NCBI GenBank assembly: GCA_944326585.1
Contig: CALVEN010000001.1
Coordinates: forward strand, 124,001-188,000
DNA from: Candidatus Gastranaerophilales bacterium
GTDB lineage: Bacteria; Cyanobacteriota; Vampirovibrionia; Gastranaerophilales; Gastranaerophilaceae
DNA: 64,000 nucleotides
Direction of reading: 5' to 3'
Each line of letters opens with the position of its first letter. The first letter of the stretch is position 1. Below the pieces are notes generated by a model. The model was given only the letters and a program-made list of their open reading frames with translations. It was not told where the DNA came from and did not search any database. Below are positions 1 to 64,000 of this stretch, in pieces. Position numbers and translations under genes: made by a program.

Positions 1-236
1 TAGGTTAAGACAGCCGGATGCGAATTATTTTTTATCCATGTGCAATTAAGACAATTGCAGTCAGGTGAGGCATCGAGTTTGCAGTTTAAAATTCGTGCTA
101 TTTCAAGCGCAAGTTCATACTGCGCCTCAATATCATTTCCCCAGAATAAAATGCAGTGAGAAATATTTTTATCGGGATTTTTAATTCCCTTTGTAAAATA
201 ATCCGTCAGAAATTTGTAGTTTTCATAGATATTCAT
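1..236 (-). CDS. holB: DNA polymerase III subunit delta' (HolB), N-terminal part only
   Basis: The first 78 residues of a clamp-loader delta' subunit; the gene continues beyond the left edge of the window. The ATG at 236 is preceded by a GGAGAGG ribosome binding site, which fixes the start. Residues 28-50 (HCILFWGNDIEAQYELAL) match the P-loop region of the family but lack GKS/T, as is usual for delta', which does not hydrolyse ATP. Cys52, Cys60, Cys62 and Cys65 form the expected zinc module, followed by the HP pair typical of the next helix. It lies just downstream of holA on the same strand, so both clamp-loader subunits are probably cotranscribed. The function is known from the family; the assignment rests on this short piece and its neighbour. 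Confidence 0.72.
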   Translation of the reverse strand, partial: MNIYENYKFLTDYFTKGIKNPDKNISHCILFWGNDIEAQYELALEIARILNCKLDASPDCNCLNCTWIKNNSHPAVLT

Positions 237-318
237 TTACAGCACCTCTCCGGAATTTCTGACACTCATTTTTCGTGTCGAAATTTTTTCCTCTTCCCTA
301 TGGGGCGAGGTTTTTATT

Positions 319-1275
319 TTATCTGAACAGGACATCTTCGACCTCCTTTTCAGGGACTAAAGATTGTCCTGATTTTATTTTGTATTCAGCTTCCGTAAGA
401 TTTTGTTTTAATTTGACTAAATCTTTCAGACTTGTGTTTTTAAGTTTTTGCAGGTTTAATTTAACGACATATTCGTGCTGTCCTGTAAGTTTTGAAAGTT
501 CGAACGGGGAGCACTCAGAAGATTTTGCTTTTAATAAAATCCATTTTCTTATCATTGTTTGGAGTGCCGCAACGATTTCAAGGCAGAATTTTTTCTCTAA
601 GAGTTTTCTGTATTCCAAAAGTGCCAGATCTTTTTCGTCTTTCATTAAGTAGTCCGAAAACGCAAACAAATCTTCGTTTGAAATACACAGTTCTTTCACC
701 GTATCTTTTGTAATTTGTTTTTGGGGATAGATAAAAAGTTTGAGCTTATCAAGTTCGCCGTCAATTTCCCTCAGGTTATTTCCGATTTGTATAATCATTC
801 TTGATGCGGCGTCTGAAGTTATTTCCAAATCCTTTGACTTTGCCTGTTTTCTGATCCAGCTTTCAAGTTCAGCGGTTTTATAGGTCGGGATTGAGGGGAA
901 TTCTTTTGCATTATATTTTGAAAGCAGTTTGAAAAATTTTTTACGGCTGTCGAGTTTTTTGCCTTCGTTTCTGGGAAGTTCCGCAACAAAAACTATATCA
1001 AGATTTTCGTTATTATCTTCAAGCGCTTCTTCAATTTGTTTGATTTCTTTGTCTTCAAAAGCTTTGTTAAAATAGTCATTTGCCTTTATAATAACAAGCA
1101 TTTTGCCGAACATCATAGGCTGGGTTCTCAATATTGAGATTAAATCGGCGAATTTCGGGTTGTCATAAGTTTTCAGGCTCATTTCAAGAAAGTTTTTATC
1201 CAGACTTTTTTTGAGTTTGTTGACTTCCTGCTCTATATTGAATTCTTCGTCGCCGTAATAAAAATAGATTGCCAT
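319..1275 (-). CDS. holA: DNA polymerase III subunit delta (HolA)
   Basis: A 318-residue clamp-loader subunit that opens the beta clamp during replisome loading. The N-terminus (IYFYYGDEEFNIEQEV) is the family's typical opening, with YGDEEF replacing a Walker A loop. The AAA-like fold, the middle RMIIQIGNNLREIDGELDKL stretch and the C-terminal collar helices follow in the usual order and length. Exactly six bases separate its ATG from an upstream TATAAT, so transcription may start at the start codon. The promoter would sit inside the intergenic end of the ABC ATPase gene upstream. holB follows after 82 bases. Confidence 0.88.
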   Translation of the reverse strand: MAIYFYYGDEEFNIEQEVNKLKKSLDKNFLEMSLKTYDNPKFADLISILRTQPMMFGKMLVIIKANDYFNKAFEDKEIKQIEEALEDNNENLDIVFVAELPRNEGKKLDSRKKFFKLLSKYNAKEFPSIPTYKTAELESWIRKQAKSKDLEITSDAASRMIIQIGNNLREIDGELDKLKLFIYPQKQITKDTVKELCISNEDLFAFSDYLMKDEKDLALLEYRKLLEKKFCLEIVAALQTMIRKWILLKAKSSECSPFELSKLTGQHEYVVKLNLQKLKNTSLKDLVKLKQNLTEAEYKIKSGQSLVPEKEVEDVLFR

Positions 1276-1294
1276 AATTATATTATATTATAAA

Positions 1295-2248
1295 TTATTT
1301 ATTTAAAAAGCATGCGGAATTGTGATTTTGACCAACCGTAAACATAGGAGGAATTTCTTGTTTACAAATTTCCATACAAAACTTGCATCTGGGATGGAAT
1401 TTACACCCGTTTATTATCTGCTGGATTGTCGGCGGATGTCCGGCAATTGTTTCCAATTTTTCGCCTTTATTGGACGGAATAGCTTTCAAAAGCGCCATTG
1501 AATAAGGGTGATTAGGCGTCTGGAAAAATTCGTCAGCCGGTGCGTTTTCAACTATTCTTCCGGCATACATAACAGATACTTCATCTGCGTTTTCTCCGAC
1601 AAGTGCCAAATCATGCGTAATCAGCATAATCGCGGTTTCAGTTTGTTCTTTAATCTCTTTTAAAAGTTTCATAATTTGTGCCTGAATTGTAACGTCAAGC
1701 GCTGTTGTGGGTTCATCGGCAATCAGAATTTCGGCATTACAGCATAAAGCCATTGCAATAATCGCACGCTGTTTCATACCTCCTGAAAATTCATGCGGAT
1801 ATGACTTTAATCTAATTTCAGGACAGGGAATTTGTACCATTTCAAAAGCTTCAATTGCTTTTTGAAAAGCTTCTTTTCCCTCAAGATTCTGGTGAACTTT
1901 TAAAACCTCAAGCAATTGATCGCCTACGGTATAAAGCGGATTTAATGATGTCATCGGATCCTGCGGTATCAGGGCTATTTTTGCCCCGCGGATTTTTTGC
2001 ATTTCACTTGGAGTACAGTTTAAAAGATTTTTCCCGTCAAAAATAATTTCTCCGCCGGTTATCTTTGCGGTTTTAGGAAGAAGCTGCAGAATACTCATTG
2101 CGCTCATTGTTTTGCCGCAGCCGGATTCTCCCACAAGCGCAAACATTTTGCCTTTTTCAAGTGAAAAATTCACGTCATATAATGCCTGCCGGAATCCGTT
2201 TTCGCAATTAAATCCAAGATTTAAATTTTTAACGTCAAGTATGCTCAC
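1295..2248 (-). CDS. Oligopeptide/dipeptide-type ABC transporter ATP-binding protein (OppD/DppD family)
   Basis: Cytoplasmic ATPase of a peptide (or nickel) uptake ABC transporter, 317 residues. Walker A GESGCGKT is at 40-47, the signature FSGGMKQR near 154-161 and Walker B with ADEP near 174-180. The C-terminal CKFHPRCKFCMEIC segment is the oligo_HPY extension that marks the OppD/DppD subfamily and may bind an Fe-S cluster. No permease or binding protein lies beside it here, so the rest of the transporter must be elsewhere. It starts with GTG six bases after a TATAAT box, with no ribosome binding site, so the message is probably leaderless. Substrate cannot be told from the sequence. Confidence 0.88.
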   Translation of the reverse strand: MSILDVKNLNLGFNCENGFRQALYDVNFSLEKGKMFALVGESGCGKTMSAMSILQLLPKTAKITGGEIIFDGKNLLNCTPSEMQKIRGAKIALIPQDPMTSLNPLYTVGDQLLEVLKVHQNLEGKEAFQKAIEAFEMVQIPCPEIRLKSYPHEFSGGMKQRAIIAMALCCNAEILIADEPTTALDVTIQAQIMKLLKEIKEQTETAIMLITHDLALVGENADEVSVMYAGRIVENAPADEFFQTPNHPYSMALLKAIPSNKGEKLETIAGHPPTIQQIINGCKFHPRCKFCMEICKQEIPPMFTVGQNHNSACFLNK

Positions 2249-2583
2249 ACGTTAATTATATATTTAAAAAGGGAATAATGGAATAGGGAAACCGAGGAAT
2301 AATTATGTTACATTTTGTTACATGAATTAAAGTTTAATTCTTTATATGCCGTCAATGCATGTGTGTAGAAGTATATCTGTATATAAATTTTATATATTAA
2401 GTATTGTAAACTTATATATTAAAAGGTAAAAATGCAGATATAGAAAGAATTTAAGGTGTATAGATATGGTAAAAGTAACTTGACGACATGCAATTTAAGA
2501 AACGTAAAAACGTTTATTTTTATATCGAGAGAAAAAGAGTACTTAATATAATTATGCCCGTATGGGCTGAAAGGACGTGAAAG
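2249..2583. promoter_or_regulatory. Divergent intergenic region with promoters for the ABC ATPase and the 678-aa protein
   Basis: A 335-base AT-rich gap. On the minus strand, TATAAT at 2260-2255 lies six bases before the GTG of the ABC gene. On the plus strand, TATAAT at 2547-2552 is followed by a small GCCC-GTAT-GGGC hairpin and AAGGACGTG before the ATG at 2584. A direct repeat TGTTACAT occurs twice near 2308-2326 and two TTATATATTAA copies lie near 2390-2420. No coding potential was seen. Confidence 0.5.
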
Positions 2584-4620
2584 ATGTCAGTGGACAATGT
2601 GCAAAGCAAATTTTTGACAATGGCCGAATTTAGTAACTTGACCGAGGCGGAACAGGCAAGATACAATTCGGCTAGCAAAGCTGAACGAAAACAGATGACG
2701 ATTGAATTTCGTCAATCTAAAGAAACTCCGCCTGAAGAACCTGTAACGGGTATGGTTGTAGAGCCGGGAAAAGAGGATGTCGCAACTCCCGAAGAGAAAA
2801 AGACACGTGCAGAACGCCGGGAAGAAAGACGTCAGCGTGAACTGGAAGCAATTGCCAGACAAAAAGAATATGCAGAAAAATTATATAAGCCGGATGAGCT
2901 GACAGATTTTGAAAGAGAACAGATTGAGTCTGTTATTGGCGAAGACGGCAAGCCGCTTTACAGAAACAGAAAAGCTCGTAAAGAATTAAGAGAAGCTTTT
3001 GAAGATAATACAAAAGCGGCTTATAAAGAAAGTCAGGCTTATAAAGATGCAATTGCAAATGCAGAAACTGACAAAGAAAGAAAACAGATTGAAAAATTGT
3101 ATGAACAAATGGCTAGGCGTGGCGCAAGAATCAGAGTTAAAGATTTGAAAATCGGCGACAGAGTTGAACATACAAGAGTGTTTGATTCAGCTGAAGAAAA
3201 ACGTGAAGCACGAAAAGCTCTCGGCGATGAAGCAGACGGTTTAAGATTAAAAATTCATAATAAGAAATTTATTGGTGATGATAACGTAAATCTTCATGCT
3301 GCAGTAGAAGCAGGTCAATCATCTCATGAAGCTGCCTATGAAATGTCAAAAGAGATTAGCGGAGATAGAACTTACGAACCTAATGAAGCAGAAAATTTTG
3401 CGGCAAAATCATCTGCGGTGCAATCACATGATGCAGCTGCAAGAAAAGAACTTCGCAGGTTGGGTTATGATGTTAAGGATGATACACTTAAAAATATCGG
3501 TAAAGGTTTGGCTGTCGGCGTATTATCTCAAGTCGGAACAGCAGCATTGCCTGCTACAATTAACGCATTCGCCGAAGCCATGGTACAAAATTCCGTAACA
3601 GGAGATAGGTTGGCTTTTGACGTTGATTCTGCAAATGAAAAATACTTCAACTGGAAAGGCATGGGCATAGGCGCAGCAGTCGGTACGGCAGTTGCAGCGG
3701 CAATGTTCGGCAAAACTGAAGATGAAGATGTTCTTCATGGTGTAGGTGTTCAGGAAATCTTTATGGACGCACCAAATGGTGAAAGAGCATATGAAAATAT
3801 GAGTTTTGGTTCTAAAAACGATACATTAAGAGTAAAAACATTGATGCGTGCAATTGATGAATTGGATTTGACAGACGAACAAAAAACTCAATTCTTAATT
3901 GAAGCTGCAGGTGAAGACGGTCAAAGAATCTTAAGCAAAAAAGAACTTGCAATAGCTTATGTAAAAGCTTATGAGTCTAAGCTGCCGGATCCTCCTGTTG
4001 AAGTAGAAGAACCGGTTGTTCCGGAACCACCGCAAAAACCTGAATTCAAATCAGAAGTCGTCGGTGCTACAAAAGAAACTCCGGTTGAAGTCCCGACAGA
4101 ATACGGATTACGGCACGTATCAGGGTTATATGCAGATACCATTGTCCGTAAGGGTTATGTACTTGAAGACGGTACACCTATAAATAACGAATCTTATATT
4201 AAGGAAATCCGTGACGGAATTCAAAAACGAAACAGAGTAAATGAACTTGGAAAAGTTCCGTCAAAATGGATGCTGCAATCAGAAATAACACTTGCTGACG
4301 GTACTAAAGTTAAATTAAGATCTGAAGATGAATTATTGAAAATTTCTCCGGAAATATCTGCAGCAAGTAATATCGGTCTGCGCAATAATATGGATGAAAA
4401 AGTTATGACAAAAACGGTCATCCGTACTGAAAATGGCTATAAATACGAAATCTCAAGAAAAGATCCGGATGCTGAAGAATTTGAAGTTATTAGTACATCC
4501 GAAGAATTCTTCACTTCTGCAGCGGCGGCACAGGAAGCTGCGGATACGGAACTTGCTGAGTTAGAACAACAGGCTGAAGCAGAGGCGCAGGAGCAACAGC
4601 TTGAAGAAGATGCCGAATAA
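2584..4620 (+). CDS. Large charged protein of unknown function with two hydrophobic Gly/Ala-rich segments
   Basis: A 678-residue protein that I do not recognise. Residues 1-270 are very rich in Glu, Lys, Arg and Ala and look helical or coiled-coil. Two Gly/Ala-rich hydrophobic stretches follow near residues 305-330 (GKGLAVGVLSQVGTAALPA) and 355-375 (GMGIGAAVGTAVAAAMF), spaced like a helical hairpin that could enter a membrane. Next comes a Pro-rich acidic linker (PPVEVEEPVVPEPPQKPE) and a C-terminal domain of about 170 residues with mixed strands and helices, ending in a Glu/Gln-rich tail. There is no signal peptide. It is monocistronic, with its own promoter and a strong terminator. The Gly/Ala hairpin resembles segments in the ABC1-kinase fusion at 39.2 kb, but I cannot show homology. 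Confidence 0.7.
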   Translation: MSVDNVQSKFLTMAEFSNLTEAEQARYNSASKAERKQMTIEFRQSKETPPEEPVTGMVVEPGKEDVATPEEKKTRAERREERRQRELEAIARQKEYAEKLYKPDELTDFEREQIESVIGEDGKPLYRNRKARKELREAFEDNTKAAYKESQAYKDAIANAETDKERKQIEKLYEQMARRGARIRVKDLKIGDRVEHTRVFDSAEEKREARKALGDEADGLRLKIHNKKFIGDDNVNLHAAVEAGQSSHEAAYEMSKEISGDRTYEPNEAENFAAKSSAVQSHDAAARKELRRLGYDVKDDTLKNIGKGLAVGVLSQVGTAALPATINAFAEAMVQNSVTGDRLAFDVDSANEKYFNWKGMGIGAAVGTAVAAAMFGKTEDEDVLHGVGVQEIFMDAPNGERAYENMSFGSKNDTLRVKTLMRAIDELDLTDEQKTQFLIEAAGEDGQRILSKKELAIAYVKAYESKLPDPPVEVEEPVVPEPPQKPEFKSEVVGATKETPVEVPTEYGLRHVSGLYADTIVRKGYVLEDGTPINNESYIKEIRDGIQKRNRVNELGKVPSKWMLQSEITLADGTKVKLRSEDELLKISPEISAASNIGLRNNMDEKVMTKTVIRTENGYKYEISRKDPDAEEFEVISTSEEFFTSAAAAQEAADTELAELEQQAEAEAQEQQLEEDAE

Positions 4621-4621
4621 T

Positions 4622-4649
4622 AAAAACCTCCCTTCGGGGAGGTTTTTTT
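4622..4649. terminator. Rho-independent terminator between converging genes
   Basis: A perfect hairpin AAAAACCTCCC-TTCG-GGGAGGTTTTT followed by T residues, directly after the stop of the 678-residue gene. It reaches the last codons of the convergent ispE and could stop transcription in both directions. Confidence 0.9.
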
Positions 4650-5889
4650 ATACTTCTTTTACACCGTATGATATGGATTTCAGGTTGTTTTTTATCCAGA
4701 AACCTTTTTGAGGTTTAAATTCCATATCTATTCCGAAATAAGTTGAGCCGGAACCTGACATAACGGATTTAGGATAAAGTTTTTTAATCTGTTGTAACTC
4801 TTTGTAATCATCGATTACAGCCCATTCAAGGTCGTTGGGGTAAGCCTCTCTTGCCCCCCACCCTAACCCTCCCCCTCGAGGGGGGAGGGAATTTGCAGTT
4901 TCAATAATTTTTTCAACAACGCTTTCTATATTTTGAAAAATTTCGTTATTCCATATCCTTAAAACAATATATCCGGCGTTTTGTAAATATTCAGTTCTTT
5001 TTTCATCATATTTAATATTTTCGTTTTCATTATGTTGCCCGCCATCAAGTTCAATTATTAATTTTATCGGCTGGCATATAAAATCTGCGATATATGGACC
5101 TATCGGTTGTTGTCTTCTGAATTTTAGGCCGTTTATTTGTTCTTTTCTGATATATTGCCACAATTTTTTTTCGGCATCTGTCATATTTTTACGTAATTCT
5201 TTTGATTTTTCTTTTGCAAATTCGTTGTATTGATGAGAGTATTTTTTCCCTCCCCCCTCGAGGGGGAGGGTTAGGGTGGGGGGATTACTCCCCGCAATGG
5301 GAGGGTAGTCAGCTATTTTTTCCGAAAATTTTGTGTATGCTTCCTTTGCGCTTATGCCTAAATTTTCAGGCTTTATAAGCGAAACTTTAAATTCTTCAAA
5401 TTCCAGCGGTTCCAAAATCTCACCTCTGCCGGAGGTTTTTTGTCTGCCGCCTTCAAGACATAAATTCAAGTCTGAGCCGAGTTTTGCGCAAAGCCCGTGT
5501 AATTCTTTACGGCTTAAAGGTTCGTCAAATAATTTGTTTAATCCGTACAGCATCCCTGCAGCATCCGTACTTCCGCCTGCAAGACCTGCTGCAACGGGGA
5601 TATTTTTTTCTATGAAAACACTAATCCTATGCGCCGGAAGTTTTGTCTTTTCTAAAAATAACAGGCATGCTTTATGCACAAGGTTTTTTTCGTTATACGG
5701 AATTTCGTCACTTGTGCCGCTTAGAATTATTTCGGTGTTATCGCTTTTTTCAATTGAAATTGTCAGATAATCAAACAGGCTGATTGTCTGCATTATGCTG
5801 TCAATGTTATGATAACCGTCCTCGCGTTTTCCGGTAACTTTGAGCGTCAAATTTATTTTGGCGGGACATTGAATTTTAATTTGCTTCAC
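4648..5889 (-). CDS. ispE: 4-diphosphocytidyl-2-C-methyl-D-erythritol kinase (IspE) with an inserted DUF559 nuclease domain
   Basis: GHMP kinase of the MEP isoprenoid pathway, phosphorylating CDP-methylerythritol. The kinase is complete but split: residues 1-200 hold PAKINL (9-14), the ATP-binding GLAGGSTDAA (102-111) and the GSD motif near 138-140; residues 347-413 hold YPNDLEWAV and the MSGSGSTYFG loop. Between them, residues 203-346 come from a 430-bp cassette and include a full DUF559 domain (about 222-333). Without it the protein would be about 269 residues, normal for IspE. The join falls in the variable loop before the NDLE helix, and the frame stays open, so the enzyme may still work. 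The start overlaps the end of rsmA by 14 bases; ispF is at 41.9 kb. Confidence 0.9.
   Translation of the reverse strand: MKQIKIQCPAKINLTLKVTGKREDGYHNIDSIMQTISLFDYLTISIEKSDNTEIILSGTSDEIPYNEKNLVHKACLLFLEKTKLPAHRISVFIEKNIPVAAGLAGGSTDAAGMLYGLNKLFDEPLSRKELHGLCAKLGSDLNLCLEGGRQKTSGRGEILEPLEFEEFKVSLIKPENLGISAKEAYTKFSEKIADYPPIAGSNPPTLTLPLEGGGKKYSHQYNEFAKEKSKELRKNMTDAEKKLWQYIRKEQINGLKFRRQQPIGPYIADFICQPIKLIIELDGGQHNENENIKYDEKRTEYLQNAGYIVLRIWNNEIFQNIESVVEKIIETANSLPPRGGGLGWGAREAYPNDLEWAVIDDYKELQQIKKLYPKSVMSGSGSTYFGIDMEFKPQKGFWIKNNLKSISYGVKEV
4854..5283 (-). mobile_element. 430-bp DUF559-encoding palindromic cassette inserted in ispE
   Basis: Bounded by a perfect 37-bp inverted repeat (4854-4890 and 5247-5283). 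Each copy also contains a hairpin centred on CCCCCTCGAGGGGG. The repeats are translated as NPPTLTLPLEGGG on entry and SLPPRGGGLGWGA on exit. The interior reads as a DUF559 domain, a relative of very-short-patch-repair (Vsr) endonucleases: ELRKNMTDAEKKLW, FRRQQPIGPYIADF, then the catalytic-type ELDGGQH and RIWNNEI. Putative metal ligands are Asp269, Glu280 and Asp282 of the fusion protein. No target-site duplication is visible. Degenerate copies of the same ends occur at 32715-32810 without an ORF. That the cassette is mobile is an inference from its symmetry and dispersed relatives. Confidence 0.82.
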
Positions 5890-6715
5890 GGAGTGCCTCC
5901 GACAGTTTCCCGAACGTTTCTATTGAAAGCTTTTCTCCTCGTGTGTTTTCATCAATCCCAAGTGATGAAAGAGCGTTTATTATGGCATCACGGGTAAATC
6001 CGCCGTTCAAAAGACAGTTTTTAATATTTTTTCGTCTTTGGGAAAATGCGGCTTTAACCGTTTTTCTGAAATGGCTGTAGTCTGATAACTCAAGTTTTGG
6101 TTTACTTTTTACCACAAGTTTTACCAGTGCGGAATTCACTTTTGGCGCAGGATAAAAAGATTTTCTGCCGACAAGTTTAAATATTTCAACATCTGCCCAG
6201 AATTGTGAAAGTATTGTCAAAAGTCCGTATTGTTTTGCGGGAGAATTTTCATCCGCAACCATTCTTCTTGCAACTTCCTCTTGAACCATCAAAATTATCT
6301 CGGTAATTTTGTTGCGGTTTTTGTTATTCAAATCATCAACTTCGCCCAGCAAATGTGCAATTATCGGGCTTGTTATGTAGTATGGAATATTTGCAACAAC
6401 TTTGATTTTACCGTCGCATAGTGTCGATAAATCTGTTTTTAAAATATCGGCGTGGATAATTTTAAGATTAGGTACATTTAATTTTTCAAGCTCTTTTATT
6501 GCTTCTTCATCCAGCTCAATTGCAATGACCTGTTTGGCGTATTTTACAAGCTGTTCGGTTACAAATCCGACGCCGGGACCTATTTCAACAATTGTATCTT
6601 CAGGCGAGATTTTGGCATTGTCAATTATTTCCCGAATAATTTCGCCGTTTATCAGAAAATTTTGTCCGAGTCGTTTTTTGGTTCTGAAAAATTTTGCTCT
6701 TTCGTAGTAGTTCAT
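5876..6715 (-). CDS. rsmA: 16S rRNA (adenine1518/1519-N6)-dimethyltransferase (RsmA/KsgA)
   Basis: Methylates two adjacent adenines in helix 45 of 16S rRNA using SAM. The sequence shows KKRLGQNFL at the N-terminus, the SAM motif VEIGPGVGFVTEQL, the acidic IELDEEA and the catalytic NIPYYITSPI, then the C-terminal SQRRKNIKN helix. I chose the ATG at 6715 (MNYYERAKFF); a GTG at 6736 would add seven residues but has no better ribosome binding site. The stop overlaps the ispE start, an arrangement (ksgA-ispE) seen in many bacteria, so the two are probably translated in sequence. Confidence 0.92.
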   Translation of the reverse strand: MNYYERAKFFRTKKRLGQNFLINGEIIREIIDNAKISPEDTIVEIGPGVGFVTEQLVKYAKQVIAIELDEEAIKELEKLNVPNLKIIHADILKTDLSTLCDGKIKVVANIPYYITSPIIAHLLGEVDDLNNKNRNKITEIILMVQEEVARRMVADENSPAKQYGLLTILSQFWADVEIFKLVGRKSFYPAPKVNSALVKLVVKSKPKLELSDYSHFRKTVKAAFSQRRKNIKNCLLNGGFTRDAIINALSSLGIDENTRGEKLSIETFGKLSEALREAN

Positions 6716-6802
6716 ATTACTAATTAATAATACCACACACAGGTAAATGTTTTAAAAAAATTTCTCTGTTAGTTTTAATGGTGTTATAATTAATGAGGGA
6801 AT

Positions 6803-8134
6803 ATGTTAAATACACGAATTAAACAGAAATTGGAAAAAGAGGACATTTTAAGACTTTATCAAAAAGGTTACAAAAAGTCTGAAGATTTTACCGTAGGTGT
6901 GGAATACGAGCGGCTGCCGATTTCCGCATCATCATATAATGCAGTTGATTACGCAAACGGGGTTTGTAATTTTTTACGTCAATTCGCAAGAGAAGAAAAT
7001 TGGGATTATATAACGGACGACTTTAATATAATAGGTTTGAAACAAAATCATGATACTATTACGCTTGAGCCGGGATGTCAGATTGAATTAAGCATAAAAC
7101 CCGAAAAGACAATTTTTGACATAGAAAAAAAGATTAAATCATTAAACAAAGTTATTCTTCCTATTCTGGATAAAATGAATATTACACTTCTTGAATATGG
7201 AGTGTCGCCTTTAACAACACACAAAAATATTAATATCATTCCGAAAAAACGTTACAAAATTATGGCAGGGTATCTGTGGGGAATTCTGTCGGACGTAATG
7301 ATGAGGGAAACCGCCGGAATACAGGGGTGTTTTGATTTTACGGATGAAGAAGATGCAATGAGAAAATTCAAAATCGCAAATAAACTTGTACCTTTTATGA
7401 CAGCAATGTTTGCAAATTCTCCTGTAAGAGGCGGAGTCGAAACAGGTTACAAAAGTTTCAGGGCTTTAAGCTGGCTTAATACAGACAACGACCGCTGCGG
7501 GTTTGCGTGTAATTTGGACGGGGAATTTTCTTTTGATGAATATATAGACAAAGTTATGAATTCTCCTGTTATATTTTTGAATAAAGGCGGACATCCGGTT
7601 GAAGTTAACGGCAGGATAAATTTTGCCGATTATATGGTTAAAGGGTTTGAAGGTTTTGTGCCGACTTTAGACGATTATAAATTGCATGCAAATCTTTATT
7701 TCCCCGACGTCAGGCTCCGGAATTTTATTGAAATCCGAAACCATGATTGCACGCACATGCCTTATGCTGTTTTGGCGATATATAAGGGTATTTTGTACGG
7801 CAAGTATGCTTTGAGCGAGATTGAAGATTTGTTCAAGGAATTTACCAACAAAGATTTTACCGAATTAAGATATAATATTCCAAAAAATGCGCTTCAATCA
7901 GGTATAAAAAATTATACCGTTCTTGACATTGCAAAAGAAATTCTTTATATCGCGGAAAAATCTTTGATAGAAATGAATACAGGCGAAGAAAAATTTCTTG
8001 ACCCAATAAAAGATTTGACATTGAACGGTTTATGCCCTGCGGATATAATTTTGAGGAACTGGAACGGGTTATGGAATAAAGATATTTCAAAGCTCGTCAG
8101 ATATCTTAAAAATCTCAGCTTATCAAATATTTAA
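6803..8134 (+). CDS. gshA: Glutamate-cysteine ligase, GCS2 (plant/cyanobacterial-type) family
   Basis: First enzyme of glutathione synthesis (ATP, L-Glu, L-Cys to gamma-glutamylcysteine), 443 residues. Family hallmarks are VGVEYER near residue 32, TLEPGCQIELS near 90, MMRETAGIQGCFDF near 165 and the C-terminal LRNFIEIRNHD. A TATAAT at 6785-6790 and GAGGGA before the ATG give a short leader. No glutathione synthetase (gshB) is nearby, so either gshB is elsewhere or gamma-glutamylcysteine is the end product. The last 20 bases overlap the end of the convergent bioY. Confidence 0.85.
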   Translation: MLNTRIKQKLEKEDILRLYQKGYKKSEDFTVGVEYERLPISASSYNAVDYANGVCNFLRQFAREENWDYITDDFNIIGLKQNHDTITLEPGCQIELSIKPEKTIFDIEKKIKSLNKVILPILDKMNITLLEYGVSPLTTHKNINIIPKKRYKIMAGYLWGILSDVMMRETAGIQGCFDFTDEEDAMRKFKIANKLVPFMTAMFANSPVRGGVETGYKSFRALSWLNTDNDRCGFACNLDGEFSFDEYIDKVMNSPVIFLNKGGHPVEVNGRINFADYMVKGFEGFVPTLDDYKLHANLYFPDVRLRNFIEIRNHDCTHMPYAVLAIYKGILYGKYALSEIEDLFKEFTNKDFTELRYNIPKNALQSGIKNYTVLDIAKEILYIAEKSLIEMNTGEEKFLDPIKDLTLNGLCPADIILRNWNGLWNKDISKLVRYLKNLSLSNI

Positions 8135-8783
8135 CGTATTTATTAGCATATTTTGCGGCAAACAGAGCAATTAAACTTAAAACGTAATCATAGGCAATTT
8201 TCAGCATGCTTTGAGATAAAATCCAGCCTTTTATAAAAGCCCAGCCCTCGTGTTTTACTGCGCAGATGAACAGCATATAAATTATTCCTATAAAATGTAT
8301 TGTCGCAACACCAATCAGGGCGGCTTTCAAAATGTTTTTAAAAGAAAATCCGCTGTTTAATATGCTTCCCGTAAAAAATACTGCCGGAATATATGCCATA
8401 ATATAACCAAAACCGGGTTCCAGAACATATCTTATTCCTCCTCCGAGCGCAAATACGGGCAGCAAAAATAGTCCTGTCAGAATATAGATTACAATGCTTG
8501 TAATCCCTAATCTTCTTCCCAGAAGTCCTACCACAAACATTACGGCAGGAACCTGAGGGATTATCAAATATGTATATAAAAAGTCGGCTTTGGTTAAAGC
8601 TTTGTTTGAAAAAATATCAAACGGGAGTATAAAATGTGTTATGTTAAACTGGATAAATGTGGATACCATTAATAAAAAAGAACAAAAGAGTACTAAAAGT
8701 ATATTTAATACAGGAATTTTCAGTTTCTTTTTTTCTTTGCTGACCCTTTTTATGCGGGGCAGCATTGTATCGTCATCGGTCAT
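8115..8783 (-). CDS. bioY: BioY-family biotin transporter substrate-binding component
   Basis: A 222-residue membrane protein, the S-component of an ECF-type biotin importer. A basic cytoplasmic N-terminus precedes about six transmembrane helices. The family-defining segments are present: IPQVPAVMFVVGLLGRRLG, then GGGIRYVLEPGFGYIMAY, which lines the biotin site. No EcfA/EcfT genes are adjacent. It overlaps the end of the upstream rimI by 11 bases, so the two are probably cotranscribed. Confidence 0.85.
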   Translation of the reverse strand: MTDDDTMLPRIKRVSKEKKKLKIPVLNILLVLFCSFLLMVSTFIQFNITHFILPFDIFSNKALTKADFLYTYLIIPQVPAVMFVVGLLGRRLGITSIVIYILTGLFLLPVFALGGGIRYVLEPGFGYIMAYIPAVFFTGSILNSGFSFKNILKAALIGVATIHFIGIIYMLFICAVKHEGWAFIKGWILSQSMLKIAYDYVLSLIALFAAKYANKYVKYLIS

Positions 8784-9282
8784 TTTTTTCTCCGGATAAG
8801 ATTTTTTCGTAATTCAATTTAAATTTATCGTAAAATATGTTTTCTGTCCACATTATTAAGGCATCTTCATTATTGTTTTGGTAGTACCCTTTGCGCGTAC
8901 CGAGCGATTTGAAGCCGTATTTTTCATACAATTTTATGGCTGCATTATTTGAAACCCGCACCTCGAGCGTAATATATTTTGCCTTGTTTTTGTAACAATC
9001 GTCAATAATTTGTCTTAAAAGCCTTTCACCGATTTTTTGTCGTCTGAAATCAGGTGAAACAGCGATATTGGTAATATGAACTTCTTCTAAAATCTGCCAG
9101 CAGCCTGCGTAACCCAAAAGGTTTCCGTTTATATCAAATGCAGCGTAGTAACGTGCAAGATCATTGGAAAGTTCGTTTAAAAAAGATTCTTTTGACCAGT
9201 GGTGTTCGCCGTAAGCTTTTTCTTCTATATTTATAACATTGTCCACATCGGACTTTTGCATACGCTGAATTTTAATTTCCAT
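8773..9282 (-). CDS. rimI: Ribosomal protein-alanine N-acetyltransferase (RimI-like GNAT)
   Basis: GNAT-fold acetyltransferase of 169 residues, predicted to acetylate the N-terminal alanine of ribosomal protein S18. Recognisable parts are HHWSKESFLNEL near residue 27, the acetyl-CoA loop RRQKIGERLLRQII near 80, and LEVRVSNNAAIKLYEKYGF, the RimI signature near 103. The ATG is exactly six bases after an extended -10 (TGCTAAAAT) and no Shine-Dalgarno is present, so it is a good leaderless candidate. Specificity is inferred; the fold is clear. Confidence 0.8.
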   Translation of the reverse strand: MEIKIQRMQKSDVDNVINIEEKAYGEHHWSKESFLNELSNDLARYYAAFDINGNLLGYAGCWQILEEVHITNIAVSPDFRRQKIGERLLRQIIDDCYKNKAKYITLEVRVSNNAAIKLYEKYGFKSLGTRKGYYQNNNEDALIMWTENIFYDKFKLNYEKILSGEKNDR

Positions 9283-9376
9283 AATCTGATTTTAGCATAA
9301 AATTTGTTAAATAAATGTTACAATTTTGATTTGCCTTACACCCTATGTTAAACTTTTTGTAAAGAAGGGAATATCA

Positions 9377-10249
9377 ATGAGAAATATTGTTGTTTATACA
9401 GACAAAAATTCTTCAGCACTTGCTGATGTTTTGGCTAAAATTGACGAAACCAATGTAAGAATTGAAAATGCTGAAAAATTAAAAGATTATGAAACTTTAA
9501 ATCCGGCAATTCTGGTTATAGAAAGTGTACCTGATATTAAAGATGTTTTAATGACAACAAAATTTAAGGTTCCCGTGTTATTTATCGGGGAAGTTTTCAA
9601 AGGTACAACGGTTCGTTCTGTTGCTTTTGATTTTATTAAAACTCCGGTGGATAACGATGAACTTTTAATTCGTGCAAATTGTCTTTTGAAAATAAGAGAT
9701 TTGCGTGAGAAATTAAAAGTTGTATCAACAACCGATGAACTTACGGGACTTCATAACAGAAAATATTTAAATGAACGTCTGGAACAGGAAATTTCCCGTG
9801 CAAGACGTTACGGAAATAGTCTTTCTTGTTTATTGTTTGATTTGGACTTTTTCAAAGTTGTAAATGATATTTACGGCTATGAATGGGGCGATGTGCTTTT
9901 ACGTTCAATTGCCGATAAATTGAAACAATTAATAAGAAAAGAAGATATCTTGACAAGATACGGTGATGAAGAATTTTTGCTTATTTTGCCGAACACATCG
10001 GAAGACAACGCATTTTTATTTGCAGAAAGATTCAGACGAGAAATTGAAAGAATGGAATTTATTCCGGCAGGTGAAGAAGAAAGACATCCGATTACAATTT
10101 CCGGCGGAATTTCAACTTATCCTTGTATACAAGGTGCGGAAGAAGATGCAAATACAATTATCCGCTACGCGGAACATGCATTGTATAATGCTAAAAAACG
10201 CGGCAAAAACAAAATTGTTCAGTTCTCGCAAATTAATTTAGGGGAATAG
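9377..10249 (+). CDS. GGDEF-family protein with receiver-like N-terminus and altered active-site motif
   Basis: The start at 9377 is set by AAGGGA upstream. Residues 1-110 resemble a response-regulator receiver without a clear phosphorylatable Asp. Residues 120-285 are a GGDEF domain: TDELTGLHNRKYL, LFDLDFFKVVND and the ISGGIS strand are all good matches. The signature itself reads YGDEEF (195-200) where RYGGDEF is normal, so the second glycine is Asp and the catalytic Asp is Glu. Cyclic-di-GMP synthesis may be lost or changed; the metal site (DLDFFK) is intact. No EAL or PilZ partner is nearby. A terminator follows. Confidence 0.8.
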   Translation: MRNIVVYTDKNSSALADVLAKIDETNVRIENAEKLKDYETLNPAILVIESVPDIKDVLMTTKFKVPVLFIGEVFKGTTVRSVAFDFIKTPVDNDELLIRANCLLKIRDLREKLKVVSTTDELTGLHNRKYLNERLEQEISRARRYGNSLSCLLFDLDFFKVVNDIYGYEWGDVLLRSIADKLKQLIRKEDILTRYGDEEFLLILPNTSEDNAFLFAERFRREIERMEFIPAGEEERHPITISGGISTYPCIQGAEEDANTIIRYAEHALYNAKKRGKNKIVQFSQINLGE

Positions 10250-10301
10250 AACAATATAAATAAGCTCCTTTCTGAACACGAAAGTGTATATCTGGTTAAT
10301 A

Positions 10302-10327
10302 GGCGGTGCCCTCCACCGCCTTTTATT
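10302..10327 (+). terminator. Terminator after the GGDEF-like gene
   Basis: GGCGGTG-CCCTC-CACCGCC stem (7 bp) followed by TTTTATTTTA. Confidence 0.85.
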
Positions 10328-10332
10328 TTATC

Positions 10333-10386
10333 TTGTCAAAAGCAGGAAATTTTGATATAATAAACCTAAAAAGAAGGAGAGTTAAA
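10333..10386 (+). promoter_or_regulatory. Promoter and ribosome binding site of the first prepilin locus
   Basis: TTGTCA at 10333-10338 and TATAAT at 10356-10361 with a 17-bp spacer, then AAGGAG at 10374-10379 placed correctly for the ATG at 10387. This shows that translation is meant to start upstream of the poly-G tract. Confidence 0.8.
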
Positions 10387-10455
10387 ATGAAAGATATGAC
10401 TAGTTTAAATAACGGGGGGGGGCGACTCCTCCAGGTAGATATAGCAAGGTTTTAG
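10387..10455 (+). other. Prepilin leader ORF with 9-G tract (out of frame)
   Basis: Reads MKDMTSLNNGGGRLLQ... and stops at 10453. The tract is nine Gs at 10414-10422. With ten Gs the frame runs GGGATPPGRYSKVLGGIGLVKLLRYYG and continues without a stop into the prepilin at 10572. The promoter, ribosome binding site and leader are shared with the locus at 14445, so this is the natural 5' end of the gene, shown in an off phase or with a miscounted homopolymer. Confidence 0.7.
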
Positions 10456-10571
10456 GCGGTATTGGTTTAGTAAAGTTACTAAGATACTATGGCAAAAATA
10501 TCAAGAGATTCTTCTTTTTCTCTCGCAAAACAATACTCAATTGTTTTGCTCGGCAGAGAGCTCAGAATGAC

Positions 10572-11426
10572 ATGAATACAAGTCTGCATTTCAAGACCGA
10601 GAACAAAATTGACAAAGAATCAAATACAAATTATAATTCTAATATGATGAATTATAAATCAAAAACCAAAACCGTGAGCGAAGCTCACAGCAAATACGCT
10701 TTTCACGCAACTCACTCTACTTACGCAAAACGTGCCGCCTTTACACTCGCCGAGGTACTCATAACCCTCGGCATAATTGGCATTGTGTCAGCAATGACAA
10801 TTCCGACGCTTATTGCAAAATATCAGGAAAAGGTTATGGTTACAAAGGTAAAGCAGGGGCATTCTATTTTAATGAATGCTATTCAGCTTTATATGGTGCA
10901 GAATAATTGCATAAATGCTTCATGTTTGTTTGATACAAAAAAGACCTCAGAACAGGTTGCTGCAGAATTAGGCAAGGTAATAAAAGAAGCAAAATTATGT
11001 AAAGCAGGCGATGACGATAAATTTTGTCAACGATACTATTACAAAGGCAATAAGCCAATTAAGGTTGACGGCGTATATGGGGCAGGAGATTCACTATTGG
11101 GTACAGGTAGAATATATCTGCCAAACGGAATTTCATTTCAGTTTGTACAAAAATCCCAATGTCCAAGTATAGTTAGTAATCCGGTACGTGATGAAAATGG
11201 ATTTGTAATTGATACGGTCGAAAGTGTATCAGAAATATGTGCATATATTTATATGGATGTGAATAATGTAGAAGAACCTAATCAATTTGGTGCTGATATG
11301 TATAGATATAATGCCAAATTTTCCGGTAAAGTGGAACCAATGGATCAGAAACTTTTAAATAATGCATTAATATATAATAAACTTGAATACACACCTTATA
11401 ATATAGGTGATCCCATTGAAGAATAA
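10572..11426 (+). CDS. Type IV prepilin-like protein (pilin locus 1)
   Basis: Contains the class III-like cleavage and helix segment KRAAFTLAEVLITLGIIG near residue 55, followed by IVSAMTIPTLIAKYQEK, as in pseudopilins processed by a prepilin peptidase. The body has Cys pairs and the DVNN-x6-NQFGADMY motif, matching the DVNG-GPN-G-D motif of the family. The first in-frame ATG is at 10572, but the open frame extends back to the poly-G tract at 10414. The unusually long segment before the cleavage site is partly made of dispersed repeat DNA (QRAQNDMN; VSEAHSK). It is an orphan gene, away from any pilus assembly operon. Surface display is inferred from the family. Confidence 0.75.
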   Translation: MNTSLHFKTENKIDKESNTNYNSNMMNYKSKTKTVSEAHSKYAFHATHSTYAKRAAFTLAEVLITLGIIGIVSAMTIPTLIAKYQEKVMVTKVKQGHSILMNAIQLYMVQNNCINASCLFDTKKTSEQVAAELGKVIKEAKLCKAGDDDKFCQRYYYKGNKPIKVDGVYGAGDSLLGTGRIYLPNGISFQFVQKSQCPSIVSNPVRDENGFVIDTVESVSEICAYIYMDVNNVEEPNQFGADMYRYNAKFSGKVEPMDQKLLNNALIYNKLEYTPYNIGDPIEE

Positions 11427-11770
11427 ACAAATCCGGCAGGAACAAAATAGGTGGTGTACCTGCCGGATTCCCTGCATCGACTATGAAAATGCAAGGTGAC
11501 TAATTTCAAAATTTAAATTTTTCAGAAAAACAGCCGTCGTTAAACGGCCGAACTCATATTTGGTAAAAGGTTAGTGTGTAGGAGAAAATAAAGAAAAAGA
11601 AAATGGTTTATACTTTATGTATGCCACAACTGTTTGGATATATAACGTATATACTTTATATTTTTACAATTTTTAATGTTTTTTTAAATATAAAGCTTTT
11701 TAAATTTGTAATATAAAATTGCAATATAAACATTTTTCAAGTAAAATAATTACTAAAGGGGATATGGAAT
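11427..11770. other. Non-coding gap with a strong hairpin
   Basis: Between prepilin 1 and lptB. A perfect 11-bp inverted repeat AATCCGGCAGG / CCTGCCGGATT at 11430-11440 and 11459-11469 has an 18-base loop but no T run. A second smaller stem GCCGT/ACGGC lies near 11533-11548. The rest is AT-rich, with AAAGGGG before the lptB ATG. No gene was found. Confidence 0.5.
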
Positions 11771-12496
11771 ATGAAAATTGAGGCTAAGAATCTAATTAAG
11801 ATATATGGTGACAGAAGTGTTGTGAACGATGTGTCTTTTGAAGTTCAAAAGGGCGAAGTGGTTTGTCTTTTAGGTCCGAACGGTGCAGGTAAAACAACGA
11901 CTTTTTATATGGTTGTCGGGCTTATAAAACCTAATAGCGGCAGCATTATGCTTAACGGAGAGGATATTTCGACATGGCCTATGAATATTCGTGCGAAAGC
12001 CGGTATCGGATATCTTCCGCAGGAAGCTTCAATTTTCAGGAAATTAAGCGTTGAAGATAATATTAAACTTGTTCTTCAAATGAATGAAAAACTTACTGAA
12101 GATGAGAAAAAACGCAAGCTTGAAGAACTTTTGTCGGAATTTGGTATATTGAGATTGCGTTCTTATGCTGCGGTATCATTATCAGGCGGTGAAAGAAGAA
12201 GGGTAGAAATTGCAAGGGCGCTTGCGGCGAGTCCTGACTTTATGCTTTTGGATGAACCTTTTGCGGGTATTGACCCTATTGCAATAGGCGAAATTAAAGA
12301 TAATATAAGAAAAATTTCTCAGGATAAAGGGTTAGGTGTTTTGATTACCGACCATAACCCGAAAGCTACGTTGTCTATTACGGATAGGGCTTATGTAATT
12401 TTTGACGGTAAAATTAAAATTCAAGGCAGAAGCGAAGATGTTGCCGTTGATCCGGTTGCTAAAGAATTCTATCTCGGAAAGGATTTTGCACTTTAA
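11771..12496 (+). CDS. lptB: LPS export ABC transporter ATP-binding protein LptB
   Basis: The cytoplasmic ATPase that powers extraction of LPS from the inner membrane with LptF/LptG. 241 residues with Walker A GPNGAGKT (35-42), the LptB-typical GIGYLPQEASIFRKLSV Q-loop, signature LSGGERRRVEIARAL, Walker B FMLLDEPFAGIDPIA and the switch ITDHN. It overlaps the next gene by one base (TAATG), so they are translationally coupled. Its presence with the lpx genes at 53-60 kb supports an LPS-bearing outer membrane. Confidence 0.93.
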   Translation: MKIEAKNLIKIYGDRSVVNDVSFEVQKGEVVCLLGPNGAGKTTTFYMVVGLIKPNSGSIMLNGEDISTWPMNIRAKAGIGYLPQEASIFRKLSVEDNIKLVLQMNEKLTEDEKKRKLEELLSEFGILRLRSYAAVSLSGGERRRVEIARALAASPDFMLLDEPFAGIDPIAIGEIKDNIRKISQDKGLGVLITDHNPKATLSITDRAYVIFDGKIKIQGRSEDVAVDPVAKEFYLGKDFAL

Positions 12497-13608
12497 TGAA
12501 AATGCCGAAGATTACAATATATGACAGATATATTTTTACACAGGTTTTGTTGGCAACGTGTGTGGCAATATTACTGTTTACAATTGTATGGATTGCGCCG
12601 GAGATGCTTTTAAATACTATTAAAAGGACTCTCGCCGGAGATTACGGTATAAAAACGGCAATCCTTGTTTTATTTTTTGAGCTGCCGAAAATTTTGGGTA
12701 AAGCATTTCCGGTAGGATTATTGTTGGGGACTTTGTTTACTTTTGACAAGTTGAGTAAAGATTCAGAATTGACAATATTTCGTGCTGTCGGGTTATCTTT
12801 TTCAAGAATAATTGCGCCGGTTATTGTTTTGAGCTTGATAGTGACTTATTTGTGTTATTTTACGGGTGACAAATTGATTCCTTATGCAGCTTATAAAATG
12901 GGTAAAATAAGAGGTTATGCGCAATCTACTCAATTTATTTACACTCAAAAAGATAAAAGCGGTCATCCGACTGAGGCTGTAATTGTTTCCAAATCAAGAA
13001 TTAAGAATTTATTTAACGTAATCGTGCTGGATTTTTCAAGTGAAGTTTATTCTGATGTTCATCAATTATCCAATATTTATTATGCCAAAACGGGGCATAT
13101 TGAAGATGATAAATGGGTTTTGAATGATATTGTGCAGTATAAAATTTCGTCCGACGGAATTTTTACGAACATAGGCAAATTTAAAGAAATGTCCGTTTTA
13201 GATTCTGAATCCGCGAAAAATGCATACACATTAATGGCTTATTCAACCAAAAAAGAGCGTGAGATTAATAACAGGGATTTGCACAATTATATAAAATTAT
13301 TAAAAAAAGAAGGTATGGACGAAGAATACAGATATATGCTGAATAAATACCTGCAAAGATTTTTCCATCCGTTTGTTTGTATTTTGCTTGCGATTATGGG
13401 GTGTTTACTAGGTTTCAGCAAGCCGAGGGAGCAAAGATTAATAGGTTTTACAATTGCAATAGGCTGTATATTTGTTTATTATATTACGCTGCCGTTTTTT
13501 GATTTGTTGGCGGAAAAAGGTGTTTTACCGCCTTTGATAACGGCAATCTTCCCGCCAATTGCATTTACGGCGGCTATTGTGGCATTTTATAAATCAAAGG
13601 ATCTCTGA
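12496..13608 (+). CDS. LptF/LptG family LPS export permease
   Basis: A 370-residue permease with the family layout: two transmembrane helices at the N-terminus (IFTQVLLATCVAILLFTIVW; FFELPKILGKAFPVGLLLG), a periplasmic jellyroll-like domain (about 130-270) and two or more C-terminal helices. FTFDKLSKDSELTIFRAVGL is the coupling-helix region that contacts LptB. Only one such permease is in this operon; the partner may be elsewhere, or this one may act as a homodimer. Whether it is LptF or LptG cannot be decided. Confidence 0.88.
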   Translation: MKMPKITIYDRYIFTQVLLATCVAILLFTIVWIAPEMLLNTIKRTLAGDYGIKTAILVLFFELPKILGKAFPVGLLLGTLFTFDKLSKDSELTIFRAVGLSFSRIIAPVIVLSLIVTYLCYFTGDKLIPYAAYKMGKIRGYAQSTQFIYTQKDKSGHPTEAVIVSKSRIKNLFNVIVLDFSSEVYSDVHQLSNIYYAKTGHIEDDKWVLNDIVQYKISSDGIFTNIGKFKEMSVLDSESAKNAYTLMAYSTKKEREINNRDLHNYIKLLKKEGMDEEYRYMLNKYLQRFFHPFVCILLAIMGCLLGFSKPREQRLIGFTIAIGCIFVYYITLPFFDLLAEKGVLPPLITAIFPPIAFTAAIVAFYKSKDL

Positions 13609-14408
13609 TGAAAAAAATTATTGTTTTATTGCTAATTTGTTTATCCGTAAACTTTGCCGAGGCAAAGCCTATTGAAATAACGTATGACAATGGGATTTAT
13701 CACATAGTTTTGTCAGGCGAAAAAATAAGGCGGCGTGTTAAGTTTGTCGCTTCCGAAAGTCTTATGTCCAACAGAGAAGCTCATATAAAAGGGAAATCTG
13801 AGCTTACAATTAATGCCGGATTTTTTGATCCGGAAAACGGCAAAACAATTTCTTATATAGTCACTGACAGAAACACGGCTGTTGATCCGATGTTTAATGA
13901 AAACATTTATAATAATCCGGTTTTGCGTAAAAATTTGGATAAACTTTTGAATCGTACCGAGTTCCGTGTGGTTGAATGTAATAACAAATACGAATACCAG
14001 ATTACCGAGCATAGAAACGGCGTGGATTTCGGCTGCAATATTATAACATCAGCGCAGGGCGGTCCTATGATTCTTCCTCAATTGCGTTTGGAAGAAGAAC
14101 TTTTTCTGGTAAAAGATAAAGAAGGCAATATCATAAGAGAATCCGCGTCAGTTCTTCAAAAGATGCCCAGAACAATTATCGGGATAAAAGACGGTGATGC
14201 CCATATTTTGATAATTACCGATAAGAACCCGATGGATATTTATGATGTGCAAAAATTGTGTAAAGAGCTTAATCTGGATAGGGCAATGGCTTTTGACGGA
14301 GGCAGTTCCACATCATTGAATTATAAAAAAGAAATAGAAGTTGTATCAACCGCAGGTGATGGCGGCGGAAGACTTTTAAAATCTTTTATGATTATTCCCA
14401 AAAAATAA
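13608..14408 (+). CDS. Exported phosphodiester glycosidase (NAGPA) domain protein
   Basis: 266 residues with a clear signal peptide (MKKIIVLLLICLSVNFAEA). The mature part has the NAGPA-domain signatures INAGFFDPENGKT, SAQGGPMIL, KMPRTIIGIKDG and FDGGSSTSLNYKK near the C-terminus. This family includes the enzyme that uncovers mannose-6-phosphate and bacterial envelope proteins of unclear substrate. It overlaps the permease gene by one base, which ties it to envelope polysaccharide or LPS export; a trimming role is inference only. Confidence 0.8.
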   Translation: MKKIIVLLLICLSVNFAEAKPIEITYDNGIYHIVLSGEKIRRRVKFVASESLMSNREAHIKGKSELTINAGFFDPENGKTISYIVTDRNTAVDPMFNENIYNNPVLRKNLDKLLNRTEFRVVECNNKYEYQITEHRNGVDFGCNIITSAQGGPMILPQLRLEEELFLVKDKEGNIIRESASVLQKMPRTIIGIKDGDAHILIITDKNPMDIYDVQKLCKELNLDRAMAFDGGSSTSLNYKKEIEVVSTAGDGGGRLLKSFMIIPKK

Positions 14409-14444
14409 AAATATGTTATAATAATTTTAAAATAAAAAGGAGAA

Positions 14445-14492
14445 ATGAAAGATATGACTAGTTTGAATAACGGGGGGGGGCGACTCCTCTAA
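14445..14492 (+). other. Prepilin leader ORF with 9-G tract (out of frame)
   Basis: MKDMTSLNNGGGRLL, then stop. Preceded by TATAAT at 14417-14422 and AAGGAG before the ATG. Nine Gs lie at 14472-14480; a tenth would read GGGATPLSQRSRWTRLTGS and continue into the downstream prepilin frame. The first 36 bases are nearly identical to the leader at 10387. Confidence 0.7.
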
Positions 14493-14527
14493 GCCAGCGT
14501 AGCCGCTGGACCCGTCTAACAGGAAGT

Positions 14528-15592
14528 TTGAAAAATGTATCGTGGCATGAAATTATTAAGGGTTTAGGCGGTACTGGTTTAGTAAAGTTACTAAGATACT
14601 ATGGCACTAAGGCATTAAGAGGCAACAGAAATGTAGGTGGGCATTACTATGCCGACAGAAAACATACCGTCGGGTTAGTAAACCCTACCTACAAGAAACT
14701 CAAGAGATCCTTCGCCGGTGCTCAGAATGACATGAATGCAAGTCGTCATTGCAAGACCTACAACGAAATTGACAAAGAAGCAAATACAAATTATAATTCT
14801 AATATAATGAATTATAAATCAGAAAACAAAACTGTGAGCGAAGCTCACAGTAAACACTTAGTGCCTTACTGCCTTAGTAACTTAGTATTTTCCAAAAAAG
14901 TCGCATTCACTCTGGCAGAAATCTTGATAACATTGGGCATAATCGGCATTGTGGCAGCAATGACAATTCCTACTTTGATTTCCAAATATCAGGAAAAAGT
15001 TTTAGAAAATCAATTTAAAAAAAGTTATGCAATACTTAATCAAGCATTGTTAAGTGCGCAGAGTCAATTTGGTTATTTGCCGAAATGTTATTATCCATGG
15101 GAGGGTGGAAATCTTACAGAAATGTCTGATTGTCAGCAGTTAACTGCAAACTTTTTAGCATCTTTAAAAATAACAAAGACGTGTAAGGATCATGCTTATG
15201 AAAATGGTTGTATTCCTGAATATAGAGGTGTAGATGATATTTTAAAAGAACAGCATAAGGATGATGAGGATTACGATGAAGATTACTGGCAGGATTATGC
15301 TACAATAAATTGTGGCGGTTTTAATACAGATAAGATATTGAATAATAAAACAGTCTATAATCTTGCTGATGGAACAATTTTATTTTTTTTCTATGGTAGT
15401 AGAGATCGCGGAGCAGTAATAACTGCGATGGATATAAACGGTATGAAAGGACCAAATAAGTGGGGATATGATTTATATGCCTTAACTATAAGGTCAGATG
15501 GCAATCGTTTCAGTTTCGGTTTTACCGGTTGTTCTCCGGTAGAAGAAGGTGGCAAGTCTTTTGACCAAATGTATAAAGAAGCTTTCCAATAG
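14528..15592 (+). CDS. Type IV prepilin-like protein (pilin locus 2)
   Basis: The frame is open from the poly-G tract; the earliest usable start inside it is TTG at 14528, which is unlikely to be the real one. The leader carries KGLGGTGLVKLLRYYGTKAL, shared with locus 1, then two pieces of translated repeat DNA (NVGGHYYADRKHTVGLVNPTYK from 14632-14693; RSFAGAQNDM from the GTCAT/ATGAC family). The cleavage/helix segment KKVAFTLAEILITLGIIG follows near residue 125. The C-terminal domain has Cys residues, DINGMKGPNKWGYDLYA and a final acidic tail. Probably displayed at the cell surface; function unknown. Confidence 0.75.
   Translation: MKNVSWHEIIKGLGGTGLVKLLRYYGTKALRGNRNVGGHYYADRKHTVGLVNPTYKKLKRSFAGAQNDMNASRHCKTYNEIDKEANTNYNSNIMNYKSENKTVSEAHSKHLVPYCLSNLVFSKKVAFTLAEILITLGIIGIVAAMTIPTLISKYQEKVLENQFKKSYAILNQALLSAQSQFGYLPKCYYPWEGGNLTEMSDCQQLTANFLASLKITKTCKDHAYENGCIPEYRGVDDILKEQHKDDEDYDEDYWQDYATINCGGFNTDKILNNKTVYNLADGTILFFFYGSRDRGAVITAMDINGMKGPNKWGYDLYALTIRSDGNRFSFGFTGCSPVEEGGKSFDQMYKEAFQ
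14632..14693. repeat. Inverted GTAGGT...CCGAC repeat translated inside prepilin 2
   Basis: Two 25-base arms, 14632-14656 and 14669-14693, form an imperfect inverted repeat beginning TGTAGGT and ending CCGAC. A related single copy (GTCGGGCAAGTATGCCCAAC) is intergenic at 51815-51838. Confidence 0.65.
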
Positions 15593-15598
15593 ATTTTA

Positions 15599-16342
15599 CT
15601 ACTTATTATTCACTCCATACCCGAACATTGCAAAATCGTATTTGACGGGATCTTCAGGGTCAAGTTTGCGTAAATTTTCGGTTAATTCCAGAACTGCCTT
15701 AAAATCATTTGATGTACGTGTTAAAAGTCCCATTTCGCGGGAAATTCTTGCTACATGTACATCCAGAGGAATTAATAAATCAGAGGCGGGCATAAAGTTC
15801 CATATGCCGAAATCCACAGGACCTTTCCTTACCATCCACCTTAAAAACATACACATACGCTTCATAGCTCCGCCGTTTCTCGGGTTTGGAATCATAAAAT
15901 AAAACCCCTGACCCGCATTTTTAACACGTGAATAAAAATAATCCGTGACAGGAATGAACATATTATTATCAACCGGATTTTTATATCCGTATTTAAAAAG
16001 TTCTTCCAGTCCGCCGTCTATTTTGTATAAGTCTTTCATTACGGAAAAAATTTGTGCAAAATCTTCAGGCTTTCCGAATCTGTAGTTAAATTCTCCCAAA
16101 ATTTCAGGCTCAAAATTCAAAATAAAATTATACGGTTCATTTTGTGCAAGATTAAAAAGCTGATCCAGTTTTTTTGTAAAAACATCACGTCTGCCGTAAG
16201 CAACCAAAGATGCCATAAACCCCGCAATTTCAATGTCTTTTTTATTTTTAAATCTGTTCGGAAATCTTACGGGATCGTCTTTTATAAAATCTTCATTTTC
16301 GTATTCTTTTACAAGTGCATCAATTTCGGTTTTTGTAATCAT
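15599..16342 (-). CDS. TIGR02757 / DUF2400 family protein
   Basis: A conserved bacterial protein with no experimentally established role that I know of. Family features are DDPVRFPNRFKNKKDIEIAGFM near the N-terminus, AYGRRDVFTKKLDQLF, the central MCMFLRWMVRK, and LDVHVARISREMGL near the C-terminus, reminiscent of HhH-GPD glycosylase helices. The ATG at 16342 overlaps the tadA stop as ATGA, which makes it a better start than the codon 18 bases upstream. It is the last gene of the response regulator-histidine kinase-tadA run. Confidence 0.75.
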   Translation of the reverse strand: MITKTEIDALVKEYENEDFIKDDPVRFPNRFKNKKDIEIAGFMASLVAYGRRDVFTKKLDQLFNLAQNEPYNFILNFEPEILGEFNYRFGKPEDFAQIFSVMKDLYKIDGGLEELFKYGYKNPVDNNMFIPVTDYFYSRVKNAGQGFYFMIPNPRNGGAMKRMCMFLRWMVRKGPVDFGIWNFMPASDLLIPLDVHVARISREMGLLTRTSNDFKAVLELTENLRKLDPEDPVKYDFAMFGYGVNNK

Positions 16343-16764
16343 CTCAAATCCTTGAAACATTCTTCTAATATTTTATCACATTCTTTTTCCATAATTCCGC
16401 CGTAAACTTTGAGTTTTGAATTTGCGATTTGTCTTAAATCGAGTTTTGAACCCAGAGCGCCGTAATTTGTGTCATAGGAGCCGAAATAAACATTTTTAAT
16501 TCTGGAATTAATTATTGCCCACGCACACATCGGGCAAGGCTCAAGCGTAACATACAGGTCACAGTCCTCCAGACGCCATCTGTCTAATTTTTTAGCTGCT
16601 TCTCGTATTACAAGAATTTCTGCATGAGAGGTTACGTCATTGTCTTTTTCTTTGCGGTTACAGGCGCTTGCAATAACTTTGTTATCCTTTACAATTACCG
16701 CTCCCACGGCGATTTCACCTTTTACCGCTTTTGCAATATTAATTGCCTGTTGCATAAAGTTCAT
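16339..16764 (-). CDS. tadA: tRNA-specific adenosine deaminase (TadA)
   Basis: Deaminates A34 to inosine in tRNA-Arg(ACG). 141 residues with the zinc site H47-A-E49 and PCPMC (Cys77, Cys80), and the NSRIKNVYFGSYD segment. It overlaps the upstream kinase gene by 26 bases and the downstream gene by four, so it is embedded in an operon with a two-component system, probably without functional linkage. Confidence 0.88.
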   Translation of the reverse strand: MNFMQQAINIAKAVKGEIAVGAVIVKDNKVIASACNRKEKDNDVTSHAEILVIREAAKKLDRWRLEDCDLYVTLEPCPMCAWAIINSRIKNVYFGSYDTNYGALGSKLDLRQIANSKLKVYGGIMEKECDKILEECFKDLR

Positions 16765-18436
16765 TCACAGCTCCTGCAAGATTCAAAGTAACTTCTGCGC
16801 AAAATCCGCAGCCGGTGGAGGAGGATAATTCAATTTTGCCGTTCATGGCTTCCACAAGACCTTTTACAATAAAAAGTCCTAATCCTGTTCCGCGGGTTGT
16901 TCGGGTTGTATTATCTTCAAGTCTTATGAATTTCCCGAAAAGCCGCTGGAGTTTGTCTTTCGGAATTACATCACAGTCGTTTTTAACAAGAATTCTTGCT
17001 TTATTGTCACGCATATCAGCTTCTACACGGATGACGGAGTCTGGATAAGAGTACTTTACCGCGTTTTCAAGCAGGTTGACAAAAACCTGTTCCAGTCTGC
17101 CCTTGTCCGCCAATACCTGCGGAAAATCGTCTTGAATTTTTATAATTATTGTTCTGCCGTCTTTTTTACGCAAAAGCATTTCCGAGCGCTCAAGAATTTC
17201 AGGTAAATTAACCGGTTCATTCACTGTTTTTAATCTCATTCTTTCAATATCCGGAATGGTTAACAAATCCTCAATAAGCCGCTGAAGTTTTTCGGATTGT
17301 TCTTTAATAATACGGAGGGATTTTTGTTTGGTTTCTTCGTCAATTGTTATATCCTGCCTCATCAGGCGCGACGTGTAGCCCTGAATGCTTGTCAGAGGTG
17401 TTCTGAGTTCATGGCTTACTGTATCTATCAAATTTGACCTGAATTCGTTTAATTCTTTTAATTCCACGTTATTTTTCTGTAGCTGAAGGTAGGATTTATG
17501 GATTGCGTTAGCCATTTTGTTAAATTCAAATGCCAAAAATATAATTTCGTAAGGTGTAAATGCCGTTGTCAAAAGTCTAATCTGCCGGTTATAGTTTCCC
17601 TTGGAAATCGCGATAATACCCTTGAAAAGTTGGCGGATATTGATATAAAGATAATAAGTATACAAAGCTGAAACAAATAAAATTGTAATTGTTGCCGCAA
17701 GAACCGAAAGAATAATTTTTAATCTGTTGTCGTTAATTGTACTGTTTGTAATGTCTTCGGTTGTATTTACGATAATTGTAATTTTAGGATCTTCTTTTGT
17801 AACATAAACAATTGGCTGGTTTTTGACATCGCCGAAAATCACCGGATCATCAAATTTGCGGTATTTGGGCAAAAGTTTCATTGTTTTTTGGAAAACGTCA
17901 TCTGTAAAGTTGTGTTCTGCAATAAGCTGTTCATTCTCATCCAGAACGTAAATTTGTCTTGTGTCTTCATCAAGAGATTTAAACAGTTTTGCTCTCAAAT
18001 CTTTAACGTTGTATGTAATTGTCAGGTAATCACCGTTTTTTAATTTTGTATACAATACGGCTTTTTTGTTTTCGCGGCTGTGTTTGGTTATTTCATCAAG
18101 TTCGCTCTGGTACTTAACAATTATGATATCGTCGCAGCCCGTAACTTTTTTTTCAATGCTGTCTAAAAAGTCTTGTTTTTTTTGCGGCGTATCAAGATAA
18201 TTAAGAGTATACGCAACTTGACTTAAAGTCATTTGATTTTGGCTTATAAAAAAATCTATTTCATCAGAAACCATATTTGCAATCAATACAGCAGTTTGTC
18301 TTAATTGTGACCTTACGGACTGCTGGTTAATATTGTTTATGATGAATCCGCTTATTGTCATAGGAATAAGCACGGAAAAGAAAAATACAATCGCGATTTG
18401 TTCTACAATTTTAAGTCGTTTAAACTTGAAAGCCAT
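16739..18436 (-). CDS. Membrane sensor histidine kinase
   Basis: 565 residues. A transmembrane helix near 12-35, an extracytoplasmic sensor region (about 36-245), a second helix near 250-270, a HAMP-like linker, a HisKA domain with phospho-accepting His in TVSHELRTPLTSI (near residue 341) and an HATPase domain with NLLENAVKYS and TRGTGLGLFIVKGLV. The signal is unknown. Three bases separate it from the response regulator upstream, which is surely its partner. Confidence 0.9.
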   Translation of the reverse strand: MAFKFKRLKIVEQIAIVFFFSVLIPMTISGFIINNINQQSVRSQLRQTAVLIANMVSDEIDFFISQNQMTLSQVAYTLNYLDTPQKKQDFLDSIEKKVTGCDDIIIVKYQSELDEITKHSRENKKAVLYTKLKNGDYLTITYNVKDLRAKLFKSLDEDTRQIYVLDENEQLIAEHNFTDDVFQKTMKLLPKYRKFDDPVIFGDVKNQPIVYVTKEDPKITIIVNTTEDITNSTINDNRLKIILSVLAATITILFVSALYTYYLYINIRQLFKGIIAISKGNYNRQIRLLTTAFTPYEIIFLAFEFNKMANAIHKSYLQLQKNNVELKELNEFRSNLIDTVSHELRTPLTSIQGYTSRLMRQDITIDEETKQKSLRIIKEQSEKLQRLIEDLLTIPDIERMRLKTVNEPVNLPEILERSEMLLRKKDGRTIIIKIQDDFPQVLADKGRLEQVFVNLLENAVKYSYPDSVIRVEADMRDNKARILVKNDCDVIPKDKLQRLFGKFIRLEDNTTRTTRGTGLGLFIVKGLVEAMNGKIELSSSTGCGFCAEVTLNLAGAVNELYATGN

Positions 18437-18439
18437 AAA

Positions 18440-19150
18440 TTAACCCTCCGCAAAAGGTGTTAATTTGTAACCTACATTTGTGACAGTGTGTAAATATTTC
18501 GGATTTTTGGTATCAGGCTCAATTTTATTTCTCAAACCGCCTACATGAACCCTGAGCATTCGTACATCTTCGTTGCTGTCATAGCCCCAAACTTCATCCA
18601 ATAAGGTTGCAAGCGTAACAGGGTTATTAAAATGCTGCATAAGGCAATACAAAATTTCAAATTCCGTCGGGGTTAATTTAACTTTTTTATTGACTATGAC
18701 AGCTTCAAGAGTTTCAGGAGAAATAGTAATATCGCCGGCACTCAAAATTTCGTCAGAGAGTGAATTTTTTTCTTCTTCCATATTATTGCGGCGTAAAAGA
18801 ACGCGGATTCTTAAAAGAACCTCCTGAATATCAAAAGGTTTTACGAGATAATCATCAGCTCCGCAGTCAAAACCTTCGGTTTTATCGTCAATTGTCCCTT
18901 TTGCCGTAAGCATTAAAATAGGAATGGCGAGTTTTGCCTGACGGATGTTTTTACAGACGTCAAACCCGTTCATTTTTGGCATCATAACATCAAGCAGAAT
19001 CAGATCATAGGTGTTATTCAATGCTTTGTTAAGCCCTTCCAGACCGTCTTTTGCAGTGTCTACAAAATAACCGCTCTGAGCAATATCAAATTCCAAAAGT
19101 TCTCTGATTTCATCATCGTCATCGACTATTAAAATTCTTTTTTCAGACAT
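18440..19150 (-). CDS. OmpR-family response regulator
   Basis: 236 residues: receiver domain with the acidic pair near 10-12, phosphorylated Asp54 (LILLDVMMP), Thr in MLTAKG and Lys in LVKPFD; then a winged-helix DNA-binding domain (LTPTEFEILYCLM ... RVHVGGLRNKIE). Forms a two-component system with the kinase just downstream. A GGGG ribosome binding site precedes the ATG. Confidence 0.92.
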   Translation of the reverse strand: MSEKRILIVDDDDEIRELLEFDIAQSGYFVDTAKDGLEGLNKALNNTYDLILLDVMMPKMNGFDVCKNIRQAKLAIPILMLTAKGTIDDKTEGFDCGADDYLVKPFDIQEVLLRIRVLLRRNNMEEEKNSLSDEILSAGDITISPETLEAVIVNKKVKLTPTEFEILYCLMQHFNNPVTLATLLDEVWGYDSNEDVRMLRVHVGGLRNKIEPDTKNPKYLHTVTNVGYKLTPFAEG

Positions 19151-19209
19151 AAAACCCCGCTTTTTATTCTATTTTACTAAAATAAAAAGCTTTTATCAAG
19201 TAGTTTTTA

Positions 19210-19244
19210 TGTTTTATTTAGTTTATTTATGCTATACTTAACCT
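19210..19244 (+). promoter_or_regulatory. Extended -10 promoter placed for leaderless hom mRNA
   Basis: TGCTATACT ends at 19238, and six bases later comes the ATG of hom at 19245. No Shine-Dalgarno is present. Confidence 0.55.
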
Positions 19245-20522
19245 ATGGAAAATAAAAAAATTAAAATAGGGTTAATCGGTTTAGGTACTGTAGGGTCCGG
19301 TGTTTATAAAACGCTTCAGGCTTTTGATAATATTGAGGTTATCAAAATTGCCGTCAAGAATAAGAGTAAAAAGCGTAATATTCCGAATTTAGATGAAAAT
19401 TTGATTACCGATAATCCGTACGAAGTGGTTAATAATCCGGAAATTGATATTGTTTGTGAGCTTATAGGCGGTATGGAACCTGCGTATGACTTGATTATTA
19501 CAGCAATTAAAAACGGTAAGCATATTGTAACCGCAAACAAAGAACTTCTTGCAAAACGCGGAGTGGAGGTTTTCAATTTTGCGGAACAACATAATAAGGT
19601 TGTCCTGTATGAAGCGGCAATTGCTGGCGGAATTCCGATTATTATGCCGATAAAAACGATTCTTGCGGGTAATAAAATCAATAAAATAGAGGCTATTTTA
19701 AACGGCACGACAAATTATATTTTGACCAAAATGGATGTGCAGGGTGCATCTTATGATGATGTTTTGCAAGAAGCACAAAATTTGGGTTATGCTGAAACAG
19801 ACCCTACAGGTGACGTTGAAGGTTTTGACGCAGCTTATAAAATTACAACACTTGCAACTCTTGCTTTTAAAAAAAGAATAAAATTTGAAAATGTATACAG
19901 AGAGGGGATCACAAAAGTCCGCGCGGAAGATATGAAAGCGGCAAACGATTTGGGATATAAGATTAAACTCATTGCTTCCGCGAAAATGAATGAACAAGGC
20001 TATGCCGATGTCAGAGTTCATCCAATGCTTGTTTCAAAAGATTCCACGCTTGCGCATATAGATTATGTAACAAATGCTGTCAGCCTTACAGGTCACCCGA
20101 TAGGACATATAACCCTTTCAGGCCCGGGTGCAGGAGAACTTCCGACGGCAAGTTCCGTTGTCGGTGATATTCTGGCTATTGCGGCAGAACTCGGCACAAC
20201 GGATTATCTTTTGCCGATGATGCGCTGCTATCACGAAGATTTGGCGGATTGCGTAAATATTTTGGATACTGAAAATAAATATTATCTTTCTTTGAATGCT
20301 AAAAATAATAAAGGTGTTATCGGAAATATCGGGAATATTTGCGCAGAATGCGATATAAGCGTTGAAAGTATTGTTCAGAAAAATGTTTTGGGAAATAATA
20401 CTGCTGATATTACCGTAATTACGGAAATATGCAGGGAAAAAGATATGCAAAACGCCGTCAGAGCTTTTAAGGAAAGCAGTTTTATCAATAACGTTAACAG
20501 TTTAATAAGAGTGCAGGTGTAA
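19245..20522 (+). CDS. hom: Homoserine dehydrogenase
   Basis: NAD(P)H-dependent reduction of aspartate semialdehyde to homoserine, 425 residues. GLIGLGTVGSGVYK is the nucleotide-binding loop; AAIAGGIPIIMPIK, LNGTTNYILTKM and EADPTGDVEGFDAAYK-like TDPTGDVEGFDAAYKIT are the catalytic core; an ACT domain (about 350-425) suggests threonine feedback. thrC follows after three bases, and asd lies at 62.6 kb, together covering most of the threonine branch. Confidence 0.94.
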   Translation: MENKKIKIGLIGLGTVGSGVYKTLQAFDNIEVIKIAVKNKSKKRNIPNLDENLITDNPYEVVNNPEIDIVCELIGGMEPAYDLIITAIKNGKHIVTANKELLAKRGVEVFNFAEQHNKVVLYEAAIAGGIPIIMPIKTILAGNKINKIEAILNGTTNYILTKMDVQGASYDDVLQEAQNLGYAETDPTGDVEGFDAAYKITTLATLAFKKRIKFENVYREGITKVRAEDMKAANDLGYKIKLIASAKMNEQGYADVRVHPMLVSKDSTLAHIDYVTNAVSLTGHPIGHITLSGPGAGELPTASSVVGDILAIAAELGTTDYLLPMMRCYHEDLADCVNILDTENKYYLSLNAKNNKGVIGNIGNICAECDISVESIVQKNVLGNNTADITVITEICREKDMQNAVRAFKESSFINNVNSLIRVQV

Positions 20523-20525
20523 ATT

Positions 20526-21578
20526 ATGTATTATCAAGGACTTATAAATACTTTTAGGGAATATCTTCCGGTAAGCGAAAAAACTCCGGTTATAACTTTG
20601 AATGAAGGTAATACTCCATTAATTAAAGCGGACAATTTGGCGCGCAAAATAGGTTTGGAGGCTGAAATTTATTTGAAGTTTGAAGGTTCAAATCCTACAG
20701 GCAGCTTTAAAGACCGCGGTATGACAATGGCGGTTTCCAAAGCAAAAGAAGAAGGGTCTGAGGCTATAATATGTGCGTCAACCGGCAATACAAGCGCATC
20801 TGCTGCAGCATACGGTGCAAAAGGAGGCTTAAAAACGTATGTACTTATTCCGGACGGTTATATAGCACTCGGCAAACTTTCTCAAGCCATGATGTATGGC
20901 GCTGAAATTATTGCTATTCAGGGGAATTTTGATGAAGCGCTTGAGATGGTCAGAAAAATTTCCGATAATTACCCGATTACACTGGTGAATTCCGTCAATC
21001 CATACAGAATTGAAGGTCAAAAAACAGGTGCGTTTGAGATTTGTAACGCACTTGGCGATGCTCCGGATTATCATTTTATACCTGTCGGAAATGCCGGCAA
21101 TATTACTGCATACTGGAAAGGCTACAGGGAATTTTACTCACTCGGCAAGTCCAAAAAATTGCCGAAAATGATGGGATTTGAAGCCGAAGGCGCTGCCGCA
21201 ATTGTTAAAGGCGAAAGAATTATGCACCCTGAAACTCTTGCAACAGCTATAAGAATAGGCAATCCCGCAAGCTGGAAACAGGCAGAGGCAGCACGCGATG
21301 AAAGCGCCGGTATGATTAACTTTGTGACCGATGAAGAAATCGTAAAAGCTTATAAGTTAATAGCATCAACTGAAGGCGTCCTTGCTGAACCAGCAAGCGC
21401 AGCATCAGTTGCAGGTTTGATTAAATTTAAAGATAAAGTTAAACAGGGCTCTAAAATTGTTTGTATTTTGACAGGAAACGGTTTGAAAGATCCTGATAAT
21501 GCTATTAAATATTCTAATGCGGATGTCAAGAAAACGCCTGCGGATTTGACACAAATCCTTCAAGTGATGAATATTTAG
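20526..21578 (+). CDS. thrC: Threonine synthase
   Basis: PLP enzyme converting phosphohomoserine to threonine, 350 residues. PLP lysine in GSFKDRG (Lys62), [15 protein letters not shown] substrate loop, [15 protein letters not shown] phosphate-binding loop. Cotranscribed with hom. A homoserine kinase is not in this window. Confidence 0.93.
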
Positions 21579-21611
21579 GAAAATTTATATATTTTATGGT
21601 ATAATCCTGTT

Positions 21612-22496
21612 ATGAAAAAATTGATTCTGACAGGATTATTTTTTGCATTATTATGTCCGTTTACGTTTGCTAATGAAATGACTGAGGATTATTTTGATAT
21701 AGCAACAAATTACTGTATTGACGGTAATTACAGTGAAGCCTTGAATTATCTTGATAAAATTTTGCTTGTTGAGCCTGAGAATAAAACCGTTGCAGATTTG
21801 AAAAACGGCTTAAGGCAGATTATACAGGGGAAAAATACTTCGTTTATTCTGCCGAAAAGTAATGCAGTAAAACAAGCGGTAAATTATAAAAAATCCGGAA
21901 ACAAGCAGGGAGAATTGACGGCTTTAACAGCTGCAAACGATTATTGGGCATATTATTTTCTCGCTCAATACTACCGTCAAAATAAAGATTATAATCAGGC
22001 AATCAATTATTTCGTAAAATCGGTTAATGCAAAGCCGAGTTTTAATCAGTGCTACCTTGAAATTGCCGTTTGCTACTTTGAACTCGGAAATTTTCAGCAG
22101 GCTGTCACTTATCTTAACCAGTATTTAAAAATTAATCCGCAAGATGATTTTGCATACGCACTAAAAGCACGTTGTGAGGCGAATTTGGATAATAATGACG
22201 ATGCTTTAAGTGATATTTTAACTGCAATAGCACTGGAAAATTCGGTTGATAACAGATTTTTGGAAGGAAAAATCCTTTACAATATGAAAAGATACCAGCA
22301 GGCAAAAGATAAACTTGAAAAATTGACTTCTGATATTCAGACGGCTGAGATTTATAAATATATCGGACTTTGTTATGACGGACTCGGAAATTACAACGAA
22401 GCGTTGAATAATCTTGATAAATCAATCCTCCTCTTTGATGACGACAAAACGGTTAATTCAAAGTATAATGAGATAAAAGCTAAAATCGGGAAGTAG
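21612..22496 (+). CDS. Exported TPR-repeat protein
   Basis: 294 residues: signal peptide (MKKLILTGLFFALLCPFTFA) followed by several tetratricopeptide repeats from about residue 25 onwards (YCIDGNYSEALNYLDKIL; ELGNFQQAVTYLNQYLKI; DGLGNYNEALNNLDKSI). Probably a periplasmic or surface scaffold; partner unknown. A TGGTATAAT box ends exactly six bases before the ATG, so the mRNA is probably leaderless. The metallophosphoesterase gene begins in the next base after the stop. Confidence 0.8.
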   Translation: MKKLILTGLFFALLCPFTFANEMTEDYFDIATNYCIDGNYSEALNYLDKILLVEPENKTVADLKNGLRQIIQGKNTSFILPKSNAVKQAVNYKKSGNKQGELTALTAANDYWAYYFLAQYYRQNKDYNQAINYFVKSVNAKPSFNQCYLEIAVCYFELGNFQQAVTYLNQYLKINPQDDFAYALKARCEANLDNNDDALSDILTAIALENSVDNRFLEGKILYNMKRYQQAKDKLEKLTSDIQTAEIYKYIGLCYDGLGNYNEALNNLDKSILLFDDDKTVNSKYNEIKAKIGK

Positions 22497-23480
22497 ATGG
22501 GACGCAGAAAAGAAAAATTTATAACTAAATTAAAAAACTGGGTATTTACGTTTATCCTTGTCGGGATAATGCTGTTTTGGGTACAAGGGTATACAAATGC
22601 GTCAGGTCTTAAATTTGTGCAGATTTCAGATGATCATTTTTTGAAAGATTCACCTAATACGACATTCAAAATGACGGCAGAATCTCCAAAGCTTTTGGAT
22701 GATGCAATCGACCAGGTCAATTTTACTCCAAATGTAAATTTTGTTATGTTCACAGGCGACTTGATAGACAAACCTTTTGAAAAAGAACTTCATGCAATTC
22801 TGCCTCATTTGAAAAACTTGAATGTACCTTGGTATTTTGCTTTTGGAAACCATGATATATGTGTCGGCGGTTATCTTACAAAAAGTATGTATTTGAGTAT
22901 TCTGAGGGAAAATAATCCTAATTTTACTTTTGAAAAACCTTATTATTCTTTTGTACCGAAAAAGGGTTATAAAGTTATTGTTCTTGATAGTATCATAGAT
23001 ACAGAAGTCACTGCAAACGGATATATTTATCCGGAGCAGTTGAAGTGGCTGGATGAAGAATTAAAAAATTCTCAAAAAGATATTGTTCTTATTTTTATGC
23101 ATGTACCTGTTATTGAGCCGTTTCCGAGTCCTAATCATAAGATGAGAAATGCCGGTGAGGTGCAGGCAATTATTGAAAAATATAAAAATCCTATAGGTGT
23201 TTTTACGGGTCACTATCATGCTGCGAAAATTATACAAAATAATAACGTTTTATATGTAAGTACGCCTTCTCTCGTGTCTTATCCGAATGCTTTCAGGGTT
23301 ATAAATATTGAAAACAGAAGAAATAAAGTTATATTTAATATAGAATTTAAGGAAACACGTTTGAAAAATGTTCAAAAACTTGCAAAACTTATGGTGTTTG
23401 CATCATCAATCTACAGTGGTGAAGAAAAAGATCAAAACGGAGTTTTTGTAATTAAAAAACAGCGAGGTGTTAATGAGTGA
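22497..23480 (+). CDS. Membrane-anchored metallophosphoesterase
   Basis: 327 residues. A basic N-terminus and one transmembrane helix (FTFILVGIMLFWVQGY) would place the catalytic domain outside the cytoplasm. Metal-binding motifs are in order: QISDDHF (normally D-x-H, here DDH), FTGDLID, FGNHD, FMHVP and FTGHYHAAK. Related to calcineurin-like phosphoesterases; the substrate is unknown. In an operon with the TPR protein upstream and an MBL-fold hydrolase downstream. Confidence 0.85.
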   Translation: MGRRKEKFITKLKNWVFTFILVGIMLFWVQGYTNASGLKFVQISDDHFLKDSPNTTFKMTAESPKLLDDAIDQVNFTPNVNFVMFTGDLIDKPFEKELHAILPHLKNLNVPWYFAFGNHDICVGGYLTKSMYLSILRENNPNFTFEKPYYSFVPKKGYKVIVLDSIIDTEVTANGYIYPEQLKWLDEELKNSQKDIVLIFMHVPVIEPFPSPNHKMRNAGEVQAIIEKYKNPIGVFTGHYHAAKIIQNNNVLYVSTPSLVSYPNAFRVINIENRRNKVIFNIEFKETRLKNVQKLAKLMVFASSIYSGEEKDQNGVFVIKKQRGVNE

Positions 23481-24396
23481 ATTCAGTTTAAAATTCAGGG
23501 GTGTCAGAGGAAGTTATCCTATTTCTTCTAAAGATTTTTTAGAATACGGAGGCAATACTGCCTGCATAGAAGTGAATGTTGGCGGGCATTTGATTATTCT
23601 TGATGCCGGAACAGGCATGATAAGTGTCGGCGATGAACTTATGGAAAAATATATTACATCGGGATTTACTCCTGAGGAAAGAACACCTGTCAGGGCTACC
23701 GTGCTTTTATCACATATTCATCAAGATCATATTCAGGGTTTTACGTTTTTCAGACCTTTGCATCTGAAATCAACCGTTCTTTCGGTTTTTGGTTCTGTTT
23801 GTGAAGAAGAAAATTTGTCCGATGAATTGTCAAATGTTTTGTTCGGAAAAACTTTTCCGCTGGATCTGGGGGATATTGCAGGAAAACTTGATATCAAAAA
23901 TATCACGTCAAATGATTTGATTATCTTAAGACACGGGTCAGAACCTATTATCTGTAAATCTCAGGAAAATATTTTGCCTGATGACGTTGTAATTTCGTGT
24001 TACAAGTCTTACGCCCATCCGCAAGAGGGGGTTATGATTTATAAAATTTATTATAAAGGAAAATCGGTTGTATATGCTACGGATAAAGAAAGTTATCTGG
24101 GCGGGGATAAAAAGTTGGTTGATTTTGCAAGGAATTGTGACATACTTATCCACGATGCGCAATATACAACGGAAGATTATCTGAATCAGTATTCTCCGAA
24201 ACAAGGTTACGGGCACTCCACTTTTGATATGGCTGTTGAAGCTCAAAGACAATCTAATGCCGGGGAACTTGTATTTTTCCATTTTGAACCCGGTTATGAC
24301 GATGAAAAACTCAACAGAATTAATGAACATTATTCTCAAAAATTCCCTGATAATGTCATAATGGCAAAAGAAGGTTTGCAGCTTGAAATTTTGTAG
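23473..24396 (+). CDS. MBL-fold metallohydrolase
   Basis: I chose the ATG at 23473, preceded by GCGAGGTG and overlapping the previous gene by eight bases. N-terminal FRGVRGSYP and GGNTACIEV are typical of the RNase Z-like/cyclic phosphodiesterase branch. Zinc motif SHIHQDHIQG, a later Asp in VVYATDKE and a His near the end (YGHSTFDMA; FHFEPGYDD) complete the site. Substrate unknown. Confidence 0.83.
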   Translation: MSEFSLKFRGVRGSYPISSKDFLEYGGNTACIEVNVGGHLIILDAGTGMISVGDELMEKYITSGFTPEERTPVRATVLLSHIHQDHIQGFTFFRPLHLKSTVLSVFGSVCEEENLSDELSNVLFGKTFPLDLGDIAGKLDIKNITSNDLIILRHGSEPIICKSQENILPDDVVISCYKSYAHPQEGVMIYKIYYKGKSVVYATDKESYLGGDKKLVDFARNCDILIHDAQYTTEDYLNQYSPKQGYGHSTFDMAVEAQRQSNAGELVFFHFEPGYDDEKLNRINEHYSQKFPDNVIMAKEGLQLEIL

Positions 24397-24417
24397 AAAA
24401 AAATTAATAATTGTGTA

Positions 24418-24969
24418 ATGAAAAAGTTTTGTTTAACAGCATTAATACTAATGTCTTTTTTAACATCGGCATATAAAAAGCCCGATGTATACGTTATTGA
24501 TGCTGAAAAAAATGCCTATATGCACAATAATTTGGGTTTGATGTATGTAAATGAAAAATGTTATTATGCTGCAATTCAAGAATATAAAATTGCCATAAGT
24601 TTAAATCCGAATACTCAGGCAACTGCCGTTTATTATAACAATCTCGGTGAAGTTTATCTTATAATAGGTTATCCTGATTACGCGCTTGATTGTTTCCAGA
24701 GAGCTTTGAAACAGTATAGTTTAAGCTTTAAATATTATCAAAACCTTGCCAAAACCTTTAAGGCGCTCGGTACAGTTGATGAACAGATTGCAAAATATTC
24801 AGACGGTTCCAATCCTTTAAACAAAGTTATGCTCGGGGTTTTGTATGCTCAAAAGGGTGAAACAAAAAGAGCCATTACAATTTTGGATGAATTTTGTATG
24901 ACGGAACCGGATTTGATAATTACACCGTCAATTAAAAAATACATAAAGGAACTGGTTTATCAACAATGA
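24418..24969 (+). CDS. Small exported TPR protein
   Basis: 183 residues with a short hydrophobic N-terminus (FCLTALILMSFLTSA) and two to three TPR units (YMHNNLGLMYVNEKCYYAAI; YYNNLGEVYLIIGYPDYAL). Its stop overlaps the start of the next gene as ATGA. Role unknown; likely envelope-associated. Confidence 0.75.
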   Translation: MKKFCLTALILMSFLTSAYKKPDVYVIDAEKNAYMHNNLGLMYVNEKCYYAAIQEYKIAISLNPNTQATAVYYNNLGEVYLIIGYPDYALDCFQRALKQYSLSFKYYQNLAKTFKALGTVDEQIAKYSDGSNPLNKVMLGVLYAQKGETKRAITILDEFCMTEPDLIITPSIKKYIKELVYQQ

Positions 24970-25634
24970 ACGTTAGAAAAAGACTTTTAGAGCTTCAAGA
25001 TAAGAAATACCAAAAATTTCATTCGGCTCTTGTGCCTAATATAGATAATGTTCTTGGGGTCAGGGTTCCGGATATCAGAAAAATTGCAAAAGAATTATCC
25101 AAAACTTCCGGCTGGCGGAATTATAAAGATGACCTGTATTATGAAGAATTAATGATACAGGGGCTTTTGATAGGTTATGCAAAAATTGAGGCAGCGGAGA
25201 GGCTTGTTTTGCTCGGGGAATTTGTTCCGAAAATTACAAGCTGGGGCGTGTGTGACGTTGTTTGTTCAAATTTGAAGTTTACAAATAAAAATAAATCGCT
25301 TGTCTGGGAATTTTTAAAAGATTATTTAAATTCCGACAAAGAATACGAAATTCGTTTTGGCGTTGTTATGTTATTGGATTATTTTTTGGATGATGAATAT
25401 ATTGACAGAGTCATAGAAATTTTAGATAAAATCAATCATGACGGCTATTACGCCAAAATGGCCGTTGCGTGGGCGTTTTCGATTTGTTTTGTAAAATATT
25501 GGGACAAAACCCTAAAATATTTTAAAAAGTCTGATGTTTCAAAATGGGTTTATAATAAATCAATTCAAAAAGCCTGCGAATCTTATAGAATTTCGGATGA
25601 TAAAAAAGAATTACTTAAAAAAATGAAAAAATAA
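24966..25634 (+). CDS. DNA alkylation repair (AlkD-like HEAT) family protein
   Basis: 222 residues. The family's LGVRVPDIRKIAKEL segment, EELMIQGLLIGYAK, WGVCDVVCSNL and the YYAKMAVAWAFSICFVK helix are all present. AlkD enzymes remove bulky alkylated bases using a HEAT-like fold. Enzymatic activity is inferred from the family. A bidirectional terminator follows. Confidence 0.83.
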   Translation: MNVRKRLLELQDKKYQKFHSALVPNIDNVLGVRVPDIRKIAKELSKTSGWRNYKDDLYYEELMIQGLLIGYAKIEAAERLVLLGEFVPKITSWGVCDVVCSNLKFTNKNKSLVWEFLKDYLNSDKEYEIRFGVVMLLDYFLDDEYIDRVIEILDKINHDGYYAKMAVAWAFSICFVKYWDKTLKYFKKSDVSKWVYNKSIQKACESYRISDDKKELLKKMKK

Positions 25635-25661
25635 AAGCCCTCAATTTTGAGGGCTTTTAAA
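25633..25661. terminator. Bidirectional terminator between converging operons
   Basis: AAAAGCCCTCA-ATTT-TGAGGGCTTTT, with T residues on the plus strand and, read in reverse, also on the minus strand. Confidence 0.9.
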
Positions 25662-25663
25662 AC

Positions 25664-26872
25664 TTATAGAGGTCTTAAAGAATTTTTGTAAATTTCTTCA
25701 ACCACCCCGCGGTCGTTTCCTGACGGTGCAATGTCTAAAAGACCGCTTAATGAAGGTGTAGTATAGACTAAATCAACGAGTTTTTCAACGTCACCTTCCG
25801 TAAAACCTTCATCTGTAAGTTTTTCGGTTACGCCGACTGAGAATAACCAATCCTGAACGCCTTTTGCAGCTTTTTCAGCTTCATCGGGATTGCCTGTTAG
25901 ACCGGCAACAATCGGTGACAAAATATCTGCAAGGATATTTGCTCTGTCTTTGTAAATTACTTTAATAACCGCAGGCAAAAGCATTGCAAGTCCCAGCCCG
26001 TGTGCGAGTTCGGGTTTGACGGCACTCAAAGGATGTTCAAGCGCGTGTGTATAATGTAATAAACCGTTATCAAAACATACTCCGCCCATCATTGCCGCAT
26101 AAGCCAGAAAATACCTTGCCTCCAAATCATCAGGATTTTCATTTGCTTTAGGCAGATATTTTGCGACGTCAGCAATAACTTCACGTGCAAGAGTTACGGC
26201 ATAAGGCGATGTAACAGTACTTGTAGCAGCTTCAACAACGTGGTTTACCGCATCAATTGAAACGTAGCGGGTTTGTTTCGGTGACAATTTGGTCATCAAT
26301 TGCGGATCATCAATTGCATACATCGGATAGATGCAGTCATAAGCAATTGCAGGTTTGAAATTCTTTTCCGGAACGGTTACAACAGCAAACCTGTTTGTTT
26401 CTGTGCCGGTACCGTGTGTAAGGTTGATTGAAACGATAGGTGCTGCTTTTTCCGGTGTAAATTTGAATTCGTATATATCATTAGCGTTTTTGTCCGGATA
26501 TTCAAGCAGAATAGCAACTGATTTGCCTGCATCTGTAGGTGAGCCGCCGCCGATTGCGATGACGCATTTTGCACCGAAATCGCGGGCTATTTTTGCTGCT
26601 TCATTAACGTGGTGTGTTGTCGGGTTTGGAGTCACCTGATCGTAATTTACGTAGCTTATATCGTTATTTTTGAGCGCTTTTTCAACATAATCCCATGCGC
26701 CTGTTGCTTTATAGGCATTTCGTCCTGACATTACGATAACTTTATCAATACCTTTTGTTTTCAAATCTTTTGCGATATCTTCAATTTTTTTGATTGCACC
26801 TACGCCGAAAAATACTGACGTGCGTGTTCTGATTTCGCGGACATCGTTAATATTAATGTCTTTTTCCCACAT
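25664..26872 (-). CDS. Iron-containing (group III) alcohol dehydrogenase
   Basis: 402 residues from the ATG at 26872. An ATG six codons upstream is rejected because the AAAGGAGAG ribosome binding site lies between the two. NAD(P) loop IGGGSPTDAGKSV and metal ligands within VSIDAVNHVVEA and LLHYTHALEHPL...HGLGLAM fit the family. A role in fermentative aldehyde or alcohol turnover is likely; substrate not determined. Confidence 0.88.
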   Translation of the reverse strand: MWEKDININDVREIRTRTSVFFGVGAIKKIEDIAKDLKTKGIDKVIVMSGRNAYKATGAWDYVEKALKNNDISYVNYDQVTPNPTTHHVNEAAKIARDFGAKCVIAIGGGSPTDAGKSVAILLEYPDKNANDIYEFKFTPEKAAPIVSINLTHGTGTETNRFAVVTVPEKNFKPAIAYDCIYPMYAIDDPQLMTKLSPKQTRYVSIDAVNHVVEAATSTVTSPYAVTLAREVIADVAKYLPKANENPDDLEARYFLAYAAMMGGVCFDNGLLHYTHALEHPLSAVKPELAHGLGLAMLLPAVIKVIYKDRANILADILSPIVAGLTGNPDEAEKAAKGVQDWLFSVGVTEKLTDEGFTEGDVEKLVDLVYTTPSLSGLLDIAPSGNDRGVVEEIYKNSLRPL

Positions 26873-27007
26873 AATAAACTCTCCTTTCATTTTATATTCA
26901 TATTGTAATTCATAAATTTATCTTTTGCAATAAACAGCAATGTTTTTGAAATAGAATTTTTTGGGTTGAGTATTTTATAAAGATATTTCTATTGTTGTTA
27001 TCCCCCC

Positions 27008-27036
27008 TTGCATAATTTTCAAAAATAGTGTATAAT
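27008..27036 (+). promoter_or_regulatory. Promoter of the zinc-ribbon gene
   Basis: TTGCAT (27008-27013), 17-bp spacer, TATAAT (27031-27036). Leader of about 50 bases with AGGAG before the ATG at 27095. Confidence 0.7.
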
Positions 27037-27094
27037 CACAAGAATAAAAGGAATTAAGGTTTCTTTTTAGTATTAACAAATCAGGAGAAAAACC

Positions 27095-27385
27095 ATGTAC
27101 GAAGATGAAAAATTAGTTTGTGAAGATTGCGGAGTCGAATTTATCTTCACATCAGGCGAGCAGGAATTTTATGCGGAAAAAGGTCTTGTAAACAAACCTA
27201 AAAGATGCCCTGAATGCCGAAAAAAACGCAGACAAAATAACAGAAGAAACCGAAAAATGTATGATGCCGTTTGTTCTAAATGCGGAGTTCAAACACAGGT
27301 TCCTTTCAGACCTATTGAAGGCAGAGAAGTTTATTGTAAAGAATGTTTCGCAAAACTTTCAGAAGAAAATAATAATGAAGAATAA
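27095..27385 (+). CDS. Small zinc-ribbon protein (zf-trcl type)
   Basis: 96 residues. First CxxC pair in LVCEDCGVEF and CPECRKKR matches the short 'probable zinc-ribbon' family whose hallmark is SGEQEFYAEKG. A second CxxC pair (VCSKCG ... YCKECF) forms another ribbon. Basic RRQNNRRNRK between them suggests nucleic acid contact. Such proteins occur widely in Gram-positive and uncultured bacteria; function not established. Confidence 0.8.
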   Translation: MYEDEKLVCEDCGVEFIFTSGEQEFYAEKGLVNKPKRCPECRKKRRQNNRRNRKMYDAVCSKCGVQTQVPFRPIEGREVYCKECFAKLSEENNNEE

Positions 27386-27390
27386 GTTAT

Positions 27391-27413
27391 AGAGGGGTTT
27401 TTTAAACCCCTCT
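27391..27413. terminator. Hairpin between converging small genes
   Basis: AGAGGGGTTT-TTT-AAACCCCTCT, a perfect 10-bp stem with loop TTT; likely terminator in at least one direction. Confidence 0.7.
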
Positions 27414-27711
27414 AAACATTTATACAGTTATTTAAATATTCAATAGTGTTTATTTTTTCGTCATAAAGATATTTTATGAAATTCAAATAAGCTGCATCGT
27501 ATGAAGTTATGACCAGATTAATTTCAAACCCGTCAGTGCAGAAGGGTTCATAATCATACACGACATAACTGTTATATTTACTTTTCCATTCTTTTCTTTC
27601 TATGCGGCTGTTATTTTCTTCAATAATATCTTCAAGCCAACCGATGATATTTTTATCAACATTTTTCATCTCCAGTCGGTTGTATTTGCCGCAACTGTTT
27701 TCCATAAGCAT
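27412..27711 (-). CDS. Hypothetical protein, 99 aa
   Basis: Not recognised. Supported as a real gene by AGGAG seven bases before the ATG at 27711 and by the terminator at its 3' end. Mixed alpha/beta, acidic, no membrane segment; LVITSYDAAYLNFIKYLYDE is the most regular part. Confidence 0.55.
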   Translation of the reverse strand: MLMENSCGKYNRLEMKNVDKNIIGWLEDIIEENNSRIERKEWKSKYNSYVVYDYEPFCTDGFEINLVITSYDAAYLNFIKYLYDEKINTIEYLNNCINV

Positions 27712-27813
27712 AATACATCTCCTGTTATATTTGAATTTTAAATAACTTTATTTCGGAAATAATCCCCGAAAGGTATAAGTTCTTATAGTAGTATTTGCTA
27801 ATTTTGTTATGAT

Positions 27814-27842
27814 TTGCCACATCAAATGTTATGTGGTATAAT
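27814..27842 (+). promoter_or_regulatory. Promoter of the MotA/ZorA-like operon
   Basis: TTGCCA (27814-27819), 17-bp spacer, TATAAT (27837-27842). AAAGGAG precedes the ATG at 27864, which rules out an upstream ATG at 27831. Confidence 0.75.
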
Positions 27843-27863
27843 CCTGCTAAAGGAGAACTTTTT

Positions 27864-28769
27864 ATGAATCTGATGCATATTTTTACGGATATTCCGATAT
27901 TAGTTGTTTTAATTACATTTGTGGCATCTATTATCTTTTGTATAAAAAAATATATTTTTGTAAACAAAAATCTTATATTCTTTTCGAATTTTCTGGTGAA
28001 TTTTAATAAAAGCGATTTGAATTTCAGATTCAAAGAGATTGACGAATGGATGAGCGCAAATCCGTATGTTGCTGCCAGCTGGCTTGAATTTAAAAATACT
28101 TTAATCTTTTCCGAATCAGTAGCATTAAAAGGCGAAGATGATGACTTAACCTATCAGGAGGTTTCATCAACCGTACAAAATATTCAGACAACTGTTGATC
28201 CTTTGTACTTTTTTAATGAAGAAACGCTTGTAACCTCAAAATATAATGCAAAATTGATGCAGACAATTCCGACAATCTTAACAGGTTGCGGTCCTCTGTT
28301 TACATTCTTAAACATCGCAATAGCTTTCGGTAAAATTGACTTTTCAACACAGGAACGTACAATCGCATCAGTTGCGGGCTTGATGAGCAGCATGCAGGTC
28401 GCAGCGTTGGTATCAGTTATTGCGGTAGGTTCTTCTTTGATATTTCTTATTATTGAAAAGCTTATGTACGGTCAAATGTGTGCAAAACCGCTTGCGAAAG
28501 TGCAAGATTTAGTTGCGCATTTGTTTGACAATATTTCTTCCGAAAAATTCTTGTTTGAACTTTTGAGAGAAACAAAAATTCAAAACAATTCGGTTTCAAA
28601 TTTGATTGTCGCAATGCCGAATCATTTTAAAACAGCATTGAACGCCGGTATTGCAAGCAATCTTGTACCGTATCTGGAAAACTTGATTTTCGGCATAAAT
28701 CAAATGAACAAGCAGCTGAAAGAAAACGCCAAAGCCGGCGGCGGAGATTCAGTAGACGATTTATTTTAA
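27864..28769 (+). CDS. MotA/TolQ/ZorA-like proton-channel stator protein
   Basis: 301 residues. A hydrophobic N-terminal helix (ILVVLITFVASIIFCIKKYIF), a cytoplasmic region, then two long membrane segments (TIPTILTGCGPLFTFLNIAIAF and MQVAALVSVIAVGSSLIFLII) with the GCGPLFTFLNIA pattern typical of ZorA and MotA-like stators. The long coiled tail of classical ZorA is missing. The next gene encodes the matching MotB/ZorB-type partner, so the pair should form an ion-driven inner-membrane motor. No flagellar genes are nearby. Confidence 0.72.
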   Translation: MNLMHIFTDIPILVVLITFVASIIFCIKKYIFVNKNLIFFSNFLVNFNKSDLNFRFKEIDEWMSANPYVAASWLEFKNTLIFSESVALKGEDDDLTYQEVSSTVQNIQTTVDPLYFFNEETLVTSKYNAKLMQTIPTILTGCGPLFTFLNIAIAFGKIDFSTQERTIASVAGLMSSMQVAALVSVIAVGSSLIFLIIEKLMYGQMCAKPLAKVQDLVAHLFDNISSEKFLFELLRETKIQNNSVSNLIVAMPNHFKTALNAGIASNLVPYLENLIFGINQMNKQLKENAKAGGGDSVDDLF

Positions 28770-28779
28770 CAGGTGACAA

Positions 28780-29466
28780 ATGGCGATTTTAGCAAAAAAA
28801 GGCAAAGTGCATGAGGGTGCAGATAATATATTCTGGACGACGATGGCCGACCTTATGTTAGGTTTGGCAATTATCTTCATGACGTTATTTATTCTGGCCA
28901 TGACAGGTTTTACGCAGAATTCAATCCAGCAAAAACAAGAACAAATTAAAGCTTCTGAAGAATTAATTGAAAAATTAGAAAAGGAAGACATTCAGGCTGA
29001 GGTCGATAAGATGACAGGTGATATAAAAATATCCGATCTTGAGTTATTTGAAGTTAACAGCTGGAATTTATCAAACAGAGGTAAGCAATATCTGGACAAG
29101 CTTATTCCTATTTATGTTAATACAATATTTTCCAAGCCTGAATTGGTAGAAGGAATTAACAATATAATTATTCAAGGACATACGGATTCGCAATCATTTT
29201 CAGGGTTAAAAACTAAAGATGAACAGTATGCAAAGAATATGGAATTGAGCCTTAAACGTGCAAATTCCGTTGCTGAATATATGTTTAAGACAAATTATGA
29301 TAAAACCTACAGCGAACAATTGAGAGATAAACTTGTCGTTGAAGGTAAAAGTTTTGCAGAGCCTATATTAAAAAGTGACGGCACGGAAGATTTTGACAAA
29401 AGCAGACGTGTAGAACTTAAGCTCACGGTTAAACGTTGGGATATTTCGCAGGCATTTGGTTTATAA
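28780..29466 (+). CDS. MotB/ZorB-like OmpA-domain stator partner
   Basis: 228 residues: short cytoplasmic N-terminus, one transmembrane helix containing the ion-carrying Asp24 in WTTMADLMLGLAIIF, a coiled linker (about 45-75), then an OmpA/MotB peptidoglycan-binding domain with IIIQGHTDSQ, LKRANSVAEYM and SRRVELKL. The ADLM context around the Asp is characteristic of ZorB-type proteins. Eleven bases separate it from the preceding channel gene. Confidence 0.77.
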   Translation: MAILAKKGKVHEGADNIFWTTMADLMLGLAIIFMTLFILAMTGFTQNSIQQKQEQIKASEELIEKLEKEDIQAEVDKMTGDIKISDLELFEVNSWNLSNRGKQYLDKLIPIYVNTIFSKPELVEGINNIIIQGHTDSQSFSGLKTKDEQYAKNMELSLKRANSVAEYMFKTNYDKTYSEQLRDKLVVEGKSFAEPILKSDGTEDFDKSRRVELKLTVKRWDISQAFGL

Positions 29467-29475
29467 AGGGAAATA

Positions 29476-29817
29476 ATGGCAAAAACATTAAACGAATTAG
29501 CAGCTTCATTAAAAGAATTCATAGCCTCAACTCAGGATGCGCATACATCAGGCGATATCAAAAAATACAGATATAATAATCTAAAAATAGATATCTCGGA
29601 TCCCAGAACGACTAAAACACCGCAGATCATCGTAACTATAGGAATGTCAGAGGCTACGTTTAACCTTGCAACAGGAGAAAAAATCTCCGGCGGGCTTGGT
29701 CCTGATGAACGGTATGTCCTGAGGTGGCTGGACAGAGGCTCAAACAGAGAAGAACTGAATGCCGTTTTGAAAAACGCGGAAAAACACATCGGCAAAGCTC
29801 AAAGCGGTACTGATTAA
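29476..29817 (+). CDS. Unknown 113-aa protein in the motor operon
   Basis: Not recognised. A soluble protein, AGGGAAATA-type ribosome binding site, ten bases after the ZorB-like gene. Helical N-terminus (LNELAASLKEFIAST), a beta-rich middle (YNNLKIDISD, PQIIVTIGM) and helical C-terminus. Its place suggests an accessory of the motor pair. It ends one base before the convergent uvrC. Confidence 0.65.
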   Translation: MAKTLNELAASLKEFIASTQDAHTSGDIKKYRYNNLKIDISDPRTTKTPQIIVTIGMSEATFNLATGEKISGGLGPDERYVLRWLDRGSNREELNAVLKNAEKHIGKAQSGTD

Positions 29818-31476
29818 TTACTGATTTTTCATTGATTTTGCACGGAGCTGTCTGTGGTATGTAATTGCGAACCTGTGCGCTTCATCTCTTATTCTCTGGA
29901 ATAGAAATAAGGCGCTGGAATTTCGCGGAAGAATTACGGGCTTGGATTTACCGGGTAAAAATACTTCTTCATTGCGTTTTGCAAGGCTGACAACGTCAAT
30001 TCCCGTGATGCCGAGTTCTTTTATAATTTCCATGACGCTTGATAATTGACCTTTGCCTCCGTCAATTATAATCAAATCAGGTTTTTCCCATTTTTCTTCG
30101 CCGAGATGCGTCAGACGACGTGTCAGGACTTCTTTCATAGAGAGGAAATCGTCGGGTTTACCTTCCGTTGATTGGACTTTAAATTTTCTGTATTCGGATT
30201 TTTTCTTGACGCCGTTTATGAAGGTGACCATTGAGGCAACGGTATTTGTCCCTTGAATGTGTGAAATATCGTAGCATTCCATGCGGTGCGGAAAGTTTTT
30301 GAGATGCAATTTTTCAGCTAAGTATGAACCGATTTCGTTAAAATCATCTCGAATTTTTGCCATTTTGGTGATTTTTGCGTTTTGGAGAACAACGTTTGCA
30401 TTTTTATCTGCAAGCATTTGTAATTCTTTACCTTGAGCGGATTTGCCGTAACTTATTTTAACTTTCTTTTGGGCAAGAATTTCAAGCCATTCTTCATAAA
30501 GCGCCTTTTCCCCTACTGCTTCAAGTTCATTTGAAACAATTTTATCAGGATAGCCGAGGGTTAGAGTACTGTAGTATTCCTTGAAAAATGTTGCGAAAAA
30601 TTCGGTGCGGTCTTCCTCTTCAACATCATAGACAAAATCTTTTTTGTCAATCAGTCTGCCTTCTCTTACCATTAAAATCACTATTGCAAAAATTCCGTCA
30701 TCTGCGGCAAGTGAAATTACATCTTCGTTAAGACGGGTATTTTCGTAAACTACTTTTTGTTTTTCCAGCGTCTTTTTCAAATCAAGATAACTGTCACGGA
30801 GGCGCGCTGCTTTTTCAAATTGCAGGCTGTCGGAGTATTTTTGGATTTGTTCCATCAACTGTTTCATTAATTCGGATTGTTTGCCCGATAAGAACAGTTC
30901 AGCCTGATGAACTACGGCTTTGTATTCTTCGCTTGTAACTTTATTCTGGCATGGTGCAAGGCAGCGTCCTATTTGATAATAAAGGCATGGTCTGTCTTTG
31001 AACTTCGGGGTGCGGCATTGTTTTAGAGGAAATATTTTTTTCAGAAAATCGAGCGTTGAATGCATTGCCCGTATATCAGTGTATGGTCCGTAATAGCGTC
31101 CTTTTTCGGGATTAAGATTTTTCTTGCGCACTATTGAAATTCTCGGGAAATCTTCATCAGTTACAAGAAAATACGGGTATTTTTTATCATCTTTTAAAAG
31201 AATATTATAACGCGGTTTGTGCTTTTTTATCAGGTGGCTTTCAAGAATCAGGGCTTCAACTTCGGTATTGGTGATTATGTATTCCAGATGATCAATCTGC
31301 GACACAAGCACCTGAACTTTTACGCTGTCATGCTTTTTGTTAAAATAACTTTTAACCCGGCGTTTGAGGATTTTGGCCTTACCGACATAGATTATTTCAT
31401 TATCCTTGTTGTAATAAATATAACATCCGGGTAATGACGGCAATAGTTTTAAGCTTTCTTTTAATCTTTCATTCAT
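29818..31476 (-). CDS. uvrC: Excinuclease ABC subunit C (UvrC), lacking the C-terminal HhH domain
   Basis: Nucleotide excision repair nuclease, 552 residues. GIY-YIG domain at the N-terminus (LPGCYIYY; IYVGKAKILKRRVKSYF), a Cys cluster region (CLYYQIGRCLAPC), UVR motif (FEKAARLRDSY) and the RNase H-like domain (MECYDISHIQGT; LIIIDGGKGQLS; RDEAHRFAI). It stops right after RDEAHRFAITYHRQ, where typical UvrC continues with a tandem helix-hairpin-helix module of about 60 residues. The downstream bases do not encode that module, so the truncation is native here. Confidence 0.9.
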   Translation of the reverse strand: MNERLKESLKLLPSLPGCYIYYNKDNEIIYVGKAKILKRRVKSYFNKKHDSVKVQVLVSQIDHLEYIITNTEVEALILESHLIKKHKPRYNILLKDDKKYPYFLVTDEDFPRISIVRKKNLNPEKGRYYGPYTDIRAMHSTLDFLKKIFPLKQCRTPKFKDRPCLYYQIGRCLAPCQNKVTSEEYKAVVHQAELFLSGKQSELMKQLMEQIQKYSDSLQFEKAARLRDSYLDLKKTLEKQKVVYENTRLNEDVISLAADDGIFAIVILMVREGRLIDKKDFVYDVEEEDRTEFFATFFKEYYSTLTLGYPDKIVSNELEAVGEKALYEEWLEILAQKKVKISYGKSAQGKELQMLADKNANVVLQNAKITKMAKIRDDFNEIGSYLAEKLHLKNFPHRMECYDISHIQGTNTVASMVTFINGVKKKSEYRKFKVQSTEGKPDDFLSMKEVLTRRLTHLGEEKWEKPDLIIIDGGKGQLSSVMEIIKELGITGIDVVSLAKRNEEVFLPGKSKPVILPRNSSALFLFQRIRDEAHRFAITYHRQLRAKSMKNQ

Positions 31477-31548
31477 TAACTATATTATATATTTTTAAAT
31501 TTATTTCTGCAATAAATTATACATTTGATGTATTTTATTATGAACATC

Positions 31549-31576
31549 TTGACAAAAATTGAAAAACAAATATAAT
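31549..31576 (+). promoter_or_regulatory. Promoter of the third prepilin locus
   Basis: TTGACA (31549-31554), 16-bp spacer, TATAAT (31571-31576). An ATG follows exactly six bases later at 31583. Confidence 0.75.
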
Positions 31577-31582
31577 GAAATC

Positions 31583-31681
31583 ATGAAAGAAATGGAAAAG
31601 GTTAAAACAGATATGGCAAAAACTCCTGATATTACTAGTGTAAATACCGGGGGGGGGGTACCATACTTTAAGCTTTACTAA
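31583..31681 (+). other. Prepilin leader ORF with 10-G tract
   Basis: MKEMEKVKTDMAKTPDITSVNT followed by a ten-G tract (31649-31658) and a stop at 31679. With nine Gs it would read GGGYHTLSFTKLFHILRYC, which aligns with LVKLLRYYG of loci 1 and 2, up to a stop near 31835. GATATTACTAGTGTAAATAC before the tract matches GATATGACTAGTTTAAATAA at locus 1. The prepilin 220 bases downstream has its own start, so here the leader is separate. Confidence 0.6.
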
Positions 31682-31903
31682 GCTTTTCCATATACTAAGA
31701 TATTGTGTTTTTACACCCCTGTTGCGGTTCATTATTGCTATGAACAAACAATATATGACGAATCGTCAATGCGTATTATTGAATTCACCTTTCGATAATC
31801 GTATTTTGAGCTGCAATAGGGCTGTAAAGACATAACGAAGAGGTTATGAGCGAAAAATAACCAAAGAAGATAGTTGTTACAAAAAAAGAAAGGTGAAAAG
31901 ATT

Positions 31904-32665
31904 ATGACAAAAAGATTTGGTTTTACTTTGGCAGAAGTATTGATCACATTAGGTATTATCGGCGTTGTAGCTGCCATGACAATTCCGACATTGATTTCAA
32001 ATACTAATGGCGCACAGTTCAAGACAGCTTACAAAAAAGCATTATCAACATTGAATCAGGCAGTATTGATGAATATTGCAATGGATGACACTGATTTTTC
32101 AACACTTGTAAAGGATACCAGTGCTGACGGTAAAACAGAAGGTTCATTAGGAAAGATGTTGACTACTAGAATGCAATCAGCAACAGAAATTTCGGATTCT
32201 TATACTACGGCACCTACTTTGACAGAAGGTACTGGTACTACGGATAGTCCAGCCACAACACCAAAGCTTTCTTATTCTGCAGGTGCATGTACTGGTGAGG
32301 ATAGTGATGTGCCTCCATCAGGTGCTAGCGGTGGTGAATGTAGCGATGAGGGGCAATATATTATTGAAAAAGCTATGAATGCAACAGTTACCGACTATGT
32401 AAAATTCTCATTTGCTGATGGTACAGCATTCTGGTATTATAAAGATGCAGAAAAATGTACAGATAATGAAGCTATTAAAAATAATTGTTATGGCTTTATT
32501 GATGTAAACGGTGCAACCGGTCCTAATACAGTTATTCACTGTGCAAATGCAGCATCAGGCTCATGTGGCTCATCAGAAATTACTGACTTGTTCCCTGTAA
32601 TCTTCCACGGACAAACAGTAGAACCTGCAACTGATTCAGCAAGAGCAGTATTATTCGGTAAGTAA
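31904..32665 (+). CDS. Type IV prepilin-like protein (pilin locus 3)
   Basis: 253 residues from the ATG at 31904 (AGAAAGGTGAAAAG upstream). Short leader MTKRFG, then the cleavage and helix segment FTLAEVLITLGIIGVVAAM, as in ordinary prepilins. The Ser/Thr/Gly-rich middle (about 100-145) is probably exposed. The C-terminal domain has paired cysteines (CTDNEAIKNNC) and FIDVNGATGPN, the family motif. The short leader shows what the normal form looks like and makes the long leaders of loci 1, 2 and 4 stand out. Confidence 0.85.
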   Translation: MTKRFGFTLAEVLITLGIIGVVAAMTIPTLISNTNGAQFKTAYKKALSTLNQAVLMNIAMDDTDFSTLVKDTSADGKTEGSLGKMLTTRMQSATEISDSYTTAPTLTEGTGTTDSPATTPKLSYSAGACTGEDSDVPPSGASGGECSDEGQYIIEKAMNATVTDYVKFSFADGTAFWYYKDAEKCTDNEAIKNNCYGFIDVNGATGPNTVIHCANAASGSCGSSEITDLFPVIFHGQTVEPATDSARAVLFGK

Positions 32666-32682
32666 TTTATTGAATAAAAATT

Positions 32683-32713
32683 AAAAGAGGGCGCGCAAGC
32701 GCCCTCTTTTTTA
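32683..32713 (+). terminator. Terminator of prepilin 3
   Basis: AAAAGAGGGCGC-GCAA-GCGCCCTCTTTT plus further Ts. Confidence 0.92.
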
Positions 32714-32714
32714 T

Positions 32715-32810
32715 TCCCTCCCCCCTTGAGGAACAAAGGGAGCCAACGAGGTACGAGTTGTGCGACCCTGTTTCCGGAACGTAGTGAAGGTGGGAGGGCT
32801 AGGGTGGGGG
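32715..32810. repeat. Short repeat with the same ends as the DUF559 cassette
   Basis: Starts TCCCTCCCCCCTTGAGG and ends GGGAGGGCTAGGGTGGGGG, matching the two halves of the 37-base end repeat of the ispE cassette with one change in each half. In place of a continuous hairpin there are about 60 bases between the halves; no ORF. Confidence 0.7.
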
Positions 32811-32829
32811 ACTGAATTTAGAAATTACC

Positions 32830-32987
32830 GTCATACCGGACTTGTTCCGGTATCTTGTTGACTGTACGATGTGAAAGCCCCTCTCCCGTCACTGCGTGCC
32901 ACCCTCTCCCCTAGGGGAGAGGGCAGGAGGGGGTCATGGTTACTGTATATATTTTTTTAACAGATCCCGCAACAAGTGCGGGATGAC
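32830..32987. repeat. Composite palindromic repeat (GTCAT...ATGAC ends)
   Basis: Left arm 32830-32854 (GTCATACCGGACTTGTTCC...) and right arm 32963-32987 (...ACAAGTGCGGGATGAC) are inverted copies of one another with changes. A perfect 22-bp palindrome centred on CCTAGG lies inside at 32902-32923. Confidence 0.65.
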
Positions 32988-33013
32988 GTATTAATATTAA
33001 TTCTTCAACCTTA

Positions 33014-35500
33014 TTAAAACTTTTTGAGTTTGGCATAAGCTGCATCCATGGCTTTTTTGCCCATTTTGCCGAAATCTATGGTATACATTATGCTTTCACC
33101 AACAGTCATAACATCTGTTATATGACCGACGCCGAGTTTTTCATGAAAAACTCTTTCGCCAACATTGAAAACGTAGTCTATTGTAGTATTTTCGCGTTGC
33201 CGTTTGCGTTCTTGTTCAAGCAGAAGCTCTTCTTGATTTTTGCGGTCGCGTTCTTCTATCATGCGTTTTATGGCATTGTCTTTCAGAAGATTTTTAACTT
33301 TTTCTTCGTCGCGTTGCTTGTTTGCCTGAGATTTAACGAGAATTGTGCGGCTCGGGGTTCTGTTAGGTATTTGTTGATTGCGTTTTTGAGGGGCGACAAA
33401 ACCTTTGCCGAAACCTGTTGAAGGTTTTACATAGCCGTAGCTGTCAATTTGTGCTGTTGAATAATTTCTTCCGGAATCTCCGTATTTCGCTTTTGACACT
33501 GCATCGCGGAATGTTGAGGAGCTTTCTGATCTGCCTTCAAATGTTGACATTTCAAGCAGGTTCCGCGGAATTTCTTCAATAAATCTTGACGGGTTATAGT
33601 ATTTATATTCACCCCACATCTGGCGGCGTTTTGCGGAAATCAGGTATAATTTTTCTTCCGCACGGGTAACTCCCACATACATAAGCCGCCGTTCTTCTTC
33701 CAATTCTGACGGGGAATTGAATGTTCTCTGGTGCGGGAAAACACCCTCATCCATACCTGCCAGAAATACAACCGGAAATTCCAAGCCTTTTGCTGAATGC
33801 AGCGTCATTAAAGTAACATTATTTGAAATATTATCCATTCCGTCAACGTCTGACACGAGCGCTACTTGCTGTAAAAATTCTCCCAGAGCGTTATCAAGTT
33901 CCTCGGGTTCAAATTCTTCCGCAACGTTTACCAATTCCTGCAGGTTTTCAATATCAGCTTCGGCTTCAGGGGTGTTTTGGAGCTGTAATTCCGCAAGATA
34001 TCCGGTTTTTTCAATCACAAGTGTTACAAATTCCCTCAAATTATAACTTTTTTGAGCATCTTTAAATCTTAAAATCAATGCTGCAAAGTCTTTGAGCTTG
34101 TTTTGGGTTTTAGCAGGAATTTCGCTGTCTTCATCCAGTTCCAGAATAGCTTGAAAAAGGCTCAAATCTTTTTCATCAGCGTATTTTTGAAGATTTTTTA
34201 CGGTTGTATCACCGATTGCGCGTTTCGGGACATTAATTATCCTGCGAAGGCTCTGGGAGTCGTCAGTATTATAGATTAATCTTAAATATGCGATAATATC
34301 CTTGATTTCTTTGCGGTCGTAGAATTTCAACCCGCCGTAAATTCTGTATGGAATTCCTGCAGCCATACATGCTTCTTCCAGTGCGCGGGATTGAGAATTC
34401 GTACGATATAAAATTGCGTAGCGGTTGTAATCTCCGCCGCTATTTTGTCTGATTTTGCTTACTATAAAATTTGCTTCATCAGCTTCATCCTGCGCTTCAT
34501 AATAATCAATAAGCTCCCCGTCGCCTTTTTGGGAATACAAATATTTTTCTACACGTTCCTGATTATTTTCAATAATTGCGTTTGCAACATTCAAAATGTT
34601 TGCGGTAGAACGGTAATTTTGTTCAAGTTTAATTAATTTTGCATTTTTAAAGTCGCGCCGGAAGTTCAAAATAATTGTATAATCCGCACCGCGCCAGCTG
34701 TAAATTGATTGGTCAACATCCCCTACAACGCAAAGTGAGCGTTCCTCGGGAACTTCTTTTTGCATATTGGTATAAAGCATATTCACAAATCTGTATTGAG
34801 CAAGGTTCGTGTCTTGATACTCGTCAACCAGAATATGTTTGAATTTGTTATAATAGTATTCTCTTACCTGTGCGTTTTGTTCAAGAAGTTTCACCGTCAA
34901 CAAAAGCATATCGTCAAAATCTATTGCGTTATTGTTATTCAGAACATTTTCATATTCTTCAAAAATTGCAGCGATTTTTTGTGATTTGAAATCTCTTGCA
35001 AATGTCGCAAAAGTATATGCGTCCTGCATTTTGTTTTTTGCATTGGAAATTACGGCTTTTACGAGTTTTGGCTGATAGATTTTGTCATCTATATTAAGCT
35101 TTTTAATAACCTGTTTTAACACGGCAACGGAATCCGTTTCATCATAAATACTGAAATTTCTGTCCAATTTTTTGCCTGATTGAAAACTGTAATTTTCAAT
35201 ATTTTCGCGTAAAATTCTTCCGCAAATTCCGTGAAACGTTCCGACCCACATATATTTTACGGTGTTTTCACCTAATATGCTTCCCAAACGTTCTTTCATT
35301 TCGCGCGCAGCTTTGTTTGTAAAGGTTACGGCAAGGATGTCACGCGCTCTTGCGTAATTATTTTGGATTAAATATGCAATACGTGTTGTCAAAACTTTTG
35401 TTTTGCCAGAGCCTGCTCCAGCAAGTATTAACAGAGGTCCTTTTACTGTCTCAACAGCCTCTTTCTGTTCCTTATTAAGATTTTCTAATATATTTTCCAC
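33014..35500 (-). CDS. pcrA: UvrD/PcrA-type ATP-dependent DNA helicase
   Basis: Superfamily 1 3'-5' helicase of about 828 residues. Motif I LAGAGSGKTKVL, Ia VTFTNKAAREMKER, II LVDEYQDTN, III VGDVDQSIYSWRGAD, IV LEQNYRSTANIL, V/VI MTLHSAKGLEFPVVF and VGVTRAEEKLYL are all intact. The C-terminal tail (VGERVFHEKLGVGHI) is the tudor-like end of PcrA. I prefer the GTG at 35500, after AATAGG; an alternative TTG lies at 35515. Works in repair and in removing RecA or stalled RNA polymerase. Confidence 0.93.
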   Translation of the reverse strand: MENILENLNKEQKEAVETVKGPLLILAGAGSGKTKVLTTRIAYLIQNNYARARDILAVTFTNKAAREMKERLGSILGENTVKYMWVGTFHGICGRILRENIENYSFQSGKKLDRNFSIYDETDSVAVLKQVIKKLNIDDKIYQPKLVKAVISNAKNKMQDAYTFATFARDFKSQKIAAIFEEYENVLNNNNAIDFDDMLLLTVKLLEQNAQVREYYYNKFKHILVDEYQDTNLAQYRFVNMLYTNMQKEVPEERSLCVVGDVDQSIYSWRGADYTIILNFRRDFKNAKLIKLEQNYRSTANILNVANAIIENNQERVEKYLYSQKGDGELIDYYEAQDEADEANFIVSKIRQNSGGDYNRYAILYRTNSQSRALEEACMAAGIPYRIYGGLKFYDRKEIKDIIAYLRLIYNTDDSQSLRRIINVPKRAIGDTTVKNLQKYADEKDLSLFQAILELDEDSEIPAKTQNKLKDFAALILRFKDAQKSYNLREFVTLVIEKTGYLAELQLQNTPEAEADIENLQELVNVAEEFEPEELDNALGEFLQQVALVSDVDGMDNISNNVTLMTLHSAKGLEFPVVFLAGMDEGVFPHQRTFNSPSELEEERRLMYVGVTRAEEKLYLISAKRRQMWGEYKYYNPSRFIEEIPRNLLEMSTFEGRSESSSTFRDAVSKAKYGDSGRNYSTAQIDSYGYVKPSTGFGKGFVAPQKRNQQIPNRTPSRTILVKSQANKQRDEEKVKNLLKDNAIKRMIEERDRKNQEELLLEQERKRQRENTTIDYVFNVGERVFHEKLGVGHITDVMTVGESIMYTIDFGKMGKKAMDAAYAKLKKF

Positions 35501-35580
35501 GAAACCTATTCCCAAAATCTGTTTTTCATGCTATAATACATCATAAGCGAAAAAAATATTAATTGCAAAAGGTAGGGAAA

Positions 35581-36168
35581 ATGGCAGAAATTTTAATGAG
35601 TTCAAAAGAAGATGACAAAGAAAAACAAAGTTCAATTGTTGTACCTATAGATGATGATATGGATGTTGTCAAATCGAACTCGCCGAATACCATGGATGAA
35701 CTTGCAATGGAGCTTGCGACAATTAAGCAATCAGCAAAGAGAATTGCAATCATCGGGAGCCGTAACCTGCCGATTACGCATCAACAGATGATAGAAACCC
35801 TTGCAACTGCGCTTGTTATGCAAGGAAATACAATAATTACATCCGGCGGTTCTTCTGGAACTAATGCCGCTGCTATTCGCGGTGCTATGAAAGCTAATCC
35901 GGATAAGCTTAAGGTTATTCTTCCGCAAACAATCGGGCAGCAGCCGTCTGATGTTCAGGATCAGCTTATCGGTGTTCCTAATATTGTAGAACATTCCGAC
36001 CGCGCTATGATGACTCTGGCTGATGCATCACGTGTTTGTAACAGAGAAATTATTGATGATTGTAATCAATTGATATGCTTCCTTTCACATACAAGTAAAA
36101 CCCTTCACAATGCTGTTCAGTATGCTGAAGAAGGGCACAAGGTTATTACAGTATTTTATCTTGATTAG
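35581..36168 (+). CDS. DprA/LOG-like Rossmann protein ('DNA recombination-mediator protein A' type)
   Basis: 195 residues from the ATG at 35581 (GGTAGGG upstream). After a disordered acidic N-terminus comes a SLOG-type Rossmann fold: RIAIIGSRNLPITHQQM, IITSGGSSGTNAAAIRGA and KVILPQTIGQQP. The length and sequence resemble cyanobacterial short DprA-like proteins rather than full-length DprA. DNA or nucleotide-ligand binding is inferred. It heads a pair with the HEAT-like gene nine bases downstream. Confidence 0.75.
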   Translation: MAEILMSSKEDDKEKQSSIVVPIDDDMDVVKSNSPNTMDELAMELATIKQSAKRIAIIGSRNLPITHQQMIETLATALVMQGNTIITSGGSSGTNAAAIRGAMKANPDKLKVILPQTIGQQPSDVQDQLIGVPNIVEHSDRAMMTLADASRVCNREIIDDCNQLICFLSHTSKTLHNAVQYAEEGHKVITVFYLD

Positions 36169-36176
36169 GCATATAT

Positions 36177-37337
36177 ATGTTTAAAAAATTGACCGGAAAA
36201 AATCCGCGTGAGTATGAATATGCTGCACGCCATATTATGGACAATGCAGATGAAAAACTTTTCGCCGAATTGGTTGAAAAAGACAGTTTTTTGTTTGATT
36301 TTGTGAAGCAAAATGTTGCCCAAAGACTTGAAAAAGCTACTAATGAGCATAATTGGCAGACGGTTTTGTCTTTTTTAAAGTATTATTCGCCTTCTTATGA
36401 GGAGTTTGTTGCGTCAACTCTTGCAAAATATGCTGATGAAGATTTGACGGACAGAATGCTTGAATTTTTGGAAAAAGGCACGGATGATGAAAAAACTTAT
36501 GCGGCAAAATTTTTTTCCTATGTTCAGGATCCTCTGGCAATTGAATTTTTGAAAAAGAATTCCTACACCGAAAATGAATATCTCAACACAAATTGCGCCA
36601 TTACATTAGCCGCGATGAAAGAGGAAAGTTCTTACAATGAAGCGATTGAAAAGTTGAAATCCCGAGATGATTTTGAAAAGCTTGCTGCTGTTAAATTTCT
36701 GACTGCATACGGGAAAAAAGATGCCTTGCCGCAGATTCTTGATGCCATGAAAAATTCTTCCATGGCGGAAAATATTGCAGGTGAAATACCTTACCTTGAA
36801 AGTATTTTTAATATTCTGGAGGATAATTTTGAAAACGGACTTCTGGTGGCAAATTACATCATAAACGGGCTCGGCGAAATTTTGGGGCTTTCTCAAGTTT
36901 TTGACTTTGAACTTTTTGAAGTTTTGGAATTTATTGAAACAAAATTTGAGGACAGCCGTGCTGCCGTTGTTCTTTTGAACGCAAGGGAAAAGTTTGAAAC
37001 CCTGACAGAAAACGATGAATATCTTTTTGATGAAGATAAAAATACCAAAAACGAAATTAATGATATCAAAAAACTTTTATTTAATATTGATAAAAAAGAA
37101 TTGCTCTCAAAGGTTAACGCAGAACTCAAAGAGGACAGTCCGTTTGTGTTCACGGCACTTGATTTTGCAACGGATTTGATGGCAATCAGAGAACTTTTAA
37201 AGTGTAATAATCAGACAATCATTTTAAAAACAGCGGAAATCTTAAAATCTCTCGGAAATCTTGACGATACCGCAAAAACCGTTGCTCTTTTAAAAATTAC
37301 CGATGAGAATATCAAATCTATAATCAGAGCGCTTTAA
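36177..37337 (+). CDS. HEAT-repeat-like helical protein
   Basis: 386 residues, almost all helical, acidic, with repeated units of about 30 residues (ERLEKATNEHNWQTVLSFLK-like; FLEKGTDDEKTYAAKFFSYV; AAVKFLTAYGKKDALPQIL) that look like degenerate HEAT/ARM repeats. No catalytic motifs. Probably a protein-interaction scaffold; not recognised beyond that. Confidence 0.7.
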   Translation: MFKKLTGKNPREYEYAARHIMDNADEKLFAELVEKDSFLFDFVKQNVAQRLEKATNEHNWQTVLSFLKYYSPSYEEFVASTLAKYADEDLTDRMLEFLEKGTDDEKTYAAKFFSYVQDPLAIEFLKKNSYTENEYLNTNCAITLAAMKEESSYNEAIEKLKSRDDFEKLAAVKFLTAYGKKDALPQILDAMKNSSMAENIAGEIPYLESIFNILEDNFENGLLVANYIINGLGEILGLSQVFDFELFEVLEFIETKFEDSRAAVVLLNAREKFETLTENDEYLFDEDKNTKNEINDIKKLLFNIDKKELLSKVNAELKEDSPFVFTALDFATDLMAIRELLKCNNQTIILKTAEILKSLGNLDDTAKTVALLKITDENIKSIIRAL

Positions 37338-37391
37338 ATATTAATTGAAACACTCGTCATACATCTGTTGAAATTCTTTACCGTCTTTTTC

Positions 37392-37508
37392 AGTTGCAAA
37401 ATTGAACGTGCGGAAATGGCGCCGACTTTATTAATTATTCTTGCACTTCTTGAGGCGCTGGAAGTCGATTTTAATTCACTTGTTTCTTATAAAAAGCCGC
37501 AGCCTTGA
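37392..37508 (+). pseudogene. Remnant C-terminus of an XRE-type regulator
   Basis: Reads SCKIERAEMAPTLLIILALL and on to EALEVDFNSLVSYKKPQP and a stop at 37506. This is the second half of a HTH_3 domain plus tail; the recognition-helix part upstream is missing. On the other strand the same spot gives a different C-terminal fragment (ATEKDGKEFQQMYDECFN, stop near 37342), so the site may be the scar of a deletion between two converging genes. The stop overlaps the -35 box of the adjacent sRNA promoter. Confidence 0.5.
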
Positions 37509-37532
37509 CAAAGTGAAAAAAGGAGTTATAAT
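37505..37532 (+). promoter_or_regulatory. Promoter of small RNA 1
   Basis: TTGACA (37505-37510), 16-bp spacer, TATAAT (37527-37532). The whole stretch from -35 to about +6 is nearly identical to the promoter at 42485. Confidence 0.8.
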
Positions 37533-37538
37533 GAATAT

Positions 37539-37648
37539 ATAGGGGCAAGCCCCAACCAAGAGTCTTTGATTGAGGCTTGACTTAGTACCCTATAACCAAT
37601 AAATGATAATTTGTAAAACCGTTATAATTACCGTTATAACGGTTTTTA
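37539..37648 (+). ncRNA. Candidate structured small RNA 1
   Basis: About 110 bases. TATAGGG (37538-37544) can pair with CCCTATA (37588-37594) to close a domain holding further stems (GGGG-CAAG-CCCC or CAAGCC/GGCTTG). An AU-rich single-stranded stretch follows, then a perfect 11-bp terminator stem (AACCGTTATAA / TTATAACGGTT, 37617-37644) with a T run. No ORF. The same layout is found at 42519. Function unknown. Confidence 0.65.
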
Positions 37649-37837
37649 TTATCCTGGTCATATTCTATCACCTCCTTTCCACCGATTTCTTAGTTAAATA
37701 CGTGTGTGGGCGAGGCGATAAGTACTACCCTTAAGTACAAGTTTACTGCATTTAATTTTTCTTGTCAATAATTTTGAGGAAATATTATTAATAAATGTTC
37801 GGCTTTTATAATAAATTTTTTGTGCTAAAATAGTATT
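37649..37837. other. Short gap before the NUDIX gene
   Basis: Nothing coding. A CTCCTTTCC stretch (reverse-strand GGAAAGGAG) lies near 37672. At the right end an extended -10, TGCTAAAAT (37823-37831), sits six bases before the NUDIX ATG. Confidence 0.45.
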
Positions 37838-38365
37838 ATGAATTTTGAAGAAAAGACACTGGATTATGAGTATGTTTATAAGGGGAAAGTGATTGATGTC
37901 CGCCGTGATAATGTAGAGATTTCAACCGGCAGAAAATCAGTCAGGGAAGTTGTTGAACACTCAGGCGGGGTTGTAATCGCCGCCCAAAAGTCACCTGATA
38001 CTGTTTTAATGGTAAAACAATTCAGATATCCGATAAAAGAAACGGTGTTAGAACTTCCGGCAGGAAAGCTTGAAAAAGGCGAAGAACCTTTTCCGGCTGC
38101 AAAAAGAGAGTTGGAAGAGGAAACCGGATATAGAGCAAAAATTTGGAAAGAGCTGGGATTTATTAATACAAGTCCGGGTTTTTGCAATGAAAAATTATAT
38201 CTTTATCTGGCATCTGATCTGGAATTTGTGGGTGAGCATCCGGATGAGGGCGAAATTATACAATGTTTTGAATTTGGGCTTGATGAGGTATTCGAAAAAA
38301 TTAAAAATGGTGAAATTAATGACGCAAAGACTATTTGCGGTTTGACGAGGGCTTTTAAATTATGA
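37838..38365 (+). CDS. NUDIX hydrolase (ADP-ribose pyrophosphatase-like)
   Basis: 175 residues. The Nudix box runs from GKLEKGEEPF to RELEEETGY with all required acidic residues. GGVVIAAQ and QFRYPIKETVLELPAG upstream of it mark the ADP-ribose pyrophosphatase branch. Leaderless architecture: extended -10 TGCTAAAAT, six bases, ATG. Overlaps the following HAD gene by four bases (ATGA). Confidence 0.88.
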   Translation: MNFEEKTLDYEYVYKGKVIDVRRDNVEISTGRKSVREVVEHSGGVVIAAQKSPDTVLMVKQFRYPIKETVLELPAGKLEKGEEPFPAAKRELEEETGYRAKIWKELGFINTSPGFCNEKLYLYLASDLEFVGEHPDEGEIIQCFEFGLDEVFEKIKNGEINDAKTICGLTRAFKL

Positions 38366-39165
38366 TTAAAATGGTCGCGACAGACATTGACGGAACTATA
38401 TTAAAATGGAGTTTTCAGTTTAGTCCCGAGGTTAAAAAGTGTATAAAAGAGCTTGACGAAAACGGAATCAAAGTGGTTCTTGTAACGGGCAGAATGCACA
38501 GTGCAACAACTCCTGTGGCGCGAGAATTGGGGCTTCATACGCCGATAGTATCTTATCAGGGAGGTTTAATCAAAGACGAAACCGGTAAAACTCTTTATCA
38601 AACAGATTTAAGACCTGATTGTGCGGTTCAGATTATTGAGTGGGCAAGAAAAAATAACGTTCATTTGAATTTGTATCTGGATGATAAGTTATATGTAGAA
38701 CACGACAACGAAATTGTCAAAGAATACACTGACGGCAGGTTTATAGACTATACGGTTTGTTCTTTTGATGATTTAAAAATAGAAAACGTAAATAAATTGC
38801 TTGCAATTGACTTGAAAGATGCAGAAAAAGTTACCGGCTGGGTAAACGAATTAAGTGCGAAATATCCTGATTTGTATATTGTAAAATCGACTCCGTATTT
38901 TTGTGAAATCGGTTCAAAAGAGGCAAAAAAATCATCCGGAGTTAAATTTTTGGCTGATATGTGGGGAATTAAGCAGGATGAAATTTTAACAATAGGCGAT
39001 CAAAATAATGATATAGAGCTTTTAAAAGCCGGCGGAGTTAAGGTTGCAATGGGTAATGCAACGGATGAATTGAAAGAATGCGCGGATTATATAACTGATA
39101 CGGTTGACAATGACGGTTTTGTAAAAGCCATTGAAAAGTTTATCCCTGTTATATCCGTAAAATAA
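38362..39165 (+). CDS. HAD-superfamily Cof-type sugar-phosphate phosphatase
   Basis: 267 residues. Motif I ATDIDGTIL (nucleophile Asp), motif II VLVTGRM, Lys in SSGVKFL, motif IV TIGDQNNDIELL with AMGNATDELK. Cof-type (subclass IIB) cap in between. Substrate unknown; Cof-like enzymes act on phosphosugars, phosphorylated vitamins or FMN. Confidence 0.88.
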   Translation: MIKMVATDIDGTILKWSFQFSPEVKKCIKELDENGIKVVLVTGRMHSATTPVARELGLHTPIVSYQGGLIKDETGKTLYQTDLRPDCAVQIIEWARKNNVHLNLYLDDKLYVEHDNEIVKEYTDGRFIDYTVCSFDDLKIENVNKLLAIDLKDAEKVTGWVNELSAKYPDLYIVKSTPYFCEIGSKEAKKSSGVKFLADMWGIKQDEILTIGDQNNDIELLKAGGVKVAMGNATDELKECADYITDTVDNDGFVKAIEKFIPVISVK

Positions 39166-39198
39166 CTTAATAAAAATTATTTGTCATGACAATCTTTT

Positions 39199-39224
39199 CT
39201 ATATTTATTTTTTAATAAATATAG
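39199..39224 (+). terminator. Possible weak terminator after the HAD gene
   Basis: CTATATTTATT / AATAAATATAG, an 11-bp AT-rich perfect stem. A TTGTCATGACAA palindrome lies just before it at 39181-39192. No T run follows, so termination is uncertain. Confidence 0.4.
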
Positions 39225-39241
39225 GGAAAATTATAGGGAAA

Positions 39242-41830
39242 ATGACAAATTTAATTTCAGATTACGTAAATAAATCTCATACGAATATTACAAATACCCT
39301 GCATGAAGTACAGGTAAAACCTGTAAATGCAGGTGTTGTTAATTCTCAAAATTTACGAGATGAATTTGTAAAAGAGCATAAGAAAAACGGGCTTTTTGAA
39401 AGATTTTATAATTTTTTGAAGAATAAAACACATTTTGGTAGCGGATCCCAAAATGTTGAACAAAGCATAAAAGATTATGAAAACGGTGGAAAAACAGAAG
39501 AAGATGTAAAAGATGAAATACAAAAATACAGAACTTCTCAAAAGAACAGCCAGCAGCTTTTAGGAGATGTTGTTGCCGCAACAACCGCTGCAGGTTCTTA
39601 TTTTACAGTTACTAACGGTTTAAACAAGATTAGAACATTGACAGCGATTAATAAAGGCAAATTGACAGGAATTGCAGGCGCTATATTTGGTAACGGGGAA
39701 AGTAAAGTAAAATTTCTTAATAACATAAGAAAAATGCTGGAAGGGTTAAATAAACGTTCAATTATCGGATTAGGTGTGTTGTTTGCTGCACTTAGTGCCG
39801 GTATTATGAAGCAGTTTGTTCTTGATATAAATCGTATCGGTTCAAAAGAATTCAAATTTGATAAAAAGAATAAACCTCCTAAGGAAGAAAGAAAACAAAT
39901 ACGAAAAGCCGAACGTAAAGAAAGAACGAAAGATTTCTTTACCGGTGCTTTGAGCGGTGTATTTGCTCCGTTGATAGGTATTGCCGGAGGAATTGTAGGT
40001 GTGCCGGCATTTCTGGCAGCGAATTTTGGTACGAGATATTTAACTCAGAATAAGGATAAAAAATCTTTAAATGATTTTGCTGAAAAATATAAAGATAATG
40101 CTGCGATAAATACTGTTACCGCAGGTATTATGGCAGTGCCGCTTTTGAGAAAAGCGAATTATTCAAAAGTTTTGAATAAGAATTTGGCAAAAGTATTTGA
40201 AAAATTAAAGGATTCAAATCTTACAAACCCGTTTGGAAATAATAAAACAGCTTATACGCAGCTTGAAGATACGTTGTTAAATTCAAATTCAATTAAAAAA
40301 ATTATAGATGATCGTATTGATGATTCTGATAAAATTCGGCTACTTACGGATGAAAATATTTTTGCGGCTAAATTTATACAAATATCAAATAATTGGCACT
40401 ATTCCGATTTGAGTTCTGCTTTAAGAGAAAATTGTCCTCCAACCAGAACAGTTGAAGAAGCCGCTGAATTTATTTCTAAAACTTTTGGTAAAAAATATAA
40501 TGTAACAAAACAGCTCGGTGTTGGTACGGTTGCAGAAACTTATCTTGCAAAAGATACTGAAACAGGTAAAGAAGTTTGTATCAAGATTTTGAAGAACGGA
40601 ATTAATGCCGAAAAAATTGACAGGGATAAACTTAAATTTGCGGAATTAGTTAAATCTCAGGTTCAAGATCCTAAAGAACAGGAATATTTGTTGAGGAATC
40701 TTGATGATCTGGCAGAAGGTATAAGAAAAGAAGTTGATTTCACAAATGAAATGGAAGCTGCTAAAAATCTTAAACCTTATACAAAAATGGCAAATGTTGT
40801 TCAGCCTATTGAGGTAAAAGATAATATTTATGTAATGGAAAAAGCAAACGGTATAAGTTTAAAAACATTACAGGAATATATATCTCTTGTTGCTGATAAG
40901 AAATATTATCTTAAAATGATTAACACAGATACAGATGATTTATACGGATTTTACCAAAGACAAATTAATGAAATAAATGCTAAATTAGAAGCATTGCGGG
41001 CAAAATCACCTGATTTTAATTTGGACGGGTTGAGCAGTAAAGAACTTAAAAAGCTTTTGTATGAATATATTCTTGTGAATACGGAACAATTCCACGCAAT
41101 TAACAAAAACGGAAAAGTTTTGCATGCGGATATTCACCCCGGTAATATATTTATTGATTTGGATGCTTTAAAATCCGGTAAAGGCAAGCTTTTGACTCTT
41201 ATTGATACAGGTAATACCGTTAATATGTCTAAAGTTCAATCATTAAATGCTCTCAAGCTTACTCAATATATAAATAGAGGTGATGTTAAAGATATTACAA
41301 GATACGTTCTTGACGGAGCAGTCTTACCGGACGGTATGACAAAAGAGGCTGCTGTTGAGATTATGGAAAAAGAACTTAATAAATTTTTCTTTGACAATAA
41401 TACAAAAATTGAATTAATGACAAATGACAGTATGCTTAAATTAACATCAAATATTATGAGAAAATATAATATATTCCCGTCTGATACCCAGTTGAATTTT
41501 GAAAAAGCTAAAAAATCAGCCATGAATTCATTCAAATCTTTCTTACAATCTTTCTTCCAAAAGAAATATTCAGGTATAGACGATGATTCAAAAGTTGAAG
41601 TCGGTATAACAGCTGCAAAATTGACTAAAGACGCGGGTGAAATGTTATATAAATATGTATTAGCCGGAAAGCTTCAGGATATGAGAAATTTGGGACAAAT
41701 CGGCTTCAAAGAATTGTTAAGACAAAATAAAAATATGTTAAAAACAAATAGTGAAGATTATTTAGTCTATAAATTTAAACAACAGCTTAATGGTAAAACT
41801 TCTGATTTAGATACGATGTTCGGTGTTTAA
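39242..41830 (+). CDS. ABC1/UbiB-family kinase-like protein with a long N-terminal membrane region
   Basis: 862 residues. Residues 1-100 are hydrophilic; 105-310 contain several hydrophobic Gly/Ala segments (LGVLFAALSAGIMKQF; GALSGVFAPLIGIAGGIVG) likely to be membrane-embedded. The ABC1 kinase-like domain spans about 425-700: LGVGTVAETYLAK in the nucleotide loop, VCIKIL with the Lys, KEVDFTNEMEAAKNL, the catalytic HADIHPGN (His628, Asp630) and LIDTGN. The C-terminus is helical. UbiB-type proteins are atypical ATPases supporting quinone or lipid metabolism; here the target is unknown and no quinone genes adjoin. Confidence 0.8.
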   Translation: MTNLISDYVNKSHTNITNTLHEVQVKPVNAGVVNSQNLRDEFVKEHKKNGLFERFYNFLKNKTHFGSGSQNVEQSIKDYENGGKTEEDVKDEIQKYRTSQKNSQQLLGDVVAATTAAGSYFTVTNGLNKIRTLTAINKGKLTGIAGAIFGNGESKVKFLNNIRKMLEGLNKRSIIGLGVLFAALSAGIMKQFVLDINRIGSKEFKFDKKNKPPKEERKQIRKAERKERTKDFFTGALSGVFAPLIGIAGGIVGVPAFLAANFGTRYLTQNKDKKSLNDFAEKYKDNAAINTVTAGIMAVPLLRKANYSKVLNKNLAKVFEKLKDSNLTNPFGNNKTAYTQLEDTLLNSNSIKKIIDDRIDDSDKIRLLTDENIFAAKFIQISNNWHYSDLSSALRENCPPTRTVEEAAEFISKTFGKKYNVTKQLGVGTVAETYLAKDTETGKEVCIKILKNGINAEKIDRDKLKFAELVKSQVQDPKEQEYLLRNLDDLAEGIRKEVDFTNEMEAAKNLKPYTKMANVVQPIEVKDNIYVMEKANGISLKTLQEYISLVADKKYYLKMINTDTDDLYGFYQRQINEINAKLEALRAKSPDFNLDGLSSKELKKLLYEYILVNTEQFHAINKNGKVLHADIHPGNIFIDLDALKSGKGKLLTLIDTGNTVNMSKVQSLNALKLTQYINRGDVKDITRYVLDGAVLPDGMTKEAAVEIMEKELNKFFFDNNTKIELMTNDSMLKLTSNIMRKYNIFPSDTQLNFEKAKKSAMNSFKSFLQSFFQKKYSGIDDDSKVEVGITAAKLTKDAGEMLYKYVLAGKLQDMRNLGQIGFKELLRQNKNMLKTNSEDYLVYKFKQQLNGKTSDLDTMFGV

Positions 41831-41855
41831 TTATTTGTGTTAAAATATAAATGTT

Positions 41856-42329
41856 ATGTATAGAGTCGGTTTAGGATATGATATTCATAGATTAACTGAA
41901 GGGCGTGATCTGATTATCGGCGGTGTTAAGATTACGCATGAAAAGGGGCTTTTGGGGCATTCTGACGCGGATGTTTTAATACATGCAATAATTGATGCTA
42001 TGCTCGGCGCGCTTGCGCTTGCTGATATCGGAACGCTTTTTCCGGATACCGATAAAAAATATAAAGATATTGAAAGCACTCTGCTGCTTGAAAAGGTTTA
42101 TGAAAAAATATCTGAAAAAGGCTGGCAGATTGTGAACATTGACAGCAATATTATTGCTCAGGAACCCAAAATGATGCCTTATATTCCGAAAATGAAGAAA
42201 GTTTTATGCAAGATTTTGGAAATTGAGCCTGATGAATTGTCTATAAAAGCAAAAACAAATGAAGATATGGATGCTGTCGGTCAAAAACTTGCAATAGAGG
42301 CGCATGCGGTTGTAATGCTGAGAAAATAA
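41856..42329 (+). CDS. ispF: 2-C-methyl-D-erythritol 2,4-cyclodiphosphate synthase
   Basis: MEP-pathway enzyme, 157 residues. Zinc ligands in GLGYDIHRL (Asp, His) and HAIIDAMLGALALADIG, the GHSDADVLIHAI motif and the C-terminal KAKTNEDMDAVG are all normal. Starts a few bases after a TAAAAT box with no ribosome binding site. Works two steps after IspE, whose gene is at 4.6 kb. Confidence 0.95.
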   Translation: MYRVGLGYDIHRLTEGRDLIIGGVKITHEKGLLGHSDADVLIHAIIDAMLGALALADIGTLFPDTDKKYKDIESTLLLEKVYEKISEKGWQIVNIDSNIIAQEPKMMPYIPKMKKVLCKILEIEPDELSIKAKTNEDMDAVGQKLAIEAHAVVMLRK

Positions 42330-42332
42330 CAG

Positions 42333-42478
42333 GGAGTTATGTAGCAAATTCCACCAAAAATTTTCAAAACAGCGTCATACTGAGCGTTAGCGAAGTATCT
42401 CAATAAAAAGATTCTTCGGACTTTAGTCCTCAGAATGACGGATTTTTATAGTATCAGTGAAATTTGCTACATAACTCC
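42333..42478. repeat. 146-bp element with perfect 18-bp terminal inverted repeats
   Basis: GGAGTTATGTAGCAAATT at 42333-42350 is the exact reverse complement of 42461-42478. Inside it, 42374-42439 is a member of the GTCAT...CTGAGC/CTCAG...ATGAC repeat family. No ORF. Could be a MITE-like unit or a large hairpin in the ispF 3' region. Confidence 0.7.
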
Positions 42479-42484
42479 ATACGG

Positions 42485-42512
42485 TTGACAAACTCAAAAA
42501 ACGAGTTATAAT
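42485..42512 (+). promoter_or_regulatory. Promoter of small RNA 2
   Basis: TTGACA (42485-42490), 16-bp spacer, TATAAT (42507-42512), followed by GAATATATAGGG as in small RNA 1. Confidence 0.8.
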
Positions 42513-42518
42513 GAATAT

Positions 42519-42612
42519 ATAGGGTGGCTGTCGCGCCCGACAGCCTTTACAGACTCTATAGAAATAACGAAATAACTTGCAAAAATGTCCTATTACCAGT
42601 AGGGCATTTTTA
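42519..42612 (+). ncRNA. Candidate structured small RNA 2 (paralogue of RNA 1)
   Basis: About 94 bases. TATAGGGT (42518-42525) pairs with ACTCTATA (42553-42560) with one G-U. Inside is a perfect 8-bp hairpin GGCTGTCG-CGCC-CGACAGCC (42526-42545). An AU-rich stretch and a terminator stem (AAATGTCCTA / TAGGGCATTT, 42583-42609) end it. The closing stem is kept relative to RNA 1 although the inner hairpin differs, which supports selection on structure. An XRE regulator gene lies just downstream on the other strand. Confidence 0.68.
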
Positions 42613-42686
42613 ATAATTTGCCTTTTCATGCGAGTGACCAAGACAGCGTCGTCGAGAAAACTTTTCATATCTATAGGAATAACAAT

Positions 42687-42905
42687 CTATTTAAAAATCA
42701 AAAGAGTTTCAATTTCGACGTTCAATGATTTTGAAAGTTCAAGAATTTTGCCTAAAGACATGTTTTCTTTGCCGCCTTCAATACTTGCAACATAGTTTTG
42801 AGAAACTCCCATAATTTCTGCAAGCTGTTCCTGAGTCAAATCCTTTTTAACACGTTCGATTTTTACATTTTTACCGAACTTTTTTAGCAAAGTTTCTTTA
42901 TCCAT
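42687..42905 (-). CDS. XRE-family small transcriptional regulator
   Basis: 72 residues, one HTH_3 domain: ERVKKDLTQEQLAEIMGV, SQNYVASIEGGKENMSL and the closing LNVEIETLLIFK. Divergent from a 74-residue ORF across a region with two inverted repeats, which are probable operator sites, so autoregulation is likely. The pattern resembles phage-type or toxin-antitoxin-type repressors. Confidence 0.83.
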   Translation of the reverse strand: MDKETLLKKFGKNVKIERVKKDLTQEQLAEIMGVSQNYVASIEGGKENMSLGKILELSKSLNVEIETLLIFK

Positions 42906-42908
42906 AAT

Positions 42909-42980
42909 TTATAAGTATACATATATTGACTTATAAATTCTATTATGTTATAACTAATATTATAAATGTTATAACATAAT
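42909..42980. promoter_or_regulatory. Divergent operator region with two inverted repeats
   Basis: TTATAAGT (42909-42916) / ACTTATAA (42929-42936) sits directly upstream of the XRE gene. ATTATGTTATAAC (42942-42954) / GTTATAACATAAT (42968-42980) is a perfect 13-bp inverted repeat upstream of the plus-strand ORF. TTGACT with a 16-bp spacer to TATAAC may be the plus-strand promoter, overlapping the second repeat. Confidence 0.6.
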
Positions 42981-42992
42981 AAAGAGGACGAA

Positions 42993-43217
42993 ATGGATTT
43001 AAGTAAAAGATTTTCGCAAATTTTGTATGATTATATGAAAATAATCATAATTTTAAAAATACTGGAAGGCTTCTGTATTGCAAATAGAGATAAAGAAGAC
43101 GTCGGCTATATACTTTATTTCCTTAAAAAGATAAACAGACTTAATAATAAACTTTATAATAAAATTGACAGAACTGTAATTGATTTTGATAATTTATCTA
43201 AATTTACGCATCATTGA
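42993..43217 (+). CDS. Hypothetical 74-aa protein opposite the XRE regulator
   Basis: Not recognised. Basic and helical (KIIIILKILEGFCIAN; YILYFLKKINRLNNKLYNK), preceded by GAGGACG. Placed divergently from the XRE gene and sharing its operator region, so probably controlled by it. Its end overlaps the convergent ffh by 24 bases. Could be a toxin-like or regulatory small protein; no evidence either way. Confidence 0.5.
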   Translation: MDLSKRFSQILYDYMKIIIILKILEGFCIANRDKEDVGYILYFLKKINRLNNKLYNKIDRTVIDFDNLSKFTHH

Positions 43218-44570
43218 CATGGCTTTAGTCATGGCGTGTTTGCCCATTTTGCCGCCAAATCCGCCCATCATTTTTTTCATGTCATTCATACCTTTCATCA
43301 TCATTCGCATTTGTTCAAACTGTTTGATGTAAAGGTTAATGTTGTGCATGTCAATACCGCAGCCTTTTGAGATGCGTTTTTTACGGCTAGTGTTCAAAAG
43401 TGCAGGGTTAGCGCGTTCTTCGGGCGTCATGCTTTGAATAAAAACTTCAATCTTTTTGAATTGTTTTTCGCCTTCGTGGGAAATTTTTTCGCGGTCATCT
43501 CTGGACATTTTCATTCCCGGAATCATTCCGAGGATTTGATCCATTGAGCCCATCATTTTCATTTGTTTTTGCATTTTTAAAAAGTCGTCAAAGGTGAATT
43601 CGGCTTTCGCCATTTTAGCTTCAAGCTCGCGGGCGGATTTTTCGTCAAAAACCTCCTGCGCACGTTCAACCAGCGACACAATATCTCCCATGCCGAGAAT
43701 TCTTGTTGCCATACGCTCCGGATAAAAATCTTCAAGCGCATTGAGTTTTTCGCCGGTACCGGTAAGTTTTATAGGCTTTCCAGTACAGTAAACCACGCTC
43801 AATGCAGAGCCGCCGCGGCTGTCGCCGTCAAGTTTTGTTAAAACCAAGCCTGTCAAACCGATTTGCGCATCAAAGTTTTCTGCAACATTTACGGCTTCCT
43901 GACCTGTCATTGCGTCAATTACAAGTAATTTTTCCTGCGGGGCAAAAACTCTGTCTATTATTAAAAGTTCTGCCATCATATCGGTATCAATCTGTAAACG
44001 TCCTGCGGTATCAAGGATTAAAACGTTAAAGCCCTTTTCTTTTGAGTAATCAATGGCACTTTGAACAATATTTTTAACATCTTTTGATTCGTCAATTGTA
44101 AAAACTTCAACGCCGATTTCATTTCCGAGAGTTTTTAATTGTGTAATTGCAGCGGGTCTGTAAACATCACATGCGACCAGAAGCGGGTTTTTACCCTCTT
44201 TTTTAAGCTTTACGGCGAGTTTAGCTGAAGATGTTGTTTTACCTGAACCCTGCAGACCAAGCATCATAATTAATGAAGGGTGACCGGTCAAATTTAAAGG
44301 TTTTTGTTCTTTACCTAAAAGTTCAATCAATTCATCATGAACTATTTTAACAAGCTGCTGCGATGGATTTACACCCTCCAAAACCTTTTCACCTTCGGCT
44401 TTATCTTTTATGGCGGAAATAAACGCTTTTACTACGCGTAAATTAACATCGGCTTCCAAAAGCGCACGTCTGATTTCCCGCAAAGCTTCCTGCATATTTT
44501 CTTGAGTCAGCTCTGCGCCCCGCGTTTTATTTATAATACTTTGTAATCTGTCGCTTAAACTTTCAAACAT
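43194..44570 (-). CDS. ffh: Signal recognition particle protein Ffh
   Basis: GTPase and RNA-binding core of SRP, 458 residues. N domain (LTQENMQEALREIRRALLEAD), G domain with GLQGSGKTTSSAKLA, DTAGRLQ and TKLDGDSRGG, and a Met-rich M domain ending in KMGKHAMTKAMSMMRKFR. The ATG is six bases after TGCTAAGAT without a ribosome binding site, a leaderless pattern. Confidence 0.96.
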   Translation of the reverse strand: MFESLSDRLQSIINKTRGAELTQENMQEALREIRRALLEADVNLRVVKAFISAIKDKAEGEKVLEGVNPSQQLVKIVHDELIELLGKEQKPLNLTGHPSLIMMLGLQGSGKTTSSAKLAVKLKKEGKNPLLVACDVYRPAAITQLKTLGNEIGVEVFTIDESKDVKNIVQSAIDYSKEKGFNVLILDTAGRLQIDTDMMAELLIIDRVFAPQEKLLVIDAMTGQEAVNVAENFDAQIGLTGLVLTKLDGDSRGGSALSVVYCTGKPIKLTGTGEKLNALEDFYPERMATRILGMGDIVSLVERAQEVFDEKSARELEAKMAKAEFTFDDFLKMQKQMKMMGSMDQILGMIPGMKMSRDDREKISHEGEKQFKKIEVFIQSMTPEERANPALLNTSRKKRISKGCGIDMHNINLYIKQFEQMRMMMKGMNDMKKMMGGFGGKMGKHAMTKAMSMMRKFR

Positions 44571-44591
44571 ATTTTTATCTTAGCATAAAAA

Positions 44592-45059
44592 TTATATTGC
44601 GGATGTACAATTGGGGCATTTTGTCGCTCTGATATCAATGTTTGAAAAACAATACGGGCATGTTTTTGTTGTAACAGTTTCTTCTTTAACTTCTTGCGCA
44701 CGCAGTTTGTTAATGGCTTTTACAAGTATAAATACCGAAAAAGCAACAATTATAAAGCTTATCATAGTGTTAATAAAGATACCGTAATTGATTGTTACTG
44801 CACCGGCGCTTTGAGCGGCTTCAAGCGACGGATATTTTATAATTTCACCGTCGTAATTCGGCAGGGTTAGATAAAGATTTGTAAAATCAACTTTGCCCAT
44901 AAGCCATCCCAAAGGTGGCATAATAATATCTTTTACCAGTGAATCAATAATCTTCCCGAAGGCAGCACCGATTATAATACCGACTGCCATATCAATTACA
45001 TTGCCTTTCATTGCAAAGGTTTTAAATTCACCAAAATTTTTCTTTAATCTTTCTAACAT
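44592..45059 (-). CDS. mscL: Large-conductance mechanosensitive channel MscL with C-terminal zinc ribbon
   Basis: Osmotic safety valve, 155 residues. MscL core: [24 protein letters not shown] (TM1 pore helix), [11 protein letters not shown], and TM2 ([19 protein letters not shown]). After the cytoplasmic bundle comes an added zinc ribbon with Cys134, Cys137, Cys148 and Cys151 (CPYCFSN ... CPNC). AAGGAG precedes the ATG. Confidence 0.92.
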
Positions 45060-45093
45060 TTTTTTACTCCTTATTTTTTTCTATTATACACTT

Positions 45094-45129
45094 AAAAATA
45101 AAAAAAAGCTATGTACTGAGGTGCATAGC
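45094..45129 (-). terminator. Strong minus-strand terminator without an obvious gene
   Basis: A 9-bp stem GCTATGCAC/GTACATAGC (45108-45129) followed on the minus strand by eight Ts. It points towards mscL but lies upstream of it. The 140 bases before it (45130-45270) hold no convincing ORF; a small minus-strand RNA is possible. Confidence 0.5.
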
Positions 45130-45272
45130 TGTTGATTAGGGATATGTGTATCTTAGTCTCTAAGGAGTATGGTTTTATATTAGCAGAGGATGTAAAAAAT
45201 AAAATCATACGTTTTATTGATGTTTTAAAAAATTTGCTAAAAATTTTTTAGTGATACAATAAAGTTACACAC

Positions 45273-45347
45273 AGCGGTATCGTCTAGTGGTTAGGACGGG
45301 AGATTCTCATTCTCCAAACAGGGGTTCAATTCCCCTTACCGCCGCCA
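45273..45347 (+). tRNA. tRNA-Glu (anticodon CTC)
   Basis: Cloverleaf complete: D arm with TCTAGTGGTTAGGA, anticodon stem GGAGA/TCTCC with loop TTCTCAT (anticodon 45306-45308), T arm AGGGG-TTCAATT-CCCCT, acceptor ending TACCGCC-G-CCA with CCA encoded. The first acceptor base is A where G would be expected opposite C72. The next gene begins 14 bases after the CCA. Confidence 0.9.
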
Positions 45348-45361
45348 TTTAAAGATAATTT

Positions 45362-45979
45362 ATGAAAAAAATATTATGCTTTGGTGATTCGAATACATTT
45401 GGTTTCAATCCTGAAAACGGAACAAGATTTAATAAAGAAAGCCGTTGGAGCGGAATTTTAGCAAGTCTGCTTTTTCCGGAATATGAAATTATAGAAGAAG
45501 GCATGAATAACCGTACAGGATTTTTTAAAAATCCTGAAGGTTTGAAACAAAGCGGCGGGGAGTATCTTTCTGTTTTTCTGCAAAATCATGGCAAGTTTGA
45601 TATTTGTATTTTGAGTCTGGGAACAAATGATGCGCAGATTTTTTATTCCCTTGAAGAAGCTGCTGCGGAAAAAGGTTTGAAAAATCTTATTTCAATAGTG
45701 AAAAATGCAAATTCCGATGTGATTATAGTCCCTCCCGTCAAAATTACGGAAGATTTGCTGCATAGCGGTTTTTCGGCAATGTTTGATAAAAATTCCATTC
45801 AAAAAATTCAAAGGATATTCCCTGTTTTTGAAAAAGTCGCAAAAAATAATAATTGTTTTTATTTTGATTTTAATAAATTTGTACAGCCGTCAAAGTACGA
45901 CGGGATTCATTATACTAAAGAGTCACACAGAATTATTGCGGAAAATTTTGCCGGATTTATTGCGGAAAACATTAAATAA
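45362..45979 (+). CDS. SGNH/GDSL-family hydrolase
   Basis: 205 residues. Block I CFGDSNTFGF (nucleophile Ser), block III LGTNDAQ, block V DGIHYTKESH with the catalytic Asp and His. No signal peptide, so cytoplasmic. It lacks a clear ribosome binding site and lies 14 bases after tRNA-Glu, suggesting cotranscription. Esterase or acylhydrolase activity is expected. Confidence 0.86.
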   Translation: MKKILCFGDSNTFGFNPENGTRFNKESRWSGILASLLFPEYEIIEEGMNNRTGFFKNPEGLKQSGGEYLSVFLQNHGKFDICILSLGTNDAQIFYSLEEAAAEKGLKNLISIVKNANSDVIIVPPVKITEDLLHSGFSAMFDKNSIQKIQRIFPVFEKVAKNNNCFYFDFNKFVQPSKYDGIHYTKESHRIIAENFAGFIAENIK

Positions 45980-45986
45980 ATTTTAT

Positions 45987-46015
45987 AAAAAAAGAGCTCT
46001 TAAGAGCTCTTTTTT
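45987..46015. terminator. Bidirectional terminator
   Basis: AAAAGAGCTCT-TA-AGAGCTCTTTT with A and T runs on either side, between the SGNH gene and convergent hpf. Confidence 0.9.
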
Positions 46016-46379
46016 ATTCAACCACTTCTTCTTCGGTTTTTTCTTCTTCAGGAGAGTCCATTCTTATGGATTCTTTTCCCGGAGTGAGTGTTTTGCCTTT
46101 ATATTTTTCAATTTGTCTTGCTAATTTGTCTGCCAATAAATCAATACTTGCATACATAGATTCAGCAGCTTCTTCACAGCGGACAACGCCGGATGCCATT
46201 TTGCATGAAACTTCCGCAACGTGTTTTCCGGATGCTGAAGGATTTTTGATTACTGACAAAACAACATCTATACCTTGGATTTGGTCATAGTGTGCGGCTA
46301 CTTTCCCCATTTTTTCTCTTACATAAGCCTTAATAGCGTCAGTAATTTCGATGTTTCTTCCGTTTACGTAAATGTGCAT
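46014..46379 (-). CDS. hpf: Ribosome hibernation promoting factor, short form
   Basis: 121 residues, the RaiA/HPF fold only (MHIYVNGRNIEITDAIKAYV ... YASIDLLADKLARQIEKYK) followed by an acidic tail. It binds the 30S decoding region in stationary phase. The long-form C-terminal dimerisation domain usual in cyanobacteria and Firmicutes is absent. GGAGG precedes the ATG. Confidence 0.9.
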   Translation of the reverse strand: MHIYVNGRNIEITDAIKAYVREKMGKVAAHYDQIQGIDVVLSVIKNPSASGKHVAEVSCKMASGVVRCEEAAESMYASIDLLADKLARQIEKYKGKTLTPGKESIRMDSPEEEKTEEEVVE

Positions 46380-46393
46380 TTAAACCTCCATTT

Positions 46394-46421
46394 ATTATAC
46401 TGCTTTTGCAGTATAACACAA
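46394..46421 (-). promoter_or_regulatory. hpf promoter overlapped by a palindrome
   Basis: Minus strand TTGTGT, 16-bp spacer, TATAAT (46399-46394). The inverted repeat TTATACTGC / GCAGTATAA (46395-46403, 46408-46416) covers the spacer and the -10, placed like an operator. Confidence 0.55.
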
Positions 46422-46449
46422 TTCACGTATTTTTTAAAGGGGTAAAATA

Positions 46450-46671
46450 TTAATCTTCTATAATAAATTGCGGTAATTCAACATTCGGTGTGCCGATTAC
46501 TCTGACCAATTCCAATACGGATGCTTTCATCTGGCATTTTTGTGAAGATCCGCTAAAGAAGTCTTTATAGAAACATCCTTCACAATTACATCCTCTTTTA
46601 TAACATTCAAGTGCTGTAGGAGTCCATCTTCTAACAGCAACTGCCCTTCCCATATCTCTACTTCTAAACAA
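46450..46671 (-). CDS. Small conserved cysteine-rich protein
   Basis: 73 residues from a TTG at 46671 with GGAG ten bases upstream; an ATG at 46653 is the alternative. The sequence RWTPTALECYKRGCNCEGCF with a later Cys in KCQMKASVLELVRVIG looks like a conserved family of small Cys-rich proteins in anaerobes. Cys residues at C-x4-5-C-x-C-x2-C spacing could bind metal. Function unknown. It is preceded by a structured leader of about 105 bases. Confidence 0.65.
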   Translation of the reverse strand: MFRSRDMGRAVAVRRWTPTALECYKRGCNCEGCFYKDFFSGSSQKCQMKASVLELVRVIGTPNVELPQFIIED

Positions 46672-46810
46672 TTTATATAATCTCCAAATTTATCTGCTCA
46701 CACATGCGTGATATAGACAGCAAAGCTGCCTTTACCCCACCCCTGAGGTCGCTTGTATCAACTATCTCCGACCTATACTAACATTATAGGAAATAAGTTT
46801 TATTTTTCAA
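46672..46810 (-). promoter_or_regulatory. Promoter and structured leader of the Cys-rich gene
   Basis: Minus strand TTGAAA (46810-46805), 16-bp spacer, TATAAT (46788-46783). The leader folds into GGTCG...CGACC, GGCAGC-TTT-GCTGTC and CAC-GCAT-GTG-like stems before GGAG and the TTG start. A cis-regulatory RNA is possible; no known riboswitch was recognised. Confidence 0.5.
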
Positions 46811-47037
46811 GGGGCAAACATGTGGTTGTGAAGATTTGTAACAAGGCGCTTAAACGCCTTTACACAGCCGTTTTTGAAATGTCAATTACATGCTAAACAA
46901 AGCTATATCATGCTCTTAAGATTTTGAACCATGCAAACCCATGTTGTGACATGGTTTTACATGGTTTTGTAAACTATTAAGAAATGTAAATAATTCAAGA
47001 ATATTGTTGGATTTCAGGCATGAAGGCATGCCAAAAA
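46811..47037. other. Non-coding gap with small hairpins
   Basis: AAGGCGCTTAAACGCCTT is a perfect short hairpin near 46843-46860, and CATGG is repeated several times near 46930-46970. GGCATG/CATGCC flanks AAGG next to the mntP stop. No gene seen. Confidence 0.4.
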
Positions 47038-47592
47038 TTAAAATATTATTGATTTTGCGGCCAGAAAAATTAGAATTGCACCGCCTGTTATTTCAAGATA
47101 CTTCGGAGGGAATTTTTTAAAGAAATTTCCAAACCAGAATCCGCTTAAAGACATAACAAAAGAGGCAAATCCTATAATTATGGCGGAAAACATAAGAGGA
47201 GTGTCCGTAAAATTTAAACCGGCTCCTGAAACAAGTGCGTCAATGCTTGTTGCTATACCCAGACTGATAAGGCATCTTAAATCTATACAGCAGATTTCTT
47301 TTTTTTCTCCTTCAAAAGCCCCTAAGATAAATTTTATGCCTAAAATCATGAATATGCCGAATACAATCCATTTGCTGTATGGTGCGATTAATTCGTAAAT
47401 ATAATTTGCACCTATATAGCCTATGCAGGGCATTAATCCTTGGAATAATCCCATTGTTGCTGCTAATTTTAATGAATTTGCCGTTCGGTTTTTATTAAGT
47501 ATAAGTCCCTGTGAAAATGACACAACCAAACAATCTATGCCAAGTGCTATTGCAAGTAAAATTATATCAATTAAACTCAATTTCCACCTCAA
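47038..47592 (-). CDS. mntP: MntP-like manganese efflux membrane protein
   Basis: 184 residues, six predicted transmembrane helices in two similar halves. The acidic helices of the family are present: ALGIDCLVVSFSQGL and ATSIDALVSGAGL. The start is uncertain: TTG at 47592 or TTG at 47580 (just after GAGGTGG); both overlap the end of the DUF4127 gene. Metal specificity is from the family. Confidence 0.78.
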   Translation of the reverse strand: MRWKLSLIDIILLAIALGIDCLVVSFSQGLILNKNRTANSLKLAATMGLFQGLMPCIGYIGANYIYELIAPYSKWIVFGIFMILGIKFILGAFEGEKKEICCIDLRCLISLGIATSIDALVSGAGLNFTDTPLMFSAIIIGFASFVMSLSGFWFGNFFKKFPPKYLEITGGAILIFLAAKSIIF

Positions 47593-48895
47593 ATAATCTG
47601 TTCCACGGGAATTTGTAACTTAAATTTGCACTCATATGCATTTTATCAAATATAATTTTTTCAAAATTTGTCATTTTAGATTTAATTAATGCTGCATCAG
47701 GCTTTTGCTGGCGTACAGTTGCCTGATATGCCCAATCATCAAGAAAGCGGACGATTGCTAATTTTTTGAATGCGTTCTCGCTGTAGTTTTTTGCCAGATA
47801 TTTAATTTTTGCGGCGCAAATTAGGCTTCCGAGCGTATTTGCGGTAGTATTCCAGGCTGAATATCCGTAAAAATTATCGTCAAAATCTGTTTTAAAAATT
47901 TGTTCCACAAATTTATTATCAGCACCGTTTGCAAAACGGATATCGGCAATCATATAGGGTTTAAGAGGAGTTTTCCATATGCCGTTAAAGGGTTCAGTAT
48001 CAATACCCATTACAATTTCGCCCTGATGCTTTTTAAAATTATTGACATACAATAAAATATCCGCATCATTTTCATTTGAAATTTTACAACCGGCAAGTTC
48101 AATCTGTCCTGATACGCTTTTTTCAACCGGAATGTCCTCATAATTTGAGATAAGATTTTTATATTGAGGTTCCAAAAAGACGGGAGCAATTTTTACATCA
48201 CCTTTAATTGCCCGTGCCAGTAGGGAAAGAGGAATTTCATCAGCGCCTGTTTTCACAAATCCTCCGAGTTTTTCCAGAGTTTTTGCCTCCTGAACATTAA
48301 AACCGAATTCAGCGCAATCATCTTTTGAAAAAACAAGAGTATTAAAAAATCCTTGTTTTTGCCAGTCAAGGTAAATTTTGTTAATCTCAAAATTTCTTTT
48401 TCGTGTGTTCAGATAATCCTCAAGAATTTCGTCAGGGACTTCTTTTTGGCATACTGTGCCGTATTTATCCATACAGTAAGAATAATTGAAGATTTTTTTG
48501 CCCCATTTGTTCCAGTATTCTTTTTCTTCCTCATTTATATTATTGTTTGAGATTCGCATAATGCTTGAAAACGCATAGATTTCAGCATTTTTTTGCGATA
48601 AAATCTTTTTTAATTTTTCAATTCTTGATTTGATTTGTTCAAATTTATCAGGGCATCTTCTGGAAGATATAAGCCCGCCGTAGGCAAGTGTATCAAGTGA
48701 AATTATGACGGCATCAAGCTCGGGCAGATTTTTGAGCCATTCAAAGAGTTTATCTGTATCCGCATATTTGGTTAAACTGCCGAGGAGGTTTCTGTCGGGC
48801 ATAAAAAGTTCAATACTCTCATCAATTGCCGCAATCTGTTCAGGCAGTGTGTAACATACCGGACGATTATCTATTGGTACAAATCCTATTTTCAT
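47567..48895 (-). CDS. DUF4127 family protein
   Basis: 442 residues, no signal peptide. The opening VPIDNRPVCYTLPEQIA and the DAVIISLDTLAYGGLISSRR segment are typical of DUF4127, a family of predicted hydrolase-like proteins without known activity. FSSIMRISNNN and a late SAWNTTANTLG stretch are also conserved in type. Cotranscribed with mntP. Confidence 0.75.
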   Translation of the reverse strand: MKIGFVPIDNRPVCYTLPEQIAAIDESIELFMPDRNLLGSLTKYADTDKLFEWLKNLPELDAVIISLDTLAYGGLISSRRCPDKFEQIKSRIEKLKKILSQKNAEIYAFSSIMRISNNNINEEEKEYWNKWGKKIFNYSYCMDKYGTVCQKEVPDEILEDYLNTRKRNFEINKIYLDWQKQGFFNTLVFSKDDCAEFGFNVQEAKTLEKLGGFVKTGADEIPLSLLARAIKGDVKIAPVFLEPQYKNLISNYEDIPVEKSVSGQIELAGCKISNENDADILLYVNNFKKHQGEIVMGIDTEPFNGIWKTPLKPYMIADIRFANGADNKFVEQIFKTDFDDNFYGYSAWNTTANTLGSLICAAKIKYLAKNYSENAFKKLAIVRFLDDWAYQATVRQQKPDAALIKSKMTNFEKIIFDKMHMSANLSYKFPWNRLFEVEIEFN

Positions 48896-48948
48896 TCTTT
48901 TATTATAAAATATTATATATTTTAGGCAAAAATTTTAACAAATTTTAT

Positions 48949-49974
48949 TTAAAAAACTCTGTTTTTGCTTCCGCCGTTTGTAAAATCCAGAATTCCGTCA
49001 AAAGTTTTTGTCAGGATAAAATCAATAGCATCCTGAGATTCATAGGCTATGTGCGGAGTTATGAAAACATTTGGCATTTGGATTAAGTCTTGAATAATTT
49101 TTGAATTGGAAAGGCATTCAAGCGAGGTCTTTTCCATATTGTCGGAAAATTTTTCACAGTCCGGATTGTATTTACATGCCACAACATCAAGAGCTGCGCC
49201 GAGGATTTTACCGTTTTCAAGGTTTTCTTTTAAATATTTTGTATCAACAAGTTCACCTCTTGCAACATTTATAAAATAGGAATTTTGTTTCATCAGGTCA
49301 AATTCATGTTTTGAGAACATATGGTAATTATTTCCGGTATACGGGACGTGTAAAGTTATTACATCTGAATTTCGAATTAAAAAATCCAGAGTTGTAAAAT
49401 TAACATTGTATTTTTTTTCGAGTTCTGTTTTTTCAATTAAGTCATAGGCGAGTATTTTCATTCCGAAGGCATGGGCAAGTTTGCATACAGCAGCACCGAT
49501 TGCACCGGTTCCTACGACACCGATGGTTAGTTTTTCCAGATCACGTCCGACAAACGAAACTTCTTTAAAAATATCTTCTTTGATGCTTATAACGGATTTA
49601 AAAATATTTCTTACAATCCCGATAATCAAACCCATTGTGAATTCCGCAACGGCAGTTTCACCGTAATTTTGGACGTTTAAAAGAGCGATGTTTCTTTGCT
49701 GGCATGCTTTTTTATTAATATTGTCATAGCCTGTTGAGCGCATTGCAATTACGCGTAAATTTTTGAATTTGTCCAATACTTCTTTTGTTATTACTGAATT
49801 TATAAAAAGACTTATGATGGATGTTTGTTCAAGATCTTCTTCGGATAATTCATTAACGGTTGTTTCATTCAGGCTGAAATCAAAGAATTTTATATCGTAA
49901 TTATCCAATTTATTTTTGCCGAAAAAATCATGTTCGGTTTTTCTGTATTCAAAAACTAACATTTTTATTGCCAT
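48949..49974 (-). CDS. D-isomer-specific 2-hydroxyacid dehydrogenase (D-lactate dehydrogenase-like)
   Basis: 341 residues. NAD loop GVVGTGAIGAAVC, catalytic Arg in NVARGELVD, and the catalytic His in FITPHIAYES are all present. The length and MRSTGYDNINKKA segment fit the LdhA-type D-lactate dehydrogenases. Fermentative lactate production is likely but not proven. Confidence 0.84.
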   Translation of the reverse strand: MAIKMLVFEYRKTEHDFFGKNKLDNYDIKFFDFSLNETTVNELSEEDLEQTSIISLFINSVITKEVLDKFKNLRVIAMRSTGYDNINKKACQQRNIALLNVQNYGETAVAEFTMGLIIGIVRNIFKSVISIKEDIFKEVSFVGRDLEKLTIGVVGTGAIGAAVCKLAHAFGMKILAYDLIEKTELEKKYNVNFTTLDFLIRNSDVITLHVPYTGNNYHMFSKHEFDLMKQNSYFINVARGELVDTKYLKENLENGKILGAALDVVACKYNPDCEKFSDNMEKTSLECLSNSKIIQDLIQMPNVFITPHIAYESQDAIDFILTKTFDGILDFTNGGSKNRVF

Positions 49975-50114
49975 AATTGCCTCCTTAAAACATTATCAGA
50001 CAATGAAAAATTAAATCTATTAATCAAAAGTGTATATTTCCGGATAATTTATTGCACTTTGAGAGAATGAAACTACAGGAGAAAGAGTTTATCTTGATTA
50101 TGAAAGGAGTTTCT

Positions 50115-50594
50115 ATGAAACACGATATAATAATCCGTGAACCTGATTTGTATTTTGACAGTATTCATCAGGAATTAAATAATTTTTTAAGAGATACGCT
50201 TTTAAGCAGCCATTTTGCAAATCCGTTGAACATAAAGAAAAATTCCGTCTGGCGTCCTGCAATTGAAGTCAAACAAAATAAAGAAAATTACACTGTAAAA
50301 GTTCAGCTTCCCGGAATAAAAAAGGATGATATAGAAATTGAAATTGACAATGATTTTATGACAATAACAGCCGAAATTCAGGAGGAAAAAGAAGAAAAAG
50401 AAGAATCTGAAAAAAATGCCAAATATCACACAAGTGAATTTCGTTACGGTAAATATCAAAGAACAATTTCTTTTGATCAGCCTGTACAAGGCAAAGAAGC
50501 GACAGCTAAATACAAAAACGGTGTTTTGAAAATAACAATTCCCAAACAAAATACCGAAGATTATAAACCCCAAAAAATAGAAATTCAAGAATAA
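50115..50594 (+). CDS. Small heat-shock protein (Hsp20/alpha-crystallin)
   Basis: 159 residues from the ATG at 50115, preceded by AAAGGAG. Alpha-crystallin domain from about residue 45: RPAIEVKQNKENYTVKVQLPG, DDIEIEIDNDFMTI, and the closing YKNGVLKITIPK. A holding chaperone that prevents aggregation. An upstream in-frame ATG at 50052 lacks a ribosome binding site. Confidence 0.88.
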   Translation: MKHDIIIREPDLYFDSIHQELNNFLRDTLLSSHFANPLNIKKNSVWRPAIEVKQNKENYTVKVQLPGIKKDDIEIEIDNDFMTITAEIQEEKEEKEESEKNAKYHTSEFRYGKYQRTISFDQPVQGKEATAKYKNGVLKITIPKQNTEDYKPQKIEIQE

Positions 50595-50750
50595 AACGGT
50601 GTCCTGCCCGAATCAATCCCGGATATGCTGGGACATGCAAATATGCGCGGCGGCTGCCTTTCGGACTAATGCAAGCTCTGTAAAAGAGCGGTGAACCGGC
50701 AGCTTATAACGACACCGGCGGTTCAGGGACAGCATGATTCCCTGCCGTGA
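50595..50750 (+). ncRNA. ssrS: Probable 6S RNA
   Basis: About 155 bases directly after hsp20, ending before a strong terminator. It can fold into a long rod: ACGG/CCGT and GAATCA/TGATTC at the base, TGCTG/CAGCA, an open central region, then GCTGCC/GGCAGC and a terminal GCTC/GAGC hairpin. The 3' half (ACGACAC, then GGTTCAGGGACAGC) resembles the 3' side of E. coli 6S RNA. 6S RNA binds the sigma-70 holoenzyme in stationary phase. The identification is by eye and needs a covariance model. Confidence 0.6.
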
Positions 50751-50751
50751 T

Positions 50752-50789
50752 AAAAAGAGTGCGGTATAATAAGTATCGCACTCTTTTTT
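50752..50789. terminator. Terminator of the 6S-like RNA
   Basis: AAAAAGAGTGCG / CGCACTCTTTTT, a perfect 12-bp stem with a 13-base loop and T run; also fits the convergent ROK gene. Confidence 0.92.
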
Positions 50790-50790
50790 A

Positions 50791-51738
50791 TTAACTTTCT
50801 ATTAATAAACTTGCACCGATGACGCCTGCAGTGTTGCCTAATTTGGCCGGAACAATTTCGACGGCAGATCCTGCAACAACCATGGCGCGTTTTTTAATGG
50901 TTTCTTTTATCGGGTCAAGTAAAATATCTCCCGCATCGGCAACGCCGCCGCCTATAATGATTTTTTCTGGATTTAAAAGATTTACGACACTTGAAAGTCC
51001 AAAGCCTATGTATTCACCAATCCGCGCAAAAATTCTTCGTGCCACCGGATCGCCCTGTTTTGCCGCTTCCGCAACAATAAACGGTGTAATTTCGCCGCCT
51101 GATGCAAGTTCGCGGAATTTTGTTGATTTCCCGCCAAGAATATATTCTTCTGCCATTGCAACAATTGACGGACCTGATGCAAAAGCTTCAAGACATCCGT
51201 GGTCGCCGCAGCCGCAAAGCGGACCTTCATGCATTTGAAGTTTTATATGACCGAGTTCGCCTGCTGCATTTGAGGCGCCGCGTACAAGCTTTCCGTTAAT
51301 GACAATACCTGAACCTATCCCTGTTCCGACAGTCATGCAGATGAAGTTTTCACAACCCTTTCCAGCACCGAAATTCAATTCGCCAAGTGCTGCGCAGTGA
51401 ACGTCATTATCAATTCTTGTGGGGATTTTGAATTCATCTTCAATGATTTTTGCAATCGGAATATTAACCCAGCCCGGAATATTGGGCGCAAGCCTTACAA
51501 TCCCGTTTTTGTAGTCGATTTGACCCGGAAAATCAAAGCCGATACCTTCAATACCGGTAACTTTTGTCTCGGACATTAAATCTCTGATTGCCTGTTTAAT
51601 GTTATTTACTGTATATTCATAGCCCATTTCCGCGCGGGTGGGTACTGAATTTGAATATAAAATGCTTCCTTTATCGTCAACAAGGGCGATTTTAACATTA
51701 GTTCCGCCGACATCTATTCCGATTCTGTTCTTTGTCAT
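50791..51738 (-). CDS. ROK-family sugar kinase (glucokinase-like)
   Basis: 315 residues. ATP loop IGIDVGGTNVKIAL, catalytic Asp in RIDNDVHCAALGE, the ROK zinc motif GCGDHGCLEAFASG and IIIGGGVADAG. Most like bacterial ROK glucokinases that feed glycolysis; pfp at 56 kb would act two steps later. GAGAGGG precedes the ATG. Confidence 0.9.
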   Translation of the reverse strand: MTKNRIGIDVGGTNVKIALVDDKGSILYSNSVPTRAEMGYEYTVNNIKQAIRDLMSETKVTGIEGIGFDFPGQIDYKNGIVRLAPNIPGWVNIPIAKIIEDEFKIPTRIDNDVHCAALGELNFGAGKGCENFICMTVGTGIGSGIVINGKLVRGASNAAGELGHIKLQMHEGPLCGCGDHGCLEAFASGPSIVAMAEEYILGGKSTKFRELASGGEITPFIVAEAAKQGDPVARRIFARIGEYIGFGLSSVVNLLNPEKIIIGGGVADAGDILLDPIKETIKKRAMVVAGSAVEIVPAKLGNTAGVIGASLLIES

Positions 51739-52061
51739 AATTCCCTCTCAAAAATTGTATATTTCTATTTTACGACAAAAATGGAAATATAAAAGAAATA
51801 ATTTGAGAATTATTGTCGGGCAAGTATGCCCAACCTATCAGCTCAAGATAACAAAGAAACCCTCATCCGAATTTCTAAACTCGCAGGTGCTCGTCAAGAA
51901 ATTCTACCTTTTCCCGGAGGGAGAGGGGGTGGCTGAGCCACGACAAGATAATGTCATTCTAAGCGTTAGCGAAGAATCTCTTGTTTCATGAGATCCTTCG
52001 GGCTTCGCCCTCAGGATGACCTGTAAAGTCCCACAATGACCTAATGTGCTGTCACACCCCA
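51739..52061. repeat. Repeat-filled intergenic region
   Basis: Holds a GTCGGGCAAGTATGCCCAAC palindromic repeat (51815-51838), an ACCCTCATCC...GGAGGGAGAGGG unit (about 51871-51929), and a full GTCATTCTAAGC...CTCAGGATGAC repeat (51953-52020). No gene was found. Confidence 0.6.
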
Positions 52062-53315
52062 TTAATCACCTAGGCAAACCGCCTGAGGAGATGAAAGGTT
52101 ACGGGCCTCGAGGTACAGGCGCGTACGGGTAGGGCCGAAGGAGCGGCGGTACGCGTAATGGTCAGGATACTCCTCGCCGGGCCAAATGCTGAAGTAAGAG
52201 CCTTGAGAGGCTGTGAAGCCGAGCTCTGCTACTTTGTCATAGTCTAATGTTAAACCTGATTTGTCTGTTTTGGCACCTATGCCTGATGTGTTGTAGACAT
52301 AGTTAGCTATATCTGCCAGCTGTGCCATTGTTGGCATTTTGCTAACACCGCCGCAAGTTTTAACAGCACCTGCCCAGTAATCACTATCGTAATAACATCT
52401 TTTTATCCCAAGGTCACCTTTTAATTGTTCACACTCAGCTTTAGTAATAGGTTCAGGCTTAAACGGAGCCATAAAACAAGTACCGTTGATTTCGAACGCA
52501 CAGTTGCTTCCGTCAAGCGATTCTACGTTAATCGAGCGTAAATCTTTCTGCTGAGTGTTAGGAGTTTTAAATCCTGTGGTATCATAAAGAATAGCTAAAC
52601 AACTTGTGCCGGTGAACTGGTTAGTATAAGGATTTTCTTTACATTCGGGATTATATGCAATTAAGCCTGTAGTTCCGTTAGCAAATTGCACCCCTATGAG
52701 TTCGGTATCCCAATCATCTTGTCCAAAATTAGAGGCATTTTTAATTTTAGTCATATCGACTTCTTCTTCGTCAGCACCCCAGTAGACTTTATCTTCAAAA
52801 CAAGACATTAAATCGTTATTTGGACAAACTTTATTTATCTTAAAGTATTTTCCTAAAGCATTAACAAAATCCGCAGTAGACTTGTAACCTGCAAGGACTT
52901 GTTGAGTATTCATTTGTCTTAAGGCTTCTTCAAGTTTACGTTCAAAGACAGAAGCAGAAGTATTCCAAGCTTTATTTTGGTAATTCGCAACAAGCGTCGG
53001 AATAGTCATAGCAGCGACAATGCCTATGATTGCAAGGGTAATCAAGACCTCTGCAAGAGTAAACGCAACACGTTTTGCGTGAGTGGAGTGAGTGAGGTGA
53101 CTAGCGTGAGGTTTGTGTTTACTGTGAGCTTTGCTCACATATTTGTCATGCAGAACTTTACAAAGCGAACCAAAATTTCTGTCATGCTGAACTTGTTTCA
53201 GCATCTCATTAACTTTTTGAGATCCTTCGGCTATCGCCTCAGGATGACCTGTAAAATAACTGTCTGCGGAGGTTAAGCTAACTGCCCCCCCCCCCTCTGA
53301 GTGAAAAGTAGTCAT
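52062..53315 (-). CDS. Type IV prepilin-like protein with C-type-lectin-like, possibly hypervariable C-terminus (pilin locus 4)
   Basis: 417 residues as read from an ATG at 53315; the better start is the ATG at 53334 (GGAGG upstream), which is one G out of frame. The leader is built from repeat DNA (GHPEAIAEGSQKVNEMLKQV; VSKAHSK). KRVAFTLAEVLITLAIIG near residue 80 is the cleavage and helix site. The body has six or more cysteines. The last ~110 residues (CGGVSKMPTMAQLADIANYV ... AVCLGD) resemble a C-type-lectin-like display domain, whose final ~35 codons have aberrant base use. Surface adhesin role inferred. Confidence 0.75.
   Translation of the reverse strand: MTTFHSEGGGAVSLTSADSYFTGHPEAIAEGSQKVNEMLKQVQHDRNFGSLCKVLHDKYVSKAHSKHKPHASHLTHSTHAKRVAFTLAEVLITLAIIGIVAAMTIPTLVANYQNKAWNTSASVFERKLEEALRQMNTQQVLAGYKSTADFVNALGKYFKINKVCPNNDLMSCFEDKVYWGADEEEVDMTKIKNASNFGQDDWDTELIGVQFANGTTGLIAYNPECKENPYTNQFTGTSCLAILYDTTGFKTPNTQQKDLRSINVESLDGSNCAFEINGTCFMAPFKPEPITKAECEQLKGDLGIKRCYYDSDYWAGAVKTCGGVSKMPTMAQLADIANYVYNTSGIGAKTDKSGLTLDYDKVAELGFTASQGSYFSIWPGEEYPDHYAYRRSFGPTRTRLYLEARNLSSPQAVCLGD
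52076..52190 (-). other. Candidate DGR variable region at the 3' end of pilin 4
   Basis: Strongly GC-rich and A-poor compared with the surrounding AT-rich gene. Codons such as GAC, TAC, CGC, TCC, TTC, GGC, ACC, CTC, GCC and AAC fit mutagenised AAC/AAT template positions. Followed by the constant end AVCLGD. No template repeat or reverse transcriptase lies in the window. Confidence 0.5.
53181..53248. repeat. GTCAT...ATGAC repeat translated within pilin 4
   Basis: Plus strand GTCATGCTGAAC...CTCAGGATGAC. Translated on the minus strand as HPEAIAEGSQKVNEMLKQVQ. Same family as 42374-42439 and 51953-52020. Confidence 0.75.
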
Positions 53316-53334
53316 AGTGCGTATTTGCGTTCAT
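53278..53334 (-). other. Leader ORF of pilin 4 with 11-G tract
   Basis: Starts at ATG 53334 after GGAGG, reads MNANTHYDYFSLRGGGGS and stops. Eleven Gs (53295-53285, minus strand). Ten Gs would join it in frame to the prepilin (LRGGGAVSLTSADSY). Confidence 0.65.
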
Positions 53335-53358
53335 TTGTTTAACCTCCATTGTGGTATT

Positions 53359-53387
53359 ATTATATCAAATTCAAGCTCCAAGTGCAA
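53359..53387 (-). promoter_or_regulatory. Promoter of pilin locus 4
   Basis: Minus strand TTGCAC (53387-53382), 17-bp spacer, TATAAT (53364-53359). Confidence 0.72.
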
Positions 53388-53410
53388 GAGATTAAGATAA
53401 TATTAAAATA

Positions 53411-53439
53411 TTGAGCCGGCAGGGAATTTATAATATAAT
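53411..53439 (+). promoter_or_regulatory. Promoter of lpxA
   Basis: TTGAGC (53411-53416), 17-bp spacer, TATAAT (53434-53439); AGAGAGG before the ATG at 53472. Confidence 0.68.
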
Positions 53440-53471
53440 TAGTTTATCGTAAGTTAAGAAGAGAGGTAATT

Positions 53472-54287
53472 ATGATAGACAAGACAGCAGTTATTCATCC
53501 GTCAGCACAGATTGCGGAAGATGCGATTATAGGCCCGTACGTTGTTATAGGCGAAAATGTAAAAATCGGCAGCAAAACAAGAGTTATTGCAAATGCCTAT
53601 ATTGAACATGCAGAAATCGGCGAAAGATGTACGATTTCTCCGTTTGCAACAATCGGTTCGGAACCGCAGGATTTAGGATATAAAGGTGAAGAAACAAAAG
53701 TTGTAATCGGCGATGATACTATCATAAAAGAAAACGTAACTATTCACAGAGGCGCTGCATGCGGCGATTTTACCACAAGAATAGGCAACAAATGTTTACT
53801 GATGGTCGGATCTCATATTGCTCATAACTGTGTACTTGAAGATCAGGTTATTCTCGCAAATCTTGTAACTTTAGGCGGGCACGTTCATGTCGGATTCGGT
53901 GCGTTTGTCGGCGGTATGTGTGTGTTTCATCAAAATGTAAGAATAGGTGATATGGCGATTATATCAGGATTTTCAGCTTCCCGTCAGGATATTTTACCTT
54001 ATTCAAAATGCGACGGACGTCCTGCTTATCCGTGCGGACTTAATGTTGTTGCCATGAAACGCCGCGGAATTCCTCAGGAAACCAGAACTGCAGTAAATGA
54101 AGCTTTTAAACTTCTTATCTCAGACGAATTTAACACAACTCAGGCTATTGAAAAAATTAAGGCCGAAATTCCGATGAATGAATATATTGAAAAAATGATT
54201 GAATTTATTCAAACATCAAAACGCGGAGTTTTATTAAAATCTCACAAACACTGTCACCATTCATTAGAAGGCGGCGAAAATGAATAA
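53472..54287 (+). CDS. lpxA: Acyl-ACP--UDP-N-acetylglucosamine O-acyltransferase
   Basis: First step of lipid A synthesis, 271 residues. Left-handed beta-helix hexapeptide repeats fill residues 5-190 (IHPSAQIAEDAIIGPYVVIG; GDDTIIKENVTIHRGA), with catalytic His in VGSHIAHNC and the C-terminal helical domain. Overlaps the M29 aminopeptidase gene by eight bases. The other early lpx genes are on the opposite strand at 57.8-60.1 kb. Confidence 0.94.
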   Translation: MIDKTAVIHPSAQIAEDAIIGPYVVIGENVKIGSKTRVIANAYIEHAEIGERCTISPFATIGSEPQDLGYKGEETKVVIGDDTIIKENVTIHRGAACGDFTTRIGNKCLLMVGSHIAHNCVLEDQVILANLVTLGGHVHVGFGAFVGGMCVFHQNVRIGDMAIISGFSASRQDILPYSKCDGRPAYPCGLNVVAMKRRGIPQETRTAVNEAFKLLISDEFNTTQAIEKIKAEIPMNEYIEKMIEFIQTSKRGVLLKSHKHCHHSLEGGENE

Positions 54288-55386
54288 AACCATCTGGGAT
54301 AAATATGCGGAAGTCCTCGTTGATTATTCGGTTGACGTTCAAAAAGGCGACCTTGTTGAAATCAGATCGGAAAGCGTTTATGCAAAGGATCTTGTAAGAG
54401 CGGTTTATAAACGCGTTCTGGAACGCGGCGGACATCCTTTAGTCAGAACCGGGCTCGGTGATATGGCGGAGTTGTTTATAAAATATGCCTCCGATGAACA
54501 GCTGGATTATGTCGATCCTATTTCAAAATTTGAATATGAAAGAGTTGATAAATTTATTTCCATTGGCAGTCCTTTAAATACAAAAAGTATGAAGCGTGCG
54601 GATCTCAAAAAGCTTGCGCGCAGAGGAAAAGCTACAAAGCCATTATCTGAACTTTTGATGAAGCGTTCTGCAGAGGGTTCTGCCAAATGGGTTATCTGTG
54701 ATGTGCCGACCCATGCTCTTGCTCAGGAAGCCGGCATGTCTTTTGATGAATATGCTGAATTTTTATTCAATTCCTGTTACTTAAATCTGGAAAATCCCGT
54801 CGAAAAATTAAGAGAATTGGACGAAAAACAATCCAAATGGGCTGAATATTTGAATAAAGTTAAAAAATTACACATAACAGGCGACAGAACTGATGTAACG
54901 TTTAACGTAGAAGGCAGAAAGTGGATTAGCTGTTCAGGTTTGAATAATTACCCTGACGGTGAAGTTTTTACATCTCCCGTAGAGGACGGAATAAACGGCG
55001 AAATCTATTTTGATTACCCGCAAAATTACAGAGGAAATGAAGCTCACGGGGTTCATCTTTGGATTGAAAGCGGAAAAGTTGTAAAAGCCTCTGCGGATAA
55101 GGGTGAAGAATTCTTGCACGCAATGCTTGATATGGATGAAGGCTCCCGCGGCATTGGTGAAATTGCAGTCGGCACAAACGATATGATTCAGGAGATTACC
55201 GGCAATATTCTTTTTGATGAAAAAATCGGCGGCGCAATCCATATGGCTGTCGGCGCTTCATATCCTGAAACAGGCGGCAAAAATGTTTCCGGACTTCACT
55301 GGGATTTAATTAAAAATATGAAAAACGGAGGCAAAATTTTTGCCGACGATGTCCTTATTTACGAAAACGGTAAATTTCTTATCTAA
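54280..55386 (+). CDS. M29-family (thermophilic) aminopeptidase
   Basis: 368 residues. Family M29 features include WAEYLNKVKKLHITGDRTDV, FPDGEVFT-like YPDGEVFTSPVEDGINGEI, DMDEGSRGIGEIAVG and the metal-binding GASYPETGGKN with SGLHWDLI. A cytoplasmic metallo-aminopeptidase for broad peptide turnover. Translationally coupled to lpxA. Confidence 0.88.
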   Translation: MNKTIWDKYAEVLVDYSVDVQKGDLVEIRSESVYAKDLVRAVYKRVLERGGHPLVRTGLGDMAELFIKYASDEQLDYVDPISKFEYERVDKFISIGSPLNTKSMKRADLKKLARRGKATKPLSELLMKRSAEGSAKWVICDVPTHALAQEAGMSFDEYAEFLFNSCYLNLENPVEKLRELDEKQSKWAEYLNKVKKLHITGDRTDVTFNVEGRKWISCSGLNNYPDGEVFTSPVEDGINGEIYFDYPQNYRGNEAHGVHLWIESGKVVKASADKGEEFLHAMLDMDEGSRGIGEIAVGTNDMIQEITGNILFDEKIGGAIHMAVGASYPETGGKNVSGLHWDLIKNMKNGGKIFADDVLIYENGKFLI

Positions 55387-55547
55387 GTATACAATTGTTT
55401 GAATATGAAATCACTTGGAATAGCTGTTTCATCAGCGTCCTGCGGTTTCATAAAAATACTCGGATTGTTTTCCGGAAGTTTTTTGTCAAGTTTTTGTATA
55501 ATACTGCCTACTGTGTTGCCTGTTACAGGTTTAATCGGTTCTGCCAT
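55383..55547 (-). CDS. Small hypothetical protein, 54 aa
   Basis: Too short for usual gene callers. AGGAGAAC sits six bases before the ATG at 55547. The protein begins MAEPIKPVTGNTVGSIIQKL and ends with FIFKQLYT; acidic, no membrane segment. Its stop overlaps the end of the aminopeptidase gene (convergent). I prefer it to the plus-strand frames over the same bases because of the ribosome binding site and normal composition. Confidence 0.6.
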   Translation of the reverse strand: MAEPIKPVTGNTVGSIIQKLDKKLPENNPSIFMKPQDADETAIPSDFIFKQLYT

Positions 55548-55675
55548 AATTGTTCTCCTATTCTCAGGGACGGATTTTTTGAGGCAAAACTTTTGGATTT
55601 TACAAATTTTTTTACATAAAGTAACATTGACAAAAATTTTGTAGGGTGTTAATATTTTATTCCCGAGGAGGAAAA

Positions 55676-55996
55676 ATGGTTAAAATATCACCTATTATTG
55701 AAAGATTGTCATCATTGAAAAACGAACAGGTTTATTCCGCTTTTATAGGAGATTATAAAGGGTTTAAAAAAGCCGCAAAAGAATATGCAAAACTTGCTGT
55801 CAGCAACTTTGATGACGCACTAAAAGCTAAAGCCATGGAAGTAAAAGTGCCGTTGTTTTCGCCATATGGTCTAAAAATGGCAAAGGTTTGGTTTTTGAAT
55901 AAATTCAGAATAAAAACACCTGAAGAAAAAACTTTTAAAAAACTCGCAAAAGAGTATAAAATGAAAAAGGATTTTGAAAAAATAGTTAAAAAATAG
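55676..55996 (+). CDS. Hypothetical basic helical protein, 106 aa
   Basis: Start at 55676 after GAGGAGG. Very Lys-rich and helical (SFIGDYKGFKKAAKEYAKLA-type helices; FKKLAKEYKMKKDFEKIVKK), no cysteines and no membrane segment. Not recognised. A terminator follows directly. Confidence 0.65.
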   Translation: MVKISPIIERLSSLKNEQVYSAFIGDYKGFKKAAKEYAKLAVSNFDDALKAKAMEVKVPLFSPYGLKMAKVWFLNKFRIKTPEEKTFKKLAKEYKMKKDFEKIVKK

Positions 55997-56018
55997 GAGG
56001 CTGTTAAAGCCTCCTATT
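55992..56018. terminator. Bidirectional terminator
   Basis: AATAGGAGGCT-GTTAA-AGCCTCCTATT, perfect 11-bp stem between convergent genes. Confidence 0.85.
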
Positions 56019-56024
56019 GATTTA

Positions 56025-57707
56025 TTATGCATTTACTAATGATTTTGAACGTTCTAGCTGCAATGTGCAGGTTGTAACGTCGCATACGCAAGACGGTCCA
56101 AAATACTGAACAGCTCCGGGGAATAAATATCTGTCATTCATTGCCCAGTCTTCTCTGTTTTGTTCCAATTCTTTGAAAACGGGTCCGTCAAGTCTTACTA
56201 ATGCTTTTTGGATAACCGGTTTCATTTCACCGTGGCGTTTTTCCATATTCATCATCATTGTCAAAGGTACACCGCCTGCAATCCATTCATCTGCAGGTGC
56301 TGTAAGGTTTCTGACTGATGACAGGTATCCGGTCAGACCGAAGTTGATTAATGCAAATGCGTTAAAGCCTAATGAGTAGCAGTAATCAGCGTCAAAGTTT
56401 GACGGGAATGCGCATCTTCCTTCATAGCCGAAGAAATGTGACTGCGGTGAGAATTTGCCGATATAGTCACCTTGTGATTTCAATTCATCAAGTCTTGTTG
56501 AAATCATTTCGATTAACAATTTTTCGGTTTCGATTTTTGACACCTGAACATTGCCGTGCGGGTCTCTGTCTGCCAGCAATTGACCTTTGATTAATACAGG
56601 AAGTGAATTGTAAACTTTTGCATTGTCAGGATCAAGTCTGTTTTCCACAATATCAAATTTTTCTCTGATTGTTGTTGCGTTTACAAAGTCAGGGTCTGTT
56701 TCCAATGATGCCATAATATCATTTAAGTTCGCAATCATTGATTTCATTTCCGGTATAAATTCAATCAAGCCTTCCGGAATAATTGCTATACCGAAGTTTT
56801 TACCAATATCTGCACGTTTTACAATGATATTTGTCATGTAATTTACGATTTGTTCAAGTGACATTTTCTTTTCTTCAACTTCTTCGGAAATCAAAGTTAT
56901 ATTTGGCTGAGTTTGGAGTGCAGCTTCCAGCGCAACGTGTGATGCGCTTCTGCCCATAATTTTAATAAAGTGCCAGTATTTTTTTGCGGAATTTGCGTCG
57001 CGTTGGATGTTTCCAATTAATTCTGCGTAAGTTTTTGTTGCAGTGTCAAAGCCGAACGAAATTTCAATCTGATCGTTTTTCAAGTCGCCGTCAATAGTTT
57101 TCGGACATCCGATAACCTGAATTCCCGCGTTATTTTTTACAAACCATTCGGCAAGCATTGCCGCATTTGTGTTTGAATCGTCCCCGCCGATTATTACAAC
57201 AGCGGAAATGTTAAGCTTTTTGCAAACGTCCCATGATTTTTGGAATTGTTCTTCTGTTTCAAGTTTTGTTCTGCCGGAACCTATAATATCAAAACCGCCG
57301 GTATTTCTGTATCTGTCAATAAATTCATCGGTGAATTCCACGTATTTGCCGTCAATAATGCCTGACGGGCCGCCTAAAAATCCGTATAATTTGTTGGAGG
57401 AATTTGCCTGTTTTAATGCGTCATAAAGTCCGGCAATTACGTTGTGTCCTCCAGGTGCTTGACCGCCGGAAAGGATTACGCCTACGTTTCTCGGCTCTGA
57501 TGTTGTCATTGATATAGAATTTTTAAATGTTACAACCGGTTTGCCGTAAGTATTTTTAAATAAATTTTGGATTTGTTCCTGATCTCTTACTGATTGGGTA
57601 GATGATCCTTCAACCAGTTCAAGGCTGTTTATCCCTAATGCAAGACATGCAGGGAGTTTCGGCTGGTATTTTAATCTTTCGATTTGTAATGGTGAAAGTG
57701 TTTTCAT
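56025..57707 (-). CDS. pfp: Diphosphate--fructose-6-phosphate 1-phosphotransferase (PPi-PFK)
   Basis: Reversible glycolytic enzyme using pyrophosphate, 560 residues, the long (plant beta-like) form. [40 protein letters not shown] (Asp in place of the Gly of ATP enzymes, hence PPi use), [11 protein letters not shown] and [15 protein letters not shown] are intact. I chose the ATG at 57707 (GGAAG upstream). Confidence 0.93.
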
Positions 57708-57751
57708 AAATTTCTTCCTTCTTATTAGTGTACACACCTATATTTTACTAC

Positions 57752-57784
57752 AAAAATAAAGACTTCCAATATGGAAGTCTTTAT
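57752..57784 (-). terminator. Terminator of the lpx operon
   Basis: AAAGACTTCCA / TGGAAGTCTTT perfect 11-bp stem followed on the minus strand by TTTATTTTTG; it separates fabZ from pfp. Confidence 0.85.
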
Positions 57785-57787
57785 AAA

Positions 57788-58228
57788 TTATTTTAAAGCA
57801 AACATCATATCTGCTTCGACAGCCACTTTACCGTCAACCCGTCCGATACCGTGAGCTTTGCATATAGGACCTTTGACTTTTAAGAGTTCAATTTCCATTT
57901 CAAATTTGTCGCCGGGTCTTACGATATTTTTGAAACGTGCATTTTCAACGCCTGCATAAAGTGCTAATTTGCCGTTGAATTCAGGCATTTTTAATAAAAT
58001 CGGTGCTGAGCATTGTGCCATAGCCTCCAGTTGTAAAACGCCAGGCATAATCGGATTGTTCGGAAAATGTCCCTGGAAAAATCCTTCATTCATTGTCATA
58101 TTTTTGTAACCTTTTGCGTATTTGCCCGGTACACATTCAGTAATTTTATCTACCAGCAAAAAAGGATATCTGTGCGGCAGCATTTCCATAATCTGCATAA
58201 TGTCAAAACTCAATACTTCTTCTGTCAT
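57788..58228 (-). CDS. fabZ: 3-hydroxyacyl-ACP dehydratase FabZ
   Basis: 146 residues, hotdog fold. LPHRYPFLLVDKI, then the catalytic GHFPNNPIMPGV (His) and LQLEAMAQ (Glu). Supplies unsaturated acyl-ACP for fatty acid elongation; its place after lpxC matches the common lpxD-fabZ-lpxA clustering, here with lpxA split off. Confidence 0.93.
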   Translation of the reverse strand: MTEEVLSFDIMQIMEMLPHRYPFLLVDKITECVPGKYAKGYKNMTMNEGFFQGHFPNNPIMPGVLQLEAMAQCSAPILLKMPEFNGKLALYAGVENARFKNIVRPGDKFEMEIELLKVKGPICKAHGIGRVDGKVAVEADMMFALK

Positions 58229-58239
58229 AAATTTTCTCC

Positions 58240-59049
58240 TTATTTAGTTTCTATTAGTTTATCTTTTAAAATTTTTGCAACTTTTAAATGCACGGCGTGT
58301 CCCGCTTCTTTGACAAGGATTTGTGCCTTTAGATTAAGCGGGTTTACGCCTGTTAAATACAAATCTCCTATAACATCAAGGATTTTATGTTTTATAGGTT
58401 CATTTTCGGAACGTAATTCGACCGTGTAGCCGTCATCCGTTAATCCGACGGTATTTTCACGGGTTACACCCTGAGCAAATCCGAACATCTGGAATTTTTT
58501 CAAATCTTTATAAAATCCGAAAGTTCTGGCTTCAATAATTTCATCAGGATTTTTCGGATTGTAATTAACCCAGCGTCTTGTCAAATCCGGATGGTCATAA
58601 TTCACTGCATAAGATATAAACAAATCTTTATCCGGAAGAATTATCATACTGGTTTTGCCGTTCAGATAATAAATCGGTTCAGTAACCGTATAATATTCAG
58701 GTTTTGATTTTTCAATACCGGCTTGTTTAAAAAGTTCAACCCAGCCTTTTGCGCTTCCGTCGAGAGCCGGAACTTCGCTCTCATCCATGCAGATATCAAC
58801 GGAATCTATTCCGCAAAATGCCATTGCGGCTGACAGGTGTTCTTCAAGCATAACTCTTGATTTTTTGTTCCCGAGAGTTACGCAATGATCTGTGGAAATC
58901 AGGTTGTCTATGTCCGCGGTGAAAGCTTCCTCGCCTTTTACAAAATATCTTATTTTACCTTCGTTTGAAGGGAAAAAAGTTACTTTGCAGGGCTTATTTT
59001 TCATCAAGCCGTTACCGGTTATTTCGATTTGTTTTTTGAGTGTTCCCAT
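58240..59049 (-). CDS. lpxC: UDP-3-O-acyl-N-acetylglucosamine deacetylase
   Basis: Zinc amidase committing to lipid A, 269 residues, somewhat short for the family (about 300). MLEEHLSAAMAFCGID carries the first zinc His; HKILDVIGDLYLTG carries the second His and Asp; AGHAVHLKVAK supplies the general acid His. Overlaps lpxD by one base. Confidence 0.92.
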   Translation of the reverse strand: MGTLKKQIEITGNGLMKNKPCKVTFFPSNEGKIRYFVKGEEAFTADIDNLISTDHCVTLGNKKSRVMLEEHLSAAMAFCGIDSVDICMDESEVPALDGSAKGWVELFKQAGIEKSKPEYYTVTEPIYYLNGKTSMIILPDKDLFISYAVNYDHPDLTRRWVNYNPKNPDEIIEARTFGFYKDLKKFQMFGFAQGVTRENTVGLTDDGYTVELRSENEPIKHKILDVIGDLYLTGVNPLNLKAQILVKEAGHAVHLKVAKILKDKLIETK

Positions 59050-60143
59050 TATTCGTTGTGTGCCTCTTCAAAAGCCGTAAGCATCGGTTCATATTTTCTG
59101 AATTTCGCAATGATTTCCTGAGCGTCTTTCATTGTTTTAAGCTGTTTGATAAATTCTTTTCTCGGAACAGCCGGAATACCTACAACGATTGAGCGTTCGG
59201 GGAAGGATTTTGTAACACCGGCTTTTGCTGCAATAATTGTGTCGGAACCGATTTGGATATGATCGGCAAGACCTGCTTGACCGGCAATTACTACTCTGTC
59301 GCCGATTACACAGCTTCCGGCAATACCGACTTGAGATATTAAAAGGCAGCCTTTGCCGATTTTGCAGTTGTGACCAATCATTACCTGATCGTCAATTTTT
59401 GTATCATCACCGATGATTGTATTTTCAATGGTGCCTCTGTCTATTGTTGTATTTGCACCGATTTCTACATTGTTGCCGATTTCAACCGAACCTATTGAAG
59501 GAATTTTGAAGATAACATGTTTTGTTTGAGAACCTTCTTTAATTTCGCCTTCTTTTCTTGCCTGTTCAATATTGTCAGGATTTTCGGTTACAAAGCTGAA
59601 ACCGTCCGCGCCAAGTGAAACCCCGTGGTGTAAAATTACGTAGTTTCCGATTTTTACTCTGTCACCGATATTTACACCGGGGTGGAAAAAGCAGTTTGTG
59701 CCTATTTTTACACCGCTTCCGATGTAGGAATTTGCAAGAATTTTTGAATGATCGCCTATTTCGGCATTTGCAGATATAACAACATTAGGTCCGATTGAAA
59801 CATTTTGACCTAATTTTGCAGTAGGATCAACAACCGCTGTCGGGTGAACACCTTGATTGACAGCAGGCGGCACATAAAAAAGATTTAACAATTTCATCAT
59901 TGCAAGTCTTGGTCTTTCAACTTCAATAGTTGTTAAGCCGTCAATTTGGACACCTAAAGGTACAAGTGCGGCTCTGGCTTTTGATTTTGAAAGGTTGGCG
60001 ATTTCATCTTCGCCGAGGGCAAGTGCCAGAGTTTTTTCATCTGCGAGTAACGGCGGTGCGATGTGTGTAATTTTAACATCTGAGGCTTTGGTAAGCATTC
60101 CGCCTGTAATCTTTGTGATTTCTTCTACCGAAAAAGTCTTCAT
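59049..60143 (-). CDS. lpxD: UDP-3-O-acylglucosamine N-acyltransferase
   Basis: Third lipid A step, 364 residues. An N-terminal uridine-binding domain (1-100), long hexapeptide beta-helix (KLGQNVSIGPNVVISANAEI onwards), catalytic His in YVILHHGVSLGADGF, and a C-terminal helix. The length is typical. Confidence 0.94.
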   Translation of the reverse strand: MKTFSVEEITKITGGMLTKASDVKITHIAPPLLADEKTLALALGEDEIANLSKSKARAALVPLGVQIDGLTTIEVERPRLAMMKLLNLFYVPPAVNQGVHPTAVVDPTAKLGQNVSIGPNVVISANAEIGDHSKILANSYIGSGVKIGTNCFFHPGVNIGDRVKIGNYVILHHGVSLGADGFSFVTENPDNIEQARKEGEIKEGSQTKHVIFKIPSIGSVEIGNNVEIGANTTIDRGTIENTIIGDDTKIDDQVMIGHNCKIGKGCLLISQVGIAGSCVIGDRVVIAGQAGLADHIQIGSDTIIAAKAGVTKSFPERSIVVGIPAVPRKEFIKQLKTMKDAQEIIAKFRKYEPMLTAFEEAHNE

Positions 60144-60146
60144 ATC

Positions 60147-60614
60147 CTACTCCTTTATTTTACTTATTGTATTTGTTGTTGATTTGCCGGGTACAAAGTC
60201 GATAAATTCAACTTTTGTTCCGTTTTTTTTCATAATATCCGCTTCTGGAAGGGTTTCCATATTATAATCCGCGCCTTTTGTATAAACATCGGGTTTGATT
60301 TCATCAAGTAAGTCACGCGGGCTTGTTTCATCAAATAATACCACATAATCAACGCAGTTTAATGCGGTTAATATTTCAGCGCGGTCATTTTCGTTATTAA
60401 TCGGGCGTCCTTCACCTTTAATTAACCTTACCGATTTGTCGGAATTTAAAAGGACTATCAGGTAATCTCCAAACGATTTTGATTTTTGAAGATATCTCAC
60501 ATGTCCTACATGAAGAATATCAAAGCAGCCGTTTGTTGCAACAACGGTTTTTCCGCTTTTTTGAAGATTGCGGACAAATTCTGCTATATTTTCTCTTCTT
60601 AAAATCTGTCCCAT
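60147..60614 (-). CDS. rfaE2: D-glycero-beta-D-manno-heptose 1-phosphate adenylyltransferase (RfaE2 domain)
   Basis: 155 residues from the ATG at 60614 (AAGGGG upstream; an upstream in-frame codon is unsupported). Nucleotidyltransferase motifs TNGCFDILHVGHVRYL and KPDVYTKGADYN. Makes ADP-heptose precursors for the LPS inner core; the kinase half of HldE is a separate gene or missing here. Three bases upstream of lpxD, so in one operon with lipid A genes. The GT9 gene at 61.1 kb could use its product. Confidence 0.88.
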   Translation of the reverse strand: MGQILRRENIAEFVRNLQKSGKTVVATNGCFDILHVGHVRYLQKSKSFGDYLIVLLNSDKSVRLIKGEGRPINNENDRAEILTALNCVDYVVLFDETSPRDLLDEIKPDVYTKGADYNMETLPEADIMKKNGTKVEFIDFVPGKSTTNTISKIKE

Positions 60615-60702
60615 AAATACCCCTTGTGACTTTAATATTTTAGCAGAAAAAACCTTAAAAGTCGCGTCCTTTTTACAAAAAGTAATAAAAGTGAAGTTCA
60701 AT

Positions 60703-60909
60703 TTATTTGTCTATAAATTCCAGTTTGTATTCAAGCAGATCCGCAATTAAGTAAGCTTCATCAAGTGATAATGTGCCGCGTTGGAGTTTGCCTGTCAGGC
60801 TTTTAAAGGTATAAGGCTTGCCGGTTTTTTCCCGCAGCATTTGCGCGAGTTTTGTAATTGTAATACATCTTAATGCTATTAAAGATTTAATTTTATTACG
60901 GGCATTCAT
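60703..60909 (-). CDS. Small HTH (XRE-like) protein
   Basis: 68 residues: a helix-turn-helix-like fold (ITKLAQMLREKTGKPYTFKS, LTGKLQRGTLSLDEAYLIAD, LLEYKLEFIDK) of the type seen in phage-like and Firmicutes small regulators. Starts just upstream of the rfaE2-lpx operon and may regulate it, or only share its promoter. Confidence 0.65.
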   Translation of the reverse strand: MNARNKIKSLIALRCITITKLAQMLREKTGKPYTFKSLTGKLQRGTLSLDEAYLIADLLEYKLEFIDK

Positions 60910-61094
60910 TATTTAATTATTATAATTCAGCTAATAATAAATATAATATTTGTTATTATTCTGCCTGTATGCAGGTAATAATGCTTTGATTCGGGGAGAA
61001 ATATTTTTATATTGAATTATTCAAAATAATCACATTAATATTGACCGTGTGGGGAATATTAAAAACAAATTGTCAATGTTAGGATGAACGCATT

Positions 61095-62114
61095 ATGGAA
61101 AAAATATTGGTTATAAGATACGGAACCATTGGTGACAGTATTTTTGCGAGTGCTTTTTATCGAGAACTCAGACAAGCTTTGCCGGATGCGAGGATAGATA
61201 TTCTTGTTGATGAAATTGCCGAAGATGTTATGCGGAATTGTCCGTATATTAATAAAATTTTTCAAATCGACGGTAAATATCGGAATATATTAGCTTATAT
61301 TTCATTATTTAGCAAATACGATACTGTGTATTTTTTGAAAAGCGATAGCTTTTTTACGATTGTGGCTTTTTTGGCGCAAGTTAAAAATCGTATAGGTTTT
61401 GATATAAAACGTAATAAATTTTTAACGGCAGCGGCGCCTTATAATTTGAACAGACATGAAATTGACTGTTATTTGGATTTATTGAGGATTACAGGTATTC
61501 CCGTAAAAAATGACAGAACCGAATTATGGCTTGACAGAATTAATGATTCTAAAGCACAAGAAGTTGTTTCAAATATTCCTAACAAAAAAGTTTTAATACA
61601 TGCTTTCAGTAGGTTTGCTCAAAAAAATTGGCTTGATAAATACTGGATGGAGCTTATAAAATATTTATCAAATGAAATGCGGTCACAGATATTTTTTGTC
61701 GGCGGTACGGGCGATATTAAGAATTATCAAAATATTATTGATAGTATCGGAGATAGTCTTGAGATTTTGCCTATTAATATGTGCGGGAAATTATCCATAC
61801 CGGAAACAATGTCACTTGTTAAAAATATGGATTTAGTAATCGGATTAGATTCAGGCGTAATCCATATGGCAGCGGCTCTGGATATCCCGTCGATATTGCT
61901 GCACGGTCCTACGTCGTTAGTAAGATGGAAACCAAGGAGTGAAAAATGTATTGTGCTTTCAAGACATTTTTCGTGTTCTCCGTGTTGTTTGCAGTCAGGT
62001 ACGGTAAAATATTGTAAAAACAGAGTGTCAGATTGTATGGAGGATTTGGCGCCGGATATTGTTATTAATACATTGAAAGATAAATTCGGGACTATATCCG
62101 GCAAAAAATTATAA
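61095..62114 (+). CDS. Glycosyltransferase family 9 (heptosyltransferase-like)
   Basis: 339 residues. Opens MEKILVIRYGTIGDSIFASA, the GT9 signature, and has the second-domain motifs FFVGGTGDIKNY, MSLVKNMDLVIGLDSGVIHMAA and LLHGPTS with a Cys-rich C-terminus (CSPCCLQSG). Adds heptose or a related sugar to LPS core; donor inferred from the neighbouring rfaE2. Confidence 0.87.
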   Translation: MEKILVIRYGTIGDSIFASAFYRELRQALPDARIDILVDEIAEDVMRNCPYINKIFQIDGKYRNILAYISLFSKYDTVYFLKSDSFFTIVAFLAQVKNRIGFDIKRNKFLTAAAPYNLNRHEIDCYLDLLRITGIPVKNDRTELWLDRINDSKAQEVVSNIPNKKVLIHAFSRFAQKNWLDKYWMELIKYLSNEMRSQIFFVGGTGDIKNYQNIIDSIGDSLEILPINMCGKLSIPETMSLVKNMDLVIGLDSGVIHMAAALDIPSILLHGPTSLVRWKPRSEKCIVLSRHFSCSPCCLQSGTVKYCKNRVSDCMEDLAPDIVINTLKDKFGTISGKKL

Positions 62115-62131
62115 AATTTCAGACATCAATA

Positions 62132-62494
62132 TCAAATTTGCGGTGTTTTATTTTCCAAAGAGTTTGCCTGTTGGGCTAATTCTTCAGCGTTAACTTCCGA
62201 TTGGCGGACTTTACGGAATGTAATAATATTTTTTTGTTTGTTAAAAATCGGATTCCATGGTGCCAATTCTTTATATTTTGAAGAATCCAGCTCAGCTTCC
62301 ATTTCGCGAATGAATGAATCCGAAGAAATATCTTCGCCGCTGTTAATCCGGAGTGTGGTTCTTGCATTTACTTTTTCAAGATATTTGTCGCGTACATTGC
62401 ATTTTAATTTATGTTTTGTTGACCACCATTCGGGGTTTTTAAATGTTTTACCGTCAATTTGAAGTTTACTTACAAGATCTCCTATTTTAGGCAT
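62132..62494 (-). CDS. Hypothetical protein, 120 aa
   Basis: Not recognised. Soluble, mixed composition with WWSTKHKLKCNVRDKYLEK near the middle and a Gln/Asn-rich tail. AAAGGAAAC precedes the ATG. Possibly cotranscribed from the asd side; no domain or motif assigned. Confidence 0.55.
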   Translation of the reverse strand: MPKIGDLVSKLQIDGKTFKNPEWWSTKHKLKCNVRDKYLEKVNARTTLRINSGEDISSDSFIREMEAELDSSKYKELAPWNPIFNKQKNIITFRKVRQSEVNAEELAQQANSLENKTPQI

Positions 62495-62551
62495 ATATGT
62501 TTCCTTTATTTTTACAGCAAATCTTATAAAAATTGAAAATAAAAAATTTTG

Positions 62552-63568
62552 CTAAAATAATTCCATTTCGGTAATTTTTTTACAAATTCTTACTGTGTTT
62601 AGCGCGGCGCCTATTCTGAGGTTGTCTGCCACACACCATAATGTTATTCCGTTTTCAAATGCAATATTTTTTCTTATACGACCGACAAAAACCGGGTCAA
62701 CATATTCTGCATCGCGCGTTGTCGGGTATTCAAAGTTATCAGGATTGTCTATAACTTTGACTCCGTAAGATTTTTTAAGAATTTCTCTGACTTCATCAGG
62801 TGTAATTTTATTCTCAAATTCAATATCTACGGCTTCGCTGTGACCGCGATAAACAGGAACTCTGACAGCTGTACATGAAATAGGTGTGTCAGACGCAAGA
62901 TGAAGAATTTTTTTAGTTTCATTTGTGACTTTCATTTCTTCTTTTGTGTAACCGTTTTCGCAAAATACGTCAATCTGCGGGATTACATTAAAAGAAATCG
63001 GCTTTTTGAAGCATACATTTTCAAATTTTTCACCGTTTAATTTGGCTTTTGTATCTGCAGTGAGTTCATTTATAGCTGCAAGACCTGCTCCGGAAACTGA
63101 TTGATATGTTGATACAATAAGCCTTTTTATTTTTGCTTTATCATTCAATGGTTTTAAAACAAGCATTAATTGAGATGTTGAACAATTCGGGTTTGCGATA
63201 ATGCCTTTGTGTTTTTTTAAATCTTCGTCGTTTACGCCTGCAATTACAAGAGGAACATCTTCCTCCATTCTGAAAGCCGATGAATTATCAATCAAAACCC
63301 CGCCGCGTTTTACAATTTCAGGCGCAAATTTTTTGGATGTAGAGCCTCCTGCTGATGCTATAACAATATTAATTCCGTCAAAAGATTCGGGTTTTGCTTC
63401 TTCAACAGTGTATTTTTTACCTTGAAATTCCAATTCTTTTCCTGCGCTTTTTGCACTGGATAAAAGTTTCAGTTCATTATATTGAACGTCAAGCTCATCC
63501 ATAATCTTTAAAATTTCGCGTCCTACAACGCCTGTTGCGCCTAAAATTGCAATGTTTGGTTTTCTCAT
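62552..63568 (-). CDS. asd: Aspartate-semialdehyde dehydrogenase
   Basis: NADPH-dependent second step of the aspartate pathway, 338 residues. ILGATGVVGREIL nucleotide loop, catalytic Cys in NPNCSTSQL, SVSGAGLAAINEL, and active-site His in VPVYRGHSEAV. GAGG ribosome binding site. Feeds both dapB next door and hom at 19.2 kb. Confidence 0.95.
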   Translation of the reverse strand: MRKPNIAILGATGVVGREILKIMDELDVQYNELKLLSSAKSAGKELEFQGKKYTVEEAKPESFDGINIVIASAGGSTSKKFAPEIVKRGGVLIDNSSAFRMEEDVPLVIAGVNDEDLKKHKGIIANPNCSTSQLMLVLKPLNDKAKIKRLIVSTYQSVSGAGLAAINELTADTKAKLNGEKFENVCFKKPISFNVIPQIDVFCENGYTKEEMKVTNETKKILHLASDTPISCTAVRVPVYRGHSEAVDIEFENKITPDEVREILKKSYGVKVIDNPDNFEYPTTRDAEYVDPVFVGRIRKNIAFENGITLWCVADNLRIGAALNTVRICKKITEMELF

Positions 63569-63577
63569 AAAATACCT

Positions 63578-64000
63578 CTATAATATATTCTCTAATCCGT
63601 AAATAAAATCATTGTGCTTAAAAACATGTTCCGTTGCCATTAAAATCCCCGGCATGTAACATTTTCTGTCGGTCGAATCGTGTCTGATTGAAAGTGTCTG
63701 CCCCATTGAACCGAAAAGAACCTCTTGAGATGCCATGAATCCGGGCATTCTGACTGAATGTATATGGATGCCGGAATATGATTTTCCGCCTCTTGCACCT
63801 TGAATTGTTTCGGTTTCAGGACAGTTGCCTGCGGTGAAACTTTCTTTTGCTTTTGACATCATTAATGCTGTTTTTATTGCCGTGCCTGATGGGGCATCTT
63901 TTTTCTGGTTGTGGTGAAGCTCAATAATTTCCGCATTGTCAAAGTATTTTGCGCAAAGTTCTGCGCATTTCATCATCAAAACCGCACCCGTTGAAAAATT
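63578..64000 (-). CDS. dapB: 4-hydroxy-tetrahydrodipicolinate reductase (DapB), C-terminal part
   Basis: The 5' part lies beyond the right edge. Reading in from the edge: NFSTGAVLMMKCAELCAKYF, then EIIELHHNQKKDAPSGTAIK (catalytic His and Lys), IQGARGGKSYSGIHIHSVRMPG and FGSMGQTLSIRHDSTDR, all DapB landmarks. Lysine/diaminopimelate branch; ten bases upstream of asd in one operon. Confidence 0.93.
   Translation of the reverse strand, partial: NFSTGAVLMMKCAELCAKYFDNAEIIELHHNQKKDAPSGTAIKTALMMSKAKESFTAGNCPETETIQGARGGKSYSGIHIHSVRMPGFMASQEVLFGSMGQTLSIRHDSTDRKCYMPGILMATEHVFKHNDFIYGLENIL

Follow-up and report, generated by a model that had tools for sequence, protein, structure and literature searches.

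The nine-G tract at the start of the prepilin gene at position 10387 belongs to a large family of similar loci, and very probably this family is a large, mostly OFF prepilin repertoire under slipped-strand phase variation, in which each locus would act as a translational ON/OFF switch. We analysed a stretch of 64,000 nucleotides (hereafter, the window; G000:C1:124001-188000) from a genome of 1.70 Mb in 16 contigs (G000). In what follows, tract lengths are given as the base and its number (G9, nine Gs), and a locus is called ON when its tract length places the start codon in frame with the prepilin.

The layout of the locus at 10387 was observed directly, on the plus strand. As the earlier note had proposed, ATG 10387 is preceded by a candidate sigma-70-like promoter (TTGTCA-17-TATAAT, 10333-10361), which matched 11 of 12 consensus positions in a scan for the consensus only, and by a ribosome binding site (AAGGAGAG, 10374-10381). 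The start codon (10387-10389) opens a run of nine codons encoding MKDMTSLNN (10387-10413), followed by the G9 tract (10414-10422) and by a segment that is conserved across the family, CGACTCCTCCAGGTAG (10423-10438). At nine Gs the tract is out of frame with prepilin 1, and frame 0 closes at a TAG (10453-10455) after 22 codons. At ten Gs, a single open frame passes through a leader of 317 nt (10423-10739), open in the pilin frame only and presumably cleaved off with the signal peptide, reaches FTLAEVLITLGIIG at 10740 and ends at the pilin stop, 11426. Only one of the tract phases reads open into the type IV-like prepilin, whose body from FTLAEV to the stop (10740-11426) was identified by its sequence and by a profile match to the N-methyl motif PF07963. 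The stop reached with nine Gs and the continuous protein into the FTLAEV helix with ten had both been predicted in the earlier note and were confirmed; its positions were correct, although the feature extends to 11426 and has dozens of copies in the genome. Within the prepilin 1 leader, positions 10520-10558 hold a palindromic repeat, GCAAAACAAT...ATTGTTTTGC, copies of which lie away from tracts on contigs C2, C9, C12 and C15; dispersed repeats seem to have been taken up in frame by leaders.

All four prepilins in the window (4/4) have a tract of this kind. The window prepilins matched PF07963 above the cut-off in the whole-genome search, and prepilins 1 and 3 did so in the protein scan as well. 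Prepilin 2 (14445-15592, plus strand) has a Shine-Dalgarno (SD) sequence and ATG, a G9 tract at 14472-14480 that is out of frame (in-frame length, ten) and the motif FTLAEI at 14906. Prepilin 4 (52062-53334, minus strand) starts at ATG 53334 and has FTLAEV at 53063; its G11 tract (53285-53295) is out of frame, the in-frame length being ten, and its SD, GGAGGTTAA, is complementary to the post-tract sequence TTAACCTCC. At G11, an out-of-frame ATG at 53315 that lacks an obvious SD reads open into the pilin, so the OFF state of prepilin 4 may leak. Prepilin 3 (31583-32665, plus strand) has a variant layout: its G10 tract (31649-31658) lies within a separate upstream open reading frame, which is 32 codons long at G10 and 83 codons long at G9 (ending at about 31835), and the pilin starts at its own ATG, 31904. 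This arrangement suggests coupling or polarity. Elsewhere in the window, a gene for a GHMP kinase (IspE-like; 4648-5889, minus strand) contains, in frame, a DUF559 domain (PF04480, E = 4.6e-41, residues 226-331) between TLPLEGGG- and LPPRGGG-type repeats; the domain looks like an insertion into the enzyme.

A G or C tract of at least seven bases was present within 750 nt upstream of 41 of the 66 PF07963 prepilin N-termini in the 1.7-Mb genome; chance alone would put about 3% of tracts this close to a prepilin. Runs of at least nine Gs or Cs numbered about 42 in the genome, where a first-order model predicts about 1.4, and four in the window, where about 0.05 are expected. With such runs far above expectation in both, the G9 tract at 10414 is not a chance occurrence. 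We examined the sequence around all 53 G runs of at least seven in the genome, and nearly all runs of at least nine are members of the tract-prepilin family; an additional tract gene, L089, has the prepilin motif FTLGEL. The genome has one match to the prepilin peptidase profile PF01478 (G000:C3:9221-9613). Assembly of the tract prepilins into pili, their surface display and their cleavage are predicted.

Homopolymer tracts also occur outside this setting. None of these tract elements was found on viral contigs, none of the sampled tracts of G226, a genome of another family, was upstream of prepilins, and the sampled tracts of G113, from the window's own family, were not upstream of prepilins either. 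The G226 and G113 tracts ruled out tract count alone as a marker of the system. The G113 loci L260-L262 have G tracts in non-prepilin genes, some of them in paralogous pairs that carry G9 and G10. At L099 (positions ~775-800; G000:C8:8629), a C9 tract lies in an opposite-strand gene that resembles, by eye only, a polysaccharide pyruvyl transferase and is possibly another phase-variable surface gene. Several contigs end about 4-130 bases from a G tract (C9, C15, C23, C26 and C31 of G024; C5 and C21 of G012), for which repeats, sequencing drop-out or mixtures of lengths may be responsible.

The reading frames around the tracts, likewise observed directly, point to a switch. In the window's genome, between 29 and 578 nt separate the tract from the pilin, and the length of this region is 2 mod 3 at 31 of 32 loci. 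This is not the short leader typical of a type IV prepilin, so we use the name type IV-like prepilin; the N-terminal motif is otherwise normal. Stops in these leaders number 4 in 3,569 codons of the pilin frame, and 309 and 341 in the other two frames. The homopolymer lies 6 to 20 codons into the gene (the ATG being chosen by SD score), and the first off-frame stop comes a median of 3-4 codons past the tract; indeed, the post-tract consensus of the family, CGACTCTCCTAAGTAG, supplies a TAA in one off-frame and a TAG in the other. The 5' and leader lengths of the G153 loci both vary modulo 3 yet compensate each other, and the ON length stays at 11 (permutation P < 5e-5). Differences between orthologous leaders were spread evenly over the three codon positions (69, 88 and 80), while those between pilin bodies favoured the third (115, 93 and 252). 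The leader is therefore apparently selected for openness and not for its amino acids. We rejected the leader as a functional peptide on the same even counts, its amino-acid sequence not being conserved.

Next to this constancy of layout, the tracts differ in length and state. Among 184 open loci from six genomes in four genera, 26 (about 14%) were in frame, 114 were one base short of ON and 44 one base over. The genomes are mostly draft or metagenome assemblies, which may contain errors in tract length. The distribution of offsets gave a chi-square P of about 5e-16, with related loci not fully independent. The usual length is one step from ON in a lineage-specific way: G9 in the window's genus (ON at 10), G10 and C10 in G153 (ON at 11) and G13 in G024 (ON at 12). 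Lengths are more scattered in G157 (9, 10 and 11; ON at 11), and coding-strand C-tracts follow the same rule as G-tracts. In some genomes the spread is narrow: in G009, 17 of 18 G loci have G9, and in G153, 25 of 27 have G10, a tighter distribution than that of Campylobacter (9G 53%, 10G 26%; PMC6321876). Such narrow lengths fit tracts that mutate rarely or keep to a mutational set-point, strong selection for OFF, and equally the consensus calling of a mixed population. The earlier note had held that a uniform nine would argue against switching: nine is indeed the mode in the window's genus, but it is found neither at all loci nor in all genera.

These lengths also bear on a miscount of homopolymers in sequencing or assembly, by which the genes would truly be in frame. 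Homopolymers are error-prone, and Illumina sequencing has trouble at G-tracts (PMC9187656). A miscount would nevertheless have to be an undercount in two genera (g1, the window's genus, and g7) and an overcount in G024, in G- and C-tracts alike, and because the offsets run in both directions, an undercount artefact cannot explain them. In addition, the same assemblies hold in-frame copies at ON lengths, and orthologous G9 tracts recur across separate assemblies. We therefore consider a miscount very unlikely, including the assembly error that had been raised for the tract at 10414, given a one-base offset at different lengths, and in both directions, in different genera.

Differences between sister species, again observed directly, come from syntenic loci compared among G000, G012 and G009, where upstream identity was mostly 84-99%. 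Of roughly 37 syntenic pairs, which represent different species and not isolates of one, about one in three differed in tract length. State differed with length: L072 is ON at G10 and its G009 orthologue OFF at G9, the pilins being 86% identical; L062 is OFF at G9 and its G012 orthologue ON at G10; and L091 is ON at G10 and its G012 orthologue OFF at G9. A C-tract pair also differed (L086, C8 versus C7 in the syntenic orthologue), and sister-species orthologues agreed at L074, L082 and L056. Several loci keep about 95% identity through promoter, start and tract and then drop, among them the prepilin 1 locus (L052) compared with L143, where leader and pilin head differ between the sister species. 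In G000, G012, G002 and G011, a tract prepilin occupies the gap between a diguanylate-cyclase-like gene and an ABC gene, and G001 (at a contig end), G003 and G005 have a tract with its start there; no tract was found in this gap in G009, G013, G006, G007 and others.

Where both orthologues are OFF, pilin bodies differ at 177, 128 and 372 first, second and third codon positions, respectively, and this third-position bias indicates that OFF pilin bodies are maintained genes under purifying selection. The same counts weigh heavily against the tract prepilins being relics, that is, decaying pseudogenes, as does the fact that leaders of widely differing length stay open in one frame. As decay would predict, the assemblies show most of the genes out of frame and a few leaders with stops, but we find this explanation scarcely credible.

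In G-type loci of the window's genus, the SD complements the segment that follows the tract, with a mean longest match of 6.0 nt versus 3.2 nt for shuffled and 5.35 nt for partner-swapped sequences. Many of these loci have the pairs AGGAGAG/CTCTCCT or GGAGGTTAA/TTAACCTCC, and GAGGATA/TATCCTC was seen in G003. This complementarity (for example, at 10374-10438 and at 53270-53350 on the minus strand of the window) could possibly form an SD-sequestering hairpin. It is absent from C-tract loci and from G024; we accordingly rejected a central role for the hairpin in the switch and retained it as a side feature. The complementarity would also suit programmed recoding, in which the DNA is one base off and RNA polymerase slippage or ribosomal frameshifting on G GGG GGG yields a fixed, small full-length fraction, as would stops directly past the tract and the fact that most loci are off by the same step, with lengths tightly held in g1 and g7. 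Recoding is, however, hard to reconcile with 14% of loci being in frame at the DNA level, with states that flip between orthologues, with the opposite offset in G024 (13, ON at 12), with a rule shared by C- and G-tracts, and with complementarity that C-tracts and G024 lack. We regard it as improbable.

We thus favour slipped-strand phase variation, and the earlier note's reading of the tract at 10387 as a contingency locus gains support from the 41 of 66 prepilins with tracts, the leaders open in one frame, the differences in length and state between orthologues, the minority of loci in frame and the purifying selection on OFF/OFF pairs. Translation would begin at a constitutive-looking promoter and ribosome binding site and enter a tract of Gly or Pro codons inside the part of the prepilin that is expected to be cut off, the length of which would change by one through replication slippage. 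In one phase, ribosomes would pass through the open leader into the prepilin, and the single-copy prepilin peptidase could process the product; in the other two, they would usually terminate a few codons past the tract. We infer that the tracts slip within a clone and that expression is lost in the OFF state. As the prepilin peptidase is expected to cut off the region that contains the tract, the mature pilin would be unaffected by the switch. With most genes one base off by default, a cell would express only a few of its approximately 40 pilins at once, and its descendants could turn on others. Tentatively, and with slightly less than an even chance of being right, we propose a default-OFF repertoire in which selection holds tens of prepilins one slip from ON, each cell displays a small random subset, and syntenic loci of sister species share promoter, start and tract but have had leader and pilin head replaced; it would be an antigenic-variation-like pilus system in gut relatives of cyanobacteria, with leaders selected only for openness.

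The best-known cases of phase variation through homopolymer slippage are in pathogens. In Neisseria, pilC undergoes poly-G phase variation, and pilE/pilS undergo gene conversion. The tract prepilins are similar in that a poly-G frame switch would act on type IV pili and pilin variants are exchanged separately; in Neisseria, however, the switched gene encodes a pilus-associated adhesin and the pilin varies by recombination, whereas in our loci the tract is in the prepilin genes themselves. Among gut commensals, Bifidobacterium breve UCC2003 has sortase-dependent pilus loci in which intragenic G-tract replication slippage has been studied experimentally (PMC9187656). The tract prepilins resemble these loci, where a G-tract in the first pilus gene parts two frames, the gene as annotated is OFF, and a single slip brings the frames together and switches the pilus. 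The study also reports a database tract length that differs from the one given by deep sequencing (PMC9187656). B. breve has two sortase pilus operons per genome, compared with about 40 paralogous type IV-like prepilins here, and was investigated with deep sequencing and strain constructs (PMC9187656), whereas the tract prepilins are known from sequence alone. The 'phasomes' of Campylobacter comprise 5-81 phase-variable poly-G/C genes per strain and are likewise made of coding tracts of about 8-12 bases, with a mode of 9G and many per small AT-rich genome (PMC6321876). Campylobacter tracts mostly target LOS, capsule, flagellar modification and R-M genes, whereas nearly all long tracts here serve one prepilin family, and a single lineage-wide OFF offset is a feature of the tract prepilins, unlike Campylobacter.

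Given the precedents in B. breve and Campylobacter, this kind of system is already known. Apparently new are the lineage, the use of nearly all long tracts by one prepilin family, an OFF offset of one base common to the loci, leaders that are long and open yet unconserved, and the exchange of heads at the same loci. In the searched open-access literature on Gastranaerophilales, Melainabacteria and Vampirovibrionia, we found no report of phase variation in the lineage or of this pilin system. If our reading is true, homopolymer switching governs most pilins of an uncultured, gut-commensal lineage of non-photosynthetic cyanobacteria. It would account for the many truncated or start-less prepilins in automated annotation of these genomes, and it offers both a test of an OFF set-point of tract length under selection and a route to pilin expression states from metagenomic reads.
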